A program made the position numbers and the translations under genes. The notes beneath the pieces were generated by a model that saw only the letters and a list, made by a program, of their open reading frames with translations, was not told where the DNA came from and ran no database searches. From assembly GCA_021818955.1 (NCBI GenBank), contig JAKASR010000021.1:1-64000 (forward strand): a stretch of DNA of 64,000 nucleotides, in the 5' to 3' direction. Source of the stretch: Acidobacteriota bacterium (GTDB lineage: Bacteria; Acidobacteriota; Terriglobia; Terriglobales; SCQP01). Positions 1-64,000 of this stretch are shown here, piece by piece; the stretch's first letter is position 1, and every line of letters begins with the position of its first letter.

Positions 1-387
1 GAGGTCGCGGGTAAGGCAGACGGCCTGTCCGGAGCAATCGGCGAAGTCGAGCCAAAACTCGCTGCCGTCGGGGGCAAAGCGGGTAAAAGCCTCGGCCGGG
101 CCTGGCAGGCGGGAGTAGCGGGCATCGATCCAGGCCAGGCATTCGCGCACGGAGGCGGCGGAGGGCATGACCTTGAACTTTTGAAAATAGCGATCGACCA
201 GCAGGCGGCGCAACTCGGGTCCGCACAGGGCGTAGGTGCGCCAATGCTTTTCTTCTTTGAAGCGGACAAACGGCTGGAGGGAGGCATTGAAAAAGATTTC
301 GATTTTGGGGAACAACGCCTCGAATTGGGAAAGCAGGACGGGCGGTTGCGGCTGTTTTTCGGGGATGATGCTGACCAGGGCGGGCAT
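1..387 (-). CDS. Partial primase/helicase-like protein of mobile-element type (N-terminus only)
   Basis: The gene starts at an ATG at 387 with a strong Shine-Dalgarno (AAGGAG) about 7 nt upstream and runs off the left edge, so only the first 129 residues are visible. They include HWRTYALCGPELRRLL near the middle, then an RYFQKF segment, an ECLAWIDARYS segment and FWLDFADCSGQAV near the edge. This order (an 'hwrtypl' strand, a helical segment, a 'leara' helix, then a 'lDlad..g.av' strand) is familiar from the N-terminal region of phage- and plasmid-type primase/helicase ATPases. The ATPase domain itself would lie outside the window, so the assignment rests on this region alone. Upstream of its start are the heptamer arrays, which fits a variable chromosomal region. 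It could instead be an unrelated hypothetical protein. Confidence 0.5.
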   Translation of the reverse strand, partial: MPALVSIIPEKQPQPPVLLSQFEALFPKIEIFFNASLQPFVRFKEEKHWRTYALCGPELRRLLVDRYFQKFKVMPSAASVRECLAWIDARYSRLPGPAEAFTRFAPDGSEFWLDFADCSGQAVCLTRDL

Positions 388-414
388 AAAGGCTCCTTTG
401 GACGAAGTTTGAGA

Positions 415-826
415 GCGCAAAGCGCAAAGCGCAAAGCACAAAGCACAGAGCGCAAAGCGCAAAGCGCAAAGCACAAAGCGCAGAGCGCAGAATTTGTCTG
501 GGCGCAGCCCGCAAGCGGGCTGCTTTCCACGGAAGGAAAAAAGCAAAAAGCGCAGAGCGCAGAGCGCAGAGCACAGAGCGCAGAGCACAGAGCGCAGAGC
601 GCAAAGCACAGAGCGCAGAATTTGTCTGGGCGCAGCCCGCAAGCGGGCTGCTTTCCACGGAAGGAAAAAAGCAAAAAGCGCAAAGCGCAGAGCGCAGAGC
701 GCAGAGCGCAGAGCGCAGAGCGCAGAGCGCAGAGCACAAAGCACAAAGCACAAAGCGCAGAGCGCAGAGCGCAGAATTTGTCTGGGCGCAGCCCGCAAGC
801 GGGCTGCTTTCCACGGAAGGAAAAAA
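415..826 (+). repeat. GCGCARA heptamer array with three palindromic cassettes
   Basis: Imperfect tandem heptamers of the form GCGCAAA, GCGCAGA or GCACARA fill most of this stretch. Three copies of a roughly 50-bp cassette interrupt them, beginning at about 490, 618 and 773. Each cassette starts GAATTTGTCTGGGC, carries the inverted repeat GCAGCCCGC-AA-GCGGGCTGC (504-523 in the first copy), and ends TTTCCACGGAAGGA. All units point the same way. Open frames read through the array only because the unit has no stop codon. The same units recur at 3602-3750. There are no unique spacers, so this is not a CRISPR. Confidence 0.9.
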
Positions 827-855
827 GCGGGCCAGAGACCCGCCACGGCGGGGCT

Positions 856-1108
856 GCGGCTCGGCCGCTTTTACTTTTAGGCGCTGACGCTTTCGCAAAG
901 GTCCGGCCGAAACCGGACGCATGGCGAATACTCATGGCTGCCGGGCATTGCCGGGCGCAATTCCTGCGGAATTGCCGGCTTGCCTGATGCAATTCCTACG
1001 GAATTGCTTTGTATCGTCGTTAATAGGCGCGGGATCTTACAGGAACCCCGCGCTTCGGCCTGCGATTTCGGACGAATACTTCTGTCCGACTCGGCCGTTA
1101 ACGCTTTA
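856..1108 (+). repeat. Composite polar repeat, long copy 1
   Basis: Modules in order: a GCGGCTCGGCCGC hairpin followed by TTTTACTTTTA; GGCGCTGACGCTTTCGCAAA; a GTCCGG/CCGGAC hairpin; a CAATTCC/GGAATTG hairpin; a GCGCGGG/CCCGCGC hairpin; and a tail GTCCGACTCGGCCGTTAACG. The first and last modules share CTCGGCCG followed downstream by ACGCTTT. No gene is visible inside. Other long copies lie at 28794, 41652 and 59267. Confidence 0.85.
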
Positions 1109-1860
1109 CGGCCACGTTCCCAGGGAAAAAGCTGCCGAAAATAAAAACAGCGGCTAAAGAGCCGCTGCAATCAGGCACACTTTGGTTATCCCTTTACTGC
1201 AAGTCCTGGCCGGTTCGAACGAAACGAACCGCCCTGGACGACCTCCCCTGAGGCAGATCGTCCGCCGGCTGCAGACTGCCAGCCGGCGCGGGTTAGGCGA
1301 TAGGCGCCCTCAGCGTAAGCCGTCTTTCGGCACAGCCTATCTGCGCGTCAATAAAACAAGGCGATAAGCGTCGCATGGCTTTGTACCCGGCCGCTCGGCG
1401 ATCCTCATGCATTTCCCTATCCATTGCGGTCGCCTCGCGGCTTTGGCTTGGACAATTTCCATTTCCATGAAATTGCCACGCAGCCTCGCTCGGCTCGCTT
1501 CTCGCCCTGTCCATAACCTGATTATAACACATAGTAACTTATAAGTAATAATTATTATACAAATATCTTTCGATACTATTACTTACAATGATAATACGGC
1601 GAAACAAAAGCAAACACGGCAAAAGCGCCGATTCCCCAGGATAAATACAGGGAAACCGCAGAATGAAGCTAAAAAGCCGGCTCACAATTTGAAATAAAAA
1701 TATTTTCGCTTATTTTTCCATAGCTTAGAAGCGGCGACTTTGAACAGCTGAAATCGGAAGCAAGATGCGGGGACAATTTACGATTTTAAATATGATACTT
1801 GTAGTAGAGCTTATACGAGCGACAGCCAGTGCGAACGAGCGGCGGTAGCTTTCTTTACGC
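1109..1860. other. Intergenic region, partly AT-rich, no gene recognised
   Basis: No coding frame with a credible start and recognisable protein was found. A 7-bp hairpin (CGGTTCG/CGAACCG, 1211-1231) resembles a tRNA T-arm, but no tRNA surrounds it. From about 1510 to 1800 the sequence becomes much richer in A+T than the genes around it. It lies downstream of gpsA, so it could hold the end of that transcript, but no clear terminator was seen. Confidence 0.6.
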
Positions 1861-2898
1861 TTATTCCGCCTTGAGGCGGCGCAGCATAAGCTCTTGCAGG
1901 CCCTGGCGGGGCGGGAGACCGTCGAAGAGCACGCGGTACATGGTTTCGGTGATGGGCATTTCGATGCCGTGGCGGCGGGCCAGCTCGCGGGCGGCGGCGG
2001 TGGTTTTGACGCCCTCGGCGACCATGCCGTGCATGCCGTCCAGGATCTGGTCGAGGCGGCGTCCCTTGGCCAGCTCGACGCCGACATGGCGATTGCGGCT
2101 AAGCTCGCCGGTGCAGGTCAGCACCAGGTCGCCGAGTCCGGCCAAGCCGGCGAGGGTTTCGCGGCGTCCGCCGGCGGCCTGGGCGAGGCGGGAAATTTCC
2201 GCCAGGCCGCGGGTAATCAGCGCCGCCAGGGCGTTGGAGCCCAGTCCCATGCCAGCGCAGATGCCGGCGGCGATGGCGATGACGTTTTTCAGCGACGCGC
2301 CCAATTCGACGCCGGCGGGGTCGGCGTTGGTGTAGAGGCGAAAGCTGGGTCCGGAGAAGGCGGCTTGCACGCGGCGCGCCAGCTCCTCATCGTGGGAGGC
2401 GACCACCAGGGCGGTGGGGTCTCCACGCGCCACTTCGGGGGCGAAGGTCGGGCCGCTGAGCACGCCAATGCGGGCGGGAAAATGCGGAGCCAGGACGTGG
2501 GCGATGACCTGGCTCATGCGCGCCAGGGAGCCGTCTTCGAGGCCCTTGGTAGCGCTGACCAGCAGCATTTCCGGGCGCAGCCAGGGGGCCATGCGCTCAA
2601 GCATGGCGCGGCAGACGTGCGAGGGCATGGCGGTAATGACGATTTCCGCCTCGGCCAGGCAGGCGGCAAGATCCTGCGTGGCTTCCACCTCCTCCGGCAC
2701 TGGGCGTCCGGGAAGATAGCGTGGATTTTCCCGGCGCTCGCGAATGGCGCGGCAGATGTCGTCTTCCATCACCCATAAACGGGGCTGCAGGCCCGCACGC
2801 GCCAGCACGATGGCTAGCGCCGTGCCCCAGCCGCCGGCGCCGACGACGGCCAGGCGAGGCGGATTCAGTTGGCGGCGGATCGGGTTTTCGTTTTCCAC
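1861..2898 (-). CDS. gpsA: Glycerol-3-phosphate dehydrogenase [NAD(P)+]
   Basis: Reduces dihydroxyacetone phosphate to sn-glycerol-3-phosphate, the backbone for phospholipid synthesis, in the cytoplasm. The N-terminus has the Rossmann dinucleotide motif VVGAGGWGTALA, followed by SATKGLEDGSL, GVLSGPTFAPEVA and the active-site helix region beginning ELGASLKNVIAIAAG, all hallmarks of the family. I chose the GTG at 2898 (protein starts VENENPIRRQLNPPRLAVVG) because no ATG lies close to the Rossmann fold. This gives 345 residues, the usual size. The start lies inside the end of plsY (34-nt overlap), so the two are probably translationally coupled and form one minus-strand unit. The downstream enzyme PlsY uses the product of this one. 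Confidence 0.93.
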   Translation of the reverse strand: MENENPIRRQLNPPRLAVVGAGGWGTALAIVLARAGLQPRLWVMEDDICRAIRERRENPRYLPGRPVPEEVEATQDLAACLAEAEIVITAMPSHVCRAMLERMAPWLRPEMLLVSATKGLEDGSLARMSQVIAHVLAPHFPARIGVLSGPTFAPEVARGDPTALVVASHDEELARRVQAAFSGPSFRLYTNADPAGVELGASLKNVIAIAAGICAGMGLGSNALAALITRGLAEISRLAQAAGGRRETLAGLAGLGDLVLTCTGELSRNRHVGVELAKGRRLDQILDGMHGMVAEGVKTTAAARELARRHGIEMPITETMYRVLFDGLPPRQGLQELMLRRLKAE

Positions 2899-3548
2899 TG
2901 GAAGCGGAATTCCTGGCCGGCGCGCAGGCGTCGCAGATTGTCGCGATGCCGCCAGATGACCAGCAAGGCGCAGCAGGACGCGGCGGCATAGACGACCGGG
3001 GGATAGGCCGAGCCATACTGCCACCAGATCAGGACCGGGAGCGTCAGGCTGGTGACGATGGAGGCGAGCGAGATAAAGCGCCAGATGGCGACGACGAGGA
3101 TAAACAGCAGCAGGGCGAGGAGCAGCGCCCGGGGCGCGAGGGCGAGAAAGACTCCCAAGCCGGTGGCCACGCCTTTGCCGCCGCGGCCGCGCAGCCAGGG
3201 GGTATAGATATGGCCCAGCAGGACGGCGACCATGGCGGAGGCGATCCAGGCGTAATGATAGACCGGGACCTGCGAGGTGGTGCGCATATAGACGTAATGG
3301 CTGGTGGGCAGGGTCTGGTAGCCGAGGAAATCGGCGACGACCACCGCCAGCGCCCCCTTGGCGGCATCGCAGGCCAGGGTGGCGGCTCCCAATCCGGCGC
3401 CGGCGCGCCGCATGACGTTGGTGGCGCCGATGTTGCCGCTGCCTTCGCGGCGGATGTCGCCGCCGTACTTCCAGCGATAGAACAGGTATCCGAAGGGGAT
3501 CGAGCCCAGCAAATAGGCGAGCACCGGGATGAGCCAGTAGTGCGACAT
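2865..3548 (-). CDS. plsY: Acyl-phosphate:glycerol-3-phosphate acyltransferase
   Basis: Integral membrane enzyme that transfers the acyl group of acyl-phosphate to glycerol-3-phosphate to make lysophosphatidic acid. The 227-residue protein starts MSHYWLIPVLAYLLGSIPFG and has several hydrophobic helices. The three conserved family loops are visible: GSIPFGYL, the GSGNIGATNV segment followed by DAAKGALAV, and GRGGKGVATGLGV. It is upstream of and overlaps gpsA, which supplies its substrate, a common bacterial pairing. There is no good Shine-Dalgarno before the ATG; a TAGAAT hexamer lies 12 nt upstream and could be a -10 box with a very short leader. A heptamer array lies directly upstream. Confidence 0.93.
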   Translation of the reverse strand: MSHYWLIPVLAYLLGSIPFGYLFYRWKYGGDIRREGSGNIGATNVMRRAGAGLGAATLACDAAKGALAVVVADFLGYQTLPTSHYVYMRTTSQVPVYHYAWIASAMVAVLLGHIYTPWLRGRGGKGVATGLGVFLALAPRALLLALLLFILVVAIWRFISLASIVTSLTLPVLIWWQYGSAYPPVVYAAASCCALLVIWRHRDNLRRLRAGQEFRFQWKTKTRSAAN

Positions 3549-3601
3549 GCGTCGCAGATCATTCTAGAGTTTCCCGACGGAAGTTTCCAGGGGCGGGGAA
3601 A

Positions 3602-3750
3602 ATGGCGCAGAGCACAAAGCGCAAAGCACAGAGCACAAAGCGCAAAGCCAGAATTTGTCTGGGCGCAGCCCGCAAGCGGGCTGCTTTCCACGGAAGGAAA
3701 TGCAAAAAGCGCAGGGCGCAGAGCGCAGAGCGCAGGGCAGAAAGCTAAAA
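3602..3750 (+). repeat. Second GCGCARA heptamer array with one palindromic cassette
   Basis: The heptamers match the array at 415-826. The cassette at about 3650-3702 again carries GCAGCCCGC-AA-GCGGGCTGC and ends TTTCCACGGAAGGA. Orientation is as in the first array. It separates plsY from the AT-richer ATPase gene and marks the left edge of the compositionally odd segment. Confidence 0.9.
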
Positions 3751-3828
3751 CCAGCTAAGGTGAGCTCGAACTAAAACGATCAATGGTGACTAACCTTGGA
3801 ATATGCAGTGGTCGTATACTATGATGCT

Positions 3829-4938
3829 GTGATAAAACGACTGTACATTCACAATTTCCGATGCTTGGAGAACTTTGAACTTCCCATTCAAGGCCGATCT
3901 TCGATCCTCCTTATCGGAAAAAACGGAGCTGGCAAGACTACAGTTGGTTTTGCCCTTGAAATCCTTCAGAGGATTGCACGAGGAACAAATCGGGTTGGCG
4001 AACTGGTCAGGCCAAAAGATATTGCCCATAGCCGCGCGGACGTCCCCGTTCGATTCGAACTCGAGGTTGAGCTAAGAAATCAAGTTTACGGATACGAAGT
4101 TGCTTTTGAGTTACCAGAAGGCTTTAGAGAGCTTCGCGTTCGCGAAGAAAAGCTTTCGATCAATAGCGAAATCGTATACAGCCGAGATCTAGCAACGGTG
4201 CATCTGAAGAAAACTGGCCAGGCAAAAGAAGCAGTCTTCTCCATCGATTGGCACCTGGTGGCCCTACCCATTATTCAGCAACTCCCAGAAAACAACCCCG
4301 TCAATATTTTTAAAGCATGGTTAGGACAAACAATAATACTTCGACCGCTGCCAAGCCTAATTCTCGGCCACTCTCAAGAAGAAACTCTACTGCCGAACAT
4401 TGATGTCACGAATATCGGCGCCTGGTTCGCTGGCATGGTGGCCCATGCACCGGCAGCTTACAGCACTATCGACCATTACTTGAAACAAGTAATGGTCGAT
4501 CTGGTCGACATAAAGAATCCGCTCGTTGGAACCGACTCACGTAGTTTGTCCGTTCAATTCTCAAATAAACAGGGGGAGTTGAAGCTACCCTTCGCGGAAC
4601 TTTCCGATGGTGAAAAATGCTTCGTCATTTTCGCCCTCGTGCTAGCGGCCAATAAAGCCTATGGACCGTTGCTTTGTTTTTGGGATGAGCCTGACAATTA
4701 TCTTGCCCCATCCGAAGTTGGGCATTTTATCATGGCTCTACGCAGCGCCTTTCAATCAGGAGGTCAATTCATCGCTACATCCCACAACACAGAGGCAATT
4801 CAGCGATTTTCGGATGAAAACACACTCGTCCTATTCAGGAAGAGCCACCTTGAACCAACGATTATTCGCAGCCTAGATAAGATTCACCATACTTGCAACT
4901 TGGTCAGTGCGCTTGTTCTAGATGATCTGGATTTATGA
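3829..4938 (+). CDS. AAA/ABC-type ATPase of a two-gene module
   Basis: A 369-residue ATPase of the SMC/OLD-like class. From the chosen GTG it starts like related proteins (KRLYIHNFRCLENF). Walker A is G30KNGAGKT37, an ABC-type signature LSDGEK begins at about residue 258, Walker B is WDEPDNYL with D286 and E287, and a switch His is in ATSHNTEAI at about 319. The roughly 220 residues between Walker A and the signature match no domain I know. It shares an ATGA overlap with the next gene, so the two proteins are almost certainly made together. The start is uncertain: a longer frame opens with TTG at 3796 and neither has a Shine-Dalgarno, but TATACT at 3815-3820 would fit a nearly leaderless GTG start. 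The gene is AT-richer than its neighbours, suggesting transfer. OLD-family, PARIS (AriA) and RloA-type defence ATPases are comparable, but the exact family is not known to me. Confidence 0.8.
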   Translation: MIKRLYIHNFRCLENFELPIQGRSSILLIGKNGAGKTTVGFALEILQRIARGTNRVGELVRPKDIAHSRADVPVRFELEVELRNQVYGYEVAFELPEGFRELRVREEKLSINSEIVYSRDLATVHLKKTGQAKEAVFSIDWHLVALPIIQQLPENNPVNIFKAWLGQTIILRPLPSLILGHSQEETLLPNIDVTNIGAWFAGMVAHAPAAYSTIDHYLKQVMVDLVDIKNPLVGTDSRSLSVQFSNKQGELKLPFAELSDGEKCFVIFALVLAANKAYGPLLCFWDEPDNYLAPSEVGHFIMALRSAFQSGGQFIATSHNTEAIQRFSDENTLVLFRKSHLEPTIIRSLDKIHHTCNLVSALVLDDLDL

Positions 4939-5435
4939 GTGCCAATAAGTACTTGCAGCACGTCTTTGTACTCCCCGAAGATGATGCGAATCGCCAGATT
5001 GCAAATGGATTCTTTCTTGCTCTTGCTACGGGACAATATCAGCGGCAGTTCAATATATTGGAAACAGCAGGCGGTTGGAATGAAGTTCTTGTACGTTTCA
5101 ATAGCAGCTACGCCGCAGATATGGACATTATTCCAACCCGTTTCATGGTTCTCTTAATCGATTTTGACAACCATTTGGACAGGCTTGAACAAGCGAGAAA
5201 CAGAATTCCCAGGCATTTGCATGATCGTGTATTTATTCTTGGCGCTCTCGGTGAACCTGAAAGCCTCAGGCGAGACCTCGGCTCTTATGAAGAGATCGGC
5301 CTAGCGATGGCTCGAGATTGCCGAGAAGGAACTGATACGGTTTGGAGTCACCCCCACCTGCAGCACAATACACAGGAAATCGCACGATTGCGACATCAGA
5401 TCTGTAATTTCTTGTTCCCCCCACCAGTAAATTAG
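4935..5435 (+). CDS. Small TOPRIM-like partner of the ATPase
   Basis: A 166-residue soluble protein translated from an ATG that overlaps the stop of the ATPase gene (ATGA). The pattern is HVFVLPEDDANRQIANGF (acidic E15, D16, D17), then a strand MVLLIDFDNHLDR with D76-x-D78, then DRVFILGALGEPESLRR. A glutamate after one hydrophobic strand and a DxD after another is the metal-binding layout of TOPRIM nucleases and DUF4435-like proteins, so a metal-dependent nuclease or phosphotransfer role is inferred, not shown. I recall similar ATPase neighbours for such proteins but know of no assigned function. It is shorter than AriB of PARIS. No signal peptide or membrane helix is present. Base composition is AT-rich like its partner. 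Confidence 0.7.
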   Translation: MSANKYLQHVFVLPEDDANRQIANGFFLALATGQYQRQFNILETAGGWNEVLVRFNSSYAADMDIIPTRFMVLLIDFDNHLDRLEQARNRIPRHLHDRVFILGALGEPESLRRDLGSYEEIGLAMARDCREGTDTVWSHPHLQHNTQEIARLRHQICNFLFPPPVN

Positions 5436-5554
5436 GGACGCCTGTCGTGAAAGCTGAAGTTGCGTCTTTAACTCGTACCGAGAACTTCCTCCAATCAGTA
5501 CGACGGAATCAACTTGTGCCACTTTCGTAATTGATAACTTGATAACACAACAGC
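5436..5554. other. Short intergenic gap after the ATPase pair
   Basis: AT-rich sequence between the TOPRIM-like gene and the acylase fragment. No terminator hairpin or open frame of interest was seen. Confidence 0.5.
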
Positions 5555-5555
5555 C

Positions 5556-5778
5556 TAGGGCGCGAGGGTCAGGGTATGGCGGGCATGTAGTTGGACGGCG
5601 GCGGGGGAGAACCAGAGCGGCACTGGCGGGCCGCCTTGCAGCCAGGCGGGGAACTGATCGCAGTAATGGCGGCGCAACGGCTCACCGGCCTCGCCGACAG
5701 GCAGGGTAAGGATGCTGCGGTCCCAGTCGGCGAGGTTGGCGACGAAGCGCATGCTCTGGCCGAAACGTCCGGTATTGG
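5556..5778 (-). pseudogene. Truncated copy of the 3' end of the penicillin acylase gene
   Basis: This 223-bp block aligns without gaps to 7095-7317, the last 75 or so codons of the intact acylase gene, including NTGRFGQSMRFVANLADWD and FSPAAVQLHARHTLTLAP. I counted about 13 mismatches, all but one of them G/C in the intact gene and A/T here, which fits decay without selection. The homology stops at GGTATTGG and is followed at once by heptamer-like sequence (GCGCAAGGCACAGAGCGCAG). There is no acylase start or active site, so it is a remnant. It lies in the same orientation as the intact copy, 1539 bp away, and the two flank the exported-protein gene. Confidence 0.85.
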
Positions 5779-5780
5779 CG

Positions 5781-5812
5781 CGCGCAAGGCACAGAGCGCA
5801 GGGAGCAGGGCA
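5781..5812 (+). repeat. Trace of GCGCARA heptamers at the acylase-fragment breakpoint
   Basis: The bases right after the truncated acylase copy read GCGCAAGGCACAGAGCGCAG, a short degenerate heptamer run in the same orientation as the larger arrays. It sits exactly where homology to the acylase gene ends, suggesting the repeat took part in the rearrangement. Confidence 0.5.
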
Positions 5813-6049
5813 GATAGCAAAAATTAGCAATAGCGAGCACCGGCGGGATGAATGAGAGGCTGTCCGGATAAATCGAGTTCTAGGTCTGAATGAGGTGGAG
5901 ACGTCGGTAAAATAGAGAAGAAAAACTAGCCATTTCGAGATTTTCACCAGCGCTACTGTCCGATTTTGATGATTACGCAGGCGCGGGCGCCCGCACTTGC
6001 CCCAAACTCGTAGCGAGTGTATATTGGGCCAGTGGAAATCACTGTCAAT

Positions 6050-7000
6050 ATGAGCATCTTCGTAAAAATACAGAAATATCTTGCAATAAGGCTAATGACG
6101 ATTTTGAGTCTTGCCTCACTGTTTGCCTCACTTTCCGCTCAATCAGCCTGGCAATATCGCGCTAAAGAATCGAGCACATCCATTGGACAATCCATCAACG
6201 GCGGATTAATAACAAATATTAATAAAAGGAATGCAAGCATACTGATAGGCGCCAACCAAATGATAATTAAAATTAAAGATCAAGTTGTGATTATCAATTT
6301 AAAAAAGCACCTTATTACTGTTATTGATCATAAGAAGCATGAGTATGCCACGCATGCCTGGCATAAAGTAAACCCTTCGATGCTCTTTCCGGCCGACTTA
6401 TATCCAGCCCCTATCCGGGCAGGAAAAAGCGTTACTTATCAGCGAATTCATAAAAAGACGGTTGCCATAACGCTGGAAAATAAATCAGAAAACTTCGGCA
6501 TGGAATCGATTCACGGCACCGCCGCCTACCATACGGCAATCATTCAACGCATGCGGTCGAAATTTCAAGAAGATCAATGCACCATCACAGATTTCTGGAA
6601 TTCCCATGACTTCAGACCCGACCCATGGCCGCCTTTTCTTCATGCAATATCCACAACAGATTTAAATACATATTGGTTAACCATCCTGCCTTCAATCCCG
6701 ACATCGGGCATACCCGGGGTTATTCTACTTCCAGGCTCAACACCCAATGCCGGCTTTCCCATTCAAATCAAGCAGACAATGTTAGAAAGCAATCCCTTAC
6801 AAAAAACCGCCTCGATTCGAGTCCATTCTTCGCTCCTCAGCCGTTGCGGATATGATGGCAATAAAATCATAGATGAAGCCACATACGATAATATTATAAA
6901 TTATCATTTTCAGCATATAACCCCATCGGAAAGTACATTTAAGATACCGGATGGTTATCGTCAAGTACCAATTGACAAATTCGAACAGACTATTTTTTAA
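6050..7000 (+). CDS. Exported protein of unknown function, AT-rich
   Basis: I do not recognise this protein with confidence. The N-terminus has a signal peptide: basic start, then a hydrophobic stretch around MTILSLASLFASLSAQSA, predicting cleavage near AQSA. The mature part has beta-rich stretches such as QMIIKIKDQVVIINLKK and HLITVIDHKKHEYATHAW, which recall DUF4412-like periplasmic domains ('it measures itself, then checks a stored ID' style strands), but this is weak. Two cysteines are far apart (QCTITDF and SRCGYDG). The frame is open from a GTG at 6017; I prefer the ATG at 6050. No good Shine-Dalgarno is present. Its A+T content is far above the flanking acylase gene, and it lies between the two copies of the acylase 3' end, so it probably arrived by insertion. 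Confidence 0.65.
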   Translation: MSIFVKIQKYLAIRLMTILSLASLFASLSAQSAWQYRAKESSTSIGQSINGGLITNINKRNASILIGANQMIIKIKDQVVIINLKKHLITVIDHKKHEYATHAWHKVNPSMLFPADLYPAPIRAGKSVTYQRIHKKTVAITLENKSENFGMESIHGTAAYHTAIIQRMRSKFQEDQCTITDFWNSHDFRPDPWPPFLHAISTTDLNTYWLTILPSIPTSGIPGVILLPGSTPNAGFPIQIKQTMLESNPLQKTASIRVHSSLLSRCGYDGNKIIDEATYDNIINYHFQHITPSESTFKIPDGYRQVPIDKFEQTIF

Positions 7001-7090
7001 ACCTAACTGAAGGCGGTCCAGGCCGAGGCTGCCGGATTTACCCCGCAGGCGGCAGGTTCCCGCCCGACAGGTTCGATCGACCCACGCAAG

Positions 7091-10000
7091 CTAGTAGGGC
7101 GCGAGGGTCAGAGTATGGCGGGCATGCAGTTGGACGGCGGCGGGGGAGAACCAGAGCGGCGCGGGCGGGCCGCCCCGCAGCCAGGCGGGGAACTGATCGC
7201 GGTAATGGCGGCGCAGCGGCTCACCGGCCTCGCCGGCGGGCAGGGTGAGGGTGCTGCGGTCCCAGTCGGCGAGGTTGGCGACGAAGCGCATGCTCTGGCC
7301 GAAGCGTCCGGTATTGGAGCGCACCGTCCAGCGCCCGCCGGGCATCCGGCGGGGGCCGAGATCGGCGCGGGCGCGCAGCAGCCAGAAATGGCTGTAAAAC
7401 GGATGCGGGACAGCGAGCGGATGGCGGCGCCCCCATTGCCAGGCGCGGCGATGGGCGGCGAAAGCGGCGGCCTGCTGCTGGAAGACAGCGAGCAGCAGCG
7501 CATCCCAGGCGGCCTGGGGATTTTGTGCGGCGGAGGCGGCATAGGAGGGAGGCAGCCAGGCGCGGGGCGACTGGCGCAGCCAGCGGCGCCAGACCAGCGG
7601 CCATTCCATCCAGCGGTATTGGGCGGCGAGACGAGCGCCCAGGCGGGCGGTGAGCACGGTGCGCATCAGGGCGCGGGTGGTGCGCACGGCCAAGGTGGGA
7701 GCGTCGCGGCGGGCGCGCATGTCGCCATGCCAGCGGCGCAGGCTGGCGAGCGCCGTTGCGACGGCGGGGGAAAATGATGCGCCGGCGGCCTGGCGGCGGC
7801 GGGCGGCGGCGAGGATGGCGGCGGCCATTTCGGCGTCGGGACGCGAGTGCACGTCCAGTTGCACCGCGCTCATTTGCGCCGCATGCCAGCGCGGGCGCGC
7901 CAGGAGCAATTGCAGAATGCGATGGGTGCGGAAGGGCGATTCCCACTCGCGGGTAAGCCGGCGGGCAGGCTGGCCGGCGGCGATGCGTCCATTGGCGGTG
8001 ACGATCACGCCGGAAGCGGGATTGTAAACCGAAGGCAATTGATTGAAAGGCAGCCAGCCGCCGGCGTCCAAAGCGGGAGCGGGGCGGCGGCCGTCTTGAA
8101 TGCGCCAGAAGGAAGCGGAGCGCGGAATCCAGCCGGCGCACTGGTAGCCGATGTTGCCGTGGCGGTCGGCATAGACAAAATTCTGCGCCGGGCCGGGAAA
8201 CAGTTGCAGCGCCCGCTCGAATTCTTTCCAGTTGCTCGCCTGGTCGATGCCGAGGAAGGCATCGATGGCATTGAGCGCGCCGGAATGGTACATGGTCCAA
8301 TCCAGCGCCACCACCTGGCCCTGGAGCGCGCCCACGACAGGCCCGGCGGGAGTGAGAAAGACAGGATAGTGCACCGGCGCCTGGCCGTGCACGGCAATCG
8401 TCTCCCAGCGGATTTCGACCGGCTGCCAGCCCGAGGCGGTTTCGATTTCGGGCACGTCGCTGTTGTCAATGGCTTTGGCCAGGCCGGGCGCCAGCACGCC
8501 ATGGCCGAGCGCGCGCAACTGCGCCGGGCTGAGCGGCACGGCGGAAGGCGCGCGCGGCGGGGGTTGATGGCGATGTTGCGAGGCGGCGGGCGCGGCGGGC
8601 GCGGCGGGCGCCGGCAGCGGCAGGCGGATGGGATAGCGGGTCAACTGCTGCACGTTGGCGAGCGCGTTGGTGACGCCCCAGGCGATCTGGTTATTGTGTC
8701 CGATGACGACGCCGGGCACGCCGGCCAAGGCCACGCCGGCAACGGCGAGCGGCTGGAGCGGCGCGGAGGGCTTGGAGTTCGATACCACCTGGAAGGGGAC
8801 GTAGCCGCGCCGGGCTTTAACTGGCCGGTGAGAATGGCGCGAGCGCCGGGGCGCGGCGGCGGAATGCGCGCCCGCCGCGGTTCGTCCGGAGTGGCGAATT
8901 TTATGCTCCGGCTTCGCCGCCGGCTTGCGCGCTGATTTCCGCGGCGGGGTTGGGCTTTTGGCGGGGGCGGAGGGCGCGGCCTGGGCCGGAGCGGGAGCGG
9001 GGGCGGCCGATGCGGGCGGCGGCGGGACCACCCGCAACTCCACCGTCCACCAGATGCCGGGAATCTGGTAGGGCAGATGCGGATCGTTGGCCAGGATGGG
9101 CTTGCCGTTCAGGCTGCGCGCGGGCCCGAGCACCCAATTGTTGCTTGCCGCCGCGGCGGCGGCGGCGGTTGCGGCAAGCGGGCCGAGGGCGTGGCGGCGC
9201 GGGAGTTCAGGAGCGGAACCCGCAGCGGCGGCGGGAAGGTTATGCCGGGGCAAACGGGCGGCGCGCTGCCAGGCGGCGGGAATAAAGCGGGCGGAACGCC
9301 GGCGCTGCCAGGGCAGCGCGGCAGCGGCAGTCCGCCGGACACGCCGGACGGCGCGATGGTTTTTCGCGGCGCTTTTTTCGGGTGCGGAATGGCCGGGCAG
9401 CCGGCCGGGCAGCACATCGAGCGCGGAGCGCTCCGGATACAACTGGCGCGTCAACTTCGGACCCAGGCTGGCCTCGATGCGGGCATGCGCGAGCTTGACG
9501 CGGTAATTGGTGGTCAGCACCTCGTACATATAGGCGGTGATGGCGAGCGAATCGGCATCGGTCCAGGGGCGGGGGCGATAGCGCAAGAAGGTAAACTCCA
9601 GCGGCAGGCGGGAAAGATTGGAGTTGATGTAGGCATTGACGCCGTCGCTGAAGGCCTGCAAGGCGGAGCCGGCGGAATCGGGCAGCCGCTTGAACTCGGC
9701 TTGGGCGGCGGCAGCCAAGCCGAGGCGGCGCATGGCTTCATCGGCGGGCAGCAGTTGCGGGCCAAAGAGTTCGGCCAACTCGCCCTCGGCGCGGCGGCGC
9801 ATCAGGTCCATCTCAAACAGACGGTCCTGGGCCATGGCATAGCCTTCGGCAAAGAGGGCATCGTGACGGTTTTGGGCGGTGATGTGGACGACGCCCAACT
9901 GGTCGCGCACAATCGTCACCGGGGCACGCAAGCCGGCGGCGTTCAAGCTGCCGTCGAGCCGGGGCCGGGAACGGAAATAGAGCCAGGCGGCGGCAAGCAG

Positions 10001-10135
10001 CAGAGCGATCGCAATGGCCGCAATCACCGAGCCGAGCTCCACCACCAGGCGGCGTTTCCACCAGGGCTTGCGCGCTTGCGCCTCGGTCCGGGCCCGCGCC
10101 TCGGCTTCGGCTATGGGGTTGGGAACGATGCTCAT
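7091..10135 (-). CDS. Penicillin acylase family N-terminal nucleophile hydrolase
   Basis: A 1014-residue amidohydrolase of the penicillin/acyl-homoserine-lactone acylase family, which matures by autocatalytic cleavage. An N-terminal anchor (about residues 30-52, VIAAIAIALLLAAAWLYF) places it on the outer face of the inner membrane. The alpha-subunit motifs GVVHITAQNRHDALFAEGYAMAQDRLFEMDL are clear, and the predicted nucleophile is S331 in ASNNWVLGPARS, followed by GKPILANDPHL. Oddities are two long Ala/Pro/Arg-rich insertions, one just before the cleavage site and one after WWTVELRV, that are not typical. The start has a Shine-Dalgarno (GGAGG). The substrate cannot be told from sequence; acylated amino compounds or quorum signals are possible. 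The last 223 bp are duplicated at 5556-5778. Confidence 0.88.
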   Translation of the reverse strand: MSIVPNPIAEAEARARTEAQARKPWWKRRLVVELGSVIAAIAIALLLAAAWLYFRSRPRLDGSLNAAGLRAPVTIVRDQLGVVHITAQNRHDALFAEGYAMAQDRLFEMDLMRRRAEGELAELFGPQLLPADEAMRRLGLAAAAQAEFKRLPDSAGSALQAFSDGVNAYINSNLSRLPLEFTFLRYRPRPWTDADSLAITAYMYEVLTTNYRVKLAHARIEASLGPKLTRQLYPERSALDVLPGRLPGHSAPEKSAAKNHRAVRRVRRTAAAALPWQRRRSARFIPAAWQRAARLPRHNLPAAAAGSAPELPRRHALGPLAATAAAAAAASNNWVLGPARSLNGKPILANDPHLPYQIPGIWWTVELRVVPPPPASAAPAPAPAQAAPSAPAKSPTPPRKSARKPAAKPEHKIRHSGRTAAGAHSAAAPRRSRHSHRPVKARRGYVPFQVVSNSKPSAPLQPLAVAGVALAGVPGVVIGHNNQIAWGVTNALANVQQLTRYPIRLPLPAPAAPAAPAASQHRHQPPPRAPSAVPLSPAQLRALGHGVLAPGLAKAIDNSDVPEIETASGWQPVEIRWETIAVHGQAPVHYPVFLTPAGPVVGALQGQVVALDWTMYHSGALNAIDAFLGIDQASNWKEFERALQLFPGPAQNFVYADRHGNIGYQCAGWIPRSASFWRIQDGRRPAPALDAGGWLPFNQLPSVYNPASGVIVTANGRIAAGQPARRLTREWESPFRTHRILQLLLARPRWHAAQMSAVQLDVHSRPDAEMAAAILAAARRRQAAGASFSPAVATALASLRRWHGDMRARRDAPTLAVRTTRALMRTVLTARLGARLAAQYRWMEWPLVWRRWLRQSPRAWLPPSYAASAAQNPQAAWDALLLAVFQQQAAAFAAHRRAWQWGRRHPLAVPHPFYSHFWLLRARADLGPRRMPGGRWTVRSNTGRFGQSMRFVANLADWDRSTLTLPAGEAGEPLRRHYRDQFPAWLRGGPPAPLWFSPAAVQLHARHTLTLAPY

Positions 10136-10220
10136 CGCGCCTCCGGGTGGCGGCGGGGCGGCGCAAGCCTGGCGGAATTACCTGGGCAATTCATAAATGT
10201 AGCCTCATTCTAGCGGAGAA

Positions 10221-10300
10221 GCGGCACGGCCGCTTTTACTTTTAGGCGCGGACACTTTCGCAAGAGTCCGGCCAAAACCGGACACATGGCGAAAACTCAA
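10221..10300 (+). repeat. Composite polar repeat, short copy 2
   Basis: GCGGCACGGCCGC followed by TTTTACTTTTA, the CGCTTT-like segment (here GACACTTTCGC) and the GTCCGG/CCGGAC hairpin. Located upstream of the acylase gene. Confidence 0.8.
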
Positions 10301-10373
10301 GGAGGCGGAAGTCAGGAGGCCGCTCACGCCGAAAAGCTCAGCCGCCGCTTCGCATTCAACCGCCGCAACGCAT

Positions 10374-10457
10374 GCGGCACGGCCGCATTTACTTTTAGGC
10401 GCGGACACTTTCGCAAACGTCCGGCCGAAACCGGACACATGGCGAATACTCATGGCC
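10374..10457 (+). repeat. Composite polar repeat, short copy 3
   Basis: Same modules as copy 2, with GCGGCACGGCCGC, CATTTACTTTTA, GACACTTTCGC, GTCCGGCCGAAACCGGAC and CATGGCGAATACTCATGG. Directly tandem with copy 2. Confidence 0.8.
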
Positions 10458-10593
10458 AAGTGTCGCAAAACGCGACAGCTTATCCCGAAAGCGGACACCC
10501 GAACTGCGAAACGTCAATTTGAAAAGATTGTAAAGCTATATTAATCAATGACTTGGCCCTGATTCGCAAGCGCCGGAATGGCCCCCGGGATGC

Positions 10594-10710
10594 ATGGACT
10601 TAGGCATGACGCACGTACATATTTTCGCGATGGCCGGCATCATGGGCACGATTTTTACGGCGTTGATCTGGCTGGCGCAGGCGGCGCTGTTGAAGCATTT
10701 CAATTCATGA
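10594..10710 (+). CDS. Possible small membrane protein (38 residues)
   Basis: A short frame from an ATG at 10594 (or 10606) encodes a peptide with a hydrophobic core MAGIMGTIFTALIWLAQAA followed by LLKHFNS, enough for one membrane helix. A weak GGGA lies just upstream. It sits between copies 3 and 4 of the composite repeat, with no neighbour to suggest a role. It may be a remnant of a larger membrane protein or simply chance. Confidence 0.25.
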   Translation: MDLGMTHVHIFAMAGIMGTIFTALIWLAQAALLKHFNS

Positions 10711-10749
10711 ATTGCCCTTTGCCAACCGGAAACAAGCAGCGGCATGGAA

Positions 10750-10794
10750 GCGGCACGGCCGCTTTTACTTTTAGGCGCTGACGCTTTCGCAAAG
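10750..10794 (+). repeat. Composite polar repeat, minimal copy 4
   Basis: Only the first module is present: GCGGCACGGCCGC, TTTTACTTTTA and GGCGCTGACGCTTTCGCAAA. Confidence 0.75.
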
Positions 10795-10879
10795 GAATTT
10801 GAGTGCGTGGCCGAGTTGTGGATTTTTATTTTAAATATTGAAGCCAGGCATAACACCAGCACCTTAGACGCCAGGTAAA

Positions 10880-10951
10880 GCGGCTCGGCCGCTTTTATTT
10901 TTAGGTGCTGACGCTTTCGCAAAGGTCCGGCCGAAAGCGGGCGCATTACAA
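10880..10951 (+). repeat. Composite polar repeat, short copy 5
   Basis: GCGGCTCGGCCGC with TTTTATTTTTA, GTGCTGACGCTTTCGCAAA and a degraded GTCCGG hairpin (second arm AGCGGGC). Downstream of the giant gene. Confidence 0.75.
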
Positions 10952-11007
10952 ATACTCAATGCAGATTGCCGTGCGGGATTCCCTGTAGGGAGGCAGCCGC
11001 GCCGTAG

Positions 11008-11041
11008 CTGGAGAAACCGTCCGGGGGAACGGTTTCTCCAG
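11008..11041 (-). terminator. Perfect 13-bp hairpin after the giant gene
   Basis: CTGGAGAAACCGT and its exact complement ACGGTTTCTCCAG flank an 8-nt loop, 39 nt past the stop of the giant gene. It could end or protect that transcript. There is no U-tract on the minus strand, so it is not a classical intrinsic terminator. Confidence 0.5.
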
Positions 11042-11080
11042 CCATTGCTTAAGGCGCGGATACGCGGGCGCCGATCGCAA

Positions 11081-25084
<14,004 letters not shown>

Positions 25085-25472
25085 AGCGCAATTTCTCCTG
25101 CCTAAATCACACACACTGATCTAAACCACACACACTGACTCCCCAGTGACTGCCACCCGCAAGTCATTTCCATGCCCAGCGCTTCATCGATAACAAGAAA
25201 CAAGGACTGCCGGCAAATGGCTTAAACTGGCGCAAGCTGAAAAATAACGACATGGCGGCATGACAGCTTGTGACATGCGGGGCGGGGCTAGCGCCGCGCA
25301 AAGGCGGCCCTGACGCCGGTCCGCTGATTGCCGCCTAAATGCCTGTGCTTCATGCATTTGAAATCTGGAAATGACGTATAATGGCAACGGTTCCCGTAGG
25401 CTGTCAGAAGATGACTCTAGATGACATGGCCGTGACTCGGCAGGACGCGCCGACTCCAACCGCAAACTCAAA
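25085..25472. other. Divergent intergenic region with a CACACACACTGA direct repeat
   Basis: Between the giant gene and the next regulator. Just upstream of the giant gene CACACACACTGA occurs twice (about 25110-25138), a possible binding site. TATAAT at 25377-25382 faces the regulator, but no matching -35 at the right distance is seen. The rest shows nothing I recognise. Confidence 0.4.
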
Positions 25473-25552
25473 GCGGCTCGGCCGCTTTTACTTTTAAGCG
25501 CTGACGCTTTTGCAAAGGTCCGGCCGAAGCCGGACGCTTTGCGAATATTCTA
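25473..25552 (+). repeat. Composite polar repeat, short copy 6 in a gene leader
   Basis: GCGGCTCGGCCGC, TTTTACTTTTAA, GCGCTGACGCTTTTGCAAA and GTCCGGCCGAAGCCGGAC, ending about 9 nt before the start of the regulator gene. If transcribed it would form a terminator-like stem and U-run in that leader. Confidence 0.8.
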
Positions 25553-25561
25553 AGTTTTTTT

Positions 25562-26899
25562 ATGGAAGAGCGTGGCAATCGCCGCTTAGATTCCTGGAAA
25601 GCCATCGCCGCTTATCTGGGGCGTGACATTCGCACCGTCATTCGTTGGGAAAAAGAAAAGGGCTTGCCGGTGCGGCGGGTGCCGGGCGGCAAGCGGCAGA
25701 TGGTCTATGCCTACGAGCAGGAGATGGAGGCGTGGCTCGGCAAAAGCAGCGCCGAAAACGGCGCCGTTGAAACCCGGGAGCCGGAGCAGGCGGCCACGCC
25801 GGAAACGACCGCGCCGGAAACGGCCCGCACCGCCGGTGGCAGGTGGACATGGACGGCCTGGCGGTGGGCGGGGGGCGGGCTGATCCTGGCGCTGGGCCTG
25901 CTGGCGGCGGGGCTCTGGTGGCTATGGCCGCCGCCAGCATCCGGACTGACGCTGGCGCAGAGCGGCCAGAATCTGCTGGCTCGCAACACGAAGGGTAAAA
26001 CCATCTGGAGCGTTCGCCTGGCTGCCCCGTTTACGCTGAAAGAGGTCTATCCCTGGCGCGCGGGATCGCGCCATCATCTCTTAGTGGCGATCAACTCCGC
26101 GCCGCGCCCGAATCAAAGCGGCTACATGCGCTCGCAGCTATACGATTTCCGCGCCCGCGACGGAAAACTGCTCTGGCAATTCACGCCCCAGCCCCAACTA
26201 CGCTTCCGGGCCGGGACTTATAATCCGCCCTGGCAATTTCAGGGCCGCGCCATCGCCTATCGCGCGTCCGGCAAGAAATGGATTGCCTGGGCCGTCAACC
26301 ACCACACCTGGTGGCCGGGCTTGCTGTACGTGCTCGACCGGCGAGGCCGGGCGCGGAGCTTGTTTGTGAATTCGGGCTGGATCGAGGAAGTGCAGGTTTA
26401 TCGCAGCGCCAGAAGAAAGGAACTGTTGGCGCTGGGCATCAGCAACAGCGGCGATGCCGGCATGCTGGCCGTGCTGCCGGCGAGCGGGTTCCAGGCCAGC
26501 TCACCGGAAACGGCGGGCTCGCCGTATCAGTGCTTGAATTGCCCCGCGGGCCGCCCGCTGCATTACTTTCTCTTTCCCCGCTCGCGGTTGAATCGGGTCA
26601 CCAACGAGTATTTCAATCTTCCCGGCGCGAATATAACCGCCACCGGAATTGAAGTTCAAACCCATGAAGGCTATGCAAAAAAAATCGACGCCACCGCCAT
26701 TTATCATTTCGACCGGCGCTGGCGGTTGTTGAGCGCCCGTTTTAGCGACAGCTATTGGAACTGGCGCCATCAATTGCGGCTTCAAGGCCTGGTCAAGCGG
26801 CGCCGCGCGCAATCGCCGGAACGCCGCGGGCCGGCGTATGTGCTCTCCTGGACGCCGCGGCAAGGCTGGCGGAAGCTCTATCCGGAACATCAAAGGTAA
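25562..26899 (+). CDS. Membrane-anchored HTH regulator with extracytoplasmic propeller-like domain
   Basis: The first 60 residues are a MerR/excisionase-like helix-turn-helix: LDSWKAIAAYLGRDIRTVIR and WEKEKGLPVRRVPGGKRQMV, a type common in acidobacterial membrane-bound regulators. A hydrophobic segment at about 98-122 (GLILALGLLAAGLWWLW) follows. The remaining 320 residues lie outside the membrane and show WD/PQQ-like strands (GKLLWQF, KTIWSVRL, HTWWPGLLYVLDRRGR). It probably senses an envelope signal and controls nearby genes, perhaps the giant protein transcribed away from it. The start has no Shine-Dalgarno but follows a run of T directly after the repeat copy. It ends 6 nt before the end of the opposing glycosyltransferase gene. 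Confidence 0.75.
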   Translation: MEERGNRRLDSWKAIAAYLGRDIRTVIRWEKEKGLPVRRVPGGKRQMVYAYEQEMEAWLGKSSAENGAVETREPEQAATPETTAPETARTAGGRWTWTAWRWAGGGLILALGLLAAGLWWLWPPPASGLTLAQSGQNLLARNTKGKTIWSVRLAAPFTLKEVYPWRAGSRHHLLVAINSAPRPNQSGYMRSQLYDFRARDGKLLWQFTPQPQLRFRAGTYNPPWQFQGRAIAYRASGKKWIAWAVNHHTWWPGLLYVLDRRGRARSLFVNSGWIEEVQVYRSARRKELLALGISNSGDAGMLAVLPASGFQASSPETAGSPYQCLNCPAGRPLHYFLFPRSRLNRVTNEYFNLPGANITATGIEVQTHEGYAKKIDATAIYHFDRRWRLLSARFSDSYWNWRHQLRLQGLVKRRRAQSPERRGPAYVLSWTPRQGWRKLYPEHQR

Positions 26900-26905
26900 G
26901 GCGGT

Positions 26906-28672
26906 TTAGCGGCGACTGTTTCCGGATTTTGGGTTCATTGCCCGGCGGGCGGAACGCAACCAGGAGCGTTCCTGGGCCGTGATCCGGCCATCGAGCACGG
27001 CGGCCTGGCGCAGCAGCCAGGCGGGGCGATGCGCGCGCAACTCGATGGGCGCGGCGGCATCGAAAACCCAGGCGCGCGGCTGGCTAGCGAGCGCGCGCGG
27101 AAAGCAATCCGCCGCCACCCGCCAGTGACCGCGACGGGCGAGTTGCTGCCCCAGTCCCACCCAGGCCGTGGCGTTTTCAGGCTCGATCAACAGCCCCTGG
27201 CGATACTGGACGATGGCGCGGCGCGCATGCCCCCATTCCGCCAGCATTTCGGCATCGAGAATATGTGCGACCGAGGAGTTAGGCGCGACGCGCACGGCAT
27301 AAGCGAAGAGCGAGCTGTTGTCGGACCAATACTCGCCGGTGCGCAAATCGGTGCGGACATAGATGAAGGCCAATGCCAGCGCGGCGGCGACGAGCGCGGC
27401 CGGCGCCAGGCGTAGACGCCGGCCGGGCAGCGCGGGCGGGGGGCGGCGCAGGCGCCGCCATATCGCTTCCCAGCCGGCGCCCAGCGCCAGCGCCGCCCCC
27501 AGCGAGGGAAAATATAGCAGCCGGTTAGCGTAAATCGTGCCAATGGGAAACAACAGATTGGAGACGGGCAGCCAGGCGAGGAAGAACCAGGCGGCGCCCA
27601 ACAGCGCGGCGCGATTCCGGCGCGCCAGCCAGGCGGCCAATCCACAGGCGGCCAGCAGCGGCAACGCCAGCGCCAGACGGGGCGAGTACCAGTGCTGTAC
27701 CAGGGGAATCTGGTTATAGGAATAATCGGGGGAGAGGTGGAAAGGCCAGAAAAGCGAGCGCACGGCGAAGCCGGTATCGACCAGGGCGGTGCGCCAGCGC
27801 GCGGCGGCGGGCGCGAACGCCAGCGGGTTGGCGGTGCGGCTAGTGGAATGCACCAGCAAACCGACGACGCGGATGCGGACGGCGAGATAGAAGAAGGTAG
27901 CGGCGGCGCAGCTCCACACCACGGGCTGGCGCAGCGGCGCCAGCCCGCGCGCCCGGCGGGCGCGTCCGGCGGGCGGGGGCGCCGCCGTTGCCAGCGCGAG
28001 AGGCGCGGGCGCGCCGGGCATTTCAATCCAGATCATCAGGCAGAGCAAGCCGGGCAGCACAATCGCGCTTTCCTTCGAGCCGAGCGCCAGCAGCGTCAGC
28101 GGGAAAACGGCCATAGCGGCCGGCCAGCGCCGGCGCCGCAGGCCCGCTTCCGCCGCCCATAACGCCAACAATGCAAACCCCGCCGCCAGCAGATCGGCGC
28201 GCCCCACCAGGCCCGCGACCACGCCGGCGTGCAGCGGCGTCGAAGCGAACCAGGCGGCGGCCACCCAGGCGGCGACCGGCTCCAGCCGGCGGCGGAGGAA
28301 GCGAAACAGCAGCAGCGCCACCGCGGCATGCAGCACGATGTTGGTGATGTGATAAGCGCCGGCGTCATTCGGCCACCAGTGCCATTCCAGCGCGAAGCTG
28401 AGTATATCGATGGGACGGTAAAGCCCCATGTGGAAAAAAGGGGCCCAGTAGTCGAGGCGGAAAAAGCGCGTCCAGTGCGCGAGCGAGCGGATCAGCGGGT
28501 TTTGATAGACGACATAAACGTCGTCGTAGGCATAAAGATTGAGCCAGGAGGTCAAAAAACAGATGCCGGCAAACAATGCCAGCATCAGGGTTTGAAAGGT
28601 CAGACTGCGGCTGGCGAAGAAAGCTCGCCGGAGCGAAAACACGGGCGCGGGCGCGGGCGAGGAAACGGGCAC
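26906..28672 (-). CDS. TMTC-like membrane glycosyltransferase with C-terminal TPR
   Basis: A 588-residue polytopic membrane protein with about ten hydrophobic helices, beginning after a short basic N-terminus. The early loop NLYAYDDVYVVYQNPLIR and the segment YRPIDILSFALEW followed by AYHITNIVLHAA are typical of the bacterial TMTC/DUF1736-like family (GT-C fold), with the DD pair as the likely catalytic acids. The C-terminus has TPR units (ARRAIVQYRQGLLIEPENATAWVGLGQQLARRG). Such enzymes transfer sugars, probably from a lipid carrier, to exported substrates; the substrate is unknown. The GTG start at 28672 lies only 5 nt after TATAAT (28678-28683) and has no Shine-Dalgarno, so the message may be leaderless, or the true start may be further in. 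Confidence 0.75.
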   Translation of the reverse strand: MPVSSPAPAPVFSLRRAFFASRSLTFQTLMLALFAGICFLTSWLNLYAYDDVYVVYQNPLIRSLAHWTRFFRLDYWAPFFHMGLYRPIDILSFALEWHWWPNDAGAYHITNIVLHAAVALLLFRFLRRRLEPVAAWVAAAWFASTPLHAGVVAGLVGRADLLAAGFALLALWAAEAGLRRRRWPAAMAVFPLTLLALGSKESAIVLPGLLCLMIWIEMPGAPAPLALATAAPPPAGRARRARGLAPLRQPVVWSCAAATFFYLAVRIRVVGLLVHSTSRTANPLAFAPAAARWRTALVDTGFAVRSLFWPFHLSPDYSYNQIPLVQHWYSPRLALALPLLAACGLAAWLARRNRAALLGAAWFFLAWLPVSNLLFPIGTIYANRLLYFPSLGAALALGAGWEAIWRRLRRPPPALPGRRLRLAPAALVAAALALAFIYVRTDLRTGEYWSDNSSLFAYAVRVAPNSSVAHILDAEMLAEWGHARRAIVQYRQGLLIEPENATAWVGLGQQLARRGHWRVAADCFPRALASQPRAWVFDAAAPIELRAHRPAWLLRQAAVLDGRITAQERSWLRSARRAMNPKSGNSRR

Positions 28673-28793
28673 GAGGAATTATAGGCGCATCCTTGCCTCA
28701 GCAGCCCGGGTTGGCTTGCCGGGCGCAACTCCCGCGGCGGCATGGCTTTGCTTTACCGGCCGACTCCGGACGCATGGCGAAAACGCCGGGCGA

Positions 28794-29045
28794 GCGGCTC
28801 GGCCGCTTTTACTTTTAGGCGCTGACGCTTTCGCAAACGTCCGGCCGAAGCCGGACGCATGGCCAATACTCACGGCTGCCGAAAGTTTATCGTCGTTGAT
28901 AGGCGCGGGACCTAATAGGAACCCCGCGCGAAACCGGCCGGCGAGCAGGGCTGCAGGCAATTTCTGCGAAATTGAGAATATTTGGGCAATTTCCGCGAAA
29001 TTGCCAATGACGAAAACTGCTGCCCGACTCGGCCGTTAACGCTTT
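28794..29045 (+). repeat. Composite polar repeat, long copy 7
   Basis: All modules are present: GCGGCTCGGCCGC and TTTTACTTTTA, GTCCGG hairpin, TATCGTCGTTGATAGGCGCG segment, GCGCGGG/CCCGCGC hairpin, AATTTC hairpins and tail CCGACTCGGCCGTTAACG. It ends about 60 nt upstream of the exported glycine-zipper gene. Confidence 0.85.
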
Positions 29046-29106
29046 AAGTTTTTCTTAACCAACATCTTAATCCCGGCGGTCATCTCAAAAATCCGAGGAG
29101 GGAAAT

Positions 29107-30174
29107 ATGCACGCAAGATCAATGCGCGGAATGGCAATTTTCCCACTACTGTTGAGCGTCGGCTTATGGGCGCGCTATGGCGCCGCTCAAAATAACTCCA
29201 ATGGGCAAACTCAAGCCGGCGCCGCCGGGCAAGCGCAGGGGCTCAGCCCGCAGCAACAGCAGGCGCAACAGATCGGCTATAACGCCGGATTTCGCGCCGG
29301 GGTGACGGATCATCAACAAGGCCACGCCTACGATTTCAGCACGCACGCCAGTTATCAGAATGCGACGCAGGGCTATTATCAGGGCTCGGGGCTGACCCAG
29401 CAGGCGTACAAGCTGAACTACCAGACCGGATTTGAAAACGGCTACGACGATGGCTATCACGGCCGCAGCAGCAGTCCGGGAAGCACGCGCCAGCGGACGT
29501 ATTCCAGCATCGCGCCGCAGGGCGCGGCCGCCAATCCGGCGGCGCCGGCCAACGAAGCCAGCACGGCGCCGGCCCCCGGCGGGTCGCACCACGCGGGCAC
29601 GATTCCGCAAGGCACGATCCTGTCGCTGCAATTGAACAACACGCTGAGCAGTTCCAGCTCTTCGGAAGGCGAGCCGTTTTCGGCCAAGGTGGTCAAGGCG
29701 GTTTATGACGCGAACGGTAACGTGCTGGTGCCGGTGGGAAGCCTGGTGGAAGGCACCATCGGGCAAGTTAAGAAGGGGGGCGCCCTGGGCGGGACCAGTT
29801 CGATCGCATTGAATTTCCAGCAATTGCAATTGCCCGATGGCCATGTTGCGGCGCTGCACGCCAACCTGAGCAATGTGAATGCGCAAGGAAAAGGCGTGAC
29901 CGGGGAGTTGGGCAGCATTACCCAAGGCACGGCGCAAGCCAACAAAGAAGGCCAGGTGCAGCAATCCAATACCCGGCGCACCGTCGGCAACGTTGCGGCC
30001 GGCACGGTGGTGGGCACGCTGCTCGGAGCCATCACCGGACACGCGGTCGCCGGCGCGGCCATAGGCGCGGCGGCCGGCCTGGGCACGGTGCTCATGACCA
30101 GCGGCCATGCCCTCGATTTGCACGCCGGCACGCCCATGAGCATTACCCTGACCCAGCCGGTTTATGTTCAGTAA
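29107..30174 (+). CDS. Exported protein with TrbI/VirB10-like beta domain and glycine zipper
   Basis: A 355-residue exported protein. A signal peptide (MRGMAIFPLLLSVGLWARYGAAQ) is followed by a Gln-rich linker, a region of GY-rich repeats (YNAGFRAGVTDHQQGHAYDFS, YQTGFENGYDDGYHG), and a beta-domain starting TIPQGTILSLQLNNTLSSSS with FSAKVVKAVYDANGNVLVPVG, as seen in VirB10/TrbI-like and related acidobacterial proteins. Near the C-terminus is a glycine-zipper membrane segment (TVVGTLLGAITGHAVAGAAI). The start has AGGAGG six nt upstream. It is probably an envelope or pilus-associated structural protein; no secretion genes are nearby to say more. It faces the aldolase gene, with a strong terminator between them. 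Confidence 0.65.
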   Translation: MHARSMRGMAIFPLLLSVGLWARYGAAQNNSNGQTQAGAAGQAQGLSPQQQQAQQIGYNAGFRAGVTDHQQGHAYDFSTHASYQNATQGYYQGSGLTQQAYKLNYQTGFENGYDDGYHGRSSSPGSTRQRTYSSIAPQGAAANPAAPANEASTAPAPGGSHHAGTIPQGTILSLQLNNTLSSSSSSEGEPFSAKVVKAVYDANGNVLVPVGSLVEGTIGQVKKGGALGGTSSIALNFQQLQLPDGHVAALHANLSNVNAQGKGVTGELGSITQGTAQANKEGQVQQSNTRRTVGNVAAGTVVGTLLGAITGHAVAGAAIGAAAGLGTVLMTSGHALDLHAGTPMSITLTQPVYVQ

Positions 30175-30246
30175 TCAGGTTTTTGCGGCGTAGCGTTGAA
30201 CGGGCGGGCCGGAAACGGCACGCCCGTTCCTAAACTCTGGCTGGAA

Positions 30247-30284
30247 ATGAAAAGCGGCCGCGTCTTTCCGCGGCCGCTTTTCAT
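30247..30284. terminator. Bidirectional intrinsic terminator
   Basis: A perfect 16-bp stem (ATGAAAAGCGGCCGCG and its complement) around the loop TCTTTC, with A and T tracts at the base so it works on both strands. It lies between the convergent glycine-zipper gene and the aldolase gene. Confidence 0.9.
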
Positions 30285-30301
30285 TGCAATGACCTGGCCG
30301 C

Positions 30302-31312
30302 TTAGCCGAGGGCGGCGGAGCTGGTGGCGCCGAAGAAACGGAACCAGGGATGGGCCGGCTGGAGCGCGGCGTTGACGGCCTCGATATTCTTGCGCCCACT
30401 GGTGGAAAGCCATGCCTCGAATGCCTGCAAACCCTGTTTGGCGTACACCTGAATGCCATCCTTCCAGGTAGCGCGGCCGCACAGTACGCCGGAGAAGGGC
30501 ACGCCGGCTTCGGCGGCCAGTTCCAGGCTGCCGGTAAACTCGGCATTGGAAACGCCCGCGCTCAAATAGATGAACGGCCGTTTGGCGGCGGCGGCGGCAT
30601 GGCGGAAGTGCTCGATCGCCTCGGCGCGGGTATAGGCTTTCTGGCCGGCATACCCGGTGGCGCCTTCGACAAATTTAGTATTGACGGGAATTTCCACCTT
30701 CAACACATCCACGCCATAGCGGTCGGCGGAAAACTCGGCCATGCTGCGGGTAACGATTTCGGGCTTGCGGCGGGCATATTCCAGTCCTTTTTCATCGCCG
30801 CCGGCGTGATCGTAGCCGACAAATTCGAGGAAGAAGGGGATATCGCAGGCGCGGCATTCATCGCCTATGCGCTCGATGAAGGCATGCTTGATGTCGTTGA
30901 TTTCCGGTTTTTCAAAGGGGGTGTAATAAAGCAGCACCTTCAAGCAATCGGCGCCGGCATCGCGGAGGCGGCGCACGGAATAATGCGGCAGCAGGTCGGG
31001 CAGGCGTCCGGGCTGGGTATTGTCATAGCCGGATTTTTCATAAGCCAGCAATAAGCCGGCGTTGGCGGAGCGCTGGCGGGCGGCCGGCAAGCCGAACTCG
31101 GGATCGAGCAGGATGGCGCTGGCAAAGGGGGTCAGGAGGCGGGTAACGGCCGACTTGAACTCCTCCATCATGGCGGGAGTGGCCGGCTTGCCGCTTTCTT
31201 TGGCCAAGGCCTTTTCCAGACTGCCGCGCTGATCCATGGCGGCGGCGGCGATTACTCCCCGCTCGTTCGAGACCGACTGCAAACCCTTCAGTTTTCCCGG
31301 TGATATTTTCAT
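30302..31312 (-). CDS. lacD: Tagatose 1,6-bisphosphate aldolase-like class I aldolase
   Basis: Matches the LacD family: AAAMDQRGSLEKAL near the N-terminus, LLDPEFGLPAA, FLEFVGYD and VDVLKVEIPVN, whose lysine is residue 205, the position of the known Schiff-base lysine. The 336 residues fit the family, slightly long. It would cleave tagatose 1,6-bisphosphate, or possibly fructose 1,6-bisphosphate, to triose phosphates. No other lactose or tagatose genes lie in the window, so use in general sugar-phosphate metabolism is as likely. Its ATG overlaps the stop of a possible upstream small membrane ORF (ATGA). A purine-rich AAGGGAACGATC precedes the start. Confidence 0.85.
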   Translation of the reverse strand: MKISPGKLKGLQSVSNERGVIAAAAMDQRGSLEKALAKESGKPATPAMMEEFKSAVTRLLTPFASAILLDPEFGLPAARQRSANAGLLLAYEKSGYDNTQPGRLPDLLPHYSVRRLRDAGADCLKVLLYYTPFEKPEINDIKHAFIERIGDECRACDIPFFLEFVGYDHAGGDEKGLEYARRKPEIVTRSMAEFSADRYGVDVLKVEIPVNTKFVEGATGYAGQKAYTRAEAIEHFRHAAAAAKRPFIYLSAGVSNAEFTGSLELAAEAGVPFSGVLCGRATWKDGIQVYAKQGLQAFEAWLSTSGRKNIEAVNAALQPAHPWFRFFGATSSAALG

Positions 31313-31455
31313 GATCGTTCCCTTCCCTGCGCGGATATGCGTCGAAACAATTTTATCCGATTGCGTTCCCGCCCACGCATGGCCAGGATCACGACCATGA
31401 CCGGGATCACGACAACAATCAGTAATTTGGATGCGGTGGATTGCTTTTCATGCAC
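31309..31455 (-). CDS. Possible small membrane protein coupled to the aldolase gene
   Basis: A 48-residue frame from GTG at 31455 has a hydrophobic helix KLLIVVVIPVMVVILAM followed by a strongly basic tail (RGRERNRIKLFRR), a layout typical of single-pass membrane peptides. Its stop codon overlaps the lacD start as ATGA, suggesting coupled translation. There is no strong Shine-Dalgarno and I recognise no family. It may instead be a leader region with no product. Confidence 0.4.
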   Translation of the reverse strand: MHEKQSTASKLLIVVVIPVMVVILAMRGRERNRIKLFRRISAQGRERS

Positions 31456-31460
31456 CCGGA

Positions 31461-31617
31461 ACGGCTCGGCCGCTTTTACTTTTAGGCGCTGACGCTTTCC
31501 AATTTCTCCGAAATCGAGCAGGCTGCAGGCAATTTCTCCGAAATTGAGCATACTTAAGGCAATTTCTACGAAATTGCCAATAACGAAAACTGCTGTCCGA
31601 CTCGGCCGTTAACGCTT
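31461..31617 (+). repeat. Composite polar repeat, intermediate copy 8
   Basis: First module (CGGCTCGGCCGC, TTTTACTTTTA, GGCGCTGACGCTTTCC), then three AATTTCTCCGAAAT-type hairpins, then the tail GTCCGACTCGGCCGTTAACG. The GTCCGG and GCGCGGG hairpins are missing. Confidence 0.8.
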
Positions 31618-31632
31618 CCGGCCGATGCTCGG

Positions 31633-32604
31633 TTAAACAGCGGCGCTGAGGGTGCGCGGGTTGGACTCGGCCGTTTCGATCTCTACCGGGAGATGGAGCT
31701 GCTTGCCAATTTGGCGCAGGGTTTCCGAGATGCGTTCCTCGCGTCCCCAGTCGGACCACAATACGCCCTGCATCATCAAGACGGAAAATATTTTGGGAAA
31801 GCGGGCGAGCACCGCCGAGGAAAAATTGCGGACGGGCATGCGTTCATAAAGGATGAAGCGCGCGCTTTCCTCGAGTGGGGTGCCGATCATGGCGCGGTAA
31901 GGCTCGAACATTTCCACCACATCCGGCACGGCCATACGGCACAGCTTCCAGAGCGTCTCCGCCCGGGCGGCAAAGATGAAGGTATTCCACAAGGCTCCGG
32001 AACGCAGCAACCGCTGGGCTTCTTCCGGGCCCGGTTTTTCGGCAAACCCCTCGACCGCGAACAGGGCATGGCCGCCGAAAACGCCGTGGCGTGGGCCGAT
32101 GCGCAGCCAGCCATAATCGGACTCGTTGTGGTCGGGAGCGGCGGCGATCAGCACCAGGCGTCCCGGCATCAATTCCGCGGCGCTCGCGGCCGATTCCGCG
32201 ATGGCGGTGAAACGGTCGGAAGGATAGATGAAATGATCGGAAGGATACACGATCACCGTGGCGGCGGGATCGCGGACAAGGACGTGAGCCAGCGGCAGCA
32301 GGACGCCGGCGGCGGTATCGCGATTTTCCGGCTGCAGAATGATTTCGCCAGACTCGCGTCCAAGCAACTGCGAGAGGGCTTCGGCGCGGTGGGAGCGGGC
32401 GATTACGGTCACGCGCCGGCGCGCCGGCGCGATCCGGTCGGCGCGGTCGAGCGTGTGCTGGAACATGGAGCGCTTGCCGGTAAAGGCGCAGTACTGCTTG
32501 GGTTTGCGATGCCCCAAAGCGCGCTCGACATAAGGCCGCAGGCGCTCACCTTCGCCTCCGGCCAATACGATTGACCACAAATGCCGTTGCAGATTCGACT
32601 TCAA
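31633..32604 (-). CDS. Mannose-1-phosphate guanylyltransferase-like nucleotidyltransferase
   Basis: Sugar-phosphate nucleotidyltransferase of the GMP/ManC superfamily. The nucleotide-binding motif IVLAGGEGERLRPYV is at the N-terminus, followed by KPKQYCAFTGKRSM, ILQPENRDTAAGVLL, VYPSDHFIY, GFAEKPGPEEAQRLL and SGALWNTFIFAA. It would make an NDP-sugar (GDP-mannose by analogy) for polysaccharide or glycan synthesis. I set a TTG start at 32604, preceded by AAAGGG at good spacing, because the longer upstream frame runs inside the sigma factor gene. This gives 323 residues, without the C-terminal cupin domain of two-domain ManC. It lies 16 nt behind the ECF sigma factor gene and is likely co-transcribed. 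Confidence 0.8.
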   Translation of the reverse strand: MKSNLQRHLWSIVLAGGEGERLRPYVERALGHRKPKQYCAFTGKRSMFQHTLDRADRIAPARRRVTVIARSHRAEALSQLLGRESGEIILQPENRDTAAGVLLPLAHVLVRDPAATVIVYPSDHFIYPSDRFTAIAESAASAAELMPGRLVLIAAAPDHNESDYGWLRIGPRHGVFGGHALFAVEGFAEKPGPEEAQRLLRSGALWNTFIFAARAETLWKLCRMAVPDVVEMFEPYRAMIGTPLEESARFILYERMPVRNFSSAVLARFPKIFSVLMMQGVLWSDWGREERISETLRQIGKQLHLPVEIETAESNPRTLSAAV

Positions 32605-32620
32605 AATCGGCCCTTTCAAT

Positions 32621-33367
32621 TTACGCCGTCTTGCGGGCAGGCAATGCCGTCCCCCGCCTGCGGACAGGAGGAGCGGCGAGAGGAGTAACCGACAGGGAGT
32701 GCACAACTCCAGCGAAAGTGGGATGATCGCGGCCGGACGCATGGATGTCTTTGCCATGCGAAGATTTTGGTTGCCGGCGGGGGCGGTGACCGTTGCCGGC
32801 GGCGACCAGCAAGGGCGCGCCCAGCCAGCGGCGGGCGCGATGCAGGCGGGCCTTGACCAAACTGTTCGATTCGCGCAGGATGCCCGCGGCCTCGCGAATG
32901 CTGAGTCCCTGAATGTAATGCAAGCGGAAGGCGGATCGCAGCCGGGGTGGAAGCATGGCGGCGGCCTGCCCCAAAAAATGCCGCCGTTCACCGATCGCAT
33001 AGAGGGCTTCCGGATCCTCGCGCCGGTCGGTGCGAGGCTCCAGTTTCAAAGCGCTATCGCCGGAGATCGGTTGATCGAAAGAAATCATGGGAAGCGAGCG
33101 CAGGTGGCGCAGCCGCATCAGCGCAGCATTGATGACGATCCGCGTCAGCCAGGTGGAAGGTTGCGCCCTGCCCTGAAATGAAGACAGATGGCTCAAGGCG
33201 GAAAGCAAACCATCCTGCACGGCATCCTCCGCCTCGGCGCTATTGCGCAGGATCTGGAAGGCGGTGCGAATCAGCCGCCCGTGATGACGCTTGAACAGAT
33301 CGCCCAGGCTTTCCGGGTCGAGCGCCGGCGCTGCCGGCTCATTCATTTGTATATATGGGGTTGACAT
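32621..33367 (-). CDS. ECF-type RNA polymerase sigma factor
   Basis: A 248-residue sigma-70 family factor of the extracytoplasmic-function type. Region 2 is seen in LFKRHHGRLIRTAFQILRNS and AEDAVQDGLLSAL, and region 4 in AFRLHYIQGLSIREAAGIL followed by SNSLVKARLHRARRWLG. A further 60 residues after region 4 are rich in basic residues and proline, without any clear domain. No anti-sigma factor is next to it. I use the ATG at 33367; a longer frame opens with GTG at 33421. It is followed closely by the nucleotidyltransferase gene, so it may control its own operon and envelope glycan synthesis, which is inference. Confidence 0.85.
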   Translation of the reverse strand: MSTPYIQMNEPAAPALDPESLGDLFKRHHGRLIRTAFQILRNSAEAEDAVQDGLLSALSHLSSFQGRAQPSTWLTRIVINAALMRLRHLRSLPMISFDQPISGDSALKLEPRTDRREDPEALYAIGERRHFLGQAAAMLPPRLRSAFRLHYIQGLSIREAAGILRESNSLVKARLHRARRWLGAPLLVAAGNGHRPRRQPKSSHGKDIHASGRDHPTFAGVVHSLSVTPLAAPPVRRRGTALPARKTA

Positions 33368-33930
33368 GGCGGTTCTCTGGAAAAAAGCTTGCCTTGGAAA
33401 AGGCGGCACGAACAGCCTCACAGAAACCTCCGAGAGACGGTTTCACCGGTGGAGTTAAGGCCGGCTCCGGCTGGCGCGCCCGTAATCCGCGCTGAGTTTG
33501 AGGGAAGGAATTTTCCGGGCGCGGGCGGGCGCGCCTCCTCCAGGCCGCTGCCGGCGGCGGCGGGCGGGCGCGCATAGGCGCCGCGCTTCCCCCCGCGCGC
33601 ATGGGCAATTTGCCGGATTCGCGTCCGGCAAATCGGCGAGGCGGGGCGGCGCGTCATCCAGCCAGCCGCGCCGTGGCACCCGGCGCCCTTCTAAATCGAG
33701 CGGACTGAGCCCTTGCCGCGGCAGGATTGCGCCGCGGACAAGGGTCCAGTGCGCCAGGCGGGCCGCGGCCGGCCGCCCGGCGAGCATTCCCAGGCACAGT
33801 AAATGCATGCGCCACCGGCGCCATGGTCTCCCGCGATGGGCGAGAGCGCGTGGCCCGTGGGCCGGAGCCGCGGCGCGCGCCTGAACTCTAAATAGGGGTG
33901 CCATTAACATATTCCCGGTTGCCGGCGAAG
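33368..33930. other. Intergenic region with ambiguous open frames
   Basis: Very GC-rich. A minus-strand frame (33455-33910, Arg/Ala/Pro-rich, start ATGTTAATG with a weak GGGA) and an overlapping plus-strand frame both stay open, as expected by chance at this composition. Neither shows a domain, signal or good ribosome site. I see no RNA or repeat here. Confidence 0.5.
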
Positions 33931-34443
33931 TTATCGCGACGCCCGCCGGCTCAAACGCTTCAAGGCCGCTTCGAAGGCATCGCGATGGCGCATTTCGTCA
34001 TTGCGAATTTCCTGAAAACGCCGCGCCGCGGCGGTATCGCCGGCGGCGCGCGCCGCCTGCGCGTATTGCGGGTACATGATGGTAGTTTCGTAATTTTCGC
34101 CCTGTATCGCTTCGCGCAGGTTGGCTTCGTTGCTGCCGGCCAGGCCCGCCAACCGGGCTTCCTCGGCAAAATGCTCAAAGCGTTCCACCCGGGCGGTTTT
34201 TTCAAACAGCTCCGCCAATGTCTGGTTGCCGCCGCGGCGGGCCTGTTCGGCGTAAAGCATGTATTTCGCATAGGCAAAAGCTTCGCCGTGCATGGCGTTG
34301 AGCAAGTGCTGCCGGGTTTGCGGCGCCAGCCGCGCCGCCGGCTTGCCGTCATTGCGCGCCAGGCCGGCGTAAGCCAAAGCCCCCGCCGCGGCCGTCAAAG
34401 CCGCGCCCAACATCCAGATTTTCGAATTTTCCAGTTGCATCAT
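33931..34443 (-). CDS. Membrane-anchored rubrerythrin-like ferritin-fold protein
   Basis: A 170-residue protein with an N-terminal anchor (IWMLGAALTAAAGALAYAGLA) and a four-helix di-iron domain: HGEAFAYAKYMLYAEQAR, VERFEHFAEEARLAG, LREAIQGENYETTIMYPQYA and EIRNDEMRHRDAFEAAL. The repeated E...E/H pattern (ExxxY, ExxH-like) supplies the likely iron ligands of a rubrerythrin-type peroxide reductase. There is no C-terminal rubredoxin. It is third of three minus-strand genes 37-60 nt apart, all exported or anchored, suggesting one oxidative-stress or envelope unit. Shine-Dalgarno GAGG is 7 nt before the chosen ATG. The electron donor is unknown. Confidence 0.8.
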   Translation of the reverse strand: MMQLENSKIWMLGAALTAAAGALAYAGLARNDGKPAARLAPQTRQHLLNAMHGEAFAYAKYMLYAEQARRGGNQTLAELFEKTARVERFEHFAEEARLAGLAGSNEANLREAIQGENYETTIMYPQYAQAARAAGDTAAARRFQEIRNDEMRHRDAFEAALKRLSRRASR

Positions 34444-34503
34444 GGCCTTACCTCTTTCCCCCAAGCGACCGCGCGGCGGGCTCGCCGCCGCGCGGCGGCG
34501 GAC

Positions 34504-35106
34504 CTATTGCCGCCCAACTTCCCTATTCAGGGCTTCCAGCTCGCCCTTGTTCTTGGCATAGTCGAGAGACTCTTCGATCGTCTTGTGCAGGTTGTGCGAC
34601 ATCTCCGCGTTCTGCCGCACCAGATCGCGGTAGGCATTCGACATCAGCCGGTCCTGGTGCGCGTTTAAGAAGGAGATCGTGCTTTCCAGGTTATCGGCGA
34701 GTTCTTTGAGCAGCGGATAGACGCGGTCGATGGCATCCTGCTGCCAGGCCGAGCCGGCTTCCCTCGCCGCGCGCAGCTTTTGCTCCAGCTTGCCGGCCTC
34801 GTTGACATGCTCGCGGATCAGGTTGAGCTGGACGGCATGGGACTCCCATTCCGCCAGGCTGCGCTGATAGCCTTCCAGTTCCTCGGCATTCCGGTCGAGC
34901 TGGGCCGTCTCAACCGCGATTTGCTTGAAAAGATTGTGAATGTACCGCGAATCCGGCCGGGTGTTGGTGGCCCGTTGATGGGTATCCGCCGCGGCGGCCT
35001 GTTCGTTCTCGGCCTGCTGTTGCGGCGCCGCCGGCAGGGCCGTCATCGCCAGCAGAAACAGCGCCGCCGCGGGCAGGGTGAACGGTTTGAGCTTGCGCAT
35101 GTTCAT
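34504..35106 (-). CDS. Exported helical protein of unknown function, paralogue A
   Basis: I do not recognise a named family. A signal peptide (LPAAALFLLAMTALPAAPQ) precedes about 165 residues that are almost wholly alpha-helical and hydrophilic. The core VNEAGKLEQKLRAAREAG, SAWQQDAIDRVYPLLKEL and MSHNLHKTIEES is shared with the next upstream gene at around half identity by eye, so this is a tandem duplication. There is no cysteine or obvious metal site apart from a few His residues. AGGAGA lies 7 nt before the start. The upstream paralogue is 37 nt away, the rubrerythrin-like gene 60 nt downstream. Confidence 0.75.
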   Translation of the reverse strand: MNMRKLKPFTLPAAALFLLAMTALPAAPQQQAENEQAAAADTHQRATNTRPDSRYIHNLFKQIAVETAQLDRNAEELEGYQRSLAEWESHAVQLNLIREHVNEAGKLEQKLRAAREAGSAWQQDAIDRVYPLLKELADNLESTISFLNAHQDRLMSNAYRDLVRQNAEMSHNLHKTIEESLDYAKNKGELEALNREVGRQ

Positions 35107-35143
35107 CGGAAAATCTCCTGAAGGATTGCCCTATTCATTTCCA

Positions 35144-35758
35144 CTACTGCCGCGCGTTTTCCCGGGCTTTCAGTCCATCAAGCTCGTGCTTGCTCTCGGC
35201 ATAGTTCATCGCGTCTTCAATCATCATGTGCAGGTTGTGCGACATCTCGGCGTTCTTCCGCACCAGTTCGTTGTAGGCGGGCGGCAACATCCGCTCCTGG
35301 TGCGCGCCTAAAAAATCAATCGTGCTTGCCAGGTTACCGGCCAGTTCCTTCAGCAGCGGATGAATGCGATCGATGGATTCCTGCTGCCAGGCGGAGCCTT
35401 CTTCCCGCGCCGCGCGCAGTTGCTGATCCAGCTTGCCGGCCTCGTTGACATGCTGGCGGACCATTTCAATCTGGTCGGCATGGCCGGCCCAGGCGGTGCT
35501 GGTGCGGTGAAAGGACTCGAGTTCCCGAGCGTCGGCATCGAGCCGGGCGGTTTCAGCATGAATTTGCCTGAAGAGCTGGTTAATCTTCGCCGAATCCGGA
35601 CGGATGGTTTCTTCGATTGGATTGTTTTCCGGCGCGGCGGCCGGTTCGTTCCCGGTCTGCCCGTTTTGCTGTTGCGCGGCTGCCGGCCAGGCCATCATCG
35701 CCAGCAGAAACAGCATCGCCGCGGACAGCGCCAATGGCTTGAGCTTGGGTTTGTACAT
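35144..35758 (-). CDS. Exported helical protein of unknown function, paralogue B
   Basis: First gene of the three-gene unit. Start ATG at 35758 has AGGAGG with 7-nt spacing; the longer open frame upstream is ignored. After a signal peptide (LALSAAMLFLLAMMAWPAAAQ) and a short Gln/Asn-rich linker comes the helical domain shared with paralogue A: HVNEAGKLDQQLRAAREEG, SAWQQESIDRIHPLLKEL, AEMSHNLHMMIED. It has 204 residues. The domain may bind a ligand between helices, but nothing specific can be said. The upstream 400 bp is shared with a divergent histidine-kinase gene, a possible regulator. Confidence 0.75.
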   Translation of the reverse strand: MYKPKLKPLALSAAMLFLLAMMAWPAAAQQQNGQTGNEPAAAPENNPIEETIRPDSAKINQLFRQIHAETARLDADARELESFHRTSTAWAGHADQIEMVRQHVNEAGKLDQQLRAAREEGSAWQQESIDRIHPLLKELAGNLASTIDFLGAHQERMLPPAYNELVRKNAEMSHNLHMMIEDAMNYAESKHELDGLKARENARQ

Positions 35759-36157
35759 AAGAAAACCTCCTGCAAAACCTCGAAAGACTTTTCTGCTTTT
35801 CCGATTGCACCCGGCGTACCAAACCGGATTGCCCGCGAAAACGCCTTGCGGCGGAACGGAATGGCGGTCTGGCCATCCCGCCCGGCGAAAACAGCCTTGC
35901 CATTTGTCCAAAGCTTGCGACGCCTCCGTTCAAAATCCTGGACGGATTGCAAATGGACGAAAACGCACTCTGGTTTGGCATTGGTTTGTAGGTCTTTCCG
36001 GTTGGAACCTGATTTGCATAAGGTTCCTTACGAGACTGCAAAAAATGATGGCTGTCAAGAATAACGGGGGGGAGGCGGGCGCAGCCGTTGCGCGCGTGGA
36101 CCCGGCCAAGGATGGGCTGATACGCTGGCCCTTAAGAACATCGACAGGAACCAGCGT
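35759..36157. other. Divergent intergenic region between envelope cluster and two-component system
   Basis: No gene or repeat is seen. It must carry promoters for both the exported helical proteins and the histidine kinase. I see no convincing -35/-10 pair or operator. Confidence 0.4.
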
Positions 36158-37528
36158 ATGTCTTCAGGTTCTTCTCCGGCCCGGCTATCGGATTTGCGAT
36201 GGCTTAGCCTGGCTACGGCCAAGTTCATGAGCCCGCGAGCCATCATGCCGGCCAGCGATTTCGACGCCTTTCGCCAACAGGAAACCATTTTCGCCACGCT
36301 GAACTTGTTCGCGTTAGTGGCGCTGCTGCTGCTGCAAACCCTGCTTCCGATTCTGGAGCATTCGCCCTCGGCCCTGATCGCGGGCATCAGTATCGGCATC
36401 GGGCTGCAGGCGGCGGAGCTGATCTGGCTATGGCGGCAAAAGCACGCAAAGCGCGGCCAGGTCGTGACGGCGCTCACGTGTCTGACCATCTGCATGAATA
36501 TCAGCCTGTCGGTGTTGGTGGCAATCCTCAGCCCCCAGCACGATATCCAGTATTTTCTGCTGCTGCCGATTCCGATTCTCGAAGCCGCGTTTCGCTTTCG
36601 GTTGGCGCCCACCCTGGCGGTGATCGGCGCGGCCGACGCCCTTACCTTCTATTGGGTTTGGGAATTCGACCGCCGCTACATCAAGAGCGTGCCGGGAAAG
36701 TACCTGGAATCGGGAATGTTCTCGCTCACTTTCGCGCTGATGGGCATTCTGACCTGGCTGCTGGTCCACCACCTGGAACAGCGCGAGCGCCGGCTGGCGC
36801 GCAATTTGGAGCAACTGCAGCAGGCGCGCGAGCAATTGCTGGGGGAGGAAAAATTGGCGGCGGTGGGCCGGCTGTCCAGCGCGATCGCGCATGAAATTCG
36901 CAACCCGGTGGCGATCATCACCAGCGCCCTGGCGACCACGCAAAATCCGGAGCTGTCGCCCGCCGAGCGCGCGGAAATGTGGGACATCGCCTTCAAAGAA
37001 TCGGCGCGGCTGGAACGGCTGACCACCGATTTTCTGGCCTATGCCCGGCCCCGCGGCCCGGAGCGCGTCCACACCGGAGTGGCCGAAACCCTGGACTACG
37101 TGGCCGACATCTGCCGGGTGCGCTCCAACGAAAAAAATATTCGCATTGACGTCGACTGCGGCGAGCATCTCATGGCCAGCATGGATGCCGGACAAATCCA
37201 GCAGGCGTTGATCAATCTGGTCTTGAATGGCATCGAGGCCAGCTCCGCCGGCGGGCGAATTACCCTGCGGGCGCGCGGAACGGAAGGCGCGCTGCTGCGG
37301 ATCGAGGTGGAAACCGGCGGGGAATCGATTCCGCCGGAAATCACGCGGCGGCTGTTCGAGCCGTTTTACACCACCAAACCGGGCGGCACCGGGCTGGGGC
37401 TGGCCATTGCCCGCAACATCGCGCGCGCGCACGGCGGTGAGCTGGTCTTGAGCGCCAACCAGCCCGGCCGCGTGGCCTTTTCCCTGACGCTGGCGGCGCC
37501 GCCCCCGGCTTTGGCGGCAGCTTTGTAA
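36158..37528 (+). CDS. Membrane sensor histidine kinase
   Basis: About 456 residues. Six hydrophobic helices fill residues 45-215 without a large extracytoplasmic domain. The dimerisation box is SSAIAHEIRNPVAI with phosphoacceptor H245, the N box is QALINLVLNGIEAS, and the F/G2 region is LFEPFYTTKPGGTGLGLAIA. The G1 box reads VETGGESIPPE where DxGxG is expected, so the conserved Asp and second Gly are changed and ATP binding may be weak. It stops 7 nt before an NtrC-type regulator, its likely partner. AGGAACCAGCGT before the ATG is a modest Shine-Dalgarno. The signal is unknown; membrane state is possible given the small outside loops. Confidence 0.85.
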   Translation: MSSGSSPARLSDLRWLSLATAKFMSPRAIMPASDFDAFRQQETIFATLNLFALVALLLLQTLLPILEHSPSALIAGISIGIGLQAAELIWLWRQKHAKRGQVVTALTCLTICMNISLSVLVAILSPQHDIQYFLLLPIPILEAAFRFRLAPTLAVIGAADALTFYWVWEFDRRYIKSVPGKYLESGMFSLTFALMGILTWLLVHHLEQRERRLARNLEQLQQAREQLLGEEKLAAVGRLSSAIAHEIRNPVAIITSALATTQNPELSPAERAEMWDIAFKESARLERLTTDFLAYARPRGPERVHTGVAETLDYVADICRVRSNEKNIRIDVDCGEHLMASMDAGQIQQALINLVLNGIEASSAGGRITLRARGTEGALLRIEVETGGESIPPEITRRLFEPFYTTKPGGTGLGLAIARNIARAHGGELVLSANQPGRVAFSLTLAAPPPALAAAL

Positions 37529-37535
37529 TCTCGCC

Positions 37536-38936
37536 ATGGCCAAAATTCTCATCATCGACGACGAGCCGAACCTGCGCCGGGTGCTGGCCTTGAATTTGCG
37601 CCAGCAGCGGCACGAGGTGGCGGAATGTCCCGGGGTCATCACCGCGCGGCAGCGGCTGCGCGAAGAAGTATTCGACATCGTCTTCACCGACCAGAAAATG
37701 CCGGATGGCGAGGGACTGGAAGTGCTGGCGGCGGCTTTGGAATCGGACCCTTCGACCTCGGTAATCTTTATTACCGCCTTTGCCACCGTGGAGCTGGCGG
37801 TCGATGCCATGCGGCAGGGCGCGTTCGATTTCATCACCAAGCCCTTCCAGCGCGGCATGGTGCTGGCCATCGCCGAGCGCGCCGCCGAACGCACCCGCCT
37901 GCTGCGCGAGAACCGGCACCTGAAAGAAACCGTGGTGCGGCTGGAAGGCTCGCCGGAAATTTTAGGCTCCAGCCCCGGCATCCGGAAAGTCAAGCAGCTC
38001 ATTCAGCGCGTGGCGCAAACCGCGGCCATCGTGTTGATCACCGGGGAAACCGGCACCGGCAAGGAGATCGCCGCGCGCGCCATACACCGCCAAAGCCCGC
38101 GCGCCGCCCGCGCCTTTGTGCCGGTCAACTGCGCCGCCTTTGCCGAATCGCTGCTCGAGAACGAGCTTTTCGGCCATGAAAAAGGCGCTTTCACCGGCGC
38201 CGACCGTCCCCATGCCGGCCTGTTTGAAGCCGCCGACGGCGGCACCCTGTTTCTCGACGAGATTGCCGAATTATCCGCCGCCGCCCAGGCCAAGCTGCTG
38301 CGCGTGCTGACCGATGGCGCCGTGCTGCGGTTGGGCAGCACGCAACCGCGCAAGGTGGACGTGCGCCTGCTCGCCGCCACCCACCGCGATCTGCAGCAGC
38401 GCGTGCGCGAGGGCTTGTTCCGGGAAGATTTGTATTACCGCCTGGCCGTGGTGCCGCTCGCCATCCCGCCCCTGCGCGAGCGCGCGGAAGATATTCCGCT
38501 TCTTTGCGAGTTTTTTTTGCGGCAGGCGGCCGCCGATCTGAAGACGCCCTTGCGGCGGCTGTCGCCGCAAGCGATGGCCAGACTGCGGGGCTATGCGTTT
38601 CCCGGCAACGTGCGCGAATTGCGCAACTTGATCGAACATGCGCTGATTCTGGCCGCCGGCGACCCCATTGAAGCCGACAGCATTCCGCTTCCCGAAACGC
38701 CCCTGCGCGGCGCCGCCCCGCCGGCCGGGCGGGAAGACCTGACGGATTGGCTGCAGCAATTGCCCGAGGTGCACAACTTGAAAGGCTTCATGGCGGGCGT
38801 GGAACGGGAAGTCATCTTACGGGCGCTGAAAACTTCCGGCGGCGCGCAGGCGGAAGCCGCCCGCCAGCTTGGGGTCTCGCGCAGCGATCTGGGCTATAAG
38901 TTGACGCGCTTCGGCATCCGCCCCGGGGAAAATTGA
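37536..38936 (+). CDS. NtrC-family sigma-54-dependent response regulator
   Basis: 466 residues in the classical order: receiver domain (DDEPNLRR, phosphorylation site D52 in FTDQKMPDG, and TAFATVELA, KPF), an AAA+ domain with Walker A G170ETGTGKE, GAFTGAD loop for sigma-54 contact, Walker B GGTLFLDEI and the FREDLYYRLAVVP sensor, and a C-terminal Fis-type HTH (EAARQLGVSRSDLGYKL). It would activate sigma-54 promoters when phosphorylated by the adjacent kinase. The gap to the kinase gene is 7 nt, so they form an operon. Its end meets bshC convergently after 14 nt. The target genes are not shown in this window. Confidence 0.93.
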   Translation: MAKILIIDDEPNLRRVLALNLRQQRHEVAECPGVITARQRLREEVFDIVFTDQKMPDGEGLEVLAAALESDPSTSVIFITAFATVELAVDAMRQGAFDFITKPFQRGMVLAIAERAAERTRLLRENRHLKETVVRLEGSPEILGSSPGIRKVKQLIQRVAQTAAIVLITGETGTGKEIAARAIHRQSPRAARAFVPVNCAAFAESLLENELFGHEKGAFTGADRPHAGLFEAADGGTLFLDEIAELSAAAQAKLLRVLTDGAVLRLGSTQPRKVDVRLLAATHRDLQQRVREGLFREDLYYRLAVVPLAIPPLRERAEDIPLLCEFFLRQAAADLKTPLRRLSPQAMARLRGYAFPGNVRELRNLIEHALILAAGDPIEADSIPLPETPLRGAAPPAGREDLTDWLQQLPEVHNLKGFMAGVEREVILRALKTSGGAQAEAARQLGVSRSDLGYKLTRFGIRPGEN

Positions 38937-38950
38937 AGGCGGCCTTTGCC

Positions 38951-40612
38951 TTACAGCGGCAGCACCAGATGATCGGCCGCGAGCGGCGTGATGGCCTCAT
39001 ACGCGCGTTCGAGAAAGTGGGGAAAACGCGCCAGCACGGCGGCGCTGTTGAGGACGCGTTCCTGCGGCTGGCCGCGAGGCGTCAACCAGCCCGCCAGGTG
39101 GGCGGCGTGACGGCGCAATTCCTCATTGCGGCGCGCGATGGAGCGGGCGACGCGGCCGGCGAGTTGGTCGCTCTGGTGGCGAATTTTGGCGGCGGCGGTG
39201 CGGGCGGCATCGAGCAACGTGGGATCGTGGCGCTCGAGTTGAAGCAGCAAATCCTCCAACCCGGCTTGCAGGCCGGTCTGCAAGCGCTCGAGCGAAGTTT
39301 CCAGTTCCGGATTGAGTGAAGCCCGGGCCAGCAATTCCGCCGCGGGCTGGTGGAAGAGATCTTCCAGGCAAAGTTGATAGCGTTCCAGCAAGCGGCGAGC
39401 GCGGGCATCGGTGAAAGTCAGGCTGGCGCGCGGCCAGGGGATCGGCGCCGGAATGCCGAGCAAGGGGGAGAGCGCGGCGGTTTGCGCCAGGTAGGCGGTC
39501 TCCGCCGGCCCGCTGACTTGGGCGAGCACGGGCAGCAGCGCATCCTGCAGCAGCGGGCGAAGCAGCGCGGCGGGAGAAACGCGTTGGGGACAGGCTTCGA
39601 GGCGGCGGCGCAGTTCGGTGGCGGCGATCGGCTCATCGCCCCATAGCCAGCGGTCGCCGTGGCCGGGCGCGGGCCGGCGCAGCAGCCGGCGCGCATGGGT
39701 CTCGTCTTGCAAGAACAAAAGGCTGGCGGTGTCGCCCTGGGTGACCTGGACATGATAGCCGCGCGTTTCAATTTCACGGTCGCGCTCGGCCAGCGCGGCG
39801 CGTAACCCGGCAGCGGCGTCGAACGCGGCCAGATAGAGCGGCTGCGCCAATGCCGCCCAGCCGGGGGCGAGCGGATCGAGCACCAGCAAGCCCCAGGGAC
39901 GAAACCACTCCGCCAGAGCGGCGGCAAAGGCCGAGGCGAAGGTGGCGCCGGGATGGTAGGCCTCGCGCAGGCGGGCGAGCGGGGGCCTGGCAGCCGTCGC
40001 GGCATCCGCCGCCGGCGAAGTTGCCGGCGCCGCCAGCGCCTCCCATTCCGACAGCGCGGCTTCCAACTCCTCCCCAAATGCGATCTCGCCTACCGGCTGC
40101 CCGTTCGCGCTGGCGGGCAGGGCGGCTTGGATGCGGCGGGCTTCGCCTTCGCCATCGGTCAGCCAGGCCTGGTTGACCTCCTCAAGATCATGATCCTGGC
40201 TCGCCAACCAGAAGACCGGCGCCGCCGGGCATCCGGCATCGCGCAAATCGGCGGCGAGGCGGATGGCGGTCAGGGCTTTATAGAGCGTCAGCAGCGGGCC
40301 GCCAAACAGGCCCACCTGTTGGCCCGTCACCACGGCGACCGCGCCGGGACGGGAAAGACTCTCCAGATTTTTCGCCGCCGCGCCGGCATGCGAGCCGGGA
40401 GTCGAAGCGGCGAGCAGATCCACGATCTGGCGGCGGCGCCGCGGCGGGAAGCGGCGCTCGAGATCGCCTTCCGCGGCATACTGCCGCAGCGCCGCCGGGG
40501 AAAATGCAGGAATGGCGGGGAACAAGCCGGCCAGCCGCTCGGGCGCATAAAGGAAGTCAGCGTAGAGGCGGCTGATGCCGGGCAGTTGGCGTTGGTCGAA
40601 GCGTGCAAGCAT
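38951..40612 (-). CDS. bshC: Bacillithiol synthesis protein BshC (putative cysteine ligase)
   Basis: BshC adds cysteine to glucosaminyl-malate in the last step of bacillithiol synthesis. The start MLARFDQRQLPGISRLYADFLY, the VVTGQQVGLFGGPLLTLYKA block with FWLASQDHDLEEV, and the TYLAQTAALSPLLGIPAPIPWPRA-like block (broken here into TAYLAQTAALSPLLG and PWPRASLTF) are family hallmarks. I chose ATG at 40612, giving 553 residues; a longer open frame overlaps the next gene. There is no clear Shine-Dalgarno, as expected if translation is coupled to the aldolase-family gene 29 nt upstream. bshA and bshB are not in the window. Cytoplasmic. Confidence 0.9.
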   Translation of the reverse strand: MLARFDQRQLPGISRLYADFLYAPERLAGLFPAIPAFSPAALRQYAAEGDLERRFPPRRRRQIVDLLAASTPGSHAGAAAKNLESLSRPGAVAVVTGQQVGLFGGPLLTLYKALTAIRLAADLRDAGCPAAPVFWLASQDHDLEEVNQAWLTDGEGEARRIQAALPASANGQPVGEIAFGEELEAALSEWEALAAPATSPAADAATAARPPLARLREAYHPGATFASAFAAALAEWFRPWGLLVLDPLAPGWAALAQPLYLAAFDAAAGLRAALAERDREIETRGYHVQVTQGDTASLLFLQDETHARRLLRRPAPGHGDRWLWGDEPIAATELRRRLEACPQRVSPAALLRPLLQDALLPVLAQVSGPAETAYLAQTAALSPLLGIPAPIPWPRASLTFTDARARRLLERYQLCLEDLFHQPAAELLARASLNPELETSLERLQTGLQAGLEDLLLQLERHDPTLLDAARTAAAKIRHQSDQLAGRVARSIARRNEELRRHAAHLAGWLTPRGQPQERVLNSAAVLARFPHFLERAYEAITPLAADHLVLPL

Positions 40613-40641
40613 GCAATGGAAGTCGGGCGAGGCGAGCCGCT

Positions 40642-41559
40642 TCAGGCGGAAGCCGGCAAAGCGAGGGCGGCCATGGCGCGCTCGAAGGCGGCGCGCAGGC
40701 TGGTTTGCTGTCCCGCGTCCAGCGGCAGCAGCGGCGGGCGCGGGCGGCCGCCAAAGTAGCCATGCCAATCCATCAGCCTTTTAATCGCGGCCACGCCGCC
40801 CTGCGAGCAAGCCAGCGCCAGCGGCAGCGCGGCGGCTTGCAGGCGCCTGGCCTGCGCCGGCGCTGCGCGCGCCGCTTGCCAGATCGCGGCGCAGACTTCC
40901 GGAGCGCCATCGGCCAGCGCCAGAATGGCCGCCTCCACCCCCACCGCCAGCGCAGCCTGGAGGGTGGCGGCGTTGCCGGGCAGCACGGCAAACTGGCGCG
41001 CGCCGGGCGGCTCCGCCAGCGCCAGCAGGCGTTCGATTTTTTCCAGGCTTCCGGAACTTTCCTTGATGCCGGCAATCCGCGGATGCGCCGCCAACTCCGC
41101 CGCCGTTTCCACCTCCAGGTCCACCCCGGTGAGCTGGGGAAAGTTATAGATCAGCAGCGGGATGGGCGATAGCTCGGCGAGTTCGAGATAGAAACGGCGC
41201 AAGGCCGCCGCCGTCATGGCGCGCTTGTAATAATGCGGCGTACGGACGAGGGCGAGCGCATAACCCAAATCGGCGGCGGCGCGGGTCATGGCCAGCGTCG
41301 CTTGCAGCGACTCTTCGCCGGTGCCGGCGATCAGCAGGCGTCCGGAGCCGGCGGCGCCCGCGGCGGCGGCGCGCAGCACCGCCAGCTTTTCCTCGCGGTC
41401 GAGCAGAACGGCCTCGCCCGTCGAGCCCAGCATCACATAGCCCGCCAGCGGCGCCGTGGCGTATTGGTCGAGGTTTTGCCGCAGATGGTCCAGATCCACG
41501 CCGCCATCGTCGCCAAAGGGAGTGGTTAAGGGAGCGTAGATTCCGCTTAACGTGTGCAT
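40642..41559 (-). CDS. Dihydrodipicolinate synthase/N-acetylneuraminate lyase family aldolase
   Basis: Class I aldolase of the DapA/NanA/HOGA family, 305 residues: APLTTPFGDDGGVDLDHL, LGSTGEAVLLDREEKL, the tyrosine in LLIYNFPQLTGV, and the Schiff-base K166 in AGIKESSG. The YNFP motif and the surrounding residues look closer to 4-hydroxy-2-oxoglutarate aldolase or general family members than to true DapA, so I do not give a gene name. It lies 29 nt upstream of bshC and is probably co-transcribed with it. The pairing may be accidental; a link between pyruvate-type aldol chemistry and bacillithiol is not known to me. Confidence 0.85.
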   Translation of the reverse strand: MHTLSGIYAPLTTPFGDDGGVDLDHLRQNLDQYATAPLAGYVMLGSTGEAVLLDREEKLAVLRAAAAGAAGSGRLLIAGTGEESLQATLAMTRAAADLGYALALVRTPHYYKRAMTAAALRRFYLELAELSPIPLLIYNFPQLTGVDLEVETAAELAAHPRIAGIKESSGSLEKIERLLALAEPPGARQFAVLPGNAATLQAALAVGVEAAILALADGAPEVCAAIWQAARAAPAQARRLQAAALPLALACSQGGVAAIKRLMDWHGYFGGRPRPPLLPLDAGQQTSLRAAFERAMAALALPASA

Positions 41560-41651
41560 GTCGGCTTTCTTCCCGCTAATTAATCAGTATCGCATCGTTC
41601 CTGTAGCGTTGACGGCCCGGCGGGCGGAAGTTCATACCCGACGCGGCCGTT

Positions 41652-41903
41652 GCGGCTCAGCCGCTTTTACTTTTAGGCGCTGACGCTTTCGCAAAGGTCC
41701 GGCCGAAACCGGACGCAGGGCGAATACTCATGGCTGCCGGGCATTGCTGGGCGCAATTCCTGCGGAATTGCTTTGTATCGTCGTTCCTAGGCGCGGGACC
41801 TAACAGGAACCCCGCGCGAACCCGGCCTGCGGGCATGGCTTGAGGCAATTTCTTCGAAATTGCCGATGACAAAAACTGCTGTCCGACTCGGCCGTTAACG
41901 CTT
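41652..41903 (+). repeat. Composite polar repeat, long copy 9
   Basis: GCGGCTCAGCCGC, TTTTACTTTTA, GTCCGGCCGAAACCGGAC, CAATTCC/GGAATTG, GCGCGGG/CCCGCGC, AATTTCTTCGAAATTG and the tail GTCCGACTCGGCCGTTAACG are all present in order. Between the aldolase gene start and the end of the receptor gene. Confidence 0.85.
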
Positions 41904-41972
41904 AACGTTTTCTGTCTTGAGTGCTTCCGCTTGCTGTCTTTTTTCTTTTGCTGTCTTCGTGTTCTTCCGTCT

Positions 41973-44900
41973 TTAAAAGGTCACGCGTCCCACGAATTCG
42001 ATCTCCCGGCCCGGATTGGCCGCCAGGGTGATGGTGCCGAACTGCGGAGTGTTGACGAAATTGTTGGGCGTGCCGTAGTTGCTATGGTTGAGCGCGTTGA
42101 AGAACTCGCTGCGAAACTGGAACTGCTTGCCTTCGCCTAGCGTGAAGGAGCGCGAAATCGCCAGGTCCAGGTTCTGCAGCCCCGGCCCGTAGATGGAGTT
42201 GCGCCCGGCATCGCCGAAGGTGTAGGGCGCGGGCGTAGCGAACGCGGCGGGATTGAACCATGCCGCGGTGGTATGCGTTCCCGCGGGATAAAGCGGCGCT
42301 GCGGTTACATTGGCGCGGATCGGGTTTTGTCCTAATAACGTGCCCGCATTCGCGGTGTCGCCAAAAACCTGTATGGTGAATGGCGTGCCGCTCTGCGCGG
42401 TAAAGATGGAGGAAAGGCTCCAGTTTTTGGTGAGCAGCGATGTCCAATGCCGGGCGTTCCAGGCCCGCGGTTCATAAACGAAGCTGAGGTTAAACAATAA
42501 CGGCACATCGCAGGCCGGGCCTTTTTCGGCGGCAAGATTATTGTCGTTCTGCGGAATGGCCGCTTCCGCCATGGGCGCGCGAAAATCTGGAGCCGTGGTT
42601 AAGCTCTTGGACCAGGTTAGGTTGGAGATGAATGTCAGCCCGCCGGCGAAGCGGCGGCGCACATCTATATAGCCGGCGTCGTACCAGCTTGCGGCGGCGT
42701 CTTGCAGCTCGTTGATGCCGGCGACCGGGAAGGTGGTGCTGGCCACTGGAAATCCCGCGGGAAAAACGGTGCCCGGCATGAAGGATACCGTCTGGTAGGG
42801 CCGGGGATGGGAGGGCGAGCCGGGCACGCCCGGTCCGGGCAAAGCATTGTTGACTAGCACCATTTGCTGCAGGTGATAGCCGCGCGTCCCGTCATAACCG
42901 ATTTCCAGCACCGTGTTGCGGGCAATAGTCTTTTGCAGGCTTAAATTCCATTGATTGATATATTGGGCCGGGCTATGCGGGACGACGGCCGAAAAGCTGA
43001 TCTTGGTCGTCCCCAGCACCGCCCGGGGAAAATCAAAGCCGGTGAAGGAATTGGCTCCCAGCACATAGTTATCGTTTTGCTGGCCTACTTGAAATGTGGC
43101 CGGGGGATTGTGGCGTTGGTTGCACCAGGTGTTGGCATCGGGCGGGGTAAAGAAAATGCCGTAGGCGCCGCGCAGCACCAAGCCGCCGGCAAATTCGTGG
43201 GTAAAGCCCAGCCGCGGCGCGAAGTCGAGTTTATTGGCATAGGTAACGCCGTCCGGCATGCCGTTCTGGCCGGAAATATAGGCGATGGGCTGCCCGTTCT
43301 GAAAGATGATATTGCTGCTGGGATACTCGTTGTCCCAAAGCGGACTCATGTATTCATAGCGCAGGCCGGCATTAATCGTCGTTCGCAAGGTGATCCGCCA
43401 GTCGTCCTGCACGAACCCGTCGGCATTCCACTGCTCCAAATCCATCTTGGGCACGCCTTCCTGCACCTGGCGCACCACCGGATCGCCGAGTAGAAAGTCG
43501 GCAAAGGCGCTGCCCGTGCCATCATTGGCGCCGGTGCGGGTGGTGTAGCCGGGCGTGAACTGGTAATAACCGCGATTCTCGAAAAAGCCCCACATGGGCC
43601 AATAAAAGCGCCGGAAATCGCCCCCCATGCTCAGGGTATGGCTGCCTTTTTGCACGCTCAGCACATCACCGACCTGGCCAACCGTGTCCCAATCCTGTAC
43701 CGGGGTGGCGTTGAAATCATCGCCGAATCCGGTATAGCCCTGGACATCAAAGTAGGGCATGCCCCAGGCCCCGTAGCCGCCCCAGCCCGCGTTCTTAATG
43801 CCGAGTTGAGCGATGTAGTTATGGGTAAAGTTGTTTTGTGAATAGCGGTGCATGGAGAGCCTTGACATCGCGATCCAGACGCGGTTCACGCTTTCGGGAG
43901 AGAGAATGCGGACGTAGGCCGCCTCCAGATTCTGCGCCAGGTTGCTGTCATAGACCCCGAAGCCGGGAAGATGAACGGGCGAGAAATCATTCTCCTGTTC
44001 TCGCGAGTAACGCCCAAACAGGCTGTTGCCGCCGCCCAGATTGTGATCCACCCGAAGCGTGCCTTGATTTTGACTGCCGGTCTGAGTGCGTTCATCAAAA
44101 TAATTATTTTTATCGTTGCCTGTGCCCGTTCCCATATTGGGTAAGGGAATCGTATTCAGCACCAACTGGGCAACGGGGCTGATCGAGTAGCCGGAACCGG
44201 CGATGGCATCGTTGGGGAATGCCGTGCGGGGATGGCTGGCGCCGGGGGCGGAACTGCTGTTGGGCTCGTAAATCGTGAGGCCGCTATGGGAGAAGTTGCC
44301 GGCGCGCTCGGCGACGGTGGGCACGGTATCGATATTGATGTCTTGCTGGCTCAGGCGAAAACCCTCGTAATTGGCGAACAGGAAAGTGCGATGTTTCTGC
44401 AAGGGGCCGCCGATGGAAGCGCCGAACTCATTTTGCGAAAGGTGTGGGGTTTTGCTGCCGGCCATCATGCCGGTATCGTTCCAGGTGCGGGCATCGAAGC
44501 GGCTGTTGCGGATGAATTCATAAACATCGCCATGCCAGGTATTGCCGCCCGAGCGCGTGACCACGTTGATTTGCGCGCCCCCGCCGCCGCCAAACTCGGC
44601 CGAATAGCTGCCGGTCTGTACCTTGAATTCGCTGACCGCATCCAGCGCGGGGCTGAGCGTCATCGTGTTGAAGGTGGGGTCGGTGTCGACCGCGCCATCA
44701 ATCAGGAATACGTTGGCATTGGGGCGGGCGCCGCCGGCGACCAGGGCGGAGTTCTGTAAGGGACGCCAGTAAAGCGGATTGTTGTTGCCGGCGCCGGCGC
44801 CATACCCCTGGTGCACCTCGGGCGCCAACATGGCCAAGGCCAGCAGATGGCCGCCATCCAACGGCAGGTCATGGACCATTTTGGGCTCGATGACTTCCCC

Positions 44901-45341
44901 CAGGCTGGCGTCCGTGGTTTTTAACAAGGCGGCTTGGCTCACGACCCTGACCCGCTGCGTGTAGGAATGTATGCCCATCAAAATATCCAGGCGCATTTGT
45001 TGATTGACTTCAAGCGTGAACGCGCGCCGGGCTTCCGCGAATCCAGGCGCCTTGACCGAGAGTAGATAAGGGTCTGGATCGAGGGCGGGAAACAGGTAGC
45101 CCCCACTTACATTACTCGTCACCACGCGCCGCAGGCTGGTGCGTTTATTGATTAATGTCACCCGCGCGCCGGGTATGGCTTTGCCGCCTGGATCGAGAAT
45201 GACGCCTTGCAGCCTTGCCAGGCTCGATTGCGCCCAGCCCGCATTGGCGCCGGCAAGGAATAAGCTGAAAACAAAAATGAATCGCAGGCCACGCCGCCCG
45301 CATACGGCCCATAAGCAATACAGTGGTTTTGGCGTAATCAT
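41973..45341 (-). CDS. Oar-like TonB-dependent receptor with carboxypeptidase-regulatory domain
   Basis: A 1122-residue outer-membrane protein. After the signal peptide (FIFVFSLFLAGANAGWAQ) is an N-terminal CarboxypepD_reg domain (LQGVILDPGGKAIPGARVTL, KAPGFAEA), then a plug-like region (MVHDLPLDGGHLLALAMLAP) with FLIDGAVDTDPTFNT, then a long beta-barrel ending in a Phe (VGRVTF), as expected for outer-membrane barrels. This is the acidobacterial 'TonB-dependent receptor/Oar' family; the substrate is often oligosaccharide or peptide and cannot be told here. I chose the ATG at 45341 with GGAAGGA upstream; the longer frame starts at 45380. No TonB or partner lipoprotein is adjacent. It is transcribed alone. 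Confidence 0.9.
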   Translation of the reverse strand: MITPKPLYCLWAVCGRRGLRFIFVFSLFLAGANAGWAQSSLARLQGVILDPGGKAIPGARVTLINKRTSLRRVVTSNVSGGYLFPALDPDPYLLSVKAPGFAEARRAFTLEVNQQMRLDILMGIHSYTQRVRVVSQAALLKTTDASLGEVIEPKMVHDLPLDGGHLLALAMLAPEVHQGYGAGAGNNNPLYWRPLQNSALVAGGARPNANVFLIDGAVDTDPTFNTMTLSPALDAVSEFKVQTGSYSAEFGGGGGAQINVVTRSGGNTWHGDVYEFIRNSRFDARTWNDTGMMAGSKTPHLSQNEFGASIGGPLQKHRTFLFANYEGFRLSQQDINIDTVPTVAERAGNFSHSGLTIYEPNSSSAPGASHPRTAFPNDAIAGSGYSISPVAQLVLNTIPLPNMGTGTGNDKNNYFDERTQTGSQNQGTLRVDHNLGGGNSLFGRYSREQENDFSPVHLPGFGVYDSNLAQNLEAAYVRILSPESVNRVWIAMSRLSMHRYSQNNFTHNYIAQLGIKNAGWGGYGAWGMPYFDVQGYTGFGDDFNATPVQDWDTVGQVGDVLSVQKGSHTLSMGGDFRRFYWPMWGFFENRGYYQFTPGYTTRTGANDGTGSAFADFLLGDPVVRQVQEGVPKMDLEQWNADGFVQDDWRITLRTTINAGLRYEYMSPLWDNEYPSSNIIFQNGQPIAYISGQNGMPDGVTYANKLDFAPRLGFTHEFAGGLVLRGAYGIFFTPPDANTWCNQRHNPPATFQVGQQNDNYVLGANSFTGFDFPRAVLGTTKISFSAVVPHSPAQYINQWNLSLQKTIARNTVLEIGYDGTRGYHLQQMVLVNNALPGPGVPGSPSHPRPYQTVSFMPGTVFPAGFPVASTTFPVAGINELQDAAASWYDAGYIDVRRRFAGGLTFISNLTWSKSLTTAPDFRAPMAEAAIPQNDNNLAAEKGPACDVPLLFNLSFVYEPRAWNARHWTSLLTKNWSLSSIFTAQSGTPFTIQVFGDTANAGTLLGQNPIRANVTAAPLYPAGTHTTAAWFNPAAFATPAPYTFGDAGRNSIYGPGLQNLDLAISRSFTLGEGKQFQFRSEFFNALNHSNYGTPNNFVNTPQFGTITLAANPGREIEFVGRVTF

Positions 45342-45505
45342 GCCGGCTTCCTTCCTGGCAGCCGCTACAGGAAAACACAATTACGGCCATGGACCAATAA
45401 CCTGGAACAATTAGCCGGCCGGGATAAATAAACTAATCGCCCGGCCTTCTCGCACTATGGACATTACCGGTGTTGAAAGTTGCGCAGAATCGATTTTTAT
45501 CTAAG

Positions 45506-45599
45506 GCGGCACGACCGCTTTTTACTTTCAGGCTGCAGGCAATTTCTCCGAAATTGCCAAGTTGACGAAAACTGCTGCCCGACCCGGCCGTGAACGCTT
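45506..45599 (+). repeat. Composite polar repeat, compact copy 10
   Basis: GCGGCACGACCGC, TTTTTACTTTCA, then directly an AATTTCTCCGAAATT hairpin and the tail CCGACCCGGCCGTGAACGCT. The middle hairpins are missing. Confidence 0.8.
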
Positions 45600-46701
45600 A
45601 CGGGGCTTGCCTGCCAGCCTGCGCAGTGCTTGATTCTTCATTGCGTTTGAGCGGCAGCGATGCCGAGATGAGTATACTCGCGCGGTTGGCGTTGATTTCC
45701 GCATGCCCTCCGAACTCGCGTAAGCGCTCGCGCATGATGGAGAGGAGGATTTCCGCGTCTTCTTTCCATCCATTTTCTGCGGTCGCAGCTCGTTGACTTG
45801 ATGCAAGACTTGAAATTTCCAAATTTAGAGATTGGTTCTGCTTCAGCAGACGAACTCCCACCGCCGCATTCCCCGTTATGCGGGAAATGATTCTCAGGCC
45901 GTCTTGTACTACGCGGAACAGCGCAATATCAGCTCCGGCAGGCAGCGTTGGCAGGGTGGGCGGCAGATCGCTTGCGACGTTAATGCCAGTTTGCTTGATG
46001 TAGCTCTCCAAATACCATTGCAAACTGGTCAACAGCCCCTTCCAATCCAGCATGGGCGGGTGGAGGAGGTTGGAAATCGCCCGGATGGCCGCGGAGGCCA
46101 GTTCGACCAAGGACAGACTGTCTTCCAGCAGTTCGAGCGCTGCGGGAGTAAGCGTTTTGCCCTGCTTTTTCAGCGCGAACAGCTTGCTGGCCAGCGAGGT
46201 CAGCGGCGGACTGGTGCGGTCCTGCAAGTCGCGCGCGAGGCGGCGGCGGTCTTCATCCTGCAGGCGCAGCAGGAGTCCAGAAAATTTGCGCGCGGATTCT
46301 TCCAATTCCTTGCGATAGGAGATATCGCGGATGGCGCACAAGACCCACTGGCCCGAATCGCCCGCAATAGGCGCCAGGCTGATCTCCGCCGGGAATTCAG
46401 ATTGGTTTTTGCGCAGCGCATATAGCTCCAGCCCCGCGCCCATGGGCCGCGTCCGGGGCGCGGCATTAAAATCCCGGCGCTGCTCGATATGCCTGGCTCG
46501 AAACCGCGAGGGCACGAGTGTTTCAATATCGCGGCCGTACATCTCATCGCTGGAATAGCCGAATAGATGCTCGAAATGCCGATTGACCAGCATGATGCGC
46601 CCTTGGGCATCGATCAGCGCCATGGCGTCGGGCGCGACTTCCAGCAATTCGCGGAATTTCGTTATTACGTGCCGGCGTGCGGTCAAACTAGTGGGGGGCA
46701 T
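45598..46701 (-). CDS. PAS-domain protein resembling a degenerate NarL-type histidine kinase
   Basis: An N-terminal PAS domain (FRELLEVAPDAMALIDAQGRIMLVN, FGYSSDEMYGRDIETLVP) is followed by a HisKA_3-type dimerisation helix. In place of the phosphoacceptor histidine (ARDLHD in active kinases) it reads ARDLQDRTSPPL, with Q160. The ATPase region lacks the expected asparagine box: FRVVQDGLRIISRIT stands where FRIVQEALTNVxxH is usual, and no G1 or G2 glycine motif follows. So it looks like a pseudokinase that may act as a binding partner or sensor. It stands alone with no response regulator beside it. I place the start at the ATG at 46701; a TTG at 46728 is possible. No Shine-Dalgarno was found. 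Confidence 0.75.
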   Translation of the reverse strand: MPPTSLTARRHVITKFRELLEVAPDAMALIDAQGRIMLVNRHFEHLFGYSSDEMYGRDIETLVPSRFRARHIEQRRDFNAAPRTRPMGAGLELYALRKNQSEFPAEISLAPIAGDSGQWVLCAIRDISYRKELEESARKFSGLLLRLQDEDRRRLARDLQDRTSPPLTSLASKLFALKKQGKTLTPAALELLEDSLSLVELASAAIRAISNLLHPPMLDWKGLLTSLQWYLESYIKQTGINVASDLPPTLPTLPAGADIALFRVVQDGLRIISRITGNAAVGVRLLKQNQSLNLEISSLASSQRAATAENGWKEDAEILLSIMRERLREFGGHAEINANRASILISASLPLKRNEESSTAQAGRQAP

Positions 46702-46953
46702 TTGGGGGGCATTACGGTCCAACGTCAATAATCAGGAATCGCAACTTTTTCTACTATAGAACATGCTCGCCATTAAATGGTCATCCCATTCCAGTTCGCG
46801 GATTTAGATTTGGCGACAATTGTATTGAATACGACATGGAGCGGTAGAAGTGTTAATTCATGGCATTCGGATATTTTAAGGCGCGATGCCAGGGTGGTTG
46901 CTATTCAACGACTCTTGGCGGCGCGGCCCGCATGGCTGACAGGTCGCACCGCA

Positions 46954-47574
46954 TCACATGATAGGTTCCGGAAAAATTGTTTTAGGGTTGTAGCGCTTCA
47001 TCTCCTGCCGCTGCTGCGGCGTCTGTCGCGGCAGATTCCGTATGAAATTCACCAGCTCCCAAATCTCCCGCCGGGAATCCTCCGGCCAGGCCGGCATGCC
47101 ACTCATGCGGATGCCGTTACGGATGGCATAGAACAACTCGCCATCGCTTTTCGTCTGGGTTTGACGGCCGGCGAGATTGGGTGGATGGGGATACATGTCC
47201 TTGCCCAAATCCGTTTTCCCATCGCCGTTGTTGTTGTGGCAGAGCGCGCAATGCGCCGCGAAATGCTGGCTGGCCATCTCGATCGTCGCGGCGGTGGCCG
47301 GGTAAGGGTTTTTCATCCGCGCCGCCTTGGCGGGCATGGCCATGTCGCGCATCATATGCGCCATCATGACCTCCATCGACGTGGGTTGCGCATGCGCGCT
47401 GAAACCCCGCGCATGTTGCAACCAAAACCATGCGCTTAGCAGCACGCCCGCCGCGAAGACTGCGGCGATGATCAAAGTACGCCAGATCCATTTCCGCATC
47501 GCCAGCTTCTCAATCTCCCGTGCCCAGGCCATCGCGCGGTGTAAAAAGCCTCGCCGATTACCCCGAATTTCCAT
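46954..47574 (-). CDS. Membrane-anchored monohaem cytochrome c
   Basis: About 206 residues. A single N-terminal membrane segment (TLIIAAVFAAGVLLSAWFWL) leads to a periplasmic domain with one haem-binding motif C109-A-L-C112-H113, and a likely distal methionine ligand in GIRMSGMPAWPED. The rest (LGKDMYPHPPNLAGRQTQ, GELFYAIRNGIR, REIWELVNFIRNLP) matches class I cytochrome c of the cytochrome_CBB3/c552 group. It probably shuttles electrons in respiration or in metal or nitrogen-oxide metabolism; partners are not present nearby. The start at 47574 has GGAAGG 8 nt upstream; a second start at residue 26 is possible. A Cys-containing small exported protein lies upstream, perhaps in the same transcript. 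Confidence 0.85.
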   Translation of the reverse strand: MEIRGNRRGFLHRAMAWAREIEKLAMRKWIWRTLIIAAVFAAGVLLSAWFWLQHARGFSAHAQPTSMEVMMAHMMRDMAMPAKAARMKNPYPATAATIEMASQHFAAHCALCHNNNGDGKTDLGKDMYPHPPNLAGRQTQTKSDGELFYAIRNGIRMSGMPAWPEDSRREIWELVNFIRNLPRQTPQQRQEMKRYNPKTIFPEPIM

Positions 47575-47701
47575 GTTTCGCCTTCCGTGAAGGTGCCTGC
47601 CGCGCCCCCGCCAGGTTGATAAAACTCTTATGCCAAAAGCGATATCGCCAGACCCATCGCAGATGGCCGGCGATAATTTGTGGAATTTTGAGCGGAAGCT
47701 T

Positions 47702-48049
47702 TTAAATCCGCAATGCGAGAAGTGTCAGCTTTGGAGGCGCCACGGAAGCATGGAAAGGAAAAGCCATGTCGGCTGTGGACAAATCCGTGGTTCTAAATAG
47801 AGCGGGAAGGGCCGCGACCGCCAGGGTGACGGGCGCGGCTGCAAAATCGCTTGGCTTTGCCGGCGGTAAACAGGAGCAATCATCATGATCTCGGCCAAGC
47901 CGCGCGCGGGATTGCCATTGCACCGTCCGGCTATGCGGCTGGATTTGGCTCAGACTTTCATGTAAGCAGCCTGGACATTCCCCCGTACTGAGCGCCATCA
48001 GCCAACTTGCCAGCGCCAACGCGAGCCCGAAATGCAGCGCTTTCGCCAT
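47702..48049 (-). CDS. Small Cys-containing exported protein of unknown function
   Basis: 115 residues from the ATG at 48049. A signal peptide (LALALASWLMALSTG) is followed by ECPGCLHESL and HDDCSCLPP, two Cys pairs with nearby His that could bind metal or form disulfides, and a Pro/Ala-rich tail with two hydrophobic stretches. I know of no family. The chosen start lies 7 nt after TATAAT (48057-48062) and has no proper Shine-Dalgarno, so it may be leaderless. It precedes the cytochrome c gene in the same direction, so a link to metal or redox work is possible but not shown. Confidence 0.5.
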   Translation of the reverse strand: MAKALHFGLALALASWLMALSTGECPGCLHESLSQIQPHSRTVQWQSRARLGRDHDDCSCLPPAKPSDFAAAPVTLAVAALPALFRTTDLSTADMAFPFHASVAPPKLTLLALRI

Positions 48050-48157
48050 CCGCCCCATTATAGATTGCTATTGATTGTTTGGATTAAAATTGCGCCGATA
48101 TTCCGCTATGTCGTGTACCGGAAATTCTGTGTGTACTTATTTAAGGTAAATGAAATT

Positions 48158-50425
48158 TTAAGGCAATCGCAACATTCCGGCGTAAATATTGATATCGCTG
48201 TAGCTTAAAGATAAAAGCGGCTGGCCGTCCGGCGCCAGGGCGATAAAGCCGCAACCCATATAGCCGGCATGCAGCAGGGCCGAAAACTGCGCCACTTGTT
48301 GCGGCGGCCGGCGGCCCGGCATCTGGAGCCGATACAGGGGCTGGCCAGGGGCCAGAAGATCCTGAAAGTAAAGATAGTTTCCCTGCGCCGACCAGACCGG
48401 CAAGCCAAACACCCTGCCCCGCGCCACCACGCGCCACTGGCGGCGACGCAGACTGTAAAGCATGATGGCGCGGCCGCGGCGGGTTACCGCAGCGATCCAG
48501 TTTCCGTCCGGCGACCAGCGCGGCAATATCATTCCCTGGCTGCCGGGAAGGACTTGCCCGCGCTTGGCGTGGATGTTCCACACGGCTAAAACCCGGCCTT
48601 CATGCAGCAAGCTGGGACGGGCCGCATAAGTAAACACCAGCCGATGCCCCCCCGGCGACCAATCGGGGTCGCGCACGTCCGCCAGTTTCGGCGCAATGGT
48701 TTCAGGCTCATCTCCAGGCCGCCGGAACAGAAACACGCGACCGCTGCGGCCCGGACGATCCGAGGTTACGGCAATGGCGTGACCATGCGGTGAAAGCCGC
48801 GGAAATGACATGCTGCCATGACGCGCACGGTCATCAAAGACCAGCCTGGTTTTCCGGCCATGACCTGAAGCCAACCAGAGCTGGGCGCCGGCGCGATTCA
48901 GATAGACCATATCCGCAGCGCGCCGCGCCCAAGCGGGTAGAGCGGGATGATGGAGTGGATCGAAAGCCGAATAATCGCCCCGGCGCAAATTCCATTGCAC
49001 GAGCTGGTTACGGTCTCGCCAGTAATAAAAATAAACATGTCGTCCGGAGGGTGAAAACAAGGCGCCCAGCGCTTCCCGAGGGCCGACGGTAAGTTGAAAA
49101 GGGCCGCGCGGGGCGCGTCGCCAGCTCCAGTGTGCTGCCCGCAGCGCCCATAAATTGGGAACTCCGCTCTGATGCGCGGAGGAAAAAAGAAAATAGCGCC
49201 CATCCGGCGTCCATTGGCCGCAACATTCGGAAGGAAAGCGGCTCCAGCCGGGCAACAAGGGATGCGGCCGCTGGCCTTGCGCGCCCATCTGCCAGATGGC
49301 CGAAGTCTGATGCCAGGGATCATGCAGGGTAAAGCGCAGCCGCCGATCGTGCAGCGACCAGGCCAAGCCGTCAGGGAACCCGGCCAGCCGGGTCAGGCAA
49401 CGCACATGGCTGCCATCGGCGCGGGCGCGCCAAATGCCATTCTTATGGGTATAGGCAATCCAGCGTCCGGAGTGGGAATAAACCGCGTCCAAGCCGGTGA
49501 GCCGCCCGAGGCGGCGCAGGGGTCCGCCTTGAGCGGGCAACAACCAGAATTTCATCTCTTGCGCGCGCGTATGAAAGCTGCCCAGCAGGAAGTTGCTACG
49601 GTCCGGACTGACGTCCATAATCAGGGCGTTTTGAAGCGGCAAAGCCACCCGCTGCGAGCCGCCGCCGCGCAAGGAAGTCTGCATCAAGCGCCAGCCGCCG
49701 CCGTCGCGTGCCATAAAATAAAGCCGCGCGCCATCGCTGGCAAGCGGCCAGGGAGTATCAATATGCCCGCTGTGGGTAATCTGCACGATCTGCGTAATTT
49801 GCGGCGGCGGGAGCGGATCGAACCACCACAATACGGTGATCAGGCCCAGCAGCATCACCAAACTAGCGGCCCAGGCCGCACGGCGCAACCACCCCGCGCG
49901 CGCCGGAGGCGCCGGCATGAAGGGGCGTGCCGCGGCCGGTTCCTCCGGCGAAATCGCCGGGCTCGCCATCGCCGGCGCTGTTGCCGGCGCCATTGCCGCT
50001 TCCGGCGCGGGCACGATGGCCGGATCCGCCCCCATCGGGTGAGCGGGCAAGGGAGACTGCACCGGAGCGATAAAGCGATAGCCTCGCCCGCGCACGGTCT
50101 CGATATAGACCGGCTGATCGGAGTCGTCGTCGAGTGCTAGCCGCAGTTTCCGGATCGCCGTGTTCAACCCGTGTTCAAAATCTAAAAAGGTTGTGCCGGC
50201 CCATAGTTTTTTTTGCAATTCCTCGCGAGCCACAATCCGGCCTGGCTGCTCCAGCAAAAGCGCCAGCAGCCGCGCTGGCAGCTCTTGTAGCGCCCGTCGC
50301 CGGCCCTGGTGATAGAGGTCAAGACTGTCGCGGTCAAAACGGAAGGGGCCAAAAAGCAACGCTGACATCACCTGCCATGCCGCGGGCCAGTGGGAATCGG
50401 CATTGTTGCCGGAGGGCGTGGCCAT
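48158..50425 (-). CDS. CadC-like winged-helix regulator with C-terminal beta-propeller
   Basis: An N-terminal OmpR/PhoB-type winged helix, seen in LLFGPFRFDRDSLDLYHQGR, ELPARLLALLLEQPGRIVAR, FEHGLNTAIRKLRLALDDD and YIETVRGRGYRFIAP, followed by a Pro/Ala linker, a membrane helix (about residues 188-208, AAWASLVMLLGLITVLWWF) and a large outer domain of WD40/TolB-like repeats (GSFHTRAQEMKFWLLPAQGG, SPDGRYFLFSS-type strands). This is the family of membrane-bound regulators that sense outside the cell and bind promoters from the membrane. I use ATG at 50425, about 22 nt after the predicted start site. It is divergent from the pilin-like/OmpA group and may control it. Confidence 0.85.
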   Translation of the reverse strand: MATPSGNNADSHWPAAWQVMSALLFGPFRFDRDSLDLYHQGRRRALQELPARLLALLLEQPGRIVAREELQKKLWAGTTFLDFEHGLNTAIRKLRLALDDDSDQPVYIETVRGRGYRFIAPVQSPLPAHPMGADPAIVPAPEAAMAPATAPAMASPAISPEEPAAARPFMPAPPARAGWLRRAAWAASLVMLLGLITVLWWFDPLPPPQITQIVQITHSGHIDTPWPLASDGARLYFMARDGGGWRLMQTSLRGGGSQRVALPLQNALIMDVSPDRSNFLLGSFHTRAQEMKFWLLPAQGGPLRRLGRLTGLDAVYSHSGRWIAYTHKNGIWRARADGSHVRCLTRLAGFPDGLAWSLHDRRLRFTLHDPWHQTSAIWQMGAQGQRPHPLLPGWSRFPSECCGQWTPDGRYFLFSSAHQSGVPNLWALRAAHWSWRRAPRGPFQLTVGPREALGALFSPSGRHVYFYYWRDRNQLVQWNLRRGDYSAFDPLHHPALPAWARRAADMVYLNRAGAQLWLASGHGRKTRLVFDDRARHGSMSFPRLSPHGHAIAVTSDRPGRSGRVFLFRRPGDEPETIAPKLADVRDPDWSPGGHRLVFTYAARPSLLHEGRVLAVWNIHAKRGQVLPGSQGMILPRWSPDGNWIAAVTRRGRAIMLYSLRRRQWRVVARGRVFGLPVWSAQGNYLYFQDLLAPGQPLYRLQMPGRRPPQQVAQFSALLHAGYMGCGFIALAPDGQPLLSLSYSDINIYAGMLRLP

Positions 50426-50453
50426 ATCGTGAACTTGAATCGAATCGGCGCTA

Positions 50454-50482
50454 ATTATAGCGACCCGGAGTGGGCTGCGCAA
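50454..50482 (-). promoter_or_regulatory. Sigma-70-like promoter of the CadC-like gene
   Basis: TTGCGC (-35, 50477-50482) and TATAAT (-10, 50454-50459) lie 17 bp apart on the minus strand. The -10 sits inside the inverted repeat CGCTA-N4-TAGCG, so a protein binding there could control it. Confidence 0.6.
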
Positions 50483-50550
50483 TCGCCCGCTCCTGGGGGA
50501 TACGGCCGATCACCGGGTAAACCAAGAAAAAGCCAGCACTTACGTCAGTT

Positions 50551-50627
50551 CACCCAGGGTGCATCCGCAGTTTATCCCGGGTGTATTGATTTGCTCCGGC
50601 GGGTGAGCAGAATCACCCCTATAGGGG
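50551..50627. promoter_or_regulatory. Cluster of GGGTG/CACCC half-sites, candidate operators
   Basis: The divergent region has five GGGTG or CACCC half-sites: the dyad CACCCAGGGTG (50551-50561), GGGTG at 50579, and GGGTGA-N6-TCACCC (50601-50618), followed by the 12-bp palindrome CCCCTATAGGGG (50616-50627). Such grouping suggests one or more DNA-binding proteins acting on the divergent genes. The G-tract palindrome recalls operators of CsoR/RcnR-type metal regulators, but none is encoded nearby. Confidence 0.4.
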
Positions 50628-50749
50628 AAGATCGTCAAGCGACTCCATGGCCTTTGCGCCGCCAGGCGGATGCCGTGCCATGCCCAACATGATGCACGGC
50701 AGCATGCACTTTCCCGGCTAGCCCGCCCTATTGAAGCGAGGAGAAACGG

Positions 50750-51277
50750 ATGAAGAGGCAAGGCCTGTCGCGCTGGGCAATTCCGGTGTTGGGCTTGACC
50801 CTGGGTTTGAATCTGGCGATGGGCGCGCAGGCACAGGCCAGCGTGCCCGCCGGCACCCGGCTTGATCCAATCCAGATCGGCAAAACCAAGATCACGCTGC
50901 CGCCCAAGGAGCAGGTGGCGTTTTTATTCATTTACAACCTCGTGGAGCTGGAAGGCCAATGCCGCAACCCATTTTTCGGCGGCCCCGGACGCTGGTGCAC
51001 GCTGCGCGAGTTGTTGGCCGGCTTGAAAACTTCCAGCGGGGTGCTGGGCCTGACGCGCAATCCGGCCGCGGACCCGTTTTATCGCTTCCGCCTCGAGTTC
51101 ATCGGCAAAGACCTGGTGATTAAAGCTCTCCCGAAACAACCCGGGCTGGCGGCCTTTGCCTTTGTGGGTCCGGCGGACATGGGCGGCAACTACTATTACA
51201 GCCCGAACGGCGCCCGCCTGGCGCAGGCACAGCACATTGACGGCATGGGGTATGCGGGCAAGGGATTCAAGCGCTGA
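50750..51277 (+). CDS. Exported protein resembling the globular part of a type IV pilin
   Basis: A 175-residue protein with a signal peptide (WAIPVLGLTLGLNLAMGAQAQA). The mature part, with one Cys pair (ECQ-type spacing QCRNPFFG, RWCTLRELL), FYRFRLEFIGKDLVIKALP and a C-terminal NYYYSPNGARLAQAQ, looks like the C-terminal head of acidobacterial major-pilin-like proteins (a Cys-Ser-Leu-like motif, a beta-sheet, then a 'fyid..G.i' end). The prepilin N-terminus and the long hydrophobic helix are missing, so it is not itself a pilin. GAGGAGA lies upstream of the ATG. It precedes the CsgG/OmpA fusion by 78 nt and may share its transcript. Function unknown. Confidence 0.55.
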   Translation: MKRQGLSRWAIPVLGLTLGLNLAMGAQAQASVPAGTRLDPIQIGKTKITLPPKEQVAFLFIYNLVELEGQCRNPFFGGPGRWCTLRELLAGLKTSSGVLGLTRNPAADPFYRFRLEFIGKDLVIKALPKQPGLAAFAFVGPADMGGNYYYSPNGARLAQAQHIDGMGYAGKGFKR

Positions 51278-51355
51278 GGTAACGGCGGCATCGCCAGAGA
51301 CAAGACGCCGGCGGGCCGCTTGCGGGCAGGTATGAAAACTAACGGAGGACGCCAT

Positions 51356-53083
51356 ATGCGGTTACGTCACGGCATTTTTGCCATCGCGGTTTGCTGGCTG
51401 GGATTGGGCCTGGGCAGCCGAAGCCTGCAAGCGCAAAATAATGCTCCCAGCTTCAGCGTGGGCATTGCGCCCTTTCAGGATGTCAGCGGCAACCCCAACC
51501 TGGGCCAGTTGGCGAACGTGTTGCCCAGCATGTTGCAAAGCGTGCTGCTCGATAAAACCCAACTGGTGCCGCGCCAGTTGCAGGGCGCGCCTTCCGGCCA
51601 GGCGATTGATGTATCGAGCGCCGCCGCCCTGGGACAGCAGTCGGGTGCGGACGTGGTGGCGATCGGAACGCTGTTGGCCGGCTCGATTAAAACTTCCAAT
51701 GGCAGTTTCGGCGGCTTTGGGTTTCATGGCATCCAGGTGGGCGGCAACAGTAAAAAGATCAGCGTCCGCCTGTTGTTGCAAGTGGACCTGGTGGACGTGA
51801 ACCGCGGAGTGAAAATTGCCACCCTGCGGGCGCGGGGCAATGTCTCGAACACCCACTTTGATCCCAGCATGGACAGCGGCAACTACGGCAACGTGAACAT
51901 GCAGAGCGCGGGGTTTTCCCAATCGGCGCTGGGCAAAGCCACAACCCAGGCGCTGAATCGGTTGGCGAAAAAAATGGTGCGGGCGCTGAAAAATTTCCAT
52001 CCAGCGAATGCGGCGGCGCCCGGCGGCCCGGGGGCGCCGGGCGGCGGCGCGCCCGCACCGGCACCCACCAGCCCCGGCGCCACGCCCGCGCCGGCCGGCG
52101 CTGGAACGCAACCCAATTTCAAGGCGGTAAAAATCGACTTCGTGCCTGGCGAGCGGACGATTTTTTTCGATGACCTGAGCGACATGGCGCCCGATGAGCC
52201 GCCGCCGCACTGGAAGGTGCGCGGATCCTCGGTTGCGCTGCTGATCAGCGGCACGGCGCGCGAGTTGCAAGTGCACGTGTCCCAGCTCACCTCGCCGCCT
52301 CTCGCTCTGCCCGCCAATTTCACGCTGCAATCGGTAATGACCTATCACATCGGCGGAGACTCGGGAACCACGCCCACGGCGAACTGGCACTTCCAGGATG
52401 GCCACGGCAACGACGTGCTGTATGCGGCTAGCACCGCCAACGTGCAGGACAAGACGCTCACGATCCGGCTGGCGGACGGGGATAACGGCACGCTGGGCAA
52501 CACCACCGTCCCGAATGTGGATTTCACCCAGCCCGTGCACGTGGATCTATGGATACAGAACGGACGGGTGCGGGAGTATGTGAACGGTGCGCGGGTGTTG
52601 GACGAGAATCAGGTCAAGATCCAGGGGATCGCGCAGCTGGCCCTGTATACCAACCGGGGGGAAGGCGACCGTGCCTGGATTGGACTGCAGCGGGTGCGCC
52701 TGGCGGAATCGGCGCCGGACTTCGCCGCCGCCATGCAGGCGACGGGCAAATACGTGACCCACGGCATTCACTTCGACACGGGCAGCGCGATTTTGAAAGC
52801 CGACTCGGCGCCGATCGTAAAGCAGGTGGCGGATGGGCTGCTGGGCGATCCGGCGCTCAACCTGGAAATCGACGGGTATACCGACTCGGTGGGCGGCAAA
52901 GCCGCGAATCTGAAGCTGTCGCAGGCGCGCGCCGACGCCGTGCGTTCGGTGCTGATCTCGCAATTTGGGATTGATGCAAACCGCTTGACCGCCAAAGGCA
53001 TGGGCGAGGCCGATCCCATCGGCTCCAACGATACCGCCGCCGGACGAGCCGAAAATCGGCGGGTGGAGTTTGTCAAGCAATAG
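51356..53083 (+). CDS. Exported CsgG-like/LamG-like/OmpA fusion protein
   Basis: About 575 residues from the ATG at 51356 (GGAGG 7 nt upstream). Signal peptide near LGLGLGSRSLQAQ. The first domain (VGIAPFQDVSGN, LANVLPSMLQSVLL, GADVVAIGTLLAG, VDVNRGVKIATLRARG) is CsgG/FlgO-like. After a Pro/Ala/Gly-rich linker comes a beta-sandwich (PHWKVRGSSVALLISG, NWHFQDGHGNDV, VDLWIQNGRVREYVNG) like LamG/jelly-roll domains. The end is an OmpA C-terminal domain (LEIDGYTDSVGGKAANLKLS, RLTAKGMGEADPI, NRRVEFVKQ) that binds peptidoglycan. The protein likely links the outer membrane or a secreted complex to the cell wall. I know no named family with this three-part order. Confidence 0.8.
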   Translation: MRLRHGIFAIAVCWLGLGLGSRSLQAQNNAPSFSVGIAPFQDVSGNPNLGQLANVLPSMLQSVLLDKTQLVPRQLQGAPSGQAIDVSSAAALGQQSGADVVAIGTLLAGSIKTSNGSFGGFGFHGIQVGGNSKKISVRLLLQVDLVDVNRGVKIATLRARGNVSNTHFDPSMDSGNYGNVNMQSAGFSQSALGKATTQALNRLAKKMVRALKNFHPANAAAPGGPGAPGGGAPAPAPTSPGATPAPAGAGTQPNFKAVKIDFVPGERTIFFDDLSDMAPDEPPPHWKVRGSSVALLISGTARELQVHVSQLTSPPLALPANFTLQSVMTYHIGGDSGTTPTANWHFQDGHGNDVLYAASTANVQDKTLTIRLADGDNGTLGNTTVPNVDFTQPVHVDLWIQNGRVREYVNGARVLDENQVKIQGIAQLALYTNRGEGDRAWIGLQRVRLAESAPDFAAAMQATGKYVTHGIHFDTGSAILKADSAPIVKQVADGLLGDPALNLEIDGYTDSVGGKAANLKLSQARADAVRSVLISQFGIDANRLTAKGMGEADPIGSNDTAAGRAENRRVEFVKQ

Positions 53084-53153
53084 TGAGACGGCGTTGACCC
53101 AGGCGGGAGTTAGAAGAGAAACCGCTTCGGCTTGCCGCCGCCGCGCCTGGCTG

Positions 53154-53233
53154 GCGGTTCGGCCGCTTTTACTTTTAGGCGCTGACGCTTTCGCCAAGGT
53201 CCGGCCGAAACCGGACGCAGGGCGAATACTCAG
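53154..53233 (+). repeat. Composite polar repeat, short copy 11 in a gene leader
   Basis: GCGGTTCGGCCGC, TTTTACTTTTA, GGCGCTGACGCTTTCGCC and GTCCGGCCGAAACCGGAC. It ends 9 nt before the start of the cysteine protease gene and includes the region just before its Shine-Dalgarno. Confidence 0.8.
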
Positions 53234-53242
53234 GGAGTCCAG

Positions 53243-54793
53243 ATGAAGCGGAATGGTCATGCACATCTGTTAAGGACCGCTTTCTATAGTTTCCTCGTCG
53301 CGGTGGGACTGCTGGCGCAGGTCCCGCCCACGCGCTTCAGCGGCGCGGTGCGCGGGGCGCCCGCCTACGGTTCGTTCTGGATGGCGCTGAGCACCGGCCG
53401 TGTCGTGCACGTGCTGGGAGCGCGGGCGCGTTTCCTGGCGGGCGGCCGGCCCGCCACCATCCAATTCCTGCAACCGGGAATGCAGGTGGTCGTATGGGGG
53501 CGAATGTCGTTCAACCAAATCATCGCCACCGAGGTCGATCTGCCGGCGCCGGCACAGCCCTCGGGCGGTTCGCCCTACCGGGCGCCGGTGTCCGGACCGA
53601 TGCCCGCGGCCACACACGTCATCCTTTCCGTCAAGCTCGACCCGCAGGAAACCGACGAATGGTGCTGGGCGGCCAGCACCAAGATGGTGATGGATTACAT
53701 CTCGCCTTGCGTGCTGACGACGCAGTGTGCGGAAGCCAATCACGCCTTCGGCCTGAGCACCGCCTGCCAATGCCCAACACCGGCGGTAGCCATTAACGGG
53801 GCTTGGCCCGATCAACCGCTCAATCAGTACGGCTTTACCTTTAAGAAGTCCGCCTCGGCCCTTTCCTGGAGCGATGTGACCAGCGAGATCGGCACCAGCG
53901 GGCGGCCCTTCATATTCACTTGGGGTTGGAATTCAGGCGGAGGGCACGCGATGACGGCAGTGGGTGTTACTTCGCTGGGGCCGTTGGACTTTGTCGTTGC
54001 GAACAATCCTTGGCTGCCCTATTGCCAGCGCTGTGGGAGCGGCGCCGCGCCGGGTGGCAATGTGGACTACGACACCTACGGCGATTTCGTCGGAGGCACG
54101 GGCTACGATCATTCCCACTGGATTGACTATTACGACGTTCAAGGAAAATATTGCCGCCTGCTTCCGCATCCAGCCATCAAGGTCGAGCTTGCCGAAAAAC
54201 CTCCTCTTCCGCCTTTGCCGACTCTGGCCAGTGCGGTCGATATCATCATGGCCGGTTTGAGCGCACAGCCCGGCCAAGTGGATTTGCAGAGTCTGGGTTT
54301 GTCGTCGCCCAACGGGCGTGGCGATTTCCAGCCCCGACCGCCTATCCGGGTTGTTGAGGTGAATTTGCGGGCTCTCGCCGATTATCAGCCGCGGCAAGAC
54401 CCGAACCGGCTTCTGGTCGATTATCATTCCCGGATCGTTCCGGTCGCGGCCGCGGACACGGTGCGGTTTGGCATTACCGTCACGCAAATTTTTGGAGGGT
54501 TCCGCGTCGACAGCTTTGGCGCCGCCAACTTCGTCCAGGCAGTAACCGAAAGCATTGAGCGCCGGGCAATAGCCGACCGAATCTCTCCTCAGCAATTTTT
54601 CCTGATCGAAATTCCGGCGCTGAGCGTGGTTTTGGTCGCGCGCCACCAGGGAACGCAGCTCCTGGTGACTTCCGTTTACGGTCAGCCGCAATGGAAGTTG
54701 GAGGAGGGCGCAGAGACGCTCGCGGCAATGACCTTCAGCAACCTCCGGCAAGCCGCAGCGCAGGTGCTTACAAAACCGCATGCATGCGAGTGA
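53243..54793 (+). CDS. Exported papain-like cysteine protease (C70/C39-like)
   Basis: 516 residues. After a signal peptide (FYSFLVAVGLLAQ) a roughly 80-residue beta domain resembles DUF5666 (VHVLGARARFLAGGRPATI, PGMQVVVWGRMSFNQIIATEV). The peptidase domain then has the catalytic cysteine in QETDEWCWAAST (C141), a histidine in GGGHAMTAVGV (H235) and an asparagine in VVANNPW (N254/N255), the papain-like triad order. About 180 C-terminal residues have no recognised domain (VVEVNLRALADYQP, FRVDSFGAANFVQ). Four further Cys pairs in the protease part suggest disulfides, fitting a secreted enzyme. GGGAG precedes the ATG. Substrate and target are unknown; it may process the neighbouring exported proteins, which is inference only. 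Confidence 0.75.
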   Translation: MKRNGHAHLLRTAFYSFLVAVGLLAQVPPTRFSGAVRGAPAYGSFWMALSTGRVVHVLGARARFLAGGRPATIQFLQPGMQVVVWGRMSFNQIIATEVDLPAPAQPSGGSPYRAPVSGPMPAATHVILSVKLDPQETDEWCWAASTKMVMDYISPCVLTTQCAEANHAFGLSTACQCPTPAVAINGAWPDQPLNQYGFTFKKSASALSWSDVTSEIGTSGRPFIFTWGWNSGGGHAMTAVGVTSLGPLDFVVANNPWLPYCQRCGSGAAPGGNVDYDTYGDFVGGTGYDHSHWIDYYDVQGKYCRLLPHPAIKVELAEKPPLPPLPTLASAVDIIMAGLSAQPGQVDLQSLGLSSPNGRGDFQPRPPIRVVEVNLRALADYQPRQDPNRLLVDYHSRIVPVAAADTVRFGITVTQIFGGFRVDSFGAANFVQAVTESIERRAIADRISPQQFFLIEIPALSVVLVARHQGTQLLVTSVYGQPQWKLEEGAETLAAMTFSNLRQAAAQVLTKPHACE

Positions 54794-54937
54794 GCACAGG
54801 CCGGCATGCGGCAGGCGATTACCGGGGTCTGCGGACGCGGGCTGATGGCAAGCGCAGCGGTCATTTATTTCCTGCAGGACAGCATCCGCCGCGCCGCATT
54901 GCGCACAGATTTACAAATACCCGGGGGGGTAACGCTT

Positions 54938-55732
54938 ATGCACCCGCAAAAGCTTTCTCTGTGGTTCGTTGGCCTGGCGCTCGCCGGGATGATGAACTGC
55001 TCGCATCGCCCACCAGCAACGACTACCCAAGCCAGTCCTCTCGCGCCCCGGACGAATATTCCGGCTTCGTTATCTCAAACCCCGCCCGCCATGCATCCCG
55101 ATCTGGCCGGCTATACGCCAACGGAACAACTCAATTCCGGCAGGGTGGGGCTGACGGCGGCCGACATCGCTTTCTACTTGAAAGTCGTGACGAAAGCGGT
55201 CCAGGATGCGAACGCCGCTCCGGCCCATTTATCGACCCAACCGGCAGTCGCGCAGGTCAAAGCCCGATCGCGGCAGGAGATGGCGGCGCTCAAGGCTCAC
55301 GACTTCGCGCGGTTCCAGCAACTCGAGCAGCAAGCCGCGGCGGCCACCCAGGCGCTTAAAGTTCAAATGCATGCGGCGGCTTTCTCGGTGCAGGAAGCCG
55401 GCAAGCTCGGAATGCCCCGCCGCCAATGGTCGGCCTTAAGCCGGGCCATATTTCAAGTGGGGGAGCGGTTGAGCCTATGGCAAAGAGACTCCGCACTGCA
55501 GCATGAGTTGGGCGAAAAAGTTCAGCCCTTCTGCCCGGCACGCCAGCGCCCGGGGTTATCGGCCCATCACCGCTATCGGGCGAAGGATTTCGCCATTTTG
55601 CATGCCGCCTGTCTTGCGGATCAAGCCAGCGTCCAGCCGCATTTGAGCGCAATCATTCGGTTGAATCATGCCTATGTCGCGGCGCTGAAGCAGCGTGGCG
55701 CCGGGAGCATGAATATAATCACCCTGCAATAA
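54938..55732 (+). CDS. Exported or lipid-anchored protein of unknown function
   Basis: 264 residues from the ATG at 54938, preceded by a G-rich tract at Shine-Dalgarno distance. The N-terminus LSLWFVGLALAGMMNCSHRP is a signal peptide with a Cys at the end; the lipobox is poor (MMNC), so lipid attachment is doubtful. Beyond a Thr/Pro linker the chain is mostly helical (AAVAQVKARSRQEMAALKAHDFARFQQLEQQA). Two Cys lie near the end (PFCPARQRP and LHAACLADQ). I recognise no family. It follows the protease gene after 144 nt in the same direction. The longer frame starting at 54806 is not supported. Confidence 0.6.
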   Translation: MHPQKLSLWFVGLALAGMMNCSHRPPATTTQASPLAPRTNIPASLSQTPPAMHPDLAGYTPTEQLNSGRVGLTAADIAFYLKVVTKAVQDANAAPAHLSTQPAVAQVKARSRQEMAALKAHDFARFQQLEQQAAAATQALKVQMHAAAFSVQEAGKLGMPRRQWSALSRAIFQVGERLSLWQRDSALQHELGEKVQPFCPARQRPGLSAHHRYRAKDFAILHAACLADQASVQPHLSAIIRLNHAYVAALKQRGAGSMNIITLQ

Positions 55733-55753
55733 GCGGCGGCAGAGGCGGCTGCT

Positions 55754-55789
55754 ACGAAAATTGCTGTCCGACTCGGCCGTTAACGCTTT
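55754..55789 (+). repeat. Composite polar repeat, tail-only fragment 12
   Basis: AAAATTGCTGTCCGACTCGG and CCGTTAACGCTTT, the last module only, in the same orientation as the others. Confidence 0.75.
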
Positions 55790-55810
55790 ATGCTCGCCAT
55801 TCAAAGAAAA

Positions 55811-55838
55811 CGGCCGGCGGTTTTGTCTCCGCCGGCCG
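55811..55838 (-). terminator. Intrinsic terminator of the BNR-propeller gene
   Basis: A perfect 10-bp stem CGGCCGGCGG/CCGCCGGCCG with an 8-nt loop. On the minus strand it is followed by TTTTC, so it fits termination of the downstream-facing gene ending at 55872. Confidence 0.75.
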
Positions 55839-55871
55839 GTGAAAAATGAAAGACCAACCGCCGGGTAGCCG

Positions 55872-58800
55872 CTAATCCCTGGTTAAGCTGGCCACGGTGG
55901 CGTTGGCCGGCTTGAGATGAATCGACGAGCCGGCGAACAAGGTGGTCGCGCCATGTTTAATCGCCAACCGGTTGAATTGCGCCACGTCGGTTTTGAGGAT
56001 TTGATCGTACTGCGCCAGGTAGCTTTCCAGCTCCGGCCGCATGCGCTTAATCGCCGCTAGCTCCAGCGGCGAAGGCGCCTGGTCGTAGCTGAACAGGCCG
56101 AACATCAACCGCTGGTATTGGCCGTGAAAGCGGGTGAGGTAATGGATGTCGTCCTCGCCCACATTGCGCTGGACATGGGGATTGTAGAGGGTGTTTTGCA
56201 GCTTGGCGATTTTTTTGCCGAGCCGGCTCGCCTGGGCGAGCACCGGCTGGTATTTCGTCCCTTCGCTGCCCAGCAGGCGGCGGGCGGCGGCCAATTGCAG
56301 ATGCAGGCTGTGCATCCGGTTCAAGGCTTCGTTCATGGCCGAAATGTCATCCCGAATCTGCAGCGAAAGCCGCATGGATGCCAGGAAGGCCGCCCGGTTG
56401 AAGGGCAGGCGCGGATCGGGAACCACCCGCACGGTGGTTTTCCGGGTGACGCCATTGGCCGTGACGGCTAGGGTGTAAACTCCGGGACCGGCCGGCGGTC
56501 CAAAGCTGCGGAAGTAGAAGCCTTTGGCCTTGCGCCGCGGCGGCGTTAAGTGCAGCGGCTTGGGCCCGGAATAATTGTCCTGCCAGACTATCTGATTGAT
56601 GCCGGCCTTGGCCGGCCCATAGAGGGTATTGATTTTTTGTCCGGCGGCGTTGGTGACGACGATGCTCACCGGCCCGTGATGCCGCCGTTTTTCCTGCGGC
56701 GTGGGTTTGAGCGTTTTCGGCAGGTAGTAAGTAATCACGGCGCCGCTCGGCGGGTTGGGCGTGGTGAATTCGCCCGGCTCTTCAAAGCCGCCGCGGCGGA
56801 ACGAATGGTACAAAGTCGTCTTCGCCACCGGGAATAGCGTGAGCGGAGAAGAAGTGACCGCTGCCGACCAGTGCTCGAAAGGAATCAGGTTGTCGAGCAC
56901 GAATAATCCGCGGCCATGCGTGGCGACCGCCAGGGCGTGGTGGGCGGGAATGAATTTCAGATCGTAAACCGAAACGGTCGGAAAGTTGGCTTTGGGAAAG
57001 CGCTGCCAGTTGGCGCCATGGTCGAAGGAATAATAAAGCCCATTGTCGGTGCCCAGGACCAGGAAACCGCGATCCGAGGGATCTTCGCGGATAACATGCG
57101 CGGAGCCAAAGGCCGGCAGTCCGGAATCGATGGCTTGCCAGGTGTGTCCAAAGTCGGTGGTGCGGAACACATAGGGATGGTTATCGTCCATCTCATGCCG
57201 GTCCACTGCGATGTAGCACGAGCCGGCGGCAAAGGGCGAAGGCTCGATCTGCGAGATGCGCCCCCACGGGCCCACCCCGGGAAGATTGGCGGCGACATCG
57301 GTCCAGCTTTTGCCGCCATCGCGCGTGTACTGCACCTGGCCATCGTCGGTGCCCACCCAAATCAGATTGGGATTGACCGGGGAAAGGCCGATGGCAAGGA
57401 TGGTGTCGTAGGTTTCGGCGCCGCTGATGTCGTAATCAATCGGCCCGCCGCTGGTCTGTTGCTTGCTCTTATCGTTGCGGGTGAGGTCGGGACTGATGGC
57501 CTGCCAGGTTAAGCCGCCATTGGTCGAGCGCAACAGCTTATTGGCGCCCATATAGACGGTATTCGGTTGGGTGGCGGCGACGGCGATGGGCGTGGTCCAG
57601 TTGAAGCGGTAACGCAGCTTCGCGGGCTCCTCCTGGGAAACCCCGCGCATCGAGGCGCGAATGTAGCGGCTTACGCCGGTTTTCAGGTTCAGCCGCGATG
57701 CATAACCGTTCTGCGACTCGGCATAGATGATATGCGGATTGCTGGGCGCCGGCACCACGTATTGCCCGTCGCCGCCGGCCACGGTGTACCAATCGGAAGG
57801 GCCCACGTCAAACCCTTTGAGGTTCGCCGATAACCCGCACCAGGCGTTGTTGTCTTGCAAGCCGCCGCAGAGACGATAGGGCACGCGCGTGTCGGCCGCG
57901 ACCTGATAGAACTCCTCGATGGGGAGATTGTTGAAATACCGCCAATGCGCGCCGGCATCGGTGGAAACATAGGCGCCCCCATCATTGCCGACCAGGATGC
58001 GATTCGCGTTGGTGGGATCAATCCAGATGGCGTGGTAATCCACATGCACGCCCCCGGCGATGACGTGAGCTGTGCGTCCGCCATCGTTGGATTCGGACAT
58101 GTTCATCGCGATGAAATAAACCCGGTCGGGATTGGTGGGCGAGACCGCCAGATGGCTGAAATAGAAGGGCCGGACATCGAGCACGTGATTATTGCTGACT
58201 TTCTGCCAGTGACTGCCCAAATCATGCGACGCCCACAGCACGCCCAGGCGGCTTTCAATCAGCGCATAGACCAGATTGGGCTGGCTGGGGGCGATCGCCA
58301 GGCCAATGCGGCCCACCAAGCCCGTGGGCAGGCCGCGGTGCAGCCGCTGCCAGGAGGCGCCGCCGTCGGTGGAGCGATAAATACCGCTGTTTTTGCCGCC
58401 GCTTTTCAGAATCCAGGGGTGGCGGGAGAATTCCCACATGCCGGCAAACAGCACCCGCGGATTACCGGGATCCATGACCAAGTCGGAGCAACCGGTATGG
58501 TCGTTGACATAGAGAACTTTTTTCCAGGTCGCACCGCCATCGGTGCTGCGATACACTCCGCGCTCCGCATTCGGCGCCCAGGCATGGCCCAAGACGCCCA
58601 CCAGCACGTCATTCGGGTTATTCGGGTTGATCACGATGCGCGTGATCTGGCCGACATTCCCCAGCCCTTTAAAAATGAAATGGGCGCCGGCATCGGAGGA
58701 GAAGTAAATACCGTCGCCGGTGATGACATCGTTGCGCGGATTGCCCTCGCCGGTCCCCACCCAAACCAGGTTCGGGTTCGAGGGAGCGAGCGCGATGGCG

Positions 58801-59081
58801 CCAATCGAGGCGGTCGGCTGCTTGGTAAAGATCGCTTTCCAGGAGAGGCCGCCATCCACTGTTTTCCAAACGCCGCCCCCGGCGGCGCCAATATAATAAA
58901 TGTTGGGGTTGCCGGGCACGCCGGCCACCGCGGCCACGCGCCCGCCGGCGACGGCGGGGCCAAGATTGCGAAATTTCAAACCTAAAAACGGGTTTTTCGC
59001 GGGTGCGGCCAGCACCACAGCCGTCATTGCCAACGACAGCAAACTCGCCGCCGCGAGGTGTTTCAAACTTCCGGTTTTCAT
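55872..59081 (-). CDS. Exported BNR/VPS10-like beta-propeller protein
   Basis: About 1069 residues. Start at ATG 59081 after GGAGAGG; a signal peptide (LAAASLLSLAMTAVVLAA) follows. From about residue 30 the chain repeats the BNR/Asp-box pattern: GVWKTVDGGLSWKAIF, YRSTDGGATWKKV, YRSTDGGASWQRL, FRTTDFGHTWQAI, YYSFDHGANWQRF. This is the sortilin/VPS10-like propeller family annotated as 'glycosyl hydrolase' in many bacteria, although no glycosidase acid is evident. The last 250 residues (AGVYTLAVTANGVTRKTTVRV, FNRAAFLASMRLSLQI) are a beta domain and a helical bundle. It may bind or degrade polymers outside the cell. No partner gene is adjacent. Confidence 0.8.
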   Translation of the reverse strand: MKTGSLKHLAAASLLSLAMTAVVLAAPAKNPFLGLKFRNLGPAVAGGRVAAVAGVPGNPNIYYIGAAGGGVWKTVDGGLSWKAIFTKQPTASIGAIALAPSNPNLVWVGTGEGNPRNDVITGDGIYFSSDAGAHFIFKGLGNVGQITRIVINPNNPNDVLVGVLGHAWAPNAERGVYRSTDGGATWKKVLYVNDHTGCSDLVMDPGNPRVLFAGMWEFSRHPWILKSGGKNSGIYRSTDGGASWQRLHRGLPTGLVGRIGLAIAPSQPNLVYALIESRLGVLWASHDLGSHWQKVSNNHVLDVRPFYFSHLAVSPTNPDRVYFIAMNMSESNDGGRTAHVIAGGVHVDYHAIWIDPTNANRILVGNDGGAYVSTDAGAHWRYFNNLPIEEFYQVAADTRVPYRLCGGLQDNNAWCGLSANLKGFDVGPSDWYTVAGGDGQYVVPAPSNPHIIYAESQNGYASRLNLKTGVSRYIRASMRGVSQEEPAKLRYRFNWTTPIAVAATQPNTVYMGANKLLRSTNGGLTWQAISPDLTRNDKSKQQTSGGPIDYDISGAETYDTILAIGLSPVNPNLIWVGTDDGQVQYTRDGGKSWTDVAANLPGVGPWGRISQIEPSPFAAGSCYIAVDRHEMDDNHPYVFRTTDFGHTWQAIDSGLPAFGSAHVIREDPSDRGFLVLGTDNGLYYSFDHGANWQRFPKANFPTVSVYDLKFIPAHHALAVATHGRGLFVLDNLIPFEHWSAAVTSSPLTLFPVAKTTLYHSFRRGGFEEPGEFTTPNPPSGAVITYYLPKTLKPTPQEKRRHHGPVSIVVTNAAGQKINTLYGPAKAGINQIVWQDNYSGPKPLHLTPPRRKAKGFYFRSFGPPAGPGVYTLAVTANGVTRKTTVRVVPDPRLPFNRAAFLASMRLSLQIRDDISAMNEALNRMHSLHLQLAAARRLLGSEGTKYQPVLAQASRLGKKIAKLQNTLYNPHVQRNVGEDDIHYLTRFHGQYQRLMFGLFSYDQAPSPLELAAIKRMRPELESYLAQYDQILKTDVAQFNRLAIKHGATTLFAGSSIHLKPANATVASLTRD

Positions 59082-59266
59082 GGGTCTATCTGCCTCTCCA
59101 GGCGTAATTTGGGCGATTCGCGCCGCAACCTGACGTAGGGCCGCACCGCCGGGAATACGAACATGGTACGTCAACTCCGGCCGGCAGGTTACCGTTAAAA
59201 ATGGAAAAAGCGGAGTGGGCGCCCCGGCGAGCCCGCCCCCCGCCGCTTAAAACCAGCAAGGGCAAG

Positions 59267-59463
59267 GCGGCTCGGCCGCTTTTACTTTAGGCGCTGACGC
59301 TTTCGCAAACGTCCGGCCGAAGCCGGACGCTTGGCTTATTGTCGTTAATAGGCGCGGGACCTAAAAGCAACCCCGCGCTTCGGCCTACGATCATGGCTTC
59401 AGGCAATTTCTCCGAAATTGCTTCGGACGATAATTTCTGTCCGACTCGGCCGTTAACGCTTTG
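59267..59463 (+). repeat. Composite polar repeat, long copy 13
   Basis: GCGGCTCGGCCGC, TTTTACTTTA, GGCGCTGACGCTTTCGCAAA, GTCCGGCCGAAGCCGGAC, GCGCGGG/CCCGCGC, AATTTCTCCGAAATTG and the tail GTCCGACTCGGCCGTTAACG. A second GTTAACGCTTTAGG follows at 59507. It lies just upstream of the acyl-CoA dehydrogenase gene. Confidence 0.85.
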
Positions 59464-59528
59464 CGAGTTTTTCAGATTTACTGCCGTATCGCGGCATGGA
59501 TCCGGCGTTAACGCTTTAGGATGAAACT

Positions 59529-61349
59529 ATGGCCAGTAATGCGGAAACCCCCAAATCCGGCTTCGGCGGCGAATTCCTGCTGCGCCTGCCGGAACGGATT
59601 GCGACGCCGGAAGATTTCAACGAACAACAGCGCATGATCGGCGCGACCGCGGAGCGGTTCGCCCGGGAGGAGGTCGAGCCGGCGGCGGAAGAACTGGAAA
59701 AACCCGACCTGGAACGCATGCGTTCGCTGCTGCGGAAAGCGGCGGAATTGGGTTTGTGCGCCGCCGATGTGCCCGAGGAATATGGCGGGCTGGGCCTGGG
59801 TTTGGCCAGTTCCACCATCATTGCCGACCGTATCGCGCGCTATGGCTCGTTTTCCGTCAGCTTCAGCGGCCATACCGGCATCGGAACCCTGCCCGTGCTC
59901 TATTTCGGCACCGAAGAGCAGAAACGGCGCTACCTGCCGCGCCTGGCAAGCGGCGAATGGATTGGGGCGTATGCGCTCAGCGAATCCGGATCGGGCTCGG
60001 ACGCGCTGGCCGCACGCGCGCGGGCGGAGCGCGCCGGCCACGCCTACTTGCTCAACGGCGAAAAAATGTGGACCACGAACGCCGCCCTGGCCGGCCTGTT
60101 CACAGTGTTCGCCAAGCTGGAAGGCGAACGCTTTACCGCCTTTCTGGTGGAGCGCGATTTTCCCGGAGTCACTTTGGGCGCGGAAGAAGAGAAAATGGGC
60201 CTCAAGGGATCCTCCACGCGGCCGCTGCTGCTCAATCAGGCGCGGGTGCCGGAGGCGAACGTGCTGGGCGAGATCGGGCGCGGGCACGTGGTGGCTTTTA
60301 ATATCTTAAATATCGGACGGTTGAAACTGGCCGCCGCCTGCTTGGGCGGCGCCCGCACCACCCTCGCCGACGCCGCCGGCTACGCCGTGCAACGCCGGGC
60401 ATTTGGGCATGCCATCGCCGAATTCGGCCTGGTGCAACAAATGCTGGCGGCCATGGCGGCCGACCTTTACGCCTGCGAAGCGGCGGTGTATCGCACCGTC
60501 GGGCTGATTGAAGCGCGTTTGGCGACCGGCGAAGGCGGCCCTGCCGGCGGCGCGCTCGCCGGGGAGGCCAACCGCGCCGTGCTCCCCGCCCTCGAAGCCT
60601 ATGCTGCCGAGTGCTCCCTGCTGAAAGTGGCGGGGAGTGAAATGCTCGACCGCGCGGTGGACGCCAATGTGCAATTGCACGGCGGGTACGGCTACGTCAA
60701 AGGTTATGCCGCCGAGCGCGCCTTTCGCGATGCCCGCGTGAATCGCATCTTCGAAGGCACCAATGAGATCAATCGCCTGTTGATTTCCGGGCTCATGCTG
60801 CGGCGGGCGCAAAAAGGCGAATTGGCGCTGCTGGCCGCCGCGCAGGCGGCGCAGCAGCAGTTGCTGTCGCGCCGCCCCGGCGCCGGCATGGACGCCCAGG
60901 CGGCCGCCGGCATGAGCGGGTCAGATTTTCCCCCCGCCCGCGCCTGGCTCGAAGGGGCGCGCTCGCTCTGGCTGTTGCTGGCCGGCGGCGCGTGGCAGAA
61001 ATACCGGCAAGCGCTGGCTGAGCAACAACCGGTATTGGCCGCGCTTTCGGATCTTATGCTGGAACTTTACCTGGCGCAGTCGGCCGGGCTGCGCGCGGCG
61101 CAAGCTTCGGCTCTGCCACAAGCGGAAACCCATGCCCTGCTGGGGCAAGCCGCGCTTGAGCGCGCCGCCGCCCGCTTTGAATCCACAGCCAAGCGCCTGG
61201 CGGCGGCGATCGCGGAAGGCGATAATTGGCGCGTGCTTAACTCCGCCCGCCGCCGCCTGCTGGCGCGCGATCCCCTGGATGGCTTCACCCTTGATGCGCA
61301 AGTCGCCTCCGCGGTTTTGGCCTCAGGCCGCTATCCGATCGCATGGTGA
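59529..61349 (+). CDS. Acyl-CoA dehydrogenase with C-terminal extension
   Basis: FAD enzyme of fatty-acid or related acyl-CoA oxidation. 606 residues: helical N-domain with DVPEEYGGLGLGL, beta-domain with AYALSESGSGSDALA, GEKMWTTNAALAGLF and VTLGAEEEKMGLKGSSTRPL, helical C-domain with GRLKLAAACLGGARTTL, ANVQLHGGYGYVKGY and RIFEGTNEINRLL, where E409 is the expected catalytic base. About 170 residues follow beyond the core, as in VLCAD/ACAD9-type and some bacterial FadE5-like enzymes. AGGATGAAACT precedes the start. It ends 27 nt inside the end of the small zinc-ribbon gene, which runs the other way. No electron-transfer flavoprotein or thiolase gene is adjacent, so the chain length it uses is open. 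Confidence 0.9.
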   Translation: MASNAETPKSGFGGEFLLRLPERIATPEDFNEQQRMIGATAERFAREEVEPAAEELEKPDLERMRSLLRKAAELGLCAADVPEEYGGLGLGLASSTIIADRIARYGSFSVSFSGHTGIGTLPVLYFGTEEQKRRYLPRLASGEWIGAYALSESGSGSDALAARARAERAGHAYLLNGEKMWTTNAALAGLFTVFAKLEGERFTAFLVERDFPGVTLGAEEEKMGLKGSSTRPLLLNQARVPEANVLGEIGRGHVVAFNILNIGRLKLAAACLGGARTTLADAAGYAVQRRAFGHAIAEFGLVQQMLAAMAADLYACEAAVYRTVGLIEARLATGEGGPAGGALAGEANRAVLPALEAYAAECSLLKVAGSEMLDRAVDANVQLHGGYGYVKGYAAERAFRDARVNRIFEGTNEINRLLISGLMLRRAQKGELALLAAAQAAQQQLLSRRPGAGMDAQAAAGMSGSDFPPARAWLEGARSLWLLLAGGAWQKYRQALAEQQPVLAALSDLMLELYLAQSAGLRAAQASALPQAETHALLGQAALERAAARFESTAKRLAAAIAEGDNWRVLNSARRRLLARDPLDGFTLDAQVASAVLASGRYPIAW

Positions 61350-61667
61350 ATCGTGGTTCGCCCTTAACGGAGACGGCGCTTTCCTGTCTTGATCGCCAGT
61401 GATCACCCTCAAGGTATGCGCCATCAGGAAGCTACCCGCTAGAGTCAGAAAAGTGGCGAGATATTGCAGCGCGTTCATGGCATGATGGCGGCGATGTTCT
61501 TCGCATCGGTGCTGCTCGAACATGGCTTTTGTCCGTTCCGTGGAATGGCAGGGATTTTCGGCCAGTTTGGACCAATTGCACGCGGAGCACTTCCACGCGA
61601 CGATCTGTCCTTTAGCGTTCACTTTGGGCTCGAGTTCGCGCTGCGCCTTTTTTTGCATTGTAATCAT
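61323..61667 (-). CDS. Small zinc-ribbon-like protein with a membrane helix
   Basis: 114 residues, start ATG with AGGAGG six nt upstream. WKCSACNWSKLAENPCHSTE and AMFEQHRCEEHRR hold a CxxC pair with later Cys and His, likely to bind zinc; proteins of the form 'WrCsaCdWs...F..HrC' are common and uncharacterised in acidobacteria. After it comes a helix LQYLATFLTLAGSFLMAHTL and a basic tail. The end overlaps the acyl-CoA dehydrogenase gene convergently by 27 bp. Role unknown; DNA or protein binding is possible. Confidence 0.6.
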   Translation of the reverse strand: MITMQKKAQRELEPKVNAKGQIVAWKCSACNWSKLAENPCHSTERTKAMFEQHRCEEHRRHHAMNALQYLATFLTLAGSFLMAHTLRVITGDQDRKAPSPLRANHDSPCDRIAA

Positions 61668-62050
61668 GAGTAACCTCCTATGAAGCCAAGGGAATCAGGG
61701 CGTCCATGAACGCTCTCAGCCGGCTGGCGGCATGGAGCAGGGCGCAGGCTCGCATCCACGACGCCGGCTGTATTCTCTGGCAACTGCTCTTTTTATGAAC
61801 CGGGCAATTTATTTACCGAATCGGATACCTTTGTAGGGATTGGATTTAGCCGAGTACCGGCGGCGTCTATGCGGTAATTTTTTTCTGTTCTTGGATCAAG
61901 CGCGAGTGGATCGAATTCATTTCGCTGGCCTCTGCCGCCATTACGGGCGGCTAGGCCGCTTTTACTTTTAGGCGCTGTCGCTTTCGCACAAGATGACATC
62001 ATTTTTCAATTTTGCCGGCGGAGATTATTCGATTTGGCCGCCGGCAATGC
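61668..62050. other. Intergenic region with a partial composite repeat
   Basis: No gene recognised. A partial composite repeat lies at 61947-61990; the rest has no clear hairpin or motif. The region holds the promoter of the zinc-ribbon gene and the end of the TPR gene, neither clearly visible. Confidence 0.5.
61947..61990 (+). repeat. Composite polar repeat, minimal copy 14
   Basis: GCGGCTAGGCCGC, TTTTACTTTTA and GGCGCTGTCGCTTTCGCA only. Same orientation as all other copies. Confidence 0.75.
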
Positions 62051-63073
62051 TTATTGCATTGAATTGGGCTCGGCAACCCCGTGCGCAATCATGTCTTTTA
62101 CGATGGCGCGGGCGCGCTTGGCCTGTTTGCCGTGGGCATCGGCCTTGAGGTAGAGCTCGAATTCATGCCGGGCGGCGGGATAATTGTGGCCCCGAACGGC
62201 CAGATTGGCCAGCAGGATATGCAAGTTGGCCGATGTCGCGCCGGCGGCTTCGGCGTGTGCGAGCGCGGTTTGGGCCCGCCGCCAATGCTGGCTGCCGTAT
62301 TCGGCCCGTCCCAGTTCCCAATACCACTGCCATGGGCGTGCATTTACGGCTGTCTTCGCGGCCGCCTTCGTCTTGGCCGCCCTGCCCGCGGTAGCGGTTG
62401 CGGCCTGCAGCCGGCGTACGGCGCGTTGCCAATGGCGGTGATTGTTATCGTAGCGGGCCAGGTTCACGGCGGCGGAGACCTGGGCGGGGTCGAGTTGTAT
62501 TGACTTGCGCCAGGCCCGGCGCGCCTGCCGCATCTTGTGCAGGCGCTCGTAGGTCTCGCCCATCAACTCGTAACCGGCGGCGAAACCCGGCGCCGCCGCC
62601 ACCACGGATTTAAGCGCCGAAATCGCGGGCTGGAAATCGTTTTTTTGCAGCAGTTTCACTGCGCGCAGATAGTCGGCTTTAGCCTGGGCTGACAGCGAAA
62701 AGCGTTCCGATGAATAAGCAGGAATCGAATTGGAACGGGTCCGGGGATGCAGGATGAGCGTGGTCTCGGTAAAAAAATTATTGGCGATTTGCACCACGGT
62801 TTGCGCCGTGCGATAGCCCGCTAAACTGGCCGTCACCGTGAAAAAACTGCCGGCCGGCAGATCATAGAAAGCGAAGCGGCCGTCGGTGCTGGTTTCCGTC
62901 CTGCCGACAAACTGCCCGACCGAAGTCGTCAGCGTGACCCTGGCCAGGCTGGCATGGGTCATGCCCGGCGCCAGCCAGATCCGGCCTTCTATTTTTTTAC
63001 TGTTGATCATCATTTGCAGCAGCATGCCGCTCGCCAGCATCGCCATCATCCATTTAAGTCCTAAAGCCTGCAT
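62051..63073 (-). CDS. Exported protein with carboxypeptidase-regulatory and TPR domains
   Basis: 340 residues from ATG at 63073 with GGGAGG upstream. A signal or anchor segment (LKWMMAMLASGMLLQMM) precedes a beta-sandwich like CarboxypepD_reg (IWLAPGMTHASLARVTLTTS, FAFYDLPAGSFFTVTASLAG), then TPR units (YLRAVKLLQKNDFQPAISAL, AAGYELMGETYERLHKMRQA, YWELGRAEYGSQHWRRAQTA). Combined domains of this type are common in acidobacteria and probably scaffold other proteins at the cell surface or periplasm. It lies 23 nt behind the nicotinamidase gene in the same direction and may be in its transcript. No specific function can be given. Confidence 0.7.
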   Translation of the reverse strand: MQALGLKWMMAMLASGMLLQMMINSKKIEGRIWLAPGMTHASLARVTLTTSVGQFVGRTETSTDGRFAFYDLPAGSFFTVTASLAGYRTAQTVVQIANNFFTETTLILHPRTRSNSIPAYSSERFSLSAQAKADYLRAVKLLQKNDFQPAISALKSVVAAAPGFAAGYELMGETYERLHKMRQARRAWRKSIQLDPAQVSAAVNLARYDNNHRHWQRAVRRLQAATATAGRAAKTKAAAKTAVNARPWQWYWELGRAEYGSQHWRRAQTALAHAEAAGATSANLHILLANLAVRGHNYPAARHEFELYLKADAHGKQAKRARAIVKDMIAHGVAEPNSMQ

Positions 63074-63096
63074 CGGGCGCCTCCCTGCTGATGGAC

Positions 63097-63708
63097 TTAT
63101 GACCAATGCCCCAATATTGCGCCGCCACGTTGCAAATCTTCCAGCGCCTGGCGGCTGCCTTCCGCATCAATTCCGCGCATGGCGGGCAGCAGCAAGACGA
63201 CTTCGAACCCGAGCTTGAGCGCGCTCGCGGCGGTCGCGCGCACGCAATAATCGGTGGCCAGCCCGCCGATCCAGAGCCGGCGAACGCCATCCTGGCGCAG
63301 GCGCTCCGCTACCTGTGCGCCTTGTTCGTCGCGCCCCTCAAACCCGTCATAGCCCTCTTCTTCCACGCCCGTTCCTTTGGAAAAAATCACGGTGGAAGGC
63401 GGCAGGCGCAGGCGGGGGTGAAACTCCGCTCCGGAAGTGCCGGCGACGCAGTGCGCCGGCCAGGCGCCAATGGGCAGAAAATGGCGGCTCTGGGCGGGGT
63501 GCCAATCGCGCGTGGCGTAAACGTGCTGCGGACGAGAGCGTTCGAGAAAGGCGTTCCAGACCGGAACCACGGCATCGCCTTCAGGCACGGCCAAGGCGCC
63601 TCCCGAACAGAAGTCCCGCTGCACGTCCACAATCAATGCCGCCTCGCCGGAAGGCAGTGGAGTGGCGGGCAAAACAGGCGGGGGTGAAGTGAAGGCCATA
63701 GTTTCCAT
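63097..63708 (-). CDS. pncA: Nicotinamidase/isochorismatase-family hydrolase
   Basis: Cysteine hydrolase that would turn nicotinamide into nicotinic acid for NAD salvage. The catalytic triad is D28 in LIVDVQRDFCSGG, K111 in IFSKGTGVEEEGYDGFEG, and C155 in GLATDYCVRATA. The metal site is in YATRDWHPAQSRHF, and WPAHCVAGTSGAEFH is the typical nicotinamidase segment. I begin at the ATG at 63708 (METMAF); a longer frame opens with TTG at 63753. It has about 203 residues, usual for PncA. It lies close upstream of the TPR gene. Pyrazinamidase activity is likely too. Confidence 0.88.
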   Translation of the reverse strand: METMAFTSPPPVLPATPLPSGEAALIVDVQRDFCSGGALAVPEGDAVVPVWNAFLERSRPQHVYATRDWHPAQSRHFLPIGAWPAHCVAGTSGAEFHPRLRLPPSTVIFSKGTGVEEEGYDGFEGRDEQGAQVAERLRQDGVRRLWIGGLATDYCVRATAASALKLGFEVVLLLPAMRGIDAEGSRQALEDLQRGGAILGHWS

Positions 63709-63816
63709 ATTCGCATGCCGCTCTGCCGCGAAGACTCTGCGGGAATTTGCCAACCGGCCGGCCGTTAACTTTCATGACGATTGACCCGGGGGAAACGAGC
63801 ACGGCATACTTGGGCC

Positions 63817-64000
63817 ATGCAAGGGAGTGCGAAAAATCCTGTCAAACCCGCTCCCGAAACCGAACCGGTGGCAATGGAAGCCGGCAACTTTAAGGCCGTG
63901 ATCGTGGATGACGAGCAACTCGCCCGCGATGAGTTGGCCTACCTGCTGAATGCCTTTCCCGGGGTGGAAATCGTGGCCCAGGGACGCAACGGCCTGGAAG
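63817..64000 (+). CDS. Response regulator, LytTR-type by N-terminus (partial)
   Basis: Only the first 61 codons are in the window. After about 25 leader residues the receiver domain starts KAVIVDDEQLARDELAYLL followed by NAFPGVEIVAQGRNGLE, the exact style of LytR/AlgR-type response regulators. The phosphorylated Asp and any LytTR DNA-binding domain lie beyond the right edge. The start at the ATG at 63817 has no clear Shine-Dalgarno; the ATG about 20 codons later is an alternative. It is divergent from the nicotinamidase gene. Confidence 0.75.
   Translation, partial: MQGSAKNPVKPAPETEPVAMEAGNFKAVIVDDEQLARDELAYLLNAFPGVEIVAQGRNGLE

Follow-up and report, generated by a model that had tools for sequence, protein, structure and literature searches.

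A conserved, coupled gene pair of Acidobacteria encoding an OLD-type ABC ATPase and a small acidic partner, a candidate split ATPase/TOPRIM conflict module

Two adjoining genes, here called A and B, are present in the window, which is the whole 64,000-nt stretch of acidobacterial DNA that was analyzed (Table 1). The ATGA stop/start overlap of the two genes described in the sequence-only reading was confirmed, and among the readable junctions of the copies this −4 overlap was found in 13, an overlap of −10 in one, and a spacing of +1 or +2 in four. The pair is also AT-richer than its neighbors, as had been stated, with a G+C content of 0.471 versus 0.626 in the remainder of the window.

Table 1. 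Positions of the gene pair, its putative active-site codons and the dispersed repeat in the window
Feature	Position	Strand	Basis
Gene A, OLD/RecF-type ABC ATPase, 369 aa, GTG start	3829..4938	+	Pfam AAA_21/AAA_15/SMC_N
Gene B, 166 aa, putative minimal TOPRIM metal-dependent nuclease, unnamed family	4935..5435	+	Invariant E15, G47, D76, D78
ATGA start/stop overlap of A and B (translational coupling)	4935..4938	+	Junction survey of copies
Codons E15-D16-D17-A18-N19 of B, putative TOPRIM metal-binding Glu and its E+4 position	4977..4991	+	Conservation, hhalign
Codons D76-F77-D78 of B, putative TOPRIM DxD	5160..5168	+	Conservation, hhalign
Copies of the dispersed heptamer/hairpin repeat	412-823, 3605-3735, 5782-5838		Heptamer arrays, hairpin core

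The protein encoded by gene A contains every ABC-type motif that had been claimed for it, which are the Walker A motif (G30-KNGAGK-T37), the LSDGEK signature (258-263), the Walker B motif (FWDEPD, 284-289) and the switch histidine (H319), and the residues of these motifs are nearly all invariant in an alignment of four sequences. In Pfam, A matched AAA_21 with 61.5 bits, AAA_15 with 53.8 bits, and also SMC_N. Its best PADLOC matches are all defense ATPases, with mad3 at the top (78.5 bits), together with AbiLi (71 bits), HEC-01A, AriA, GajA, and PtuA. Hence, as judged from its motifs and profile matches, A is an OLD/RecF-like ABC ATPase. The matches to defense ATPases need to be read with caution, because such ATPases also serve elsewhere, as exemplified by Cran1, an archaeal OLD protein that is essential and not antiviral (PMC12796447).

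The surroundings of the pair had been read as marks of a horizontally gained module, and this part of the earlier argument did not hold. The heptamer array located 5′ of gene A belongs to a dispersed repeat, in which heptamer arrays (AGCGCAG/AGCACAA) are joined to a perfect hairpin, GCAGCCCGC-AA-GCGGGCTGC. Because a 57-nt copy of this repeat is also located on the other side of the pair, repeat copies flank both genes, and because the 25-bp hairpin core recurs 29 times in the genome, on several contigs, the array is not a mark of the module. What had been taken for a decayed gene fragment proved to be a 228-bp segment (5556-5783) that is a direct copy, 94% identical, of the 3′ end of the neighboring acylase gene (7095-7322). 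The two direct repeats bracket an AT-rich (41% G+C) ORF of 317 aa (6047-7000) with a signal-peptide-like start, and their arrangement resembles the outcome of an insertion that either carried in the end of the acylase gene or led to its duplication. This ORF was unmatched in Pfam, PADLOC, and NCBIfam, and none of 299 genomes of the class contained a relative. Elsewhere in the window, a single ORF of 4677 aa on the reverse strand (11081-25114), which has many repeated domains and a membrane-anchor-like end, apparently encodes a giant surface protein.

The distribution of the two genes was compared in several sets of genomes. In a phylum-wide sample, B was detected at E ≤ 0.001 in six of 297 genomes, one of which (L007) was a false match on reading, while a profile of B found it in 21 of 299 genomes of the class of the source organism and in 7 of 396 genomes of the phylum. 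Intact A (E ≤ 1e-70) was present in 17 of the 299 class genomes, and B was present in all 17. Carriers thus make up about 7% of the class genomes, and most of their relatives are without the pair. Other Acidobacteria and a cyanobacterial plasmid also carry it. Weak plasmid matches in Paenibacillus and Bradyrhizobium were dropped, since there was no annotated ATPase gene directly 5′ of them. Scans of IMG/VR with B and with A returned no relative, and no copy of the pair was found in phage records. The linkage of the two genes is strict: at the loci that were read, B is located directly 3′ of A wherever the contig allows, in a single gene order and as a separate gene. The A homologs are 50%–72% identical to A of the window, and among 16 intact pairs the mean identity of A was 59% and that of B 48%. 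The distance matrices of A and B co-vary (Mantel r 0.63, with one of 5000 permutations as high). Because codon positions 1 and 2 vary less than position 3 in both genes, purifying selection is apparent on both, and it is stronger on A than on B. These data show that A and B are a conserved, coupled unit.

The neighborhoods of the copies also provided evidence on their mobility. At all 20 loci the flanking genes differ, and they are of ordinary kinds, such as a type II/IV secretion ATPase, transporters, or urocanase; the G+C content of the pair is lower than that of the flanks at each of these loci (mean difference 0.056). In the cyanobacterium Kovacikia minuta, one copy is carried by a megaplasmid. 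Dolichospermum has a conjugative plasmid (L009) on which A is present and its B has been lost; near this A (4863-8590 of L009) there are VapC toxins, two genes for reverse transcriptases, and dnaX/holA/dnaN. Frameshifts interrupt A in L041 and L051, in L053 and L049 a frameshift or truncation affects B, and in genome G359 there is an in-frame stop in A, and B is split between frames. A Bryobacterales MAG (L002, 8131-8631) contains an orphan B without A, decayed in its N-terminal part and lacking a start, which is placed between unrelated genes. Some of the broken copies may be assembly errors, because many of the genomes are fragmented. In the trees the pair of the window groups with that of G171, from the same order, while the copies of f3, the family in which they are most numerous, do not cluster together in either tree; most forks are weak, and these poorly resolved trees mildly suggest horizontal transfer. 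A comparison at gpsA-plsY gave no clean empty site, because relatives keep gpsA and plsY joined and have no adjoining acylase gene. The differing neighbors, the lower G+C content at 20 of 20 loci, and the several decayed copies indicate a mobile, non-essential cassette, and the patchiness, plasmid carriage, G+C content, and decay argue for a cassette that is dispensable and yet selected. Hence, the earlier proposal of a horizontally gained module is upheld by the patchiness, flanks, G+C content, and plasmids, but not by the adjoining repeat and gene fragment on which it had partly relied.

Gene B had zero matches in Pfam, PADLOC, and NCBIfam, and is a family without a model in these libraries as searched. 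When 20 B homologs were compared with Pfam and PHROGs, there were scattered chance-level matches alone, and no solved structure related to B by sequence was found; the best match of the 20 homologs in a PDB profile search was thioredoxin, which with an E value of 0.21 is at chance level and was rejected as a relative. The statement that no family could be named for the partner of the ATPase therefore holds for the libraries tested, with RloB and the DUF4435 of AriB among the models that were unmatched. In all 20 homologs E15, D16, G47, D76, and D78 are invariant and position 19 is N or D, while E109 is kept in 18. This bears out the proposed D76-x-D78 motif in full, while in the proposed E15/D16/D17 cluster the first two residues are invariant and the third is not, since position 17 is D in 14 homologs, E in four, K in one, and Y in one. 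The homologs also share a conserved C-terminal block, consisting of C129, W137, H139, H144-N145, and E148.

The conserved acidic residues were compared with those of TOPRIM domains, which are defined by a Glu after strand 1, a Gly after strand 2, and a DxD after strand 3 (PMC6755086). In BpOLD these are accompanied by an E+4 residue, so that E400, E404, and D455/D457 are involved, with E404, T506, and E508 on the second metal (PMC6755086). At motif level B contains the whole set of Glu, Gly, and DxD, with the strand positions taken from weak models. The profile of B was aligned by hhalign with a profile of OLD TOPRIM domains gathered from the genomes of the phylum. In this alignment E15 and N19 of B matched E22 and E26 of the OLD profile (E, and E/D, respectively), GG46-47 matched GG/GA, D76xD78 matched DxD, and E109 matched a conserved E. 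The score of 14.7 was not significant, as 15 of 200 column shuffles were as high; in block shuffles the score and the acidic register were attained together in 0 of 150 and the register alone in two of 150. The OLD-like_TOPRIM model (PF20469) was unmatched in hmmscan at E ≤ 1 by B and its 20 homologs, and had no match in genome G000. For AriB, the TOPRIM was first detected by HHpred with an E value of 0.02 across about 60 residues (PMC9122126).

AlphaFold models of B were poor both from an alignment of the window sequence with L002 (mean pLDDT 58.6) and from the single sequence (mean pLDDT 47.3), and the N-terminal third was unmodelled. The elements pieced together from these two weak models are helix 17-31, strand 38-41, helix 48-65, strand 69-76, helix 81-90, strand 99-104, and helix 108-115. 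Their predicted order is that of TOPRIM, in which E15 precedes the first helix and D76 closes a strand; this is suggestive but no proof. A search with Foldseek and VIA-align listed parts of APOBEC and CorA at noise level and did not list TOPRIM, with the pLDDT-58.6 model being too weak to tell. Taken together, the motif register and the predicted elements make it quite probable that B has a TOPRIM fold. Alternatively, A could gate a conflict module in which B has another metal-dependent fold, either Rossmann-like or of a new effector, with its acidic strand ends being convergent. Such a fold would be in agreement with the weak models, with a profile score that on its own is inside the shuffle noise, and with the C-terminal block, which is unexpected in a bare TOPRIM, but it is unlikely in view of the five TOPRIM positions that are in register, order, and spacing and of the TOPRIM-like order of the elements in the two weak models.

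Split operons of an OLD-ABC ATPase and a TOPRIM protein are a recognized kind (PMC10568477), TOPRIM-linked OLD-ABC operons are a recognized class of conflict system (PMC12839542), and PARIS (AriA/AriB; OLD class 4) is the worked example (PMC9122126; PMC12409363). The pair resembles PARIS in that the OLD-ABC ATPase and the effector, which has TOPRIM acidic residues, are encoded by separate genes lying next to each other. PARIS is detected by an ATPase passing AAA_15 (32) or AAA_21 (27) together with a DUF4435 protein (PMC9122126). A scored well above both values, but DUF4435 (PF14491) had no match at E ≤ 1 in B, in its 20 homologs, or in genome G000, and so by the detection rule of PARIS itself the pair is not PARIS. 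Moreover, B is of about 160 aa and, unlike in PARIS, has its own conserved C-terminal W/H/HN/E block; PARIS is further characterized by activation by an anti-restriction protein and by tRNA cleavage. OLD classes 1-3 (P2 Old, GajA/Gabija, and Retron-Eco8) likewise have an ABC ATPase with TOPRIM motifs, in which E, E+4, DxD, and a later E are in the same order as in B. In contrast to these classes, the ATPase and the TOPRIM-like part are encoded by two genes in the copies read and not in one polypeptide, and the pair has no adjoining UvrD helicase or reverse transcriptase. Directly 3′ of the pair of the window there is no UvrD/PcrA/Rep-like helicase, but the acylase fragment and the unrelated 317-aa ORF, and hence the pair is not Gabija. 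RloA/RloB and AbiL are also composed of an ATPase followed by a small partner, and the AbiLi model is among the better matches of A; however, the RloB model (PF13707) was unmatched by B and its homologs, and a search of 119 genomes from the phylum detected no RloB. Septu and retron I-A (PtuA-PtuB) require an HNH nuclease partner, and B had no match to the Pfam HNH models or the PADLOC PtuB model. Although mad3 of MADS is the best PADLOC match of A, A reached 40.9 of the 420 bits of the NCBIfam MAD3 model, far under its cut-off, and on reading the window no other MADS genes were seen beside the pair. Hence, the pair is outside PARIS, Gabija, and RloAB, and by the NCBIfam cut-off also outside MADS.

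No clear defense gene was found among the 106 nearest neighbor genes, a near-zero count without enrichment. The PADLOC matches among the neighbors came from genes that by their motifs would encode a serine/threonine kinase (by L036) and an ABC exporter (by L042), and were not accepted as defense genes. The enrichment of homologous pairs near defense genes, for which a survey had been proposed as a check, was therefore not seen, and there is no island evidence. This absence, together with the SMC_N/RecF matches of A and the precedent of Cran1 as an essential, non-antiviral OLD enzyme (PMC12796447), would fit a role of the pair in DNA repair or the cell cycle instead of defense. Such a role is unlikely, because the pair is restricted to 7% of the class genomes, is missing in most relatives of the carriers, is plasmid-borne, and has been repeatedly pseudogenized. 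A toxin–antitoxin-like addiction pair, in which B would be toxic, A its neutralizer, and selection would act on maintenance and not on phage defense, would fit the tight coupling, the plasmid copies, the decay, and the AbiEii label given by Pfam to the AAA_21 family, but it is improbable because in the nearest analog, PARIS, deletion of ariA was non-toxic, which excluded toxin–antitoxin there (PMC9122126), while B without A (L002) and A without B (L009) decide nothing on it, because B is truncated or lost in both.

We therefore prefer, with a probability of about 0.55, the reading of A and B as a compact conflict module of the split OLD-type ATPase/TOPRIM kind, which works in a PARIS-like manner without being a member of PARIS. 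Compared with the compact split ATPase/metal-nuclease system of the sequence-only reading, the coupled, conserved, and horizontally moving pair and the TOPRIM residues in the OLD register stand, while the TOPRIM fold was not secured by the two poor AlphaFold models, nor defense by the neighbors. An anti-phage role is nevertheless rather likely in our view, and by analogy the pair would most likely halt phage-infected cells in the fashion of PARIS. For such a module we infer a mechanism in which A would dimerize through its ABC domain, bind B, and keep it inactive. Through its ATP cycle A would sense a trigger, for which a phage product or aberrant DNA is the likeliest candidate, and would then free or activate B. 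As a minimal two-metal TOPRIM nuclease based on E15/D76/D78, with N/D19 and E109 on the second metal, B could cut either tRNA, like AriB, or DNA, like OLD and GajA, and this cleavage would stop the infected cell. The patchy occurrence, differing flanks, low G+C content, and plasmid and broken copies fit a costly mobile module of this kind. More tentatively, at somewhat less than even odds, the pair could be a so far undescribed two-gene abortive-infection system, in which an OLD-ABC sensor controls an effector of about 160 aa that is among the smallest TOPRIM effectors standing alone, and this system would have spread horizontally in Acidobacteria and Cyanobacteria.

Because B is without a model in the searched libraries, annotation and defense finders built on them will miss it. 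If the preferred reading is true, the OLD/PARIS group gains a minimal pair in which ATPase and TOPRIM protein are separable. At issue in this group are the control of the nuclease by its ATPase and the choice between tRNA and DNA as the target (PMC10568477; PMC12409363). An effector of 160 aa that is encoded apart from its sensor would be a simple object for these questions.
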